39,510 nt of DNA, taken from NCBI GenBank assembly GCA_025774805.1, contig JALGZR010000018.1, positions 1 to 39,510 on the forward strand, read 5' to 3'. The notes under the pieces are model-generated. The model did not search any database. It was not told where the DNA came from and was given only the letters and a program-made list of their open reading frames with translations. Positions 1-39,510 of the stretch are shown in pieces; the first letter of the stretch is position 1; every line of letters begins with the position of its first letter. This DNA comes from a bacterium (GTDB lineage: Bacteria; ARS69). The translations under genes and the position numbers were made by a program.

Positions 1-1
1 G

Positions 2-544
2 CGGGCGAGGCACTTCGAGCGTCTGTTCCCCGATGCGCTCGACATCCTGACGGGGGCACTTCGTTCGGGAATGGCACTCTCCGGGGCCATTCAGGTCGTC
101 GCGGACGAGTGCGCGGATCCGGTGGCCAAGGAATTCCGGATCCTGTTCGAGGAGAACCGGTTGGGAATCGACCTGCGAAATGCGTTGACGAGCCTTGCCG
201 GCCGAGTCGACAGCAAGGAGCTTCATCTCTTCGTCATCGCCGTTCTTCTGCAACGGGAGACGGGCGGGAATCTGGCCGAGATTCTCGACGGGACGGCCTT
301 CGTCATCCGAGACCGATTGCGGATCTTGGGGGACGTTCGCGCTCTCACCGCCCAGGCGCGCATTTCCGCGTTCATCCTGTCGCTGCTTCCGATCGTGCTC
401 GCCGTCTTCATCATCGCCACCGCTCCGGATTACATGCGGACCCTCCTCCGGGATCCGTGGGGCAAGCATCTCCTGGTCGGGGCGGCAACCATGCAAATCA
501 TCGGCTTCTTCGTGATGCGACGCATCGCATCGATACGGGTCTAG
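2..544 (+). CDS. tadB: TadB-like type II secretion F-domain protein, 5' end cut off
   Basis: This is the C-terminal 180 residues of an inner-membrane platform protein of the Tad (tight adherence/Flp pilus) system; the reading frame is open from base 2, so the start lies outside the window. The visible part carries the F domain, with the pattern LDILTGALRSGMALSGAI, then a GIDLRNAL stretch and a conserved LLQRETGGNLAEIL segment typical of TadB and GspF. Two hydrophobic segments follow, near the C-terminus (ISAFILSLLPIVLAVFII and the last 30 residues). The stop codon is two bases before the tadC start, so the two genes form an operon. TadB and TadC together form the membrane platform that couples to the ATPase TadA. 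The family call is firm. TadB rather than GspF rests on the adjacent second F-domain gene. Confidence 0.85.
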   Translation, partial: RARHFERLFPDALDILTGALRSGMALSGAIQVVADECADPVAKEFRILFEENRLGIDLRNALTSLAGRVDSKELHLFVIAVLLQRETGGNLAEILDGTAFVIRDRLRILGDVRALTAQARISAFILSLLPIVLAVFIIATAPDYMRTLLRDPWGKHLLVGAATMQIIGFFVMRRIASIRV

Positions 545-546
545 AT

Positions 547-1479
547 ATGCTCTTTTACATAGTCCCCGCGCTCGGCGGAATGGTGGTGCTCACCGTCGCC
601 CTCGGAATCTACCGACTCGGCATGAAAGACAGCCGGGTCACTCACCGGTTGCGGAAGATCGGTGGGAGAAGTCGATCCGGGACGGAGGACCCGGAAGTGG
701 CGATGTCGGGGGAAGACCTTCCGTTCTGGATTCGGCCGTTGAAGTATCTGTCCTGGATCCTGCCCGGGAATGCGAACTCGGAAGTCCTGCGGTGGGAGCT
801 CGCCTCGGCGGGATACCGTCACGAGGACGCGCGCCGGGTGTTTGCGGGACTTCGAATTGTCCTGACGGTCGCGGTCACGTATGCCGCGATCTTCGTGACC
901 GCGGAGTTCACACGCCTCGGGCGCACCGAGGCCCTTCTGGTCTGCGGTGTCGCGGCATTCGTGGGCTTCATGGCCCCCTACATGCTCCTGCGCCTGCGTC
1001 AGAAGAAGCGGCAGGAGGAGATCACCTTCGCCCTTCCCGATGCCCTGGATCTGCTGGTCATCTGCATCGAGGCGGGCCAGGGACTGAACGCGGCGCTCCA
1101 GAGCGTGTCCCGGGAGTCTTCGATGCACTCTCCCGCCATGTGCCAGGAGCTGCGTCTCGTGAACCTGGAGATGAGCGCGGGAGTTTCCCGCCGCCAGGCC
1201 CTTCGGAACCTCGCGCTCCGGACCGGAATCGACGACGTGCGCGCGCTCGTCGCGGTACTCGTTCAGAGTGACAAGTTCGGGACGAGCGTCGGCCAGGCCC
1301 TGAGGACGCATTCCGCCTCTCTCCGCATCCGCCGCCGGCAGCGGGCAGAGGAGGCGGCCCGCAAGACGCCGGTGAAGATGGTCTTTCCTCTCGTCTTCTG
1401 CATCTTCCCCGCGCTCCTCGTCGTGATCCTGGCGCCGGGATTCCTCGACCTGATACGCGCGCTCAGTGGAAACGAATGA
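547..1479 (+). CDS. tadC: TadC-like type II secretion F-domain protein
   Basis: A 310-residue inner-membrane protein, the second platform subunit of a Tad pilus/secretion system. A hydrophobic segment lies at residues 1-20, a pair of membrane segments around residues 100-145, and a C-terminal membrane segment near 275-295. The F domain lies between (FALPDALDLLVICIEAGQGL, then LVQSDKFGTSVGQAL, both signature stretches of TadC). The ATG at 547 was chosen because it gives an N-terminal membrane segment and follows the tadB stop by two bases. The frame is open further upstream, but that part overlaps tadB and has no such pattern. Pilin, TadA ATPase and the other tad genes are not in the window and should lie to the left. 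Confidence 0.9.
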   Translation: MLFYIVPALGGMVVLTVALGIYRLGMKDSRVTHRLRKIGGRSRSGTEDPEVAMSGEDLPFWIRPLKYLSWILPGNANSEVLRWELASAGYRHEDARRVFAGLRIVLTVAVTYAAIFVTAEFTRLGRTEALLVCGVAAFVGFMAPYMLLRLRQKKRQEEITFALPDALDLLVICIEAGQGLNAALQSVSRESSMHSPAMCQELRLVNLEMSAGVSRRQALRNLALRTGIDDVRALVAVLVQSDKFGTSVGQALRTHSASLRIRRRQRAEEAARKTPVKMVFPLVFCIFPALLVVILAPGFLDLIRALSGNE

Positions 1480-1534
1480 TCAAGCACCCTGATATCACGA
1501 ATGGTCTCGTCCGGGACCGGAAGGAGAACGATCC

Positions 1535-1642
1535 ATGTCTCTCGACCTGATTCTCATCCTGCTCGCCGTAGTTCTCGGCGTCGCGTACTTCTCGGTTCGG
1601 AATCGCAGGAAGCAGGCGGAGGTGAAGCGCCGGATCAGCTGA
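1535..1642 (+). CDS. Small single-pass membrane peptide (35 aa)
   Basis: A 35-residue ORF with a strong ribosome binding site, AAGGAG at 1521-1526, eight bases before the ATG. The N-terminal half is one hydrophobic helix (LILILLAVVLGVAYFSV). The C-terminal half is strongly basic (RNRRKQAEVKRR), so a topology with the tail in the cytoplasm is expected. It lies 55 bases downstream of tadC on the same strand and may be cotranscribed. I recognise no family. The good spacing of the ribosome binding site and the clean helix-plus-basic-tail layout are the reasons for believing it is translated. Confidence 0.5.
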   Translation: MSLDLILILLAVVLGVAYFSVRNRRKQAEVKRRIS

Positions 1643-1702
1643 GGCCGACCGGCCGGAGAGGACGAGGTTCGCTGCCGGCCGGAAGCCCCGGTGAGCCGCG
1701 GC

Positions 1703-1719
1703 GGGAGGGATGACCTCCC
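1703..1719 (+). terminator. Possible terminator hairpin after the tad genes
   Basis: GGGAGG-GATGA-CCTCCC forms a six-pair stem with a five-base loop, followed by a C/T-rich run. There is no clean T tract, so this is only a candidate end for the tadBC transcript. Confidence 0.25.
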
Positions 1720-1851
1720 CCCTTCTCCGTTTCCGTCCCGGGGTCGTTCCCCATCACCTCACGTGAAGGGAGTGTTCCGTCTCAGCGGACAGCTCCCGGT
1801 GAGGAAGCTCGGCGTGAGCTTGACCCGTTGTCGTGCTCCGTGTGCCGCCGA

Positions 1852-3051
1852 TCACCACCAGGGTTCCATTCTTGCCGGGCGCGGGGCCCCCGCGGTACTC
1901 CCGGATATCAAACCCGTAGCGGGGATTTCAGACCGTCTGCCCTCATGGACTACGCGATACATTGCCCGGACTCGGTCGGCAAGTTGCGGCACATTGGGTC
2001 GGGATCCGCCATACGGCAAGCGCCCTCGTTGGTTGAGCTCTCCCCAGGCGCGTAGCTGGTTACGCATATCGGTGTACTCGGCCGCGTTCAACCTGCGTAT
2101 TGTCACTCCTCCCGCGGTGCCCAAGTATTGACCAACCGTCTGGCCACCACAGATGTGACGCTTGAACAGTTCCCCCAAGTCATTCACCTTGAGGCCGAAT
2201 GCCCATGTGCGGCGCGCGAAAAAGCATCTGCCTCGCCACATCCCCTGAGCCGCTGGCCCACTCTGGAGTGAGGTACGGCGCGCCCCGGACGAGTCCAAAA
2301 CCTGGGAAGACTCACGATAGTCGGCGTCGGCGGAGCGGTTCGTGAGATCAGGCCACCAGCCGACGGTCTGCAGATTACGATGAAAGTCGGGATGTTGGGT
2401 TGCGTCAATGACCGATCTCCAGCGACTCAAGAGCCATAAAGCCAGAGGTGCTACGCCAAGCCCGACGTTGCGGTCGGGCCGCGCGCCCAGTCTCGGGTCC
2501 ACGTCCGCAATGGCGACGACCGTATTGGCTCTGTCTTGCGCACCCTGTGCTCCGGCAGTATCCTGATAGACCCCTCGGAAGAACCCGGTCCACTCGTTGA
2601 CATGCTGCTCGATGTGAGCGACCTGCCGCTGTACCGTTTGCTGGGCGGCCTGGACTCGGGCTTGAGATTGTCGGCGGCGATACTCATCATTGTAATCATC
2701 CAGTGCCTGCAGCATTGGCTGGTGCCGTCGGGTGCCCGTCTGCTCGAGCGCAAACTGGTTGATATAGCCTTCTCCGTAGGTCTCCCATGCCGTCCGATTC
2801 TGCATGTTGGACCAGTGGCCGGCGTCAATCTTCCTGTGGATGAGATTACCCCAGTGGCGGACGAAGTGAAGGGACGGAGCATTGGGCGTATGCTGTCGCC
2901 CGTAATCCTCGAGGAGGCGAATGCGCCTGGGGTAAGAGAGGCGCAACAGGCATTGAGCGAACTCACGCCAGCGCGTATCATTCGCCGGCTCTGAATTGTC
3001 GGGGTACTGCGCAAAGAAAGAGACGACATCTCGGACACTTTGACATGGCAT
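1852..3051 (-). CDS. Orphan hypothetical protein (399 aa), possibly frameshifted near its end
   Basis: I do not recognise this protein. It starts with an ATG preceded by AGGAGG seven bases upstream, one of the best ribosome binding sites in the window, so it is very probably real. The sequence is soluble and rich in Arg, Gln and Trp, with no signal peptide. A Gln/Arg-rich helical stretch around residues 115-155 could form a coiled coil. Its base composition is visibly less GC-rich than the flanks, suggesting acquisition from elsewhere. In the last 20 codons the frame loses its codon preference, while another frame continues with protein-like sequence (RYGFDIREYRGG..., ending at 1754). One extra base in the GGGG run at 1921-1924 would join the two and give a protein of roughly 450 residues. 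No neighbour suggests a function. Confidence 0.65.
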   Translation of the reverse strand: MPCQSVRDVVSFFAQYPDNSEPANDTRWREFAQCLLRLSYPRRIRLLEDYGRQHTPNAPSLHFVRHWGNLIHRKIDAGHWSNMQNRTAWETYGEGYINQFALEQTGTRRHQPMLQALDDYNDEYRRRQSQARVQAAQQTVQRQVAHIEQHVNEWTGFFRGVYQDTAGAQGAQDRANTVVAIADVDPRLGARPDRNVGLGVAPLALWLLSRWRSVIDATQHPDFHRNLQTVGWWPDLTNRSADADYRESSQVLDSSGARRTSLQSGPAAQGMWRGRCFFARRTWAFGLKVNDLGELFKRHICGGQTVGQYLGTAGGVTIRRLNAAEYTDMRNQLRAWGELNQRGRLPYGGSRPNVPQLADRVRAMYRVVHEGRRSEIPATGLISGSTAGAPRPARMEPWW

Positions 3052-3786
3052 CTCACGTCCTCCTGCTCTTCAGCGCAGTGGATACATATTGAAGTTTGGG
3101 GAGCATGGGGACCTTGGGAGAGAGCGGGATTGGCGTCTATGCTCCCGGAAACCAATGTAGCCGACGGAGGGGAGGACATCAATGGAAGCGGAATGCCCTC
3201 AGCGCCCAATCGAAGGGCTCAAGCTGCGTCCTCAAGGGAGTCGGCGCGCATCATGCCGAGCGGGCCGGACCGTTTCTGAGAACTGCGGCCCGCTTGGTCC
3301 GAGAGGCTCTGCTTCGAAATGCCGGTGCGTCCAGGTATATCCAGATAGAGATGTCCTGCCATTCACACTGAGATCGGCTGACTAGTCCTTCTCTCTCCGA
3401 CCGGACACGGGCCGGGTGATTCGGGGGAGACTCGGTCCGGCGGGCAGGCCGACCGCGTCTTTCCGGCAATCGTCTCGATCAAGTGTTACTATCCCCCGCG
3501 GCCGCCGGGCCACCGACCTCGCATCGAGCGGACCGAGCTCGAACCGGACGAGCGATCCACCGCTCGGTCGCCATCCTCGGGATCCACCGCACCAAACACG
3601 GAGTCGTTAACGTGTGTCGGTGCTTGTGCATCGGCCGGCTCGCGTGAAGACTCTCTTCGCCGCGTGATGGACCGACGGGGGGCCATCCCGCGGGCCCATC
3701 CGAGATGGAGGTCCTTGGGAGCCGCTCAAAGAACCTGCCGACTCCGATGCCCATCGTCAGCGCCGTACGGGGGCACGGCACTCACG
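3052..3786. other. Gene-poor stretch upstream of the orphan gene
   Basis: About 735 bases with only short, unconvincing reading frames on both strands. The part nearest 3052 should hold the promoter of the minus-strand orphan gene; an AT-richer patch at about 3083-3095 is the only candidate I see, without a clear -35. A second AT-richer patch lies around 3330-3390. No RNA gene or repeat was found. The composition is intermediate between the orphan gene and the rest of the window. Confidence 0.4.
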
Positions 3787-4200
3787 TCACCGGTAGATGC
3801 TCCTGATCTTACCCCAGGTCCCATCCTCGACCGGGGTCGGCTTCTCGCCCCGTCCCAGTCCTTGCCGGGCGGCGGAGTCCCGTCGTCCGAGTAGCCGATC
3901 CACTGAATTGGCCGGGGATTCGCAACGGGCACTGCGCAGTCGAACGTATCTTGGCGACGAAGTCGATGATGACATTGGACGGATCCGTCGAGGTGACAGC
4001 GAATGCGGCAGCAGCCATTCCATCGATGACATTGCAGGCGAACCAGAGCTTCAGGATCAGCAGGCCGGGAATGAAGGGACCCTCGTTCACGAACGGATCC
4101 GTGGGGCTCGCGCTGATCGTCCAACCGTGGGCGGGATCGTCCGCGGACACCCTCGGCGGTAGATCCCGAAGACCCCGTACCCGTTATCAACCAACGACTT
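3787..4200 (-). pseudogene. Frameshifted remnant of a secreted hypothetical protein
   Basis: Three minus-strand frames give one continuous protein-like text when joined. From 4150 down to 3950 the frame reads DPAHGWTISASPTDPFVNEG, then a hydrophobic stretch and a segment ending IIDFVAK. From 3950 a second frame continues DTFDCAVPVANPRPIQWIGY and ends near GKDWDG. From about 3848 a third frame gives GEKPTPVEDGTWGKIRSIYR and a TGA stop at 3787. Each join needs one added base beside a short homopolymer (AAG/G at 3950; GGGG at 3848-3851). A further shift near 4150 may link an upstream segment containing NGYGVFGIY. The text resembles anchor-less secreted proteins common in FCB-group genomes, with a WGKI..YR C-terminus. 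Whether the breaks are biological or sequencing errors cannot be told here. Confidence 0.5.
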
Positions 4201-4296
4201 ACCGACGGGCCGGATCGGAACGTGGAGGGCCGTGAGAGAGTGGCGAATCCCTCCACCGCCAGACCGGCCCGGCGCCCCGCCTCGGTCAGTGCAGCC

Positions 4297-4317
4297 TAGC
4301 CTGCTTATCTCACCCGG
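4297..4317. repeat. Half copy of the TAGCCTGC palindrome family
   Basis: TAGCCTGCTTATCTCACC followed by CGG matches one arm of the palindromic repeats at 7691, 12141, 18583 and 31996 with few differences. The second arm is missing; its place is taken by the 195-bp near-palindromic element that starts at 4318. Confidence 0.5.
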
Positions 4318-4512
4318 CTAGCCTCGATCCTTCAGAAAATCTCGGCGAAAAGCGCTGGCGCTCGCACGATAGCATGCCATCCGCGGCCGTGCTCGCCCTC
4401 GCCAATACTCACTTATCATGGGATGAGCTCCGCTTGGCTCGGGCTGCGCGCGACCCCGGCTGGCGCGCTCTCGTGCGTTTTCCCTCGAGATTTTTTGACG
4501 GATCGAGGCTAG
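4318..4512. repeat. 195-bp near-palindromic element (MITE-like), overlapping the PDZ gene's stop codon
   Basis: The ends are exact inverted repeats: CTAGCCTCGATCC at 4318-4330 and its complement at 4500-4512. Inside, the arms remain similar almost to the centre: TCAGAAAATCTCG against TCAAAAAATCTCG, GAAAA against GGAAAA, CGCACGATAGC against CGCACGAGAGC, and GCCATCCG against GCCAGCCG. A loop of roughly 28 bases lies at 4406-4433. The whole element could fold into one long hairpin in RNA or cruciform in DNA. The TAG stop of the PDZ gene (4509-4511) lies inside the right outer arm. No transposase frame is present, so any movement would have to be helped in trans. It could also end transcription of the PDZ gene. 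Confidence 0.7.
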
Positions 4513-5483
4513 TCACTCCCTTTGCGCTTCTTGAGCTCGTCGATCTCCTCCCGGAGATTCTCGATCTCGGAGCGCAGCTCCTCGAGAGCCTCGTCCGTGG
4601 ACTCGTGGATCTCGATCCGCTTGACCTTGTGCATCCCCTCCCCGACGTGGTGCTTCAGCGCGTCGAGGTGACCGCGGATGTCGATGTCCTCGAGCCCTTC
4701 TTCCCCCTCGCCGAACCACGAGAGGACGCGCTGCCCGGCGCCCTCGCGAACTTCGAGGGTGGTCTTCCCCCGGTTCTCCTTCCGGTCCCGGATCCACACG
4801 ACCTCGACCTCGGACTCCTCCTCGAACTCCCAAACGACCCGCCGCAAGTCCCCGGGATCGCCGATCGACTTGCCGTCGACCTCGACGACGACGTCCCCCG
4901 CCTTCAGCCCGAGCTTCTCCGCGGGGCTGTCCTCGACCACCTCGACGACGAGGGCGCCCTCACCCTCCTCGACACCGAAGAACTCCCCGAGATCGCCACG
5001 GAGCGATTGCGTCTTCACTCCGAGGAATCCCCGACTCCGATCGAGCCGCAACTCGCGCACGAGACGTCGCGGGTGGTGCCCGAGCTTCTTCCCGAGTTGC
5101 GGGACCTCGCCGAGGACGATCTCGACGCTCTTCCGGCTCCCGTCGCGCAGGTACTCGATCCGGACCTTGTCTCCCGCCTCGCGGGCGCGGATCCGCTCGC
5201 GGAGGTCACCGGGGGTCCCGACCATCTCACCGTCGATCTCGACGACGATGTCTCCCGCCTCCAGTCCGCCTTCCGCGGCGGGCGTGTCCCCCAGCACCTG
5301 GGCGAGGAGCACCCCGGTGTCCTCCTCCAGGTCGAGCGCCTCGGCCAACCCGCCTTCCACCCGCTGAAGTCGAACGCCGAGGTATCCCGAGGAACCGCTG
5401 TCGCCGGAGCAGGCGATCGTGGGGGAGGAGAGGACCGCCACCACAGCGGCGAGGCCGAGCGTTGCCAGAGCGCGCGTCTTCAT
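4509..5483 (-). CDS. Exported protein with two PDZ domains and a C-terminal coiled coil
   Basis: A 324-residue protein. Residues 1-24 form a signal sequence; Cys25 follows SPTIA, an imperfect lipobox, so it may be a lipoprotein. Two PDZ domains follow, at about residues 34-125 and 152-247, each starting with a YLGV/FLGV carboxylate-binding loop and holding the AGD.VVE.DG core typical of DegP/HtrA-type PDZ domains. There is no protease domain, so a binding or scaffold role in the periplasm is likely. The last 30 residues (296-321) form a Glu/Lys-rich coiled coil. The ATG at 5483 was chosen for its signal peptide and AAAGGAG six bases upstream; the open frame further upstream runs through a tandem repeat and is not coding. 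The stop codon lies in the arm of a palindromic element. Confidence 0.85.
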   Translation of the reverse strand: MKTRALATLGLAAVVAVLSSPTIACSGDSGSSGYLGVRLQRVEGGLAEALDLEEDTGVLLAQVLGDTPAAEGGLEAGDIVVEIDGEMVGTPGDLRERIRAREAGDKVRIEYLRDGSRKSVEIVLGEVPQLGKKLGHHPRRLVRELRLDRSRGFLGVKTQSLRGDLGEFFGVEEGEGALVVEVVEDSPAEKLGLKAGDVVVEVDGKSIGDPGDLRRVVWEFEEESEVEVVWIRDRKENRGKTTLEVREGAGQRVLSWFGEGEEGLEDIDIRGHLDALKHHVGEGMHKVKRIEIHESTDEALEELRSEIENLREEIDELKKRKGSD

Positions 5484-5632
5484 GACGACTCCTTTCGGAT
5501 CACGCGGGGTCTTGAGCCGGGGTCGGTGGCGGCGAACCGCTTCCGGGGATCGTCCCCGGGAGCGCCCGCCGTCCACGCGGTCGTGCCAGCCTGCTCCGGG
5601 AACCCGGCAATCGGCCGAAGGTTTCCTTTCTG

Positions 5633-5746
5633 CCTCGGACGTACCTCGGACGTACCTCGGACGTACCTCGGACGTGCCTTGGACCCGCCTCGGACATGCG
5701 TGCCTCGGGTGTACGTCGGACGTGTCTCGAACGTGCTTCGGATACG
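5633..5746. repeat. Degenerate 11-bp tandem repeat between divergent genes
   Basis: The unit CCTCGGACGTA occurs three times exactly from 5633 to 5665. It then continues in increasingly altered copies (CCTCGGACGTG, CCTTGGACCCG, CCTCGGACATG) to about 5746, with a four-base interruption at 5699-5702. Roughly ten units are visible. Eleven bases is close to one turn of the helix, so any bound protein would face the same side. The array sits between the PDZ gene (minus) and the BNR gene (plus). The rest of the 5484-5821 spacer holds no gene. Confidence 0.8.
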
Positions 5747-5809
5747 CTCGGGGCGGCGTCGGGTCCTCCCTCTTCGCGATTCGCGCCACACGGGACGGAC
5801 CACGCCCCC

Positions 5810-5815
5810 TACAAT
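5810..5815 (+). promoter_or_regulatory. -10-like TACAAT just before the BNR gene
   Basis: TACAAT ends six bases before the ATG at 5822. A transcript starting at the usual distance would begin at or next to the start codon, so the mRNA would be leaderless. No convincing -35 hexamer is seen 16-18 bases upstream. Confidence 0.35.
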
Positions 5816-5821
5816 CGGAAG

Positions 5822-7225
5822 ATGCCTCCCTCTCTCGTCGTGCCCGCGTTCCTGGCCGCCACCTGCGTGGGACCCTACTGCGGCCCCGATACGGACTTCG
5901 AGCGCCCGACGGGAGGGCTCCCGGGCGATGCGGGAGCCCCCGCCCTGGCTCTCGCCGCGGACGGGGCCGTTCTTCTGGCATGGGAGCACCGCGCCGGCGG
6001 CGCGCGAGACATCTACGTCAACCGCCGCGAGCCGGCACCGGACGGAGACTGGCTTCCCGAGCCCCGGCGGGTGGACACGGATGCGCCGGGCGCGGCGCGA
6101 TCGCTCGAGGTGCGCGTCGCGGCGGGCGCCGCGAATCGCATCTACGCCGTTTGGCAAGACGCCCGCAACGGTCGCGACGACCTCTACCTGAACCGCTCCT
6201 CCGACGGAGGGCGGACCTGGGAGGCCCCGGACACGCGTCTCGACGAGGACTCCGCCGGCGCCGCCGTCTCCTCGATGCCGGCGCTCCGTGCCGACCGAGC
6301 GGGGCGGGTCTACGTCGCCTGGGAGGATCAGCGGTTCGGATCGCGGGACATCCTCTTCCGCCGCTCGACGGACCACGGCGCCACGTGGGACCCCGAGCGG
6401 CGCGTGGACACGGATCCTCCCGGTGCCGGCGTCTCCTACCATCCCCAGATCGTCGCGTGGGACGACGGTACCGTCCTCGTCTGCTGGTGGGACGAGCGCG
6501 ACGGCCTCGCGGATCTCTATTTCCGGCGAAGCCTCGATGAAGGCGCCACGTGGGAGCCCTCCGAGCGGCGCGTCGATCCCGGGGACCCGGGCGCCCACGC
6601 CAGCCACGACGCCCGGATCTCCGTCCGCGGGGACCAGGTCGCGGTCGCCTGGGCGGAGGAGGCCGGCCGCCATGGGCAGCTCGCGCTGCGCGCCTCGCCC
6701 GATCGCGGCGCGACCTGGGGGGAGCTGAAACCGCTCGGGCGGGGGACGGGGGTGGTTCCCGTGGCGCGCGAGTCGGGCGCACCGGCCGTGGGCTGGATCG
6801 ACCCGCCCGCCGCGGGCCTCTCGGGCGAGAAGACCTCGATCGGAGGGCGGATCGTGCCCCTCCCGATCCCGGTGGGCGTCCGGCTGGCCACGGCGGCGGA
6901 CCTCTCGGCGCAGCGGGTCTCCGCGTCGCCCGGGCCCGCGACGCTCTGGCTGGGGGAGGGCGGGGGTCGGTGGTGGGCCGCCCGGAGCGGAAACGTCGTC
7001 GGGCGGGGGATGGTGGAGGTCTACCGCATGGCCGCGGAAGGCGGCCGCTCCCCGTGGCGGACCGAGCGCACCCTCCTCTTCGGGGAGGCCCTCCGTGCCG
7101 CCGCGGTCCCCGTCACCGCCCACTCGCTGGTCGGCGCGGTCTCCCCGAAGGGAGTTCTGCATCTCGCGTGGGTGATCCGGATCGGCAACGCGGAGGAGCT
7201 CGGTTTCACCGCGATCGCGCCGTAG
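5822..7225 (+). CDS. BNR/sialidase-like beta-propeller protein
   Basis: A 467-residue protein dominated by repeated BNR (Asp-box) motifs of the form S.DGG.TW: SSDGGRTW, STDHGATW, SLDEGATW and SPDRGATW. Each is paired with a V/YVAWED.R or VWQD.R strand, which is the layout of six-bladed sialidase-fold propellers and of exo-alpha-sialidase-like proteins. No catalytic arginine triad of true sialidases is evident, so substrate cleavage is not claimed. The N-terminus is short and weakly hydrophobic (SLVVPAFLAATC), a possible signal sequence. The ATG at 5822 is the first after the tandem repeat, with only a weak GGAAG before it. It is convergent with the small membrane protein at 7273. Secreted carbohydrate or surface binding is an inference. 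Confidence 0.75.
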   Translation: MPPSLVVPAFLAATCVGPYCGPDTDFERPTGGLPGDAGAPALALAADGAVLLAWEHRAGGARDIYVNRREPAPDGDWLPEPRRVDTDAPGAARSLEVRVAAGAANRIYAVWQDARNGRDDLYLNRSSDGGRTWEAPDTRLDEDSAGAAVSSMPALRADRAGRVYVAWEDQRFGSRDILFRRSTDHGATWDPERRVDTDPPGAGVSYHPQIVAWDDGTVLVCWWDERDGLADLYFRRSLDEGATWEPSERRVDPGDPGAHASHDARISVRGDQVAVAWAEEAGRHGQLALRASPDRGATWGELKPLGRGTGVVPVARESGAPAVGWIDPPAAGLSGEKTSIGGRIVPLPIPVGVRLATAADLSAQRVSASPGPATLWLGEGGGRWWAARSGNVVGRGMVEVYRMAAEGGRSPWRTERTLLFGEALRAAAVPVTAHSLVGAVSPKGVLHLAWVIRIGNAEELGFTAIAP

Positions 7226-7272
7226 GGTTCCCGGCCCACGGACCTAGCGGCCGCCGGCTCGCCGCAGAAGAC

Positions 7273-7608
7273 CTAACCGCAGAAGAGGGCGACCCCCGCC
7301 CAGCAGACCAGTCCGATCACGAGGAACGTCCCGAAGAGGAGCAGTCCACCGATCAGGAGCGGAACCCCGAGCCCCAGGAGGACCGGGAGCCCGATCACCA
7401 GGAGGGGGATCAGCAGCAGCCCCAGGAGCAGCCCCCCCAGGATCTGGAACGGCAGCAGGAGCAGTCGGAAGAGCCCGCCGAGAACCCAGAACAGGAGGGT
7501 GAAGGGCAGCAGCAGGATCGAGAACACGACGGCCAGGGTCACCTTCAGGAGGCCCGCGAGGAGCACCAGAAGACCCACGAGAACAACCAGCGAGATCAGC
7601 TCGAGCAT
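7273..7608 (-). CDS. Small, extremely hydrophobic membrane protein (111 aa)
   Basis: Almost the whole 111-residue chain is Leu, Val, Ile, Gly and Phe, with only a few charged or polar residues, making three or more membrane helices. GGAGG sits seven bases before the ATG (GGAGGCGGACCATG), and a TAGAAT -10-like pair lies about 30 bases upstream, so expression looks genuine. I recognise no family. The leucine-rich GGLL.GLLLIPLLVIGLPVLL pattern resembles small uncharacterised integral membrane proteins, but no function follows. Confidence 0.6.
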   Translation of the reverse strand: MLELISLVVLVGLLVLLAGLLKVTLAVVFSILLLPFTLLFWVLGGLFRLLLLPFQILGGLLLGLLLIPLLVIGLPVLLGLGVPLLIGGLLLFGTFLVIGLVCWAGVALFCG

Positions 7609-7635
7609 GGTCCGCCTCCGACGTCTTGCCTGGAC

Positions 7636-7646
7636 ATTCTATTCTA
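7636..7646 (-). promoter_or_regulatory. Overlapping TAGAAT -10-like hexamers
   Basis: On the minus strand TAGAATAGAAT contains two overlapping -10-like hexamers, 28 bases upstream of the ATG at 7608. The -35 is not obvious. The same hexamer followed by GTCC recurs at 26657-26662 before another minus-strand gene. Confidence 0.35.
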
Positions 7647-7690
7647 CGCGACGGGTGGGCGAAAGGTTGCAGGGCGGGATCCGGTCCCTG

Positions 7691-7756
7691 GCCTGTATTT
7701 CTCACCAGGCTCGTCGCGAGGCGCTGCCGCAGCAGAGTCTGGTGAGATATGCAGGC
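7691..7756. repeat. Palindromic repeat, copy A
   Basis: Left arm GCCTGTATTTCTCACCAG from 7691; the complement of the right arm (ending at 7756) is GCCTGCATATCTCACCAG. A loop of about 30 bases separates the arms. It lies in the 177-base gap between the minus-strand glycosyltransferase and the small membrane protein. It belongs to the same family as the elements at 12141, 18583 and 31996. Confidence 0.75.
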
Positions 7757-7785
7757 TGGCCGGATGGCGACGAACCTCCGACCCT

Positions 7786-9747
7786 CTACCGCCCCGGGTC
7801 CGGGATCCCCGATCGGTTCTCGGCCTGGGCCCGAGCCACCATTTCCAGACCCCGGCGCGCGAGCTCCGAACCGGGATGGAGCCGCGACAGCGCCCGAAAG
7901 GCCCGCTCCGCCCCGTCCAGGTCCCCGGTCTCCACGCAGATGCGCGCGAGGATCTCGGTGGCCGCCGGATTCGTGCTCCATGCCTCCAGACTGTGGACGA
8001 TGGCGGCTCGGGCCTGTGCATAGTCCCCCCGCCGACGGGCGATCTCGGCGATCCCCTTCCAGAGTTCGGGATCGTCCGGGCTCACCTCCCGGAGCTTTGC
8101 GTACAGTCTCTGCGCCGGCTCGATCTCGTCCTGCAGCACGTGGTGGAAGGCCAGTCGAGCGAGCGGAATGACTTGCAGGGAGTCGAGCGCGATCGTTCGC
8201 CGGAGGAGGCCCGGGCCGCGGGGATCCCCGATCTGGTGGAGCATCGACGCCCACCATCCGTGACCCATGGTGAAGAACGCCGGCCCCGTTCGAACTGCCA
8301 TCTCGAAGGACTCCGCGGCCCGGGGTAACTCCCGGTTCCCCGCCTGAGCCAGCATCCCCGCCGCGAAGTGCTCGATGAACTCCCGCTCGTGAACCGGGAT
8401 CATCGTCTCCGGAACAGGGGAGGCGTCCGGACGGAGACGGTACACCGACTCGACCCATGTTTGCCTCGGATCGAGGCGGAAGGTGTGGAGGTAGTAGCTC
8501 CGGTGGAAGTCCTCGTAGAGAAAGAGCGCTTTCTCCGAGCTCGAGCTCGGCCGGAGCCCGGTGGAGAAGACGATCGCCCCTGGGCGCCGACGGAGGACGG
8601 AGGCCGCGTTGTAGCGCTTCTCCTTCCAGGTGTCCACGAGACCATCGAGGATCTCCGGCCGACGCGCGATCTCGGGATCGGTGAGGCCGAGCATGTCGAT
8701 CACGGGTCGATCGGAGTAGTAGGCGATCGCCCCGATCGCCGTGGCTGCGATCGGCTCGTCGGGCGCGAGCTCCCTCTTCAGCCAGAGGGCGATGCCCCGC
8801 AACTTCTCCACCGAGCCGATGTGCGCCCTTCGCCGCTCATCGATCTCCTCCCGGTTCAAGAAGAAGACGACGGTGCTCATCAGAGCAAGGACGGCCCCCG
8901 CCGCCATCGCCGGCGACCCGCTCCGACCGGGCTTCTGCCGCCAGATCAGCCGGATCGCTTCCAGGGTGCCCGCTCCGACGAGCGCCGCCCCCATTGGAAC
9001 GATGGGCAACCAGAAGCGGTGAGCCGGCAGGACATCGCCCCCGATCCCCAGGACGTAGAAGCCGTAGACGAGGATCAACAGGAGAGTCGTGCCCGCCCAC
9101 CTCCGGTGTTTCCCGAGAAACAGAGGCACGAGCCCGAGGGCGGGGACGAGGCCCGCCGCCCCGTAGGCTCGCAGGAACGCACCGGCGTACTCGAGGCCTC
9201 GGGTGAAGTACGCCGGGGAAACGCCCGCCTTGGCGTAGTACGTGTTCGGCAGGAGATTTCCGTAGTATGCGGTTTTCCAGAGCAGGAAGAGGAGAACCGG
9301 GGTCGAGAAGATCGCGAGGTCGACCAGAAGCCCCCGCGCTCCCCTCGGGTCGCGGAGGGGTCCGGGAAAGATGAGCGTGTCGACGAGGCGTGCCGCGAAC
9401 CACACTCCGAAAAACAACGGAGCATCCGGCCTCGTGAGCGTGGCCGCGGCGAAGAGCGCCGGGGCGAGTCTCCTTCCGGCCGCGCTGATCCCCGGCGCCG
9501 TGCCGCGCTCCCAGGCGAGCGTGACCAGGAAGACGAAGAGCCCGGTCTCGAGACCGCCTCCGCTCCAGAGGGCGAGAGCGGAGTTCCCCGCCACCAGCGC
9601 CGCCACCCCGACTGCGAGGGGGCCCCAGCCCCCTGTGAGGGCCCGAACGGCGCGGGCCGCCAAGAACACGGATCCCGCCGCGAATGCGATCCCCAGCCAT
9701 CGGGTTGCTTCCAGCGCCGGCAGGCCGAGCTTCAAGAGCAACGCCAT
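7786..9747 (-). CDS. Membrane glycosyltransferase-like protein with TPR tail, main (C-terminal) part
   Basis: This 653-residue frame is the larger part of a GT-C-type multi-membrane protein. About ten hydrophobic segments lie in the first 310 residues, including the conserved LPNTYYAK segment typical of a family of predicted polyprenyl-phosphate-dependent glycosyltransferases. A periplasmic domain follows, and the last 200 residues hold tetratricopeptide-like helices (HPGSELARRGLE and similar). The ATG at 9747 is not the natural start: in the same frame, directly upstream, another ORF (9757-10008) encodes the missing first membrane helix and the Asp-Asp catalytic loop. A single in-frame TGA at 9757-9759 separates them. 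Translated alone, this part would lack the catalytic aspartates. It may be a pseudogene, a point-mutation allele or a sequence error. Confidence 0.7.
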   Translation of the reverse strand: MALLLKLGLPALEATRWLGIAFAAGSVFLAARAVRALTGGWGPLAVGVAALVAGNSALALWSGGGLETGLFVFLVTLAWERGTAPGISAAGRRLAPALFAAATLTRPDAPLFFGVWFAARLVDTLIFPGPLRDPRGARGLLVDLAIFSTPVLLFLLWKTAYYGNLLPNTYYAKAGVSPAYFTRGLEYAGAFLRAYGAAGLVPALGLVPLFLGKHRRWAGTTLLLILVYGFYVLGIGGDVLPAHRFWLPIVPMGAALVGAGTLEAIRLIWRQKPGRSGSPAMAAGAVLALMSTVVFFLNREEIDERRRAHIGSVEKLRGIALWLKRELAPDEPIAATAIGAIAYYSDRPVIDMLGLTDPEIARRPEILDGLVDTWKEKRYNAASVLRRRPGAIVFSTGLRPSSSSEKALFLYEDFHRSYYLHTFRLDPRQTWVESVYRLRPDASPVPETMIPVHEREFIEHFAAGMLAQAGNRELPRAAESFEMAVRTGPAFFTMGHGWWASMLHQIGDPRGPGLLRRTIALDSLQVIPLARLAFHHVLQDEIEPAQRLYAKLREVSPDDPELWKGIAEIARRRGDYAQARAAIVHSLEAWSTNPAATEILARICVETGDLDGAERAFRALSRLHPGSELARRGLEMVARAQAENRSGIPDPGR

Positions 9748-9756
9748 CAGGAGGGT

Positions 9757-10008
9757 TCAAGAGAAGTTGGAGTAGCCCTCGACCCTCTTCCCGAGGTTGA
9801 AGACGAGGCCGTGCCCTTCGACCAGGTTGCGGGCGTACTGGAGCGAGATGAAGGCGTCGTCCACCGTGAAGCGGAACCGCCACGCGTGCACCACGAAGAG
9901 GAGGACGATCCCCAGGAGGAGCAGGAATCCCGGGTCGACCGGCCTCGCATCCTCTCCCGGTTCGGGGCCCCGGGGCGCCTCTCTCCTCTTTCCCCTGCGC
10001 GCACTCAT
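9757..10008 (-). CDS. N-terminal fragment of the same glycosyltransferase, ending at an in-frame TGA
   Basis: An 83-residue fragment. A basic N-terminus (MSARRGKRREAP) is followed by one membrane helix at about residues 27-41, then TVDDAFISLQYARNLVEGHG, the Asp-Asp loop of GT-C transferases. It ends ...EGYSNFS before TGA. In this family the text normally runs YSNFLWT, so the TGA stands where a tryptophan codon (TGG) is expected, and the frame resumes TLLMALLLKLG without a shift. The two fragments therefore form one gene of about 740 codons. No Shine-Dalgarno sequence is visible before the ATG. It diverges from the crotonase gene at 10133. Confidence 0.65.
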   Translation of the reverse strand: MSARRGKRREAPRGPEPGEDARPVDPGFLLLLGIVLLFVVHAWRFRFTVDDAFISLQYARNLVEGHGLVFNLGKRVEGYSNFS

Positions 10009-10108
10009 GCGGTGCAGTGTTTCACACCCGACGCGACGCCGACAACCGGCCCCGGTCGAGATCGCCCTGTGCTCGGTCTTTCTCCTCGCCCCGCTCCCGG
10101 GGCCGGGC

Positions 10109-10114
10109 TACATT
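10109..10114 (+). promoter_or_regulatory. -10-like TACATT before the crotonase gene
   Basis: TACATT lies 18 bases before the ATG at 10133, followed by a G-rich GGGGGGTGA ribosome binding region. No clear -35. It is the only AT-rich hexamer in a GC-rich divergent spacer. Confidence 0.25.
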
Positions 10115-10132
10115 CTCCGCCGGGGGGTGAGC

Positions 10133-10939
10133 ATGGCGACGATGCCGACCGATCGGGGTTTTCTCACCGTGGAGATCGAGGAGGGAGTCGCCCTCGTCAC
10201 GCTCAAGCGGCCGGAGGCGATGAACGCGATCAGCCCCGATCTGGCCCGGGGGCTGGCCGAGACCCTCTCCGAGATTCCCACCGACGGGAGCGTGCGGGCC
10301 GTTCTCCTCACCGGCAGCGGTCGGGCCTTCTGTTCGGGCGGAGACATCCGGGAGATGTCGATCGCCCTCGATCACGATCCCCGTGCCTTCTTCCTCGACC
10401 TCTCCGAGAACCTCCACCGCATCACGCTTTCGCTTCTCGGGGCCGACGTCCCCACGGTGGCTGCGGTGAACGGGGTGGCCGCCGGCTTCGGCTTCGGTCT
10501 CGCGCTGTCGTGCGACATCGTCATCGCCTCCGAGCGCGCCGCGTTCTCCATGGCTCACGGTCAGGTGGGTCAGATCCCGGACGGAGGGGGGTGGTATCTC
10601 CTTCCCCGCGTCGTCGGGAGGAAGAGGGCGCTCGATCTCTACCTCACCCGGCGCGTCCTGGATGCGAAGACGGCGGTGGAGTGGGGGGTCGTGACCGAGA
10701 TCCTCCCGATCGCGAACTTCCGCGAGGTGGCGGTCGGGTTCGCCCGCGAGATCGCCCGCGGCCCGACCCTCGCCTACCGTCACGCGAAACGACGCCTTCG
10801 CGAGAGCTGGACCCAGCCGTTCGAGGAGTACCTGGACGAGCAGCGACGGGTGATCGGAGAGCTCGGTGCTTCACACGACTTCGCCGAAGGCGTTCGGGCC
10901 TTCCTGAATCGCAGCGCGCCCGAGTTCCGGGGGAAGTGA
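10133..10939 (+). CDS. Enoyl-CoA hydratase/isomerase family protein (crotonase fold)
   Basis: A 268-residue crotonase. The CoA-binding and oxyanion-hole pattern is present: AFCSGGDIREM at residues 65-75, and the second oxyanion loop NGVAAGFGFGLALSCD at 113-128. The second acid position reads QIPDGGGWYLLPR, with Asp150. The first catalytic glutamate of classical hydratases has no obvious counterpart in MAHGQVGQ. An aspartate in PDGGG is known from the PaaG-type isomerase branch, so isomerase activity on unsaturated acyl-CoA is at least as likely as hydration. The ATG at 10133 was chosen for its GGGGGTGA upstream; a second ATG at 10142 is possible. The upstream open frame overlaps the glycosyltransferase and is not coding. 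It is convergent with the aminotransferase. Confidence 0.85.
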   Translation: MATMPTDRGFLTVEIEEGVALVTLKRPEAMNAISPDLARGLAETLSEIPTDGSVRAVLLTGSGRAFCSGGDIREMSIALDHDPRAFFLDLSENLHRITLSLLGADVPTVAAVNGVAAGFGFGLALSCDIVIASERAAFSMAHGQVGQIPDGGGWYLLPRVVGRKRALDLYLTRRVLDAKTAVEWGVVTEILPIANFREVAVGFAREIARGPTLAYRHAKRRLRESWTQPFEEYLDEQRRVIGELGASHDFAEGVRAFLNRSAPEFRGK

Positions 10940-10964
10940 GGCTTCGCGGCCGAGCGGCGCCACC

Positions 10965-12056
10965 TCAGCCCTCCACTTCGTCCAGCGCCTCGCCGAGCCT
11001 TCGCAGAGCCTCCCGCACGACGTTCTCACTTCGACCGAAGCAGATTCGCACCCACCCCGGCCGATCGAAGTGCTCTCCCTCGGCGACGTTCACCCCGCGC
11101 TCCTCCCGCAGTCGCGCCGCGAACGTCGCCGTGTCGGCCACGCGGCGCAGGCGGAGAAACGCCGTCACGCCGCCGTCGGGAGGCGTCCACTCGACGTCCT
11201 TGCGGCCGGCGACCCACTCCTCCGCGATGGCGTGACCGCGGGCCGCGATGTCGCGGGACCGCCTTCGAAAACGCTCCAGATCCCGGATCACCTTGACGGC
11301 GGTCGCCTGGGAGAGATGCGACCCGTCCACCGCGAGGTAGAGGGAGAGCTCTTTCATCGGTCGGAGGATGTCGGGGGCGCCGATCACCCACCCCACCCGG
11401 AGCCCGCCGAAGCCGTAGACCTTCGTGAGGCTTCCCGTCGTGACGAAGCGATCCGAGATCGCATGCGCCGGACGCGGATCGTCCGCGAAGTCGAGGTAGA
11501 CCTCGTCGGAGTGAACGAGGAAGTCCCACTCCTCGGCGATGGCGGCCAGGCGCTCCAGAAACCGGGGCGGGACGTCGACCCCCGTCGGATTGTGCAGTCG
11601 GGTCAGCACGACCGCCGCCACCGGATCGGGCGACTCGTCGCAGCGGCGAAGGATCTCCTCCGGGTCGGGAGCCCATCCGTTCTCCGGACGCCGGGCGAAG
11701 CGGGCCACGCTCGCCCCGAGAAAGGCGGGAATCTGCGCGAGCACCGGGTATGTCGGGTCCTCGACGAGGATCCGGCGTCCCGCGGCCGCCACGGTGGCGA
11801 GCACCGTAAAGTTCGCGAGGCTCGTGCCGTCCGATACGAGCACCCGCTCGGCCTCCACCCCGTGGGCGTCCGCGATCACCTCCCGCAGGGGGGCGGCGCC
11901 GTAGTAGTTCGGGCCGGTGTAGGGGGACGGGACGGGGGGAACCTCTTCCAGGGACGGCGAGGGGACCGCGCTCGCCCCCAGGCACCAGGGCACACGGTAC
12001 GTCCACCGCTTCGCCCAGTGCATGAACTCGAACGGCTCGGGGTCTCGAAGGTACAT
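10965..12056 (-). CDS. Class I/II PLP-dependent aminotransferase
   Basis: A 363-residue fold-type I aminotransferase. Visible landmarks are HNPTG at about residues 155-159 (Asn binds the PLP ring), SDEVY at 183-187 (Asp/Tyr contacts), GSLTKVYGFGGLRVGW with Lys212 as the Schiff-base lysine, and the C-terminal VRICFG region with the substrate-carboxylate arginine. The substrate cannot be told from sequence. The ATG at 12056 (MYLRDPE) has GAGG five bases before it; a GTG at 12095 is an in-frame alternative. The frame stays open to 12257, but that part translates an arm of the palindromic repeat and is unlikely to be protein. Confidence 0.85.
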   Translation of the reverse strand: MYLRDPEPFEFMHWAKRWTYRVPWCLGASAVPSPSLEEVPPVPSPYTGPNYYGAAPLREVIADAHGVEAERVLVSDGTSLANFTVLATVAAAGRRILVEDPTYPVLAQIPAFLGASVARFARRPENGWAPDPEEILRRCDESPDPVAAVVLTRLHNPTGVDVPPRFLERLAAIAEEWDFLVHSDEVYLDFADDPRPAHAISDRFVTTGSLTKVYGFGGLRVGWVIGAPDILRPMKELSLYLAVDGSHLSQATAVKVIRDLERFRRRSRDIAARGHAIAEEWVAGRKDVEWTPPDGGVTAFLRLRRVADTATFAARLREERGVNVAEGEHFDRPGWVRICFGRSENVVREALRRLGEALDEVEG

Positions 12057-12140
12057 GTTCGCCTCGTCGGGTGGGAGAGCGGCCGGCCCCGGCACCCCGG
12101 CCGGCCTCGATGCTTCCGCCGCGCCCCGGCCGAGACCCTG

Positions 12141-12317
12141 GCTTGCGTTTCTCACCAGGCTCTGCTGCGGCCGCGGCTCGCCGCGCCTGGCTTCGTCGCT
12201 GGCGCGCTTCCCCCCTGCGACGGGGCTACGGCCCCGCCTCGGGTGAAAGCACCCCACCTCCTCGCCAGGCCCGACGATCCATTGCCTCGCGACGAGCCTG
12301 GCGAGAAACGCAGGCTA
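12141..12317. repeat. Palindromic repeat, copy B, with a long insert between the arms
   Basis: Left arm GCTTGCGTTTCTCACCAG begins at 12141. The complement of the right arm, ending at 12317, reads TAGCCTGCGTTTCTCGCCAG. About 120 GC-rich bases lie between the arms, far more than in the other copies. It occupies most of the divergent spacer between the aminotransferase (minus) and the selenoprotein (plus). Confidence 0.7.
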
Positions 12318-12353
12318 CGCGGAGTTGCTGACCGGGTCCATTTCGATCATCTT

Positions 12354-12371
12354 GGGGGAGCGCTATCCCCC
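12354..12371 (+). other. Hairpin upstream of the selenoprotein gene
   Basis: GGGGGA-GCGCTA-TCCCCC forms a perfect six-pair stem about 70 bases before the selenoprotein ATG. It could be a 5' leader structure or an attenuator. There is no T tract, so a simple terminator is less likely. Confidence 0.3.
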
Positions 12372-12441
12372 GCAGGCATCCGTCGTTCGCCCGCGGGCCG
12401 GACGACGGCCCCGGCCCCGGGGAGACCACGTGGAGGAATCG

Positions 12442-12675
12442 ATGCACGTTTCCATCAAGTTCTGCCAGGCCTGAAACTACGACCCCATCGCCGCCAGTCT
12501 GGCGGAAGCCATCCAGAAGGAGTTCGGCGTCCAGTCGGAGCTCATCGCGAGCAGCGGTGGCGTCTTCGACGTGAAGGTGGACGGCCGGCTGATCTACTCC
12601 AAGGACGAGACGGGCCGCCACATCCGTGACAACGAAGAGGTCCTCGACCTCATCCGAAAGCTGCCCACGTCCTGA
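12442..12675 (+). CDS. SelW/Rdx-family selenoprotein with an in-frame TGA (Sec11)
   Basis: Reading through the TGA at 12472-12474 gives a 77-residue protein that matches the Rdx thioredoxin-like family (SelW, SelT, SelH). A first beta strand leads into the redox motif Cys8-Gln-Ala-Sec11 (CXXU), followed by NY, a helix (IAASLAEAIQKEF) and the family's second hallmark, GGVFDV..DGRLIYSK. GGAGG sits six bases before the ATG. A perfect six-pair hairpin with loop GUC starts 16 bases after the TGA, as needed for a bacterial SECIS. Such proteins are thought to act in thiol redox control in the cytoplasm. No selA, selB, selC or selD is in the window. Conventional gene callers stop at the TGA and miss it. 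It is convergent with the Omp85-like gene, 13 bases away. Confidence 0.88.
12491..12505 (+). promoter_or_regulatory. Bacterial SECIS hairpin
   Basis: CCGCCA-GTC-TGGCGG is a perfect stem of six pairs with a three-base loop starting with G. The loop begins 22 bases after the TGA. Known bacterial SECIS elements have a short apical loop with a G among its first two bases, placed about 16-37 bases after the UGA, and are bound by SelB. All three conditions are met. Confidence 0.78.
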
Positions 12676-12688
12676 GCCGACGGTCGAG

Positions 12689-14053
12689 TCACCGCTTCTG
12701 GGTGAGCAGCAGCCGGTACGTCCAGTCGTCACCATCCCGATCGAGCCGCCGGGCGATGTCCAGCCGCAGCTCCCCGACCCCGCCGGGGATGCCGAGCAGG
12801 TTGCGCTGCAGACCGATCCCCGCGCTGGAGCGGACGTCCGGATCGTCGAGCTCCCGGGTACCGCCGTCGGGGGCCTGCGTCTCGAAGATCGCGGCCGCGT
12901 CGGCGAAGGGCACCGCCTGGAAGCGCAGGACACGCAAGTAGGGAACGTGGCCGAGCAGGTCGGTTCCGATCGTGTAGTCCAGCCGGGCGTGGGCGAAGCG
13001 CCGAGCGGGAAACTCGTTCACCTCGTAGCCGCGAAGCGTTTGAAAGCCGCCGAGGTGGTGGAGCGCCTGGAAGGGCGCGTCGCCCGTCACCTGGCCCGCG
13101 CGCAGGTCGAGGGTGGCGAGATCGCCGAACCAGAGTCCGCGCCGCCCGACGACCCGGGCGGCGAGGGACTCGTAGCGGAAGTCCCCGCCGAGCTCGCCAC
13201 CGGCCACGGATCCCAGGAGGCTCGCCGCGAAGCGGGAAGTCCTCGGCTCGCCGTAGCCGAGATCGATCTCGACGAGACGGGCCTTCCCCGGATCGATCGC
13301 GGGATTCGCCCGGAAGTGGGACTCCCGCTCGAAGAGCGAGAAGTCGGTGGCGGGGGTAACGGACTCCTGCCTCTCGCGTCGGTACGAGAGCCCGATTCGA
13401 AACGGTTCGGGTCGAGATTGCAGCGACGCGCTCCACCCCTCGCCCCGGAAGTAGTCTCCGTAGTCCCGGCCGAAGAAGAGGGCGGCGATCGTGTTGCCGA
13501 GAAAGCTTCCGGATCCGTACGAGTAGACGTCCCGGGCGTGGGCGAGCTCGAACGTGGGCCGACCGCCCCCATTCCCGAGCCGAGCGCGGATCCCGGCGCG
13601 CCACGTCGCCTCGTCCGCGGCCCAGCCCCAGCCGAAACTGCCGAAGAGCGTGAGCGCCGGCCGGCTGGGCGCGTCCAGCTGGAAGCCGGGCATGACGTTG
13701 AGCCCCTCCACCCGGTTGTACCGTACGGCGGAGACGTCGAAGTCGAGATCCCACTTCTGCGGGACAGGATCGTACGGAGATTCCCCGGACCCCTCCCAGA
13801 CGCGCATGAGGCTGTCGACCTCGGCGTCCGAGATCGTGAGCGCCTCGAGCCCGAACGACTCGTCGGTGCGCAGCTCGAGCTCGCCGAGGTACTCGACGAG
13901 CGGATCGGAGGCGATCGAGTCCGCTCCGGCGTTCGCGGGGGGAGGGGGCTCGGCCTCTCCGCCGACCGGCTCGCTGCGCGCCGCCGTGACACCGAGTCCG
14001 AGAGCCCCCCACAGCGCGAGAAGAGGGAGAGTCCGCGCGATTCTCCGACTCAC
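12689..14053 (-). CDS. Omp85/BamA-like outer-membrane beta-barrel protein
   Basis: A 454-residue protein. Residues 1-25 form a signal peptide (RIARTLPLLALWGALGLG..A), followed by a Pro/Glu-rich linker. From about residue 90 on the sequence is a long run of alternating amphipathic strands ending in a charged C-terminal strand. The C-terminal third contains HHLGGFQTLRGYE, matching the (V/L)RG(Y/F) motif of loop 6 in Omp85-superfamily barrels, followed by FADAAAIFE and a G.GL strand. No POTRA domains are visible. The GTG at 14053 overlaps the stop of the LolA-like gene (GTGA), so translation is coupled. A role in outer-membrane assembly or lipid handling is inferred from the family and the partner. 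Confidence 0.75.
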   Translation of the reverse strand: MSRRIARTLPLLALWGALGLGVTAARSEPVGGEAEPPPPANAGADSIASDPLVEYLGELELRTDESFGLEALTISDAEVDSLMRVWEGSGESPYDPVPQKWDLDFDVSAVRYNRVEGLNVMPGFQLDAPSRPALTLFGSFGWGWAADEATWRAGIRARLGNGGGRPTFELAHARDVYSYGSGSFLGNTIAALFFGRDYGDYFRGEGWSASLQSRPEPFRIGLSYRRERQESVTPATDFSLFERESHFRANPAIDPGKARLVEIDLGYGEPRTSRFAASLLGSVAGGELGGDFRYESLAARVVGRRGLWFGDLATLDLRAGQVTGDAPFQALHHLGGFQTLRGYEVNEFPARRFAHARLDYTIGTDLLGHVPYLRVLRFQAVPFADAAAIFETQAPDGGTRELDDPDVRSSAGIGLQRNLLGIPGGVGELRLDIARRLDRDGDDWTYRLLLTQKR

Positions 14054-15021
14054 GGTCCCGACTCCCGTTCCGGCGTCGGATTCGCCCGCCCGCCGTCGTC
14101 CGCCGGGCCGCCGGCCGGCTCGTTGACACGAAAGTCCCGGAAGTTCACGACGAACTCCACCACGTCGGGAATGTCCCGGTCGAACATCTTCAAGAGCCCG
14201 GTCCGCACGTCGACCCGAATGAGGAACCGCTTCCACACCCAGACGTCTCCGATCCGGACCCGCTCCCGTATGAACGGACCGATCGACTTCACGAACATCG
14301 GGAGTGGCACTCGGTCTTCGAAGTCGAACTCCTCCCGCAGGATCTGGAAGGTCGACGCGTCGACCCAGATCTTCCCCTCGGGTGCGATCGCGAAGTCGGA
14401 CTTCGGCTCGAGCTGCACCTCGTACAGCACGCGTTGGCCGACGATCTCCCGGGACAGGATCCGGAAGTCGTACTGATCGCGATCCTCGAGATAGAAGGGG
14501 AGCGAGGAGAGCCCCCCGTACGTGATCTTCACCGAGGGATCCTCGTCCTCCGGCCACTCCTTCCTCTCTCCGTCGACCACTCGATACTTTTCGAGCTTCA
14601 GGGGGACGGTCTTCTCGAAATCCGGCTTGCGGAAGATCTGCCGATCCGCCTGCTCCGCCACCCACTTCTCGCGGGCCCGATCTCCGTAGCCCCCCACATG
14701 ATAGACCTGCTTGACGATGACCGTCTGTTCCAGCGACTCGATGCGCTCCCGGATCGCCTCTTCCCGCTCGATGCAACGCTTCACGATGTCCCCGATCTTC
14801 AATCGGTCGGCGCGGACCTCCAGCGGGGACATCTCGAAGAACGCGGGGATCTCCAGCGTGTCCTCCAGCGCGAAGATGTATCGGGGGATCCGGATCTCGG
14901 GGAGAGTGTCGGGAGGAGATGCCTCGTCGCGGGGGGGATCCTGGCCACGTGCCGTCTTCATCGGGGCGATCAGAGCGAACGCAGATGCGACCACGACCGC
15001 CCCGGCGGGGCCCTTCCCCAC
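14050..15021 (-). CDS. LolA-like exported protein
   Basis: A 323-residue protein. The GTG at 15021 was chosen because it begins a good signal peptide (GPAGAVVVASAFALIAP, cleavage near ARG-Q); the frame is open upstream to 15186, but that part is Arg-rich and unlike protein. The mature part shows a LolA/LppX-like half-barrel pattern of amphipathic strands: YDFRILSREIVGQRVLYEVQ, then GKIWVDASTFQILREEFDFE, and FLIRVDVRTGLLKM. In this superfamily the fold carries lipids or lipoproteins across the periplasm. The stop overlaps the start of the Omp85-like barrel, so a periplasm-to-outer-membrane pair is likely. The ribosome binding site is weak. Confidence 0.65.
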   Translation of the reverse strand: MGKGPAGAVVVASAFALIAPMKTARGQDPPRDEASPPDTLPEIRIPRYIFALEDTLEIPAFFEMSPLEVRADRLKIGDIVKRCIEREEAIRERIESLEQTVIVKQVYHVGGYGDRAREKWVAEQADRQIFRKPDFEKTVPLKLEKYRVVDGERKEWPEDEDPSVKITYGGLSSLPFYLEDRDQYDFRILSREIVGQRVLYEVQLEPKSDFAIAPEGKIWVDASTFQILREEFDFEDRVPLPMFVKSIGPFIRERVRIGDVWVWKRFLIRVDVRTGLLKMFDRDIPDVVEFVVNFRDFRVNEPAGGPADDGGRANPTPERESGP

Positions 15022-15081
15022 GAGTCGGGCCCTCGGCCTCGCTCTCCCATTCCGTAGGTTTCCCGGCCGGGGGCGGTCGAG

Positions 15082-15087
15082 TATGAT
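15082..15087 (+). promoter_or_regulatory. -10-like TATGAT upstream of the phosphoesterase
   Basis: TATGAT lies about 78 bases before the GTG start at 15165. A -35 is not convincing (TTTCCC at the right distance). It would give a leader of about 70 bases. Confidence 0.3.
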
Positions 15088-15164
15088 GATCGGTTCTCCT
15101 CGTATGGCGTGGGCGTGCTGCCGATGGGTCTTCACTGACCCGGGTCTCTCGCGACCCGGACGGG

Positions 15165-16733
15165 GTGCACCGAGTGAACGTGACACCCGAGCCCGTGAGA
15201 ATCCTGTTCACCTCCGACGTGCACGGCCGCGTGGGCGGCGCCGATCCGTGGACCGGCCGACCATCGGCGAGCGGGCTCGCCCGCGCCGCGACCCTTCTCG
15301 ATGCGCGCCGTCGCGCGGATCCGAGTGCGATCTACCTCGATCTCGGGGATCTCGTCCAGGGAACTCCAATGACGTACCTGGCGGCTCGGGATCGACCCCG
15401 GGAGCCGCACCCCATGGTCCGCGTCCTGAATGAGCTCGGTTGCGAAGGCCTGGTCGTGGGCAACCACGAGTTCAACTTCGGGTGGCCGACCATCGAGGCG
15501 CTGCGACGCGACGCCCGCTTTCCCCTTCTGGCGGCCAACGTCCTCGGCCCCGGGGGAGAGCCCTTCTTCGAGCCCTGCCTCCGTCTCGAGAGAAACCGTC
15601 GCCGAATCGCCATTCTCGCGCTCACGAGCCCCCAGGTCCCCCGGTGGGAGGAGCCGGAGCACTACGATGGACTGACGTTCCGGGATGCCGTCGAGACCGC
15701 GCGCGAGTGGGTGCCCCGTCTGCGAAAGGAGGCGGACGCCGTCGTGATCGCCGCACACATGGGCTGGGACGGCGTGACCGACGGCGGCACCGAGATCCCC
15801 GATCCTCCCGAAAACGACGTCGGGCGGCTCCTCGAGGAGGTGGAGGGCATCGACGTCGTGCTCATGGGGCACACGCACCGGGTGGACGAGCGGAGGGAGA
15901 ACGGCGCCCTGGCCGTCCAGGCGGACTGGGGAGGTCGCGCCGTGGGAGAGGTCGAGCTCGTCTGGCCGGCGGAGGGTCCGGGGAACGACGGGCGACCGGC
16001 GACCTTCTACCGGATGCACCGGGTGGTCGAGCAGACGCCGGAGGCGCCATCGGTGATCTCCCTCGTCTGTCGGGACGAGGAGCGAACGGCCGTCCGGATG
16101 CGGGAAGTGATCGGAGAGGCCACGGCGCCGTTCCCCTTGGAGGACGTGCGCTACCGGGACAACGCGGTCCTCACTCTGCTTCACCGGGTGCAGCTCGCGG
16201 CCGCGGACGTCGAGCTCTCTTCCGCCGCGCTTTTCCGTGCGAACGAGACGCTGGCGCCGGGACCGATTCGCCTCCTCGACACCTTCCGGATCTACCCCTT
16301 CGAGAACGACCTGACGCTCCTCGAGCTCACGGTGGATGACGTGCGCGACTACCTCGAGCAGATCGCGCTCACCTACGTCGGCCCCGCGGGGGACGGAGAG
16401 CGGCCACCGATCGATCCCCGGATCTCGCTCTACAACCACGACAGCCTGGCCGGGGTCGAGTACGTGCTCGATCCGGGGCTTCCCCCGGGGCGCCGCGTCA
16501 CCCGGATGACGTTCCGGGGCGAGGAGCTGCCCGGAGACCGCCGGCTCTCGCTGGCGATCTCGAGCTACCGGGCGCAGGGGGGAGGCGGCTACCGCGCCCT
16601 GCGGCGGGCTCGCGTGGTCGAGCGCACCGGGCGGGAGTCCCGGAGGCTTCTCGAGGAGTTCATCCGGGATCAGGTGCGGATCGACCCGGTCGTCTTCGAC
16701 AACTGGCGGGTGGAGGGCCTGGGCACCCCTTGA
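15165..16733 (+). CDS. 5'-nucleotidase/UshA-family metallophosphoesterase
   Basis: A 522-residue protein of the bifunctional UDP-sugar hydrolase/5'-nucleotidase family. The N-terminal calcineurin-like domain has all the metal motifs in order: FTSDVHG (residues 15-21), DLGDLVQGT, GNHEFNFG, AAHMGWD and GHTH. The C-terminal substrate domain begins near residue 320 and shows NETLAPG, FRIYPFENDL and the SLAISSYRAQGGGGY stretch. No signal peptide is seen, so it may act in the cytoplasm, unlike UshA; the nucleotide substrate is unknown. The start is a GTG; GTGs at 15174 and 15180 are alternatives. Its stop codon overlaps the -35 of the blaI-type promoter. Confidence 0.88.
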   Translation: MHRVNVTPEPVRILFTSDVHGRVGGADPWTGRPSASGLARAATLLDARRRADPSAIYLDLGDLVQGTPMTYLAARDRPREPHPMVRVLNELGCEGLVVGNHEFNFGWPTIEALRRDARFPLLAANVLGPGGEPFFEPCLRLERNRRRIAILALTSPQVPRWEEPEHYDGLTFRDAVETAREWVPRLRKEADAVVIAAHMGWDGVTDGGTEIPDPPENDVGRLLEEVEGIDVVLMGHTHRVDERRENGALAVQADWGGRAVGEVELVWPAEGPGNDGRPATFYRMHRVVEQTPEAPSVISLVCRDEERTAVRMREVIGEATAPFPLEDVRYRDNAVLTLLHRVQLAAADVELSSAALFRANETLAPGPIRLLDTFRIYPFENDLTLLELTVDDVRDYLEQIALTYVGPAGDGERPPIDPRISLYNHDSLAGVEYVLDPGLPPGRRVTRMTFRGEELPGDRRLSLAISSYRAQGGGGYRALRRARVVERTGRESRRLLEEFIRDQVRIDPVVFDNWRVEGLGTP

Positions 16734-16758
16734 CGATCGGTGACATTTGTCGCACAAT
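16730..16758 (+). promoter_or_regulatory. Promoter of the BlaI/M56 cassette
   Basis: TTGACG at 16730-16735 and CACAAT at 16753-16758 are separated by exactly 17 bases, a good sigma-70-type arrangement. The -35 overlaps the stop codon of the preceding phosphoesterase gene. A repressor dyad fills the spacer. Confidence 0.6.
16739..16754. promoter_or_regulatory. BlaI-type operator dyad 1
   Basis: GGTGAC-ATTT-GTCGCA is an imperfect dyad lying between the -35 and -10. Its right half is identical to that of dyad 2. A BlaI dimer bound here would block RNA polymerase. Confidence 0.6.
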
Positions 16759-16767
16759 CGGAGCGAG

Positions 16768-16783
16768 TGCGACGCTTGTCGCA
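16768..16783. promoter_or_regulatory. BlaI-type operator dyad 2
   Basis: TGCGAC-GCTT-GTCGCA is a perfect six-base inverted repeat around a four-base centre. It lies just downstream of the expected transcription start and directly before the ATG at 16787. Its centre is 29 bases from that of dyad 1, close to three helical turns, so two dimers would sit on the same face. Confidence 0.68.
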
Positions 16784-16786
16784 GCC

Positions 16787-17272
16787 ATGCCGGATCCCGG
16801 GGACGGACCGGACGCGCTCGCGTCGCCCCAGGATCCGGAATGCCGCCCGATCGCCTCCTCGATCCCGTCCGGAGAAACCTTGGCCCCCTCGCTGCCCGAT
16901 ATCTCCCCCTTCGAGACGCAGTGCCTGCGCCGCCTCTGGGCCCGGGAACACGCCACGATCCGGGAGATCCACGGCGATCTGCCCGATCCGCCAAGCTACT
17001 CCACGGTCCGCAAGATCATCGAGCGGCTCGAGGAGAAGGGGGCGGTCGAGCGGGTCCGGCGGAGCGGCCGGGCGTGGGTCTACCGCGCCACCGTGCCCGC
17101 GACCGCGATGATCCGAAAGCAGATCCGGCGGGTTCTGGAGACGCTCTTTGATGGGGTGGGGGGCCCGCTCGTCGCTCACCTCGCCGAGATGGACGCCCTC
17201 ACGCTGGAGGACCTCCGTGAGGTCGAGGAGCGCCTGGCGGCACGGGAGGAACGGGAGGAGAAGTCCCCGTGA
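16787..17272 (+). CDS. BlaI/MecI-family transcriptional repressor
   Basis: The conserved part is a BlaI-type winged helix: FETQCLRRLWAREHATIREI, then PSYSTVRKIIERLEEKGAVER and a wing with WVYRA, followed by the C-terminal dimerisation helices (LFDGVGGPLVAHLAE and on). The ATG at 16787 gives 161 residues with a 31-residue Pro/Ser-rich extension and no Shine-Dalgarno. A TTG at 16880, with GGAGA four bases before it, gives 130 residues, the normal family length, and may be the true start. Family members repress their own operon and are removed when the paired M56 protease is triggered. The stop overlaps the GTG of the M56 gene. Two operator dyads in the promoter support autoregulation. Confidence 0.85.
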   Translation: MPDPGDGPDALASPQDPECRPIASSIPSGETLAPSLPDISPFETQCLRRLWAREHATIREIHGDLPDPPSYSTVRKIIERLEEKGAVERVRRSGRAWVYRATVPATAMIRKQIRRVLETLFDGVGGPLVAHLAEMDALTLEDLREVEERLAAREEREEKSP

Positions 17273-18585
17273 GCTTCCCCGTGGACGCGCTCGCCTCGTT
17301 CTGGGCCGTCGTGCTGCTCCACCTGGGGCAGACGACCGTGGTTCTGCTTCCCCTCCTCCTCTTGGGCGGGCTTCTGCGTTCGGCTCCCGCGCGAACGCGC
17401 CGCCGGCTCTGGACCCTCGGACTCGGTAAACTGCTCGTCCCGGCGGCCGGAGTGGGCGGGGCCCTCGCCATCGCCGCGTCCCGATTCGCGGACGGCGGAG
17501 CGCTGGCGGGAGCCGTAAGGCACTGGCTCGCTCTGGCCACGATCCGCGTGCCGGTCGATGCGGAGACGCTCGCCATCTCCGGCGCCCCGGATCTCTCCCG
17601 GCCGGCGCTTCTGGTCGGCGTGACGGTCGCCTGGGGGATCGGAACGATGACGATCCTCGGACGGACCCTGCTCGATCACCTCCGCGTCGGGCGCGTCGAC
17701 GAGGTGCCGCCGGCGGAGCTCTCGTCCTCCGAGCGCCGGGCGCTCGGGGCCGCGCTGGCAAGGGCCGGCGTGGACGGACGAGACGTCCGCATCGCCCGGG
17801 CTCCGCTCTCTCCGTTCGTCGCGGGCTTCCGAAGCCCCGGAATCGTGATCCCGCGCGCTCTGCTCGGTCGCCTCCCGCTCGCCGAGCTCGGGGCCGTGCT
17901 CGGACACGAGGAGGTGCACCGCCGGCGGCGCGATCCGCTCGTCTTTCTCGGATATCGCGTCGCCGCCGCCCTGTTCTTCTTCTATCCGCCCGCCTGGGTT
18001 CTCCTGCGGCGGCTGCGCCAGGTCACCGAGGACCTCTGCGACGAGGAGGTCGTGCGATCCGGCGTCTCCGGTCCGCTCTACGCCCGGGCCATCGCGCGCA
18101 CGCTGCGCCTCGGGCTCGAGCCCGTCACCACGGCTCCGGCCGCCGTCCGGGGGAACACGGCCCTGATCCGTCGCCTCACCCGCCTCGATCGCCTCGAAAG
18201 GAGGGTCCCCATGGCCCGCCACCATCTCGTTCTCGCCCTCGCCGCCCTGCTCGTGGTCGCCGGTACGATCGTCGGCCCGATCCCGGTGCCCTCGTCGGCC
18301 GGACCCGACGAAGACGTCACCCATCCCGTACCGGTCGAACGGGTCTTCCCCGAGTATCCCGAGGCCGCGAGGAAGGCGGGAATCGAAGGTCGCTCGGTGG
18401 TGCGGATCGTCGTCGGAACGGACGGCACCGTCACCGAGGGAGACATCCGGGAGAGCGCCGGGAACGAGGATCTGGACGACGCCTCCCTCGAGGCCGCGCT
18501 TCAATGGAAGTTCCGCCCGGCCGAGAGGGACGGCGAGCCGGTCGAGATGGAGATCTCGATCCCGTTCGAGTTCCGGCTGAACTAG
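17269..18585 (+). CDS. M56-family (BlaR1-like) membrane protease with a C-terminal TonB domain
   Basis: A 438-residue protein. Membrane segments lie near residues 10-35, 52-70, 112-133 and 228-248, and one at 318-338. The zinc protease motif HEEVH is at residues 213-217, and EDLCDEE near 254-260 can supply the third ligand. Instead of the penicillin-sensing domain of BlaR1, the C-terminus (about 355-436) is a TonB C-terminal domain: VFPEYPEAARKAGIEG, then a GTV turn and LQWKFRPA. This M56-TonB architecture is known in FCB-group and related bacteria, but its signal is not established. It should cleave or trigger removal of the partner repressor. The GTG start overlaps the blaI stop (GTGA). Its TAG stop is the first triplet of a palindromic repeat. 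Confidence 0.88.
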   Translation: MSFPVDALASFWAVVLLHLGQTTVVLLPLLLLGGLLRSAPARTRRRLWTLGLGKLLVPAAGVGGALAIAASRFADGGALAGAVRHWLALATIRVPVDAETLAISGAPDLSRPALLVGVTVAWGIGTMTILGRTLLDHLRVGRVDEVPPAELSSSERRALGAALARAGVDGRDVRIARAPLSPFVAGFRSPGIVIPRALLGRLPLAELGAVLGHEEVHRRRRDPLVFLGYRVAAALFFFYPPAWVLLRRLRQVTEDLCDEEVVRSGVSGPLYARAIARTLRLGLEPVTTAPAAVRGNTALIRRLTRLDRLERRVPMARHHLVLALAALLVVAGTIVGPIPVPSSAGPDEDVTHPVPVERVFPEYPEAARKAGIEGRSVVRIVVGTDGTVTEGDIRESAGNEDLDDASLEAALQWKFRPAERDGEPVEMEISIPFEFRLN

Positions 18586-18635
18586 CCTGCATTTCTCACC
18601 AGCCTCGCGACGAGCCTGGTGGGATATGCAGGCTA
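18583..18635. repeat. Palindromic repeat, copy C, also between two convergent genes
   Basis: The arms are TAGCCTGCATTTCTCACCAG from 18583 and a right arm whose complement reads TAGCCTGCATATCCCACCAG, with CCTCGCGACGAG at the centre. It can form a hairpin of about 25 pairs. The TAG of the M56 gene is its first triplet. A further TAGCCTGC half-site on the minus strand at 18650-18657 supplies the stop codon of the FG-GAP gene. It is well placed as a two-way terminator. Confidence 0.8.
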
Positions 18636-18654
18636 GAACCTCCGAGCCGGCAGG

Positions 18655-21600
18655 CTAGCTTCCCGCCGCATAGCGCACGTTGTAACGGGAGTTCAGCGCG
18701 CGCGCCGCCTCGCCCCCGATTCCCGCCGAGGGGATCGGGGCGAGCGTCTCTCCCGTCGCCGTGTAGAGGTCCATGTCCTTGCACCACCCGTCGGTCTCGA
18801 ACACGAGCCGCCTCGTCCAGCCCGCGGGCGGCGCGTCGGGTGCGCCGTACTCCAGATGGATCTCCTCGCCCGGGCCGAAGATGGCGAGCGCGTCGTCCCG
18901 TTCGGTGACGAGCTCGATCACGTCGCCGAACGCCGTGTAGTGGCCGCGCGGGTGACGCGTATCGTCCAGGGGGGCCCGGACCGCGTAGTCGTAGCTCGGA
19001 AGCCGCTGCGCGCCGGTCGTGCGCGCCGGAAAGCCGCAGCGTCTCAACTCCGCCGTGGCGAGCGGCAGCACGTGACGCCGGGCCTCCGGGCACGCCTCGG
19101 TCCGGGCGATGGCGATTCGATCCCAGTAGATCTCCTGATTCGTCGTGAGCCGAATCGCGTCGCACCCGGGGGGAAGTCCTTCGAGGGGGAACGCCATGCG
19201 CCGGGGCATCCCGGCGGGATAGCCGAACTGCTCGGCCACGATGCGCCACGCGCCGTCGGCGTTCCGCGCCTCGAGAGTCGGCGCCTCGAACTCCGCATCC
19301 GCCTGCCAGGCCGCGAAGGACGTCTGCGAGTAGGGGTACTCGATCCACCCGTCGGCCATGAGCACCGGACGGGTGTTTCCGTCTTCGAGGGGATTCTCGA
19401 AGAACAGCGTGAGCACGTGCGGCCTCCTCAGCCGTCCGATGAATCGGACGTCGATCGGTCCGACCGGAGCGGCCACGAGGTCCCGGGACGTGACGGTGGA
19501 CGTGACGTCCTCTCCGCGATCGTTCACCGCCCGCGCGGGCAGGGTCTCGCTCCGGAAGTAGAGCGCCTTTCCGGTGGGCTCCGGACCGAGGACGCTCATG
19601 CGCTCGTCGATCAGGACGTTCCAGCCCGGCGGGACGTCGTGAGCGGCGAGACCGGCCCGGTCGAGATAGCAGACCTCCTCCATGGGCTCCCCGAGCTTGA
19701 GCGCGATCCGGCCCCGGAGAGGTTGAACGACGCCGGAGGGGAGGAGGAGATTCTCCCAGGGGCGCGGCGTCGCGTACTCCCCGGGAGCGACGAGGTAGCC
19801 GAGCCCGCCCACGCCGAGAAGGTCGCTCACGAACGCGTACCGGCTGCCGTCCCAGGCGAAGAGAACGGGGCAGCTCGAGAGCTGTCGCTGCGTCTCGGGA
19901 ATCGCGTGGTGGGCGCCCGTGCCCAGATTCATCTCGCTCTGGAGGACGCCGTCGGACCAGGTGATCGCGAGGTGATCGAGCGCCGTCGCTCCTCCGAGAC
20001 CGATCGCCACCGGCTGCCACCCCTGACCCGGGCCGGAACCGGAACGGAGCGTGCTTCCGAGGACCGCCCGTCCTGCGGCGCGGGCCACGAACGCGGTCCC
20101 GATGCCCGATGTGTTCGATCGAATCGAGTCCTTTTTGTCGTCCCGTCCCGTGAACGAGAGGGCGAGGAAGGGATACCGTCCCGGCCCGGCGGGGCGCAGG
20201 CGCGGCGGGCCCTCGACGGGCAGCTCGAGCAGAGCGGGCCCCGCTCCGGGATCGAGCAGGACGGGAATCGCGTCGAGGAGAGATCCGCTTTCGGCGATCG
20301 ATTTCGTGGAGATGTCGTCTCCGAAAGAGGTTGCGAGCCAGCTCGACCCGTCGGTGTGCAGCAGCTCGAACCGGCCGTCCCCGTCCACGTCGAGTACGAG
20401 CAGCCGCAACCCTCCGGCTCCCCGCGGCGCGCTCCCGGTCCGTCCCCCCTCGCTCCAGACGCCGTCCTCTCCCCGTCGCCACCGGACGAGCGCTCCGCCC
20501 GGTTCCATCGTCACCAGATCGATCCGCCCGTCGACGTCGAAGTCCGCACTGACCATCGCGACCGCGGGGGAGGCGAGCAGAGCGTCCATCCCCTCGGCCG
20601 GGGAGTAGTGCCAGCCGAGCTCGTTCACGAAGGCGGCGTGGGGTGGAACGGCCCGGAGAACGATCAGGTCGGTGTCCCGATCCCCGTCGAGGTCGGCGGC
20701 GAGCACCTGGCGGGAGGGCGCGGTTCCCCCCTCGATCCCCCGTTCGGAGGCGAGGGGGCGGAACGTCCCGTCGCGATCGTTGTTGAGCAGCTCGTCGGGG
20801 CCGTCGGCGTTCACGCAGAAGATGTCGAGATCGCCGTCGTGATCGGCATCGAGGATCGCTCCGTCCACGGTGTCCCCCGATCCGGCCGCGGTTTCCGTCG
20901 CCGCGGTCACGTCCTCCCATCCGCCGGTCTCCGTCCCGCGGAGAAGAAGGTTCGGACCCGCGCGACAGAGGTAGACGTCGAGTACGCCGTCGTCGTCGAC
21001 GTCGCCCCAAAGAGCGGTCCGCAGATCCGGAACGCGGGCGAGCGGAGATCCGCCGTCGATCGAGAACGTCCCGTCCTCGTCCCGCACCGCGAGCAAGTTG
21101 AGAGCATCCGTCCCCGCGGGAGCCCAGCCCGGAACGAGAACCAGATCGACGATTCCGTCCCGGTCGCGGTCCGCGGCGGTGGCTCCCAGGGGGCGGTCCG
21201 GTCCGGTCGGAGAGCCGGTCCGTCTCGTCGCCGCGCTCCCCACCGGGAATCGGATCGTCTCCGCGAACGCCGGACCCGAGGGACGTTCCTCTACGAGGGC
21301 GGCGGCCCGGAGTGAGATGGCCTCCGCCTTCGCGCCCATCTTCATGTAGACGAACTCGGTCTTCCGACGCAGGGGGTTCTTGTCGAGGCGCTGGAATTCG
21401 TTGAGAAGCTCCCGGCCCTCCTCCCGGCGCCCGGAGCGCATCATGACCTGAGCCGCCCGGTAGTATGCGCTCACCAGGTACGGGTCGATCTCGATCGAGC
21501 CGAGGTACCAGTCGAGCGCCTCATCCCGCCGTCCCACGAGCTCGAGCGCGGACCCGTAGAAGTAGCCCGCGTAGCCGTCGAACGGGTCCGCCTCCACCAC

Positions 21601-21993
21601 CCGCTGCAGGTACTCGACGGCGCCGGCGTCGCCACCGCGCAACAGGACGAGACCGACTCCGTAGTGCGCCTCGATCCGTTCCGGGTCCATCGCGAGCGCG
21701 TCCCGGAAGTGGCCGAGCGCCGTGCCCTCGTCCCCCTCCTTCTGCCGGTTCAGCACGGCGATGCCCAGGTTGATCCGCAGCTCGGGAAGGTCGGGGTGCG
21801 CGGCGACCAGCGTCGAGAACAGCTCGACGGCGTCCTCGTACTTGTACCTTCCCATGAGCGCGACGCCGCGCTCGTTCTCGGCGATCAGCCCGGGTGGGTA
21901 GGCATGGGCGGGGACGACGTCGACGGACGACGCGCAGGCGAACCGGGACGCCGCGACGGCGGTCAGCAGGATGAATCGGGTGGGCAAGCGCAT
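18655..21993 (-). CDS. Large exported TPR and FG-GAP/VCBS repeat protein
   Basis: A 1112-residue protein. A hydrophobic signal segment opens the chain (RFILLTAVAAS). Residues about 35-230 hold tetratricopeptide repeats (RYKYEDAVELFSTLVAAHPD, MDPERIEAHYGVG, and more). The middle holds at least six FG-GAP/VCBS calcium loops of the D.D.DG..D type: DRDRDGIVD, DVDDDGVLD, DADHDGDLD, DLDGDRDTD, DFDVDGRID and DVDGDGRFE, forming a predicted beta-propeller. A segment around residue 690 resembles the ASPIC/UnbV region (ITWSDG). The ATG at 21993 was preferred to 22002 because CGGAGG abuts the latter but lies nine bases before the former. The stop codon is in a TAGCCTGC repeat. An extracellular binding role is likely; the partner is unknown. 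Confidence 0.82.
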   Translation of the reverse strand: MRLPTRFILLTAVAASRFACASSVDVVPAHAYPPGLIAENERGVALMGRYKYEDAVELFSTLVAAHPDLPELRINLGIAVLNRQKEGDEGTALGHFRDALAMDPERIEAHYGVGLVLLRGGDAGAVEYLQRVVEADPFDGYAGYFYGSALELVGRRDEALDWYLGSIEIDPYLVSAYYRAAQVMMRSGRREEGRELLNEFQRLDKNPLRRKTEFVYMKMGAKAEAISLRAAALVEERPSGPAFAETIRFPVGSAATRRTGSPTGPDRPLGATAADRDRDGIVDLVLVPGWAPAGTDALNLLAVRDEDGTFSIDGGSPLARVPDLRTALWGDVDDDGVLDVYLCRAGPNLLLRGTETGGWEDVTAATETAAGSGDTVDGAILDADHDGDLDIFCVNADGPDELLNNDRDGTFRPLASERGIEGGTAPSRQVLAADLDGDRDTDLIVLRAVPPHAAFVNELGWHYSPAEGMDALLASPAVAMVSADFDVDGRIDLVTMEPGGALVRWRRGEDGVWSEGGRTGSAPRGAGGLRLLVLDVDGDGRFELLHTDGSSWLATSFGDDISTKSIAESGSLLDAIPVLLDPGAGPALLELPVEGPPRLRPAGPGRYPFLALSFTGRDDKKDSIRSNTSGIGTAFVARAAGRAVLGSTLRSGSGPGQGWQPVAIGLGGATALDHLAITWSDGVLQSEMNLGTGAHHAIPETQRQLSSCPVLFAWDGSRYAFVSDLLGVGGLGYLVAPGEYATPRPWENLLLPSGVVQPLRGRIALKLGEPMEEVCYLDRAGLAAHDVPPGWNVLIDERMSVLGPEPTGKALYFRSETLPARAVNDRGEDVTSTVTSRDLVAAPVGPIDVRFIGRLRRPHVLTLFFENPLEDGNTRPVLMADGWIEYPYSQTSFAAWQADAEFEAPTLEARNADGAWRIVAEQFGYPAGMPRRMAFPLEGLPPGCDAIRLTTNQEIYWDRIAIARTEACPEARRHVLPLATAELRRCGFPARTTGAQRLPSYDYAVRAPLDDTRHPRGHYTAFGDVIELVTERDDALAIFGPGEEIHLEYGAPDAPPAGWTRRLVFETDGWCKDMDLYTATGETLAPIPSAGIGGEAARALNSRYNVRYAAGS

Positions 21994-22058
21994 GATTTCC
22001 ATCCTCCGGGAGCGGAGAAGCTTACCCGGAGGGCGCCCGTCAGGTCACGCCGGAAAGG

Positions 22059-22079
22059 CGCGCCGCGCCCGGCGGCGCG
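22059..22079 (-). terminator. GC-rich hairpin after the LOG gene
   Basis: CGCGCCGC-GCCCG-GCGGCGCG is a perfect eight-pair stem in the 145-base gap between the LOG gene's 3' end and the start of the FG-GAP gene. No T tract follows, so it is a candidate only. Confidence 0.35.
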
Positions 22080-22138
22080 GCCCGGCCGGCACGCGTCACG
22101 CGGCTTGCCGCCGCCACGGCGGTGCCCGGTGAGGGATG

Positions 22139-22708
22139 CTAGTCACCCCACTTGTCGGGAACGTCGATGGGAGCGTAGTCGTCCAGGTAGTCGAGGGCCG
22201 CGGCGGGACTGTCGGCCACGTGGACGAGCGCACGGTGCTCCGGTCGGATGAACCGCTCCCTCTCGAGCTGATCCAGAAAGGCGAGATATCCGTCCCAGAA
22301 CCCGTTCACGTTCACGAGCGCGATCGGGCGCTGGTGGAAATCGAGCTGCCGCATCGTCACGTTCTCCGAGACCTCTTCGAGGGTGCCGTATCCCCCCGGC
22401 AGCGCGACGAAGACGTCGGAGTTCTTGATCATGGTGATTCGGCGCTCCTGAAGGTCCCGGGTGACGGTGACCTCATCCGATCCTTCGTAGGTGAGGCCCT
22501 TCTCGTCGAAGACCTTCGGAATCACCGACAGCACCCGACCGCCGTGCTCCTTCACCGCTGCGGCGAGCGCATGCATCGGGCCGACGTTTCCTCCACCGAA
22601 GACGAGGTTGTTCCTCCGCTCTCCCAACAGACGACCGAGCTCCGACGCGACGTCGAAGAAGACTCGGTCGACCCGCTCGCTGGACGAGCAGTAGACACAG
22701 ACGTTCAT
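22139..22708 (-). CDS. LOG-family protein (predicted nucleotide 5'-monophosphate phosphoribohydrolase)
   Basis: A 189-residue Rossmann-like protein of the LOG/TIGR00730 family. Landmarks are an N-terminal VCVYCSSS strand-loop, LVFGGGNVGPM at residues 35-45, and the signature PGGYGTLEE at 104-112, whose Glu is part of the active site. In this family the enzymes cleave the N-glycosidic bond of nucleotide monophosphates; members studied release cytokinins from their ribotides or act on AMP. The usual GGG..GLMG reads GGNVGPMH here, a small departure near the phosphate loop. Length is normal for the family. It stands alone, divergent from the sigma factor gene. Confidence 0.88.
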   Translation of the reverse strand: MNVCVYCSSSERVDRVFFDVASELGRLLGERRNNLVFGGGNVGPMHALAAAVKEHGGRVLSVIPKVFDEKGLTYEGSDEVTVTRDLQERRITMIKNSDVFVALPGGYGTLEEVSENVTMRQLDFHQRPIALVNVNGFWDGYLAFLDQLERERFIRPEHRALVHVADSPAAALDYLDDYAPIDVPDKWGD

Positions 22709-23240
22709 GATCTCTCCAGGCTGGGAAGGGGGCTCCGAGTCTATCCCACAGTATCGGTAGTATCGGATTCGGCCACCGCGACCCTGCGCTTCGATTCCCC
22801 CCGCCGTCAGGATTCGTCAGAATCGACCGGGATCGGGCAGGATCTTCGGAACGGGGGTGCCCCCTTCCGGGCCGAGGAGCGAGCGAGCGACCGTAACACT
22901 ATACCATCCAAAACTTTGACGGCCGCCCGCCCGGAATCCCGGGCCGTCCGGGGCCGCGTGTGAGAAAAGGTGTGATGAGATGGAGGAAGGGCTCGGCGGG
23001 AAGTAGGGAGCGGAATAGCCTGGTCACGAAGCACCTCCTGGGGGAGGTGCGACTCAGCCTGCGCCCGCGGGGAAGGCGAGAGCAAACGGGGGCGGGTAGC
23101 CCCTGAGGACAGGCCGCACCCTCCGGGGCCGCCGGGTAGAGGGCCGCGGCTCGGAGGCCGCCTCGGCGGCGTACCCACCCCGGGGATTCCAACCCTTTCC
23201 CCCGATCTTCCGTCTCAGAGTCGGAAGGAGCGGGAGGGTC
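22709..23240. other. Long divergent spacer with candidate structured RNA
   Basis: 532 bases between the LOG gene and the ECF sigma gene with no convincing protein frame. On the minus strand TATAGT near 22900 is a possible -10 for the LOG gene. At 23031-23050, GCACCTCC-TGGG-GGAGGTGC is a perfect eight-pair hairpin. It is followed by GGGGC-GGGTA-GCCCC near 23085 and more GC-rich complementarity up to about 23170. On the plus strand this region would be the 5' leader of the sigma operon. It matches no RNA family I can name. Confidence 0.35.
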
Positions 23241-23546
23241 GTGAGGTTGACCGCTTCCATCGAAGACGGGAGAGAGACGGGCCGGGAGCGCGGGGCGCCG
23301 TCGGCCGGGATCTCTCCCGCGGCGCTCCACGCCGCCGTCGAGCGGGCGCGGGCGGGGGACGTCCGGTCGTTCGAGACCCTCTACCGCGCCCATGTCGGAA
23401 GGGTCTACGCAGTCTGCCTGCGGATGCACGGCAACCGAGAGGAGGCCGAGGACTCGGCCCAGGAGGCGTTCGTGAGGGCCTGGCGCAGACTTCCGAGCTT
23501 CGAAGGGCGGAGCACCTTCTCGTCGTGGCTCCACCGGATCGCCTGA
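23241..23546 (+). CDS. ECF RNA polymerase sigma factor, N-terminal (region 2) part before a frameshift
   Basis: A 101-residue frame starting at a GTG with GGGAGGG close upstream. It contains sigma region 2: FETLYRAHVGRVYAVCLRM, then REEAEDSAQEAFVRAWRRL and FSSWLHRIA. In ECF sigma factors the last phrase normally continues (V/L)NVVLD. Here the frame meets TGA at 23544-23546, while the text LNVVLDACRSR continues in the frame one base back. One missing C in the CC run at 23542-23543 explains the break. Together with the next entry it forms one gene of about 200 codons. It heads an operon with a putative anti-sigma factor. Confidence 0.7.
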   Translation: MRLTASIEDGRETGRERGAPSAGISPAALHAAVERARAGDVRSFETLYRAHVGRVYAVCLRMHGNREEAEDSAQEAFVRAWRRLPSFEGRSTFSSWLHRIA

Positions 23547-23842
23547 ACGTGGTCCTCGACGCGTGCCGCTCCCGGTCGCTCCGTCCGGACCGAGTCCGGG
23601 ATGGGCCGGAGGCCGGAGGCGCCGAGGGAGCCGCGGTTCCGACCCCCGCCCCCGAGACCGGGCTCGATCTGGAACGGGCGATCGCGCGGCTGCCCGAGCG
23701 CGCGCGGCTCGCGTTCGTCCTTCACGACGTAGAGGGGTATCGCCACCGGGAGATCGCGGCCATGACGGGGACGGCGGAGGGCACCTGGAAATCGCAGCTC
23801 CACCGGGCCCGCCGACTGCTGAGGGAGGCGCTGGAACGATGA
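23543..23842 (+). CDS. ECF sigma factor, C-terminal (region 4) part after the frameshift
   Basis: This frame continues the sigma factor with LNVVLDACRSR, an Arg/Pro-rich linker and region 4: LERAIARLPERARLAFVLHDVEGYRHREIA, then AMTGTAEGTWKSQLHRARRLL, the helix-turn-helix that reads the -35. It has no start codon with a ribosome binding site at the junction, so it should be made only as part of the full-length protein. Its TGA overlaps the ATG of the next gene (ATGA). The downstream genes look intact, which argues for a sequencing indel or a recent mutation rather than old decay. Confidence 0.7.
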   Translation: MNVVLDACRSRSLRPDRVRDGPEAGGAEGAAVPTPAPETGLDLERAIARLPERARLAFVLHDVEGYRHREIAAMTGTAEGTWKSQLHRARRLLREALER

Positions 23843-24435
23843 GACGACACGAGAACGAGCCGGACCCGAGGCTGGACGAGGCCGTGCGGGACCTCCCCCG
23901 GTCGATCGAGCCGGGTCGCGATCTCTGGCCGGAGATCGAGCGGGAGATCCGGGCCGGAGCGCGGGAAGTCCCTCCGGATCGGGCCGGAGAGAAAACCGGC
24001 GCGGGAGCCTCCGCGGGGTCGCCGGGGCGGGGCCGTCCCGGAACGGTGATCGAGGGCCGCTTCGACGGCTGGCGCCGCGCGCTCCTGGCGGCGGCGGCCG
24101 TCGCGATCTTCCTGATCGGCTACCTGATCGGAGACCGCGCGTCCCGGGAGCCCCTCCCGCCGGGGCCGGAGCCGCGGAGCGACCGGGCGGCCGCGCCCGC
24201 CGGGGCTCTGGATACGCTCCTGGCGGCGTTCGATCGGCAGGACTCGTCCCTCGACCCGGAGGTTGTGGAGGTCCTGCGGCGGAATCTGGAGCTCATCGAG
24301 GCCGCGATGCGGGAGATCCGGGCCGCACTGGAGGAGGATCCGGGAAATCCGCGGCTCGAGCGAATGCTGGACGGCGAGACCCGCCGCCGGGGGGTGATCC
24401 TCCGTCGGGCGGCCGACCTTGCGGAACCGATTTGA
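23839..24435 (+). CDS. Putative anti-sigma factor, single membrane helix
   Basis: A 198-residue protein whose ATG overlaps the sigma factor stop (ATGA), the standard arrangement for a cognate anti-sigma factor. Residues 1-80 are acidic and cytoplasmic, beginning DEAVRDLPRSIEPGRDLWPEIE, a segment common in such regulators. A membrane helix follows at about 81-98 (ALLAAAAVAIFLIGYLIG). The outer part is helical (LDPEVVEVLRRNLELIEAAMREIRAAL). There is no zinc-binding HxxxCxxC motif, so it is not of the ZAS type. The function rests mainly on position and topology. Confidence 0.65.
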   Translation: MRRHENEPDPRLDEAVRDLPRSIEPGRDLWPEIEREIRAGAREVPPDRAGEKTGAGASAGSPGRGRPGTVIEGRFDGWRRALLAAAAVAIFLIGYLIGDRASREPLPPGPEPRSDRAAAPAGALDTLLAAFDRQDSSLDPEVVEVLRRNLELIEAAMREIRAALEEDPGNPRLERMLDGETRRRGVILRRAADLAEPI

Positions 24436-24449
24436 AAGGAGGCACGATC

Positions 24450-25364
24450 ATGGGGCTCGAGAAACCGAGAGCGAGAGTCCGGGATGCAGCGGGGACCGCG
24501 GCCGTCGCGCTGGCGCTGTGGGTCGGCGCGGGGGCAGCCTTCGCCGGGAGCCCGATCGACGAGCGCGTCGACGCCGATGCCGAAGGGACCGTGGTCATCG
24601 AAAACCTGAGCGGATCGGTGTTCGTGACCGGTTGGGACGAGAGCGCCGTCGAGGTGAAGGGCACGCTGGGAGAGGAGGTCGAGGATCTGATCGTCGATCG
24701 CGACGGGGACGAGGTCACGGTCCGGGTCGTGCTGCCCCGGCGGCACCGGGGCGACGTCGAGGACACGGATCTCGAGATCCGCGTCCCGCGGAAGAGCTCG
24801 CTCGAGATCGAGACCGTCAGCGCATCCATCGAGGTCGAGAACGTGCTCGGCTTCCACGATCTGGAGTCGGTCAGCGGATCGGTCGAGGTCGAGGGGGAGG
24901 GGGCCGGCCTCGAGGCCGAGTGCGTGAGCGGATCGATCGAAGTGCGGGGGAAGATCCCGCGCGTCGACGTCGAGTCCGTCAGCGGCCGGATCACGCTCGA
25001 AGGAACCGAGGGGCGGGTGGAGGCATCCACGACGAGCGGGAAGATCGAGATCGTCGGGGGAGCGTTCGATCGCGTCTCCTGTGAGTCGGTCTCGGGGAGG
25101 ATCTTCTTCGAGGGCAATCCGACGAAGGACGCGGAGTTCCGCATCGAGAACGTCAGCGGATCCGTGACGCTCGAGCTCCCGAAGAATCTCTCCGCCGAGG
25201 TGGATGTCGAGACGTTCTCGGGGGACATCGACACGGACCTCGACGGACGTGTCCGCCGGTCGAGGCACGGCCCGGGCGCGTCTCTCCACGAAACCTACGG
25301 CGACGGCGACGCCTCGTTCACCATCGAGACGTTCAGCGGCTCGGTCCGGATCCGGGAAAAGTAG
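24450..25364 (+). CDS. Exported DUF4097 (adhesin-like) beta-solenoid protein
   Basis: A 304-residue protein with AAAGGAGG seven bases before the ATG. A signal peptide covers residues 1-32 (cleavage AFA-GS). The mature part is a regular ladder of short strands with the recurring phrase (S)VSGS/RI or SVEVE: NLSGSVFV, TVSASIEV, SVSGSVEV, CVSGSIEV, SVSGRITL, TTSGKIEI, SVSGRIFF, NVSGSVTL and TFSGDIDT. Spacing is roughly 20-25 residues. This is the DUF4097 pattern, which makes a right-handed beta-solenoid. It ends the sigma/anti-sigma operon, where DUF4097 proteins are commonly found, probably in cell-envelope stress. A hairpin terminator follows. Confidence 0.8.
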   Translation: MGLEKPRARVRDAAGTAAVALALWVGAGAAFAGSPIDERVDADAEGTVVIENLSGSVFVTGWDESAVEVKGTLGEEVEDLIVDRDGDEVTVRVVLPRRHRGDVEDTDLEIRVPRKSSLEIETVSASIEVENVLGFHDLESVSGSVEVEGEGAGLEAECVSGSIEVRGKIPRVDVESVSGRITLEGTEGRVEASTTSGKIEIVGGAFDRVSCESVSGRIFFEGNPTKDAEFRIENVSGSVTLELPKNLSAEVDVETFSGDIDTDLDGRVRRSRHGPGASLHETYGDGDASFTIETFSGSVRIREK

Positions 25365-25373
25365 CCGAACGGA

Positions 25374-25408
25374 CCGCGGCCTCCGGAGACTCCCTCCGGA
25401 GGCCGCGG
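25374..25408. terminator. Strong two-way hairpin terminator
   Basis: CCGCGGCCTCCGGAG and CTCCGGAGGCCGCGG form a perfect fifteen-pair stem around the loop ACTCC. It lies between the convergent DUF4097 and immunophilin genes and can act on both strands. There is no T tract. Confidence 0.65.
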
Positions 25409-25450
25409 CGGCTCCTCTCGAGTGACTCTCCCGCTCGGGGGAAGCGCCCT

Positions 25451-26581
25451 CTACTCGACGCCCAAGAGCTCCACGTCGAAGACCAGGGTCGCGTTCGGTG
25501 GAATCCGGCCTCCGCCCGCACCGCGGGCGCCGTAGCCCAGCTCCGACGGGATGAACAGCACCCGCTTCTCCCCGACCTGCATGTCGAGGAAGGCGATGTC
25601 CCAGCCCTTGATGACGCGCTGGACTCCGATGGGAGTCTTGAACGGAGTGCCCCGGTCCACGCTGGAGTCGAACTTGGTCCCGTCCAGCAAATAGCCCGTG
25701 TAGTGGGCGGTGATCGTCTGCCCGGTCGAGGGCTTCGCCCCGGTTCCCTCCTGGCGCACGACGTACTCGAGGCCCTCTTCCGTCCTCTTTAGGCTCGCGA
25801 GGTCGATCCCGAGCTCCTTGGCGATCTCGACCCTGTCCGTAGCCTCTCTCTCCTCCTTCTCGCGCTTCATCCGCGCGACGATCTCCTCCTGGCGGTCGAA
25901 GCTCGCCTTCCAGTCGAACGCGGCCGCCGCACTCCCCGTCCGGACGATCCGGGCCTTCTCGATGACGATGTCGTCGGCCGGAGTCGAATTCTGGGGCCCC
26001 TTCATCGGTACACCGGCCATTTCGCTCACGACGTCGATTCCGTGCACGCACTGTCCGAAGACCGTGTGCTTGTCATCGAGCCAGGGGGTCGGGCCGTGGG
26101 TGATGAAGAACTGGCTGCCGTTCGAGTTCGGGCCCGAGTTCGCCATCGAAAGGACGCCCGGCTTGTCGTGGCGCAGACTCTCGACGAACTCGTCGGTGAA
26201 GGAGTACCCGGGGCCTCCCCGGCCGTTGCCCAGCGGACACCCTCCTTGAATCATGAAGTCCTTGTTCACGCGGTGGATCGTCAGGCCGTCGTAGAAGGGG
26301 CGCTGCACCATCTCTCCCGTCTGCGGATCCCGCCATTCCTTCTCGCCGGTGACGAGGCCGGTGAAGTTTCCGACCGTCACCGGGACCTGCTCGGCGAACA
26401 GCTCACAGACGATCGTCCCCAAGGTTGTCTCGAAGACGACGTAGAGGCCGTCCTCCTTCGTAGCTTCGCTCACGGCATCGTCCTCCGCGGTCTCGCCGCT
26501 CGACCAGACCGCGAGCAGGCCGATCAGGACGGCTGGCAGGACGGCACGAGGGAGAGTGCGCTTCGGTAGAATAGTGACCAT
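25451..26581 (-). CDS. Cyclophilin-FKBP fusion peptidyl-prolyl isomerase
   Basis: A 376-residue exported protein with two different prolyl isomerase domains. Residues 1-30 form a signal segment. Residues about 46-215 are a cyclophilin: FYDGLTIHRVNKDFMIQGG (active-site Arg104, Phe109, Gln112), MANSGPNSNGSQFFIT, Trp167 and His172. A charged helical linker (about 222-262) follows. Residues 263-376 are an FKBP: YTGYLLDGTKFDSS (Tyr294, Phe304, Asp305), VIKGWD (Val323, Ile324, Trp327), ELGYGARG (Tyr350) and an IPPNATLVFDVELL end. All named catalytic pocket residues are present in both, so both should be active. GAGGAAACCG precedes the ATG. A role in folding periplasmic proteins is inferred. Confidence 0.92.
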   Translation of the reverse strand: MVTILPKRTLPRAVLPAVLIGLLAVWSSGETAEDDAVSEATKEDGLYVVFETTLGTIVCELFAEQVPVTVGNFTGLVTGEKEWRDPQTGEMVQRPFYDGLTIHRVNKDFMIQGGCPLGNGRGGPGYSFTDEFVESLRHDKPGVLSMANSGPNSNGSQFFITHGPTPWLDDKHTVFGQCVHGIDVVSEMAGVPMKGPQNSTPADDIVIEKARIVRTGSAAAAFDWKASFDRQEEIVARMKREKEEREATDRVEIAKELGIDLASLKRTEEGLEYVVRQEGTGAKPSTGQTITAHYTGYLLDGTKFDSSVDRGTPFKTPIGVQRVIKGWDIAFLDMQVGEKRVLFIPSELGYGARGAGGGRIPPNATLVFDVELLGVE

Positions 26582-26656
26582 CGGTTTCCTCGACTGGAAC
26601 GGGATGAGTGGATCCGAGCAGCCGCCGGCGTCCGTCGTTCCGGCGGGAGGTCGGAC

Positions 26657-26662
26657 ATTCTA
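26657..26662 (-). promoter_or_regulatory. -10-like TAGAAT before the immunophilin gene
   Basis: TAGAAT lies 75 bases upstream of the immunophilin ATG on the minus strand. The following bases GTCC match those after the hexamer at 7636. The -35 is weak. Confidence 0.3.
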
Positions 26663-26682
26663 AGGGCCGCGGAGCGGATTGG

Positions 26683-27627
26683 CTACGATTCGATCCGGAT
26701 CCCCGATTCCTCCGGGATCGCGCCGAGAATCGATCCCTCCCGATCCTCTTCGGTCTCGGGAGGAGGCGCCGTCGGGAGATCTCCGATCCGCGTCTCGAGG
26801 TCGGGAAGGGCGGGGATGGGGATCGACCCCTCGTTTGCCCCCCGGACCCTCACCCCGCTGCGGGGAAGGACGGCGTCTCCCTTCACCGAGCTCTCGAACA
26901 CGAGCTCGGCGGTGCCGGCCGGCGCCCTTCGAAACGACGTGCGCTCCCGACGGCGGGGAGGAAGTGCGACCTCCCACGGGCGGAGCCCCTCGGCGGTGCG
27001 GATCCCCAGAATCGTCACGACGGACCCTCCCCGGTTGAACAGCTCGAGCCCGTCGTCGTTCCAGAGGATCTCGAGGTCCGCGCCGGACATCTTTCCCGGA
27101 CAGAGGGGGAACGACGTCTCGGCGGGCAGGACGGCGTCGGCGAGAGCGAGGAATTGGGCGTCGTAGGTCAGGAGGAGTCCGGCGGCGTGCACGCGCCGCG
27201 GTCGGTCGAGCACCTCCACGAGGACTCTTCGTCCGAGGTGCCTTCGCAGAAGAGGCTCCTTCGAGATCGGGTCGCGGTGCAGGAGCTCACGCGACCAGCG
27301 GGCGAGCCGATCCCTCCACGACGGATGCGCGGCTCTCCAGATCTGCTCCTCCCGCCGGATCCGAACCGCGTCGGTCCAGAGGGGTTCCGGTCGGAGGAGA
27401 CATCGGAGCGTGCCGGCCTCCTCGCGGCTGAGCAGCCGGCTCGACTCCACGTATCCCCCGAGGGAACGCGGCTCGTCGTAGGTGATCTCGAGGCCGCCCG
27501 CGAAGACATGGAGGACGCCACGGATCCACTCCCCGTCCCCGTCCTGCCCCTGCACGCAGTCGCCCTCGAAGAGTCGGAGCGGGGAAGTCGCCCACTCGCC
27601 CCGCGGAAACGTCGGTCCCGATCGCAT
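26683..27627 (-). CDS. Hypothetical protein (314 aa)
   Basis: I recognise no family. The ATG at 27627 is preceded by a G-rich GGGGAGGGGAGG ribosome binding region; the frame is open for ten more codons from a GTG at 27657. The chain is soluble, without signal peptide or membrane segments. The N-terminal third is a run of strands (LFEGDCVQGQ, GVLHVFAGGLEITYDE). A helical, Arg/Trp-rich segment lies near residues 90-125, then another strand-rich part ends in an acidic, Pro-rich tail. It lies between the cupin and the immunophilin on the same strand, with gaps of 69 and 101 bases, so cotranscription is possible but not certain. Confidence 0.6.
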   Translation of the reverse strand: MRSGPTFPRGEWATSPLRLFEGDCVQGQDGDGEWIRGVLHVFAGGLEITYDEPRSLGGYVESSRLLSREEAGTLRCLLRPEPLWTDAVRIRREEQIWRAAHPSWRDRLARWSRELLHRDPISKEPLLRRHLGRRVLVEVLDRPRRVHAAGLLLTYDAQFLALADAVLPAETSFPLCPGKMSGADLEILWNDDGLELFNRGGSVVTILGIRTAEGLRPWEVALPPRRRERTSFRRAPAGTAELVFESSVKGDAVLPRSGVRVRGANEGSIPIPALPDLETRIGDLPTAPPPETEEDREGSILGAIPEESGIRIES

Positions 27628-27696
27628 GGCCTCCCCTCCCCACCGAACGCCTATCACCTCGATCCGGCGGATCTTCCGCTCCCGAGGAGGGGATTG

Positions 27697-28080
27697 TCAA
27701 CGAGGGGAGGAAGCGGGTGGGAAGAAGACGTTCAGGACCTCCGCCTGCCGTGCCCCGCAGGCGCGGACCGAGTGCGGCGTCCCCGCGGGAATCCGGATCG
27801 ACTGGCCCGGGTCGAGCGTCACGACAACCGCTCCCCGGCGGATCTCGACCATGCCCTCGAGGACCGTGGTGATCTCATCGAGATCGTTGACCCGGGCGGG
27901 GGGAAACGTGTCGGCCGCGACCAGACACAGCACGATCATCGCCCGATTCTCGGAGAAGAGCCGCCGCCGGACACCGGCGTCCAGGGCCGCCTCCTCGAAG
28001 CGGCTCCAGGGCGCGATCCGGGCCGTGGCGGGAAACGGCTTCGGAGCGTCCTCTTCGTTCCCCTCGCCGGTGCGAGCCAT
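27697..28080 (-). CDS. Small cupin-domain protein
   Basis: A 127-residue single-domain cupin. The two cupin motifs are visible: FPPARVNDLDEITTVLEGMVEIRRG for motif 1 and GQSIRIPAGTPHSVRA for motif 2. The usual first-motif histidines (HxH) are replaced by Arg-Val-Asn, and only the His of PHSV remains, so metal binding may be weak or absent. Function cannot be assigned; cupins of this size act as sugar isomerases, dioxygenases or sensors. GAGGG precedes the ATG. It is divergent from the PqaA-like gene. Confidence 0.75.
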   Translation of the reverse strand: MARTGEGNEEDAPKPFPATARIAPWSRFEEAALDAGVRRRLFSENRAMIVLCLVAADTFPPARVNDLDEITTVLEGMVEIRRGAVVVTLDPGQSIRIPAGTPHSVRACGARQAEVLNVFFPPASSPR

Positions 28081-28098
28081 CGGCCACCCTCGGGTCGG

Positions 28099-28112
28099 TC
28101 TGATCGGTCAGA
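28099..28112. promoter_or_regulatory. Small dyad between the cupin and PqaA-like genes
   Basis: TCTGA-TCGG-TCAGA is a perfect five-base inverted repeat in the 80-base divergent spacer, 19 bases upstream of the cupin start. It is a candidate operator only. Confidence 0.25.
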
Positions 28113-28160
28113 GAGGAATCCGGGTTCGGAGCACGGAGGAAGAGAGCGGTCGCCCTCTCC

Positions 28161-29954
28161 GTGTACAGGATCGGACGAAACCCTCCGGTTCTTGATAAAG
28201 TGGCCCCCGATTCGAGCGCCGTTTCGAAGCGCTCCCCCTCGCCCCCCGCACGCCGAGGCGCGGTCATTCTCCTCTCTCTCGCTCGACTCCTGCCCCCGGC
28301 TCTCCTCTTCGGGCCGATCCTCCTCCTCACCGGCTGCTCCACGATTCCCACCGACACTCGGAGCCCGACCCGGGTTCCGGTCTTCGAGCCGTGGCTCGTC
28401 GAGGGGGCGCTTCGTCCGTCCGCCGCCGAGCTCGATCTTCGGATCGGGGACCGAGAGGTCATCCGAGGCCCCCTCGGGGAGCGGCTGCTGCTCGTCCGGT
28501 TCTCCTTCCTGGCCTACCGGGGCTACATCTCCGAGAACGACGTCCATCGATCCACCGGGAGCGTGCTCTTCCCGGCCGATGAGCTCGGGGAGGCCGATCC
28601 GGCCCGACGGGGAGAGATGGTGATCGTGGAGTACCCGCCGGGCACGTCGGCGACCGGGTATCCCTTTCACGCAAGTTACGGGGAGCGGCCCGTCCTCGAG
28701 CTCGGGGTCCCGACCGCGATCGTCGACGTGCGCGGGCCGATCGCCCGCGACCTCCGGGGCTTCGTCAACCCCGACGATCCCGCCGGGGGCCTGTTCCGGA
28801 GCGAGGAGCAGTTCGCGCTCTCCATGCTCCGTTCGTATCAGGGATCGGGCGACCTGGAGCTGCTCCACGAAACCCACGTCGCCCGCGCCTGGCTTCGCGC
28901 CCTGGAGGCCGTGAATCGAGTCGTCCGCGAGGAGACCGGCGCGGGGGGGAACAGCACGCTTCTCGTCGGACAGGGTTACGGCGCCCTGGGTGCGATCCAG
29001 GCCGCGGCGATCGACGATCGGGTGCGAGGCCTCGCGATCTGCGGGTGGCCCCTCGACCGGACGGACCTGGAGATCGTCCGCTGGCTGCGTTGGGAGCGGG
29101 AGGCGGGATACCACGCCCTGGAGCGGCTCGCGCCGATTCCCTACGAGGACTCCCGGGCGCTGGTCTCGTTCCTCCGCTCGTCCTTCGATCGGCCCGATCC
29201 CGGCTGCCCGGGATGCCCCGGCACGGGGTCGGAGTGGCGTTCCCAGTTCGACTACCGGGAGCTGCGGCAGGCGGGGCTACTCGACGGCGTCGAGACTCTC
29301 GTGATCGTGGGGGACTCCGATCCGCGCTTTCCCCTGGACCTCGAGCTGCGCGCGATCCTCGGCGAGGACCCCGTCGCGCGCGGGAACCGTTTCCCACCCC
29401 CCGCGGTGCTCCCGGCCTTTCCCGGACCCGGCCTCGGGCGTGACCGTCTCGCCGGTCGCTGGCGGCAGGCGATCCCGTTCGACGATCTGCGTTACCTTCC
29501 GGGCGCCGCGTCCACGCTCGCCCACGACGGTGCGGCGGAATCCGTACTCGCCTGGATTCAGCACGTCGGCGGATACCGCGACGTTCCCCGGATCCTTGTC
29601 GAGGAAGCGATCGCCGACGGAAAGGTGAGCGTCCTGGTCGGGGTTCGCGAGGGAAACGCGCCGGTGACCGGCGTGGAGCTTCGATACCTCGAGATCGGCG
29701 AGGCCGACGACTCCGACTTCAAGGTAAGCACCCATCGCGCGATCCCCGGCCCCGTACCGTGGATGACGATCGACACGTTTTACGAGGGACACGACGAGAC
29801 GTTTCTCGAGAGCTGGAGTGGCGAGCTCCCACGGCGGATCGCGCGGAATCAAGCGTACTACGTGGCCGTCCGAACCCGGGTCGGAAGCGTGGAGGCGACC
29901 CACTGCCCGCCGGTTCTGCCCTTCTGGAATCTCGGCGACCCCGCCCGGAGGTGA
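28161..29954 (+). CDS. PqaA-like (PhoPQ-activated pathogenicity-related) alpha/beta-hydrolase lipoprotein
   Basis: A 597-residue protein from a GTG. A lipobox (LLLTGC) places it on a membrane as a lipoprotein; a GTG at 28200 is an equally good start. The body fits the PhoPQ-activated pathogenicity-related family: an early strand pair, MVIVEYPPG, a helical lid, a Rossmann-like core, LVIVGDSD.RFPLD (acid position), RYLPGAASTLAHDG (catalytic His region) and a C-terminal Ig-like domain (VELRYLEIGEADDSDFKV). At the nucleophile elbow, where GxSxG is expected, the text is VGQGYGALG, so no serine is present. The hydrolase may be inactive or use another residue. Family placement is moderate. Confidence 0.65.
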   Translation: MYRIGRNPPVLDKVAPDSSAVSKRSPSPPARRGAVILLSLARLLPPALLFGPILLLTGCSTIPTDTRSPTRVPVFEPWLVEGALRPSAAELDLRIGDREVIRGPLGERLLLVRFSFLAYRGYISENDVHRSTGSVLFPADELGEADPARRGEMVIVEYPPGTSATGYPFHASYGERPVLELGVPTAIVDVRGPIARDLRGFVNPDDPAGGLFRSEEQFALSMLRSYQGSGDLELLHETHVARAWLRALEAVNRVVREETGAGGNSTLLVGQGYGALGAIQAAAIDDRVRGLAICGWPLDRTDLEIVRWLRWEREAGYHALERLAPIPYEDSRALVSFLRSSFDRPDPGCPGCPGTGSEWRSQFDYRELRQAGLLDGVETLVIVGDSDPRFPLDLELRAILGEDPVARGNRFPPPAVLPAFPGPGLGRDRLAGRWRQAIPFDDLRYLPGAASTLAHDGAAESVLAWIQHVGGYRDVPRILVEEAIADGKVSVLVGVREGNAPVTGVELRYLEIGEADDSDFKVSTHRAIPGPVPWMTIDTFYEGHDETFLESWSGELPRRIARNQAYYVAVRTRVGSVEATHCPPVLPFWNLGDPARR

Positions 29955-29959
29955 GTGCC

Positions 29960-29977
29960 GGCCGGGTCCCGCCGGCC
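29960..29977 (+). terminator. Possible terminator after the PqaA-like gene
   Basis: GGCCGG-GTCCCG-CCGGCC is a perfect six-pair stem starting eight bases after the stop codon region. No T tract follows. A weak TTGAGA/TAAGGT pair around 30078-30107 may be the promoter of the next gene. Confidence 0.35.
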
Positions 29978-30161
29978 ATCAGCTGTCACTTTCAGCAACG
30001 AATGAGCGAGATCGGCGAGTCCGGGATCCCGAAACGCCGGGAACGGTCGCCGGTCGAAGACCGCGGCATCGAATCTCCTTGAGAAGCGTTCAGGCGGCTC
30101 GGTAAGGTTAGTCTGTCTTCCACTACGGCCCGCCGTACGGGACCGTCGATCACGGGATGCC

Positions 30162-31982
30162 ATGAAGCCGAGAGTCGGTGTCTTCCAGTTCAGGGCCATC
30201 TGTACCGAGGGGAACGAGCACCCACTCGCCTGCGGCATCACCTACGAGATCGCTCGGAGGCTCACCTCGATCGGCGGTGTCGATGCCAATGCCATTCTTC
30301 TGGGCAACGCGGGTCCGGGTAACTCGACGGCCTCCGGTCTGGCCGACGGCTCCTCGGAATCGTCCTTTTCCGTGGAGAAGGCGACCGGTCTCTCCGTTCC
30401 GACGTTGGGCGCGCGGTACGAATCGGACTACATCGTCTTGGGGCATGCTCAGATCGACGATGACCTCGCGCTCTTCTTTCGGGTCTACGAGGTCGAGACC
30501 GGTCGTCTGATCCGCGACGGCAGCGTGTCCGGACTCCGACCGACGGTCTTCCTTCTTCTCGACGAGCTCGCGCAGCAGACGCGAAGGGCGATCGGGTATC
30601 TCCCGGAGGAGAACGAGGACTCCGATGACAGCCCGGTCCACGAGTTCCTCGAGTTCGAGGCCTTCACCGAGTACTGTCTGGGCCGGGAATCGGAACGGCC
30701 GAAGAACGCTCTGGACCACCTCGAACGCGCGCTCGAGATGGAGTCCGGATTCCGCCAGGCTCTCGTCGAGTACCTGTCGTTCTGCTATCAGGCCGACGAT
30801 CTGGGGAATGCGCTGCGCCACATCGACGCCTATCTCGCCGGCCATCCGGACGACCAGGAGATCCTGATCGCGGCGGCGAACCTCTGCCTCGCCTTTCATC
30901 GGATCGACGAGGGGATCGTCTTCGCCGAGCGGGCGCACGCGTGTCGCCCGGGCGACGTCGAGCCCCGCGTGCTCCTGGCCCGATTCCTCTTCGCGCGCGA
31001 GCTACCCGAAGTCGCGCGCGAGCACCTCGACGCCGCGCTCGTCTCCGAGGACGGATCGCCGGATGGGCAGTACTGCCTGGGGCGGTACTTCCTCGACCTC
31101 GGCGACTACTACCAAGCGCGGGACTTCTTCGAGCGATGTCTCGCGGTCGACGCCGGGTATCTCGTGGCGTTGCGCGATCTCCAGTGCTGCTACTACGAGC
31201 TCGGCGACTTCACCAAGGGAATCGAGGCGTGTGAGCTTCTTCTCGATAGCGACCCTTCCGACGCGGGCAGCAACTACAACCTGGGTCTGATCTACCATCG
31301 TCTCGGACGGGTCCATCTTGCGGTGAAGTACTTCGAGGAGGCGATTCGACAGGATCCGTCCTTCTACAAGGCGTTCTTCATGATCGGCGAGTACGAGCTC
31401 GGCCGAGGCAACTGGGCGGAGGCGTTGGGTCGCTTCGAGGCGGCGCACCGCATCCATCCCGAATCGGCCGAGGCGCTCGGGCGGATCGGAGACTGCCATT
31501 ACCATCTCGGTCGGGCGCGCGAGGCGTATCGCTACTACACGCGGGCGCGCCGGCAGGACTCGATGTTCGAGAACCCCCGCTGTCTGCTCATCGAGTCGAT
31601 CGCGTTCGTCGAGGAGGGAGATCTTGCGGCGGCCCGTCTTCGTCTTCTCACGGTGACCGAGCTCGACGAGCGGATGCCCGAGGGATGGAACGAGCTCGCT
31701 TGGGTGCTGCTCCGCCTCGATCGACCGGAGGAGGCCTTCGATGCGATTCGACGGGCGGTCGACCTGCACCCGGACCATCCCGCGCTCCTGGCCAACCTGG
31801 TGACCTGCGGACGCCGTCTCCCGCTGGGATTGAGGGCCTCCCGCGGGGTTCGCTATCTGCTTCGCGACGCCCGCCGGCGCCTCCGCTCCCTGGAGAGCCG
31901 GGGCATCGTTCCCCTGGAGACGGCGATGCGCCGGCACCGCCGGGTGTTCCGGTCCTTGACCTGGTACGGCGTTCGAGGGTAA
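30162..31982 (+). CDS. TPR protein with an N-terminal TolB-like domain
   Basis: A 606-residue soluble protein. Residues about 1-150 resemble the TolB-like/adenylate-cyclase-associated N-terminal domain, with strands VGVFQFRAI and ACGITYEIARRLTS and a later YIVLGHAQID strand. From about residue 170 to 560 the chain is a long row of tetratricopeptide repeats, for example SPDGQYCLGRYFLDLGDYYQ, SNYNLGLIYHRLGRVHLAVK and SAEALGRIGDCHYHLGRARE. There is no signal peptide, kinase or DNA-binding domain. A scaffold role is likely; partners are unknown. A palindromic repeat follows the stop codon. Confidence 0.78.
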   Translation: MKPRVGVFQFRAICTEGNEHPLACGITYEIARRLTSIGGVDANAILLGNAGPGNSTASGLADGSSESSFSVEKATGLSVPTLGARYESDYIVLGHAQIDDDLALFFRVYEVETGRLIRDGSVSGLRPTVFLLLDELAQQTRRAIGYLPEENEDSDDSPVHEFLEFEAFTEYCLGRESERPKNALDHLERALEMESGFRQALVEYLSFCYQADDLGNALRHIDAYLAGHPDDQEILIAAANLCLAFHRIDEGIVFAERAHACRPGDVEPRVLLARFLFARELPEVAREHLDAALVSEDGSPDGQYCLGRYFLDLGDYYQARDFFERCLAVDAGYLVALRDLQCCYYELGDFTKGIEACELLLDSDPSDAGSNYNLGLIYHRLGRVHLAVKYFEEAIRQDPSFYKAFFMIGEYELGRGNWAEALGRFEAAHRIHPESAEALGRIGDCHYHLGRAREAYRYYTRARRQDSMFENPRCLLIESIAFVEEGDLAAARLRLLTVTELDERMPEGWNELAWVLLRLDRPEEAFDAIRRAVDLHPDHPALLANLVTCGRRLPLGLRASRGVRYLLRDARRRLRSLESRGIVPLETAMRRHRRVFRSLTWYGVRG

Positions 31983-31995
31983 CCCTCCTTCGGGC

Positions 31996-32042
31996 CGGCA
32001 CTTTTCACCAGCCTCGTGACGAGGCCGGTGAGGAATGCGGGC
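31996..32042. repeat. Palindromic repeat, copy D
   Basis: CCGGCACTTTTCACCAGCCT on the left pairs with a right arm whose complement is CCCGCATTCCTCACCGGCCT; the centre is CCTCG-TGA-CGAGG. Arms of about 23 bases carry five or six mismatches. It lies between the TPR gene and the ETF dehydrogenase and is the most diverged full copy. Confidence 0.7.
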
Positions 32043-32081
32043 TGGTCCCCCGACCCAGACCGCTCGATCCGAGGAGGGACG

Positions 32082-33773
32082 ATGGCCCCGCCACGTGAAG
32101 TCATGCCGGTCGACGTTTTGTTCGTCGGCGCGGGGCCGGCCAGTCTGGCCGGCGCCTATCATCTGCTCCAGCTCGTGGAGAGACACAACGAGGCGATCGA
32201 AGCCGGGGGTCCGGGAGAGAAGATCCCCGAGCTCGAGGTCGCGATCATGGAGAAGGGCAAGGCGCTCGGGGCGCATGCCATCTCGGGGGCGGTCCTGGAT
32301 CCACGTTCACTGAGTGAGCTCATGCCCGGCTTTCCGCCGGAGGACTTTCCCGGCGAGTCTCGGGTGATCCACGACGAGATCCACTACCTGACCGCCGGGG
32401 GCGGATTCCGGCTTCCGTTCACGCCTCCGCCACTGGCGAATCACGGCAACTGGGTGGTGAGCATCTCCAAACTGGTTCGGTGGCTCGGACAGAAGGTGGA
32501 AGAGAAGGGTGCCTTCATCATTCCGGAGTTCGCGGGGCGGGAGTGCCTCTTCGAGGGGGATCGGGTCAACGGGGTGCGGACCTCCGACAAGGGGCTCGAC
32601 CACTCGGGAAGCGAGAAGGGGAACTTCCAGCCCGGAGCGGATCTCACCGCCCGCGTGACGGTCCTCGGGGAGGGACCTCGCGGCTCCCTCGCGAAGACCC
32701 TGATCGAGAAGTATCGCCTCGACGAGGGGAAGAACCCGCAGATCTATGCCACGGGCGTGAAGGAGACCTGGAAGCTCGAGCCCGGCGTCTGCCCGAAGGG
32801 GCACGTCGTGCACACCATGGGCTTCCCGCTCGACTCCGGCACGTTCGGCGGAGGCTTCGCGTACGGCGCCGCCGACGACATTCTCTTCCTGGGCTTCGTG
32901 ACCGGACTCGACTACTGGCATCCCGAGACCGATCCGCACGCGGAGCTGCAACGCCTGAAGACCCACCCGATGGTCGCGAAGTGGCTGGACGGGGCGGAGG
33001 TGATCTCGTACGGAGCGAAGACCCTTCCGGAGGGGGGCTGGTTCGCGCGTCCCCGTCCCTACTGCGACGGGGCGCTTCTGGTCGGGGATTGTGGCGGGTT
33101 CCTCAATCCGATGCGGCTCAAGGGGATCCATCTCGGAATCAAGTCGGGCATGCTCGCCGCGGAGACGATCTTCGAGGGGTTGATCAAGGACGATCTCTCG
33201 GAGACGCAGCTCGCGAGCTACGAGAGGCGTATCGACTCGTCCTGGATCCGGGACGAGATGTGGAAGGTGCGGAACTTCCACCAAGCGATGGCGAAGAACC
33301 TCTTCGTCGGAATGGCGCGGACCGGCTTCCAGATGGCGTTCGGGGGAAGAGACCCGTTCGGGGACCGGATCATCAACGAGCCGGGGCACCAGCGCATGAA
33401 GAAGATCTCGGAGGTCGCCTCCCGGACGCGGGAGAAGCCGGAGTTCGACAACGAGAAGCTCTTCGACAAGCTGACGAACGTCTACCAGTCGGGCACGATG
33501 CACGAGGAAGACCAGCCCTCCCATCTCTTGGTCAGCGATCTCGAGATCTGCTCGACCCGCTGCGCGGTCGAGTACGGAAACCCCTGCGTGCACTTCTGTC
33601 CCGCCGCCGTCTACGAGATGGTCGAGGACGAGGCCGACACGACGCGGAAGAAGCTCAAGATCAACGCCTCGAACTGCGTTCATTGCAAGACGTGCGACGT
33701 GATGGATCCGTACCAGATCATCACGTGGGTGACTCCCGAAGGAGGACAGGGACCCGCTTACAAGGACCTGTAG
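32082..33773 (+). CDS. Electron transfer flavoprotein-ubiquinone oxidoreductase
   Basis: A 563-residue ETF-QO, which passes electrons from electron-transfer flavoprotein (from fatty-acid and amino-acid oxidation) to the quinone pool at the membrane. The N-terminal FAD site reads VLFVGAGPASLAGAYHLL, followed by EKGKALGAHAISGAV and a GFLNPMRLKGIHLGIKSG segment near the quinone site. The C-terminal 4Fe-4S domain has its four cysteines: one in CVHFCPAAVYE and three in NCVHCKTCD. The ATG at 32082 has GAGGAGGG four bases upstream. Length is normal. No ETF alpha or beta gene is in the window, but the crotonase at 10133 fits the same oxidation pathways. Confidence 0.93.
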   Translation: MAPPREVMPVDVLFVGAGPASLAGAYHLLQLVERHNEAIEAGGPGEKIPELEVAIMEKGKALGAHAISGAVLDPRSLSELMPGFPPEDFPGESRVIHDEIHYLTAGGGFRLPFTPPPLANHGNWVVSISKLVRWLGQKVEEKGAFIIPEFAGRECLFEGDRVNGVRTSDKGLDHSGSEKGNFQPGADLTARVTVLGEGPRGSLAKTLIEKYRLDEGKNPQIYATGVKETWKLEPGVCPKGHVVHTMGFPLDSGTFGGGFAYGAADDILFLGFVTGLDYWHPETDPHAELQRLKTHPMVAKWLDGAEVISYGAKTLPEGGWFARPRPYCDGALLVGDCGGFLNPMRLKGIHLGIKSGMLAAETIFEGLIKDDLSETQLASYERRIDSSWIRDEMWKVRNFHQAMAKNLFVGMARTGFQMAFGGRDPFGDRIINEPGHQRMKKISEVASRTREKPEFDNEKLFDKLTNVYQSGTMHEEDQPSHLLVSDLEICSTRCAVEYGNPCVHFCPAAVYEMVEDEADTTRKKLKINASNCVHCKTCDVMDPYQIITWVTPEGGQGPAYKDL

Positions 33774-33777
33774 TCGG

Positions 33778-36114
33778 GTGGGCTCCGGGATCCGGAGGTA
33801 CGTTCCCGCGCTCGTCCTCACCGCCGGTCTGTTCGGGGCGCTCTTTCTTCCCGATCTGATCGCCGGGCGCGTCTTCGCGTACCGCGACGTTCCCAACTAC
33901 CATCTGCCCGTCGCCCGCGCCGTGTCGGAGGAGCTGCGCGCGGGGCGATTCCCTTTCTGGAATCCGGGAATCGCCTGCGGCACCCCCCTCGCCGCCAACC
34001 CCAACAACTACGCGTTCTACCCGACTCGCGCGCTCGATCTCGTGTTCTCTCCGGAAACGGCGATCACGATTCACTTCATCGGTCACTGGGCGGGAGGCGG
34101 TCTCGCGATCGCGGCCCTCGCCCTGTTGCTCGGGGCCTCGAGCGGAGGAGCGGCGGCCGCGGCCGCCGTGTTCCTTCTGTCGGGTCCGGTGCTCTCGCTT
34201 CTCAACTTCGCGAATCTCGTTCCGTTCTTGCTCTGGATCCCGCTCACGGCGATCGTCGCGGTACGCCTCGCCCGGGTCCCCGGTGCGCGGTGGGCCGGTC
34301 TTCTCGCGGCCTGCCTCGCCATTCAAACCACGTTCGCCGAGCCGACCTTCCTGTTGATCGAAGGGATCGTGGTTCTCACGGTCGTGGCGGCGAACGGGGA
34401 GCGCGTCCGACCGGGACGGACGGTCGCGTGGGCCGCAGTGGCGGCCGGACTGGCCCTGCTGCTGGCGTCTCCGGTCCTGATTCCCACGCTGCGACTCGTC
34501 GCCGATTCGGCCCGCAGTGGAGACCTCCGGGCGGAGTTCGCCTATTCCCTTCGACCGGTCGAGCTCCTTCAACTCGGTCTGCCTCAACTCTTCGGCGAGT
34601 ACCATACGCTCGAGAAACGGACGTACTGGGGAGAGACGCTGTACGAGGGACGCGGGCCGTTCTTTCTCTCGATCTCGTTCGGGACCGCCGCCCTCGCGCT
34701 GGCGGTCGCCGGGGCGATCGCCCGGGGAGGCCGGTCCCTGGTGCTGGGGGCGGGCGCGGTCCTCGGAGTCCTGCTCGCCTTCGGGGCGAGCCTCGCGCTC
34801 CTTCACCCGCTCGTCTACTCCGACCTGTTCCGGTGGATTCGATGGCCGGTGAAGATGACCGCGGTCACCGGGATGCTTCTTCCGCTCCTCGCGGCATTCG
34901 GCACGGACGCGATCGCCGGAGGCGACCGGCGAGGCCGGCGCGCGACTCTCGCGGCACCGACGACGGCCCTCGTCGCGGCGGGGCTCGCGGCGGCGGCGTT
35001 CGTTCTTGCCTCCCACTTCACCGAACCGATGGCCGCCTGGGTCGCCGACCGCATCGGACCCGTCGCGCGGGCGAAGGACGTACCCGCGATTCTCGAGCGG
35101 ACCGGACGTATCTGCTTCCGCGCCGGAGCGATCGCGGCGGCGGTCTCTCTCCTCGCCGCGACCTCGCTTCTCTTCCGAAGACGTCCCCGGGTCGAGAGTG
35201 CTCTCCGGTTCGTTCTGCCGCTCCTTGTGATCGGGGAGATGACTCTTCCCCAGCGCGAGGTGAACCGGGGAGTTCCGGCCGAAGCCCTGCGACGGGACAC
35301 CCCCATTCTCGCCGAGGCCCGCTCCCTGGCGGCCCGAGGCCATCGGGTCTACTTCCCGTTCCGGAACTGGGAGGCCGGCCTACGACGAAGCGGCGGAATG
35401 CCCGACGAGTGGTGGCCCCGAATCCTGTTCAATCGGGAGCTCGGCGCCTTCTACCACGCCATCGGGGAGGGTGTGCCCATGGTCCTGCTGGAACCGGATC
35501 GCCTGGTGTCCGCCGCGGCGGCCGAGCGCATTCGGATCGCCGATCTGCTCCACCCCCACGACAAGCAAAAGCTCCTCTGGCTGATCGGGGTCGGCGGAAC
35601 GGTGCGCTACGGAAGGGGCGCGGTGAATACCGGGGATCCGGTCCACACCACGCTCTCCGGGGGCCCGGTGTCGCTCGCGCGAACGGAAGATCCGCTTCCG
35701 ATCGCCCACTGGGGGGGGCGCGAACCCGACGTCGAGGGAATCCCCTGGGACGGAGAGTTCGTCCGGGGATGGCTCGAGTCCATTCAGACCGCGCGCGACG
35801 AGGGGACGGTGGACATCCGCGGGCGGCGTCCCGGGTATTGGCTCTTAAAGTCCCGGTCCGAGAGCCCGGGGCGCGTCGCGCTCACCGAGTCCAGGGATCC
35901 CGGCTGGCGGGTCACGGTGGACGGCGAGCCCGCCGACGTCGAGCCCTACCTCTCCGACTTCATGGCCGTTCGGGTCCCCGCGGGAGCCCACGACGTCGAA
36001 TGGATGTACCGCCCGAGAGGATTCTCCGCTCTCGGGGCGCTTTCGATCGTGGGCTGGATCGGCGTGGTCTGGATGCTCCGTCGCCGCACGGGCGTGTCCG
36101 CCCCCTCCGGATGA
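33778..36114 (+). CDS. YfhO-like multi-membrane protein
   Basis: A 778-residue integral membrane protein. It begins four bases after the ETF-QO stop at a GTG. The start of the mature region shows FLPDLIAGRVFAYRDVPNYH, and then RFPFWNPGIACGTPLAANPN, the N-terminal loop typical of YfhO-type proteins and other GT-C-like transferases. About eleven membrane helices follow to residue 480. The C-terminal 270 residues form an outside domain with GRVALTESRDPGWRVTVDGEPADV, then a last helix (LGALSIVGWIGVVWML). In Firmicutes YfhO-type proteins glycosylate lipoteichoic acids; here the substrate is unknown. The link to ETF-QO is probably positional only. Confidence 0.8.
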   Translation: MGSGIRRYVPALVLTAGLFGALFLPDLIAGRVFAYRDVPNYHLPVARAVSEELRAGRFPFWNPGIACGTPLAANPNNYAFYPTRALDLVFSPETAITIHFIGHWAGGGLAIAALALLLGASSGGAAAAAAVFLLSGPVLSLLNFANLVPFLLWIPLTAIVAVRLARVPGARWAGLLAACLAIQTTFAEPTFLLIEGIVVLTVVAANGERVRPGRTVAWAAVAAGLALLLASPVLIPTLRLVADSARSGDLRAEFAYSLRPVELLQLGLPQLFGEYHTLEKRTYWGETLYEGRGPFFLSISFGTAALALAVAGAIARGGRSLVLGAGAVLGVLLAFGASLALLHPLVYSDLFRWIRWPVKMTAVTGMLLPLLAAFGTDAIAGGDRRGRRATLAAPTTALVAAGLAAAAFVLASHFTEPMAAWVADRIGPVARAKDVPAILERTGRICFRAGAIAAAVSLLAATSLLFRRRPRVESALRFVLPLLVIGEMTLPQREVNRGVPAEALRRDTPILAEARSLAARGHRVYFPFRNWEAGLRRSGGMPDEWWPRILFNRELGAFYHAIGEGVPMVLLEPDRLVSAAAAERIRIADLLHPHDKQKLLWLIGVGGTVRYGRGAVNTGDPVHTTLSGGPVSLARTEDPLPIAHWGGREPDVEGIPWDGEFVRGWLESIQTARDEGTVDIRGRRPGYWLLKSRSESPGRVALTESRDPGWRVTVDGEPADVEPYLSDFMAVRVPAGAHDVEWMYRPRGFSALGALSIVGWIGVVWMLRRRTGVSAPSG

Positions 36115-36265
36115 AGGGCAGGATCCGGTTCTGCGAGATGTGACCTCCCGCCCTCGTTCCTCGGCCGCAACCACTTAGCCGGCAATCGGTTGAGATCGGG
36201 CGCCCCGTGGTAGCTCGCAGACATGACTTTGAATCCCCCCTTCCCTCACTCCTCAACCCCCTTCG

Positions 36266-36324
36266 AAATGTGACAGATATCATTGCACTGCCTGTCATCC
36301 GGCATTGAATTCCCCTTCACATTT
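36266..36324. promoter_or_regulatory. AT-rich promoter region with nested dyads before the beta-helix gene
   Basis: AAATGTGA (36266-36273) and TCACATTT (36317-36324) are perfect inverted repeats. Inside them TGACAG (36271-36276) and CTGTCA (36292-36297) form a second pair. TTGCAC (36283-36288) and TTGAAT (36305-36310), 16 bases apart, are a weak promoter. The patch is far more AT-rich than its surroundings. Confidence 0.35.
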
Positions 36325-36354
36325 GTCGTCTCCTCGTCGCCGGAGGGCTCGACC

Positions 36355-38184
36355 ATGAACTCACTCGTTCTACGGGCGATGCTCACCGTCGCCCCGTACG
36401 CGTTTGTTTGTTCGTCTTCCGCACGCACGTGGCACATCCTGCCGGACGGTTCCGGAGATTGCCCCACGATCCAGGCAGGAATCGATTCTTCCGCCGCCGG
36501 CGACACCGTACTGGTCGCCTGCGGTACGTACCTCGAGCACGACATCGCCATGAAGTCCGAGATCACGTTGAGAGGCGAGACGGGTGAGCCCGAGTGCGTG
36601 GTGATCGACGCGGAATACGAGGGAAGGTGTCTCGATTGCGCCGACATCATCGCTCCGACGAAGATCGAAGGGCTGACGTTCACCCGGGGAGAGCCGGACT
36701 GGTCATGGCTCGCGAACCGGGGGGGTGGAGTTCGGTGCACGGACTCCGAAATCGAAGTGGCGAACTGCGCCTTCATCGCGAACCGCGCCCGGCTCGGCGC
36801 GGGACTTCATGGCGCTCGGTCCACGTTGACGGTGATCGACTGCACCTTCACTTCAAACGCCGCCGTCGACACCTTCTGGGCGGCCGGCGGTGGAATCCAC
36901 TGTGAGCAGACCACCGGCACCGTGTCGAACTGCCTGTTCTCCGGCAACTCCGCCTTCTCGACGGAATACCCGGGGGACGGCGGGGGTGTGTTTGCGATGG
37001 CCTCGAGCGTTCTCTTCACGGATTGCGGGTTCCTCTCGAACTCCTCGGGGGCGGGTGCCGGCGGGATGTACTCGTGGGACGAGGACGCTTCGATGCTCAC
37101 CCGATGCCGATTCAAGGGGAACACCTCCACGACCGGCGGAGGCATGTACCTCGAAAGGTCGTACGCCCATCTGATCGAATGCACCTTCGATCAGAACACG
37201 GCGGAGACCTCGGGCGGCGTCCACGCCGGCCCGGGGTCCAAACCGATCTTGGAGGATTGTGCGTTCGAGGCCAACGAGTCGAGTCCCTGGGGCGGCGGGG
37301 CCATCGGCTGCTGGGATTCGCAGCCGGTCATCCGGGAGTGTCTGTTTCTGGAGAACTTCGCGAGTTTGGGCGGAGGCGGGGTGAACGTCTCGGACTGCGC
37401 CCGGGTGCAGGTCTTCGATTGCCTGTTCGTGGCGAACGAAGCCGTCTGGGCAGGAGGGGCCGTGTGCGGCCGGTCCACCGGGGAACTCGAGCTCACCGGC
37501 TGCACCCTGTCGGGGAATTCCGCGCCGATCGGAGGCGGAGTCGACCTCGAGCCCGGAACTTCGCTCTCCCTGGCGCGTACGATCGTCGCGTTCTCTCCCC
37601 AAGGGGAAGGAGTATCCGGTCCCGAGTTGCCCGGTGAGATCTCGATCGACCTCGCCTGTTGCGACGTCTACGGAAACGCCGGCGGGGATTGGATCGGCTG
37701 CATCGAGGGCATGGCGAACATCAGTGGGAATCTCTGCGCCGATCCCATGTTCTGCGATCCGGAGACGCTCGACTTCCACGTTGCCGCCGAGTCCCCTTGT
37801 CTCCCCGACCGCATCGCGGAGGGTCGAATCTGTGAAGTGATCGGAGCGTTCGGCTCTTCCTGTGTCGTGACCGGGACGGTCCCGGCACCGGGTCCGCGCC
37901 CCTCCCGGTTTCGCGTGTACCCGAGCCGACCCAATCCGTTCCGCTCGGTGGCGGAGATCGGATACGACATCCCCGTCGACTCCCCCGTCCGACTCCGGGT
38001 CTACGACGTCGCGGGACGCGCGGTAAGGACGATCGTCGAGCGCTCGGTCCCCGCCGGTCGGCGCTCCATCCGGTGGGACGGCCGGGATGCGGCGGGGCGT
38101 GTCGTTCCCTCCGGCGTCTACTTCTGTCGGGTCGCCGCGGACGGGAACGAGGAGACGGTGAAGGTGGTGAAGCTGCGGGAGTGA
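36355..38184 (+). CDS. Secreted right-handed beta-helix protein with a FlgD-like C-terminal sorting domain
   Basis: A 609-residue protein with GGAGGG eight bases before the ATG. A signal segment of about 22 residues is followed by WHILPDGSGDCPTIQAGID, the usual start of pectate-lyase-like beta-helices (parallel beta-helix, polymorphic outer-membrane type). The body repeats a strand-plus-GG(G)(V/M) pattern, e.g. DCTFTSNAA..GGGIHCE, TRCRFKGNTSTTGGGMYLE and RECLFLENFASLGGGGVNV. The C-terminal 90 residues form a FlgD-Ig-like domain (YPSRPNPF...VRLRVYDVAGRAVRTI...WDGRDAAGRVVPSGVYF), used in the FCB group as a secretion/anchoring signal. Many cysteines suggest disulfides. It is probably a surface protein. 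Confidence 0.85.
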   Translation: MNSLVLRAMLTVAPYAFVCSSSARTWHILPDGSGDCPTIQAGIDSSAAGDTVLVACGTYLEHDIAMKSEITLRGETGEPECVVIDAEYEGRCLDCADIIAPTKIEGLTFTRGEPDWSWLANRGGGVRCTDSEIEVANCAFIANRARLGAGLHGARSTLTVIDCTFTSNAAVDTFWAAGGGIHCEQTTGTVSNCLFSGNSAFSTEYPGDGGGVFAMASSVLFTDCGFLSNSSGAGAGGMYSWDEDASMLTRCRFKGNTSTTGGGMYLERSYAHLIECTFDQNTAETSGGVHAGPGSKPILEDCAFEANESSPWGGGAIGCWDSQPVIRECLFLENFASLGGGGVNVSDCARVQVFDCLFVANEAVWAGGAVCGRSTGELELTGCTLSGNSAPIGGGVDLEPGTSLSLARTIVAFSPQGEGVSGPELPGEISIDLACCDVYGNAGGDWIGCIEGMANISGNLCADPMFCDPETLDFHVAAESPCLPDRIAEGRICEVIGAFGSSCVVTGTVPAPGPRPSRFRVYPSRPNPFRSVAEIGYDIPVDSPVRLRVYDVAGRAVRTIVERSVPAGRRSIRWDGRDAAGRVVPSGVYFCRVAADGNEETVKVVKLRE

Positions 38185-38224
38185 CGGGGAAGCTCGGCCG
38201 GTGGCGCGGAACGGAGGCGTCGAG

Positions 38225-38230
38225 TAGACT
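38225..38230 (+). promoter_or_regulatory. -10-like TAGACT just before the flavin reductase gene
   Basis: TAGACT ends six bases before the ATG at 38237. As for the BNR gene, transcription would begin at or next to the start codon, giving a leaderless mRNA. Confidence 0.3.
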
Positions 38231-38236
38231 CCGGCC

Positions 38237-38878
38237 ATGGAGATCGACCCGTCCGCCCTCGAGCCGATCCTGCGCTACAAGCTCCTCATCGGGGGCATCG
38301 TGCCCCGGCCGATCGCCTTCGTCTCGACCGTGTCCCCCGGAGGCAAAGCGAACCTCGCGCCGTATTCGTTCTTCTGCGGGGTCGGATCCGATCCGATGAC
38401 CCTGGCCTTCTGCCCGGCCAACACGGCCGACGGATCCGAGAAGGACACGCTTCGCAACGCCAAGCCGCACGAGGAGGGAGGCACGGGGGAGTTCGTCGTG
38501 AATGTCGCGTCCCGTCCCTACGCGCGCCAGGTGGCCGCCGCCGCCGAGGCGCTTCCGTACGGCGAGAGCGAGTTCGAGCTCGTGGGGCTCACCCCGGCGC
38601 CCTCCGGTCGGGTCCGTCCGCCCCGCGTCGCCGAATCGCCTCTCGCCTTCGAGTGCCGGACGCTTCAGGTGATCCGCACGAACCCCGGAAGCCCCCTGGG
38701 GGGAAATCTGGTTCTGGGTGAGGTCGTCCGGATCCACGTCGTCGAGAGCGCGATCGACGATCGCCACCGGATCGACCCCGAGGTCCTCGACGCGATCGGC
38801 CGGATGGGAGGTTTCTCCTACTGCCGGACGGGCGATCGCTTCGACATCCCTCCCGGGCGGGCGGCGCTCGACGGGTAG
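38237..38878 (+). CDS. Flavin reductase-like (FMN-binding split-barrel) protein
   Basis: A 213-residue protein of the flavin reductase/DIM6-NTAB family. The N-terminal FMN-binding strands read GGIVPRPIAFVSTVSPGGKANLAPYSFF, followed by DPMTLAFCPA, where the family binds the flavin phosphate, and FVVNVASRPYA. Members reduce flavin with NAD(P)H or use FMN for small-molecule reduction; the substrate is not clear. A small insertion (HEEGGTG) lies in the middle. No Shine-Dalgarno is seen; see the adjoining -10-like site. It is convergent with the membrane protein at 38967. Confidence 0.85.
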   Translation: MEIDPSALEPILRYKLLIGGIVPRPIAFVSTVSPGGKANLAPYSFFCGVGSDPMTLAFCPANTADGSEKDTLRNAKPHEEGGTGEFVVNVASRPYARQVAAAAEALPYGESEFELVGLTPAPSGRVRPPRVAESPLAFECRTLQVIRTNPGSPLGGNLVLGEVVRIHVVESAIDDRHRIDPEVLDAIGRMGGFSYCRTGDRFDIPPGRAALDG

Positions 38879-38882
38879 CGTC

Positions 38883-38900
38883 ACGCGCGGGCTCGCGCGT
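38883..38900. terminator. Hairpin between convergent genes
   Basis: ACGCGCG-GGCT-CGCGCGT is a perfect seven-pair stem with a four-base loop, five bases after the flavin reductase stop. It can serve as terminator for that gene, and perhaps for the minus-strand gene too. Confidence 0.45.
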
Positions 38901-38966
38901 CGGCCGGGTCCACTCCGCCCGCCCGACAATCGGCGACACCGAAGGCGTACGGTTCCCCTGCTTGTC

Positions 38967-39509
38967 CTATTCCTCTTCCGTCTCCTGCGGCTTCGCGTCC
39001 TCCCCTTTCCCCGCCCCCACGAAGATCGTCTCCGCGATCTCCTTCAGCTTGAGGACAGCTTGCTCCGAGAACATCCCCACCAGGCCCGCGAGGGCCACGA
39101 AGGCCAGGGGGCTGACCGCCTGACTCGTGTCGGTGCCGGGAGAGAAGAACCCCCCGCGGATGATCAGAAAGAAGACGATCGCCAGGGCTGCTCCGACCAA
39201 CGGTCGAAGCAGGTAGAGCGGGATCCAGCTGAGCCGGAGATTCCGGTTGCCCACGTACCAGTAGAAGGACCGCAGGGTGTGGACCGTGGCGCCGAGCGCG
39301 CCGGCCAGTCCCACGGCGCTCAGAAGCAGGGTCTCCCAGTCGCGGATCAGCGGACGGCCGAACAGCATCACCTGCGCGGCCTCGGGCAGTGTTTTCCGGT
39401 CCTCGGCGGTGAGCCCCGGCCAGACCTGCAGGAGACTCCAGATCAGCCCGCCGGCCACCAGGATGAGGTAGATCATCAACAAGACGACGCCTGGCGCCTG
39501 AACGCGCCG
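38967..39509 (-). CDS. Integral membrane protein, 5' end cut off
   Basis: The frame stays open to the window edge (upstream text RRVQAPGVVLL), so the true start lies beyond it. At least 180 residues are visible. Four membrane segments are seen, counting from the TTG at 39482: near residues 3-21 (IYLILVAGGLIWSLLQV), 50-70, 90-112 (VGAALAIVFFLIIRGGFF) and 125-140. A cytoplasmic-looking tail ends in KPQETEEE. The stretch LAGLVGMFSEQAVLKLKEIAETIF is similar to membrane proteins of unknown function found near signalling genes. I cannot name a family. Confidence 0.6.
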   Translation of the reverse strand, partial: RRVQAPGVVLLMIYLILVAGGLIWSLLQVWPGLTAEDRKTLPEAAQVMLFGRPLIRDWETLLLSAVGLAGALGATVHTLRSFYWYVGNRNLRLSWIPLYLLRPLVGAALAIVFFLIIRGGFFSPGTDTSQAVSPLAFVALAGLVGMFSEQAVLKLKEIAETIFVGAGKGEDAKPQETEEE

Positions 39510-39510
39510 C

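Follow-up and report, generated by a model that had tools for sequence, protein, structure and literature searches.

The closest described systems are the bacterial SelW-like selenoproteins (PF10262; TIGR02174; NF041051), the largest prokaryotic family listed in ocean data, with 427 Sec-containing and 56 Cys-containing homologues (PMC2398784). The selW gene described here lies in a window of 39,510 nucleotides (the whole stretch of DNA that was analysed) and shares with them its size, the CXXU motif, the GGVFDVKVDG and SK...GR stretches and a SECIS element inside the coding region, with no difference of substance. The Cys-containing Rdx proteins belong by sequence to the same family and supply the relatives of solved structure, 2fa8 (Atu0228), 3dex (SAV_2001) and 2ljk (C17orf37), although in the aligned chains of 2fa8 and 2ljk Cys replaces the Sec of our gene. 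Genomes with an orphan SelD likewise carry an incomplete selenium gene set, but the surveys that treat them (PMC5029168, PMC2276186) describe the reverse case, SelD without SelA and SelB, whereas in the source genome selA, selB and tRNA-Sec stand without selD. SelW-like proteins rank with the most common selenoproteins known from bacteria; the selW gene adds one more, and gene finding based on stop codons can overlook genes of this kind. More unusual is that the genome retains SelA, SelB and tRNA-Sec with at least three likely UGA genes, yet bears a scar at the place where its relatives hold selD; if real, this would offer a natural snapshot of the beginning of Sec trait loss, or of a moved selD.

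We propose that the frame at 12442-12675 is, by descent and sequence, very probably a genuine SelW/Rdx-type selenoprotein gene, because it combines a UGA at the CXXU position, family sequence beyond it, a conserved hairpin and a genome encoding tRNA-Sec, SelA and SelB. From what is established for the family, SelB would bind the hairpin and deliver Sec-tRNA to the UGA, and the product would be a small cytosolic thioredoxin-fold protein acting on its substrates as a Cys/Sec oxidoreductase. Present-day insertion of Sec in the sequenced strain is less sure, since selD was not seen, and we put it at a little better than even.

Reading frame, family and conservation of the UGA

The original prediction had described an open reading frame with a good ribosome binding site, a TGA at codon 11 and a family-typical continuation, and its coordinates, frame and motif are as described (Table 1). 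The redox motif Cys8-Gln-Ala-TGA(11) stands near the N-terminus, the frame continues after the TGA as GGVFDVKVDGRLIYSK, including GGVFDV and DGRLIYSK, and the true stop is a second TGA at 12673-12675. With Cys written for Sec before the profile searches, the Pfam Rdx profile PF10262 matches 72 of the 77 residues (E=1e-16, 61.3 bits against a gathering score of 22.6) and TIGR02174 (CXXU_selWTH) scores 47.6 against a cut-off of 34.2, so that the Rdx match is far beyond chance; NF041051, with the same substitution, gave 80.5, just below its cut-off of 88. Together with the conserved TGA, the two profiles above their cut-offs bear out the predicted SelW/Rdx family and the placing of Sec in the CXXU motif. 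Two long mechanical reading frames, 12226-12933 on the minus strand and 11070-12629 on the plus strand in another frame, cross the gene; they look like artefacts of G+C-rich sequence and could mislead gene callers.

Table 1. Positions of the features discussed, numbered from the first letter of the window
Feature	Position	Strand	Remarks
Class I/II aminotransferase	10965..12257	-	Divergent neighbour of selW, adjoining in three relatives
Shine-Dalgarno GGAGG	12432..12436	+	5 nt before ATG 12442; assigned from sequence
selW/rdx gene	12442..12675	+	77 aa if codon 11 (UGA) gives Sec; CXXU (Cys8, Sec11)
In-frame TGA (putative Sec codon 11)	12472..12474	+	Kept in 3 family relatives and 15 homologues from other phyla
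SECIS upper stem-loop CCGCCA-GUC-UGGCGG	12491..12505	+	Covariation in 5/7 pairs across phyla
Omp85-type outer-membrane protein	12689..14128	-	Converges with selW; 5' limit approximate, mechanical ORF to 15211
Cyclophilin-FKBP peptidyl-prolyl isomerase	25451..26581	-	selD's downstream partner in 4/4 relatives
Apparent selD deletion scar	26582..26730	-	About 71 bp matching the 3' end of selD and its spacer; limits approximate
Gene, family unassigned	26683..27657	-	selD's upstream partner in 4/4 relatives; C-terminus here from selD remnant

The organism's own family comprises five genomes in the collection, and searches at class and phylum level gave the same five and none beyond. Four of them gave a selW gene, every copy with exactly one in-frame TGA; the three relatives concerned (G001, G003 and G004) are about 71-75% identical, the G003 match ending at a contig end, and no selW match was present in G002, a genome 82% complete. 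Scanning 84,980 species genomes brought 15 more homologues, distributed over Planctomycetota, Acidobacteria, Myxococcota, Gemmatimonadetes, Gammaproteobacteria, Chloroflexi and Actinobacteria, and each of them has TGA at the equivalent place. No Cys form of SelW occurred among these 15 and the family relatives, in a scan that favours near relatives, and viral contigs yielded no relatives of the gene. The original prediction was to be given up if the frames of relatives stopped at this TGA with nothing conserved beyond; they continue past it, and the alignment it proposed, with its look for a Cys codon in relatives, gave TGA in all 18 homologues read.

The hairpin downstream of the UGA

The hairpin foreseen at a SelB-type distance, with a loop beginning in G, is present and conserved with covariation. 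Its GUC loop lies 22 nt after the UGA and its energy is -8.6 kcal/mol, which satisfies the bSECIS rule of PMC13188914 (a loop of 3-9 nt with G in the first two loop positions, a spacing of 16-37 nt and an energy of -7.5 or lower). With Rfam, scanned loosely over 12300-12800, there was a chance match only and no bacterial SECIS. Two controls weaken the force of the rule here: among 60 TGAs picked at random from the G+C-rich window 28 also satisfy it, and when the same peptide is recoded synonymously under local codon use, 6.9% of the recodings have a stem at least as long at this place, since the peptide AASLAEA already favours a dyad. Taken singly, the selW hairpin is thus within reach of chance and weak evidence; its weight as a candidate SECIS rests on conservation across phyla and on covariation.

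Both were followed in an ungapped alignment of 14 sequences over seven stem pairs, in which the hairpin occupies the identical 22-nt place in 13 sequences (for example GCUACCGGUCUGGUAGC in L038 and GGCGACGGGUCUCGUCGCC in L039) and 94.9% of the cells are paired. In five of the seven pairs both partners have changed, where shuffling gave a mean of 1.0 and none of 500 shuffles reached five, and sliding the partner strand by 1-3 bases leaves only 20-60% pairing; this covariation is what would be expected of a hairpin under selection. Most rows have AGT or GGT as their loop codon, although both are a small minority here (AGT 13 of 352 Ser codons, GGT 56 of 679 Gly codons). The five most distant homologues (L040-L044) also have hairpins that satisfy the bSECIS rule, at other spacings.

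Selenocysteine machinery and the vacant selD slot

The source assembly is a 5.1 Mb draft in 284 contigs, 96.3% complete with an estimated contamination of 5.06%. It encodes a tRNA-Sec (72 bits; called SeC by ARAGORN, anticodon TCA) downstream of glmS, a position shared with the relatives, and the tRNA is found in all five family genomes at 72-75 bits; in the source genome its variable arm seems to have undergone a C-G for U-A exchange, as expected if it were still under selection. An RF01852 match on contig C268 proved to be a tRNA-Leu, and a second tRNA-Sec was rejected. A tRNA search of the 39.5-kb window found none, and a promoter scan gave no promoter. selA (536 bits) and selB (383 bits) have the expected domains and no internal stops, and binning places them in the same organism as the window. 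The absence of selABCD and tRNA-Sec, named at the outset as fatal to the prediction, is thus contradicted by selA, selB and tRNA-Sec. The broader claim that the organism makes selenocysteine stands in part: these three components are there, but selD was not found in the assembly and its slot holds a scar.

Two further genes of the source genome, L063 (G000:C261:36162) and L064 (G000:C262:26317), are likely UGA-containing selenoproteins. They are paralogues, 64% identical, in which TGA replaces the first Cys of the redoxin CxxC (GANW-U-PIC, UxxC), and each has a strong hairpin 17 nt downstream of the TGA. Both are multidomain, with a HYDIN/ASH-type Ig domain, an AhpC/TSA redoxin domain carrying the UGA and a FlgD-Ig C-terminus. 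Among the matches listed there were no relatives of the redoxin part, and the two are probably secreted selenoproteins particular to the source lineage.

The profile TIGR00476 finds selD in all four relatives at 353-372 bits and gives only a 20-bit match in the source genome, where a search with a relative's SelD protein likewise brings no match (E up to 10). The selD of each of the four relatives is flanked by the cyclophilin-FKBP gene and by a homologue of the gene at 26683-27657, and the G001 and G004 loci also show further neighbours. The relatives' selD genes (L023, L024, L025 and L026, in G001-G004) carry one in-frame TGA each, for which reason SelD is there a predicted selenoprotein itself. 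In the window the two flanking genes are 101 bp apart, and the DNA running from the 3' end of the one at 26683-27657 into this spacer aligns with the 3' end of the G004 selD with a score of 67, against a maximum of 32 in 300 shuffles. The remnant has become fused to that gene, whose C-terminus (...GAIPEESGIRIES) resembles the end of the G004 SelD (...GGITDSPGIRIEP), and the remainder of selD is absent. As the remnant matches the selD 3' end and the gene's upstream portion still matches the gene's own homologue, about 1 kb appears to have been deleted, removing the end of this gene and almost the whole of selD. This holds for the assembly, which as a draft may lack a selD carried by the cell.

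With selD gone from its ancestral place, Sec synthesis would need a copy outside the assembly; alternatively, synthesis may recently have ceased, the UGA now ending a 10-residue peptide. The intact selA, selB and tRNA-Sec, together with three UGA genes, argue for selD elsewhere or a very recent loss. Both are sub-cases of a genuine selenoprotein gene and differ only in the present behaviour of the strain. We incline slightly to the first, that selD persists, moved or duplicated outside the assembly, or missing here through strain variation or assembly error, with Sec synthesis intact. All other Sec parts are intact, the genome is split into 284 contigs, and the two Sec-redoxins have diverged to 64% identity with UGA and hairpin both kept, which points to long use of Sec in the lineage. 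Against this, at 96.3% completeness a random gene is usually present, and the remnant joins cleanly within a contig of 39.5 kb whose gene order is conserved on both sides. The second, that the trait is in early decay, we consider a serious but less probable possibility: selD would have been deleted recently, no Sec-tRNA would be made, the selW UGA would act as a stop, and selA, selB, tRNA-Sec and the selenoprotein genes would be relics still undegenerated. The scar in the syntenic slot speaks for it, as does the lack of selD in 5.1 Mb where the same search detects the gene in 4/4 relatives; yet selA, selB, tRNA-Sec, SelW and the two Sec-redoxins are without decay, and an assembly about 96% complete may lack a moved copy. 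That the UGA is decoded as Sec without a recognisable SelD, another, not yet identified enzyme providing selenophosphate or an equivalent donor, seems very unlikely.

A genuine selenoprotein gene also has to be weighed against readings in which the UGA does not specify Sec. TGA is a common stop codon in the source genome, but to take the selW TGA for an ordinary stop, or for a pseudogene's point mutation, is extremely improbable and was rejected: all 18 homologues read share this TGA, which refutes the reading, and the protein beyond it is conserved, as the Rdx match shows. A UGA read as Trp or another residue through a code change or suppressor is scarcely credible and was likewise rejected, since TGA terminates 8 of the 16 counted genes of the window and the genome encodes SelB together with a dedicated tRNA-Sec.

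Gene order and repeats around selW

Gene order around selW is conserved in the relatives. The window also contains imperfect inverted repeats with the core GCGTTTCTCRCCAGGC, at 12141-12162 and 12294-12315 as well as at 7695, 7737, 18589 and 18614; they stand mostly in opposed pairs, with 7 matches to the core against 1.2 expected in the window, and are possibly members of a dispersed palindromic repeat family.
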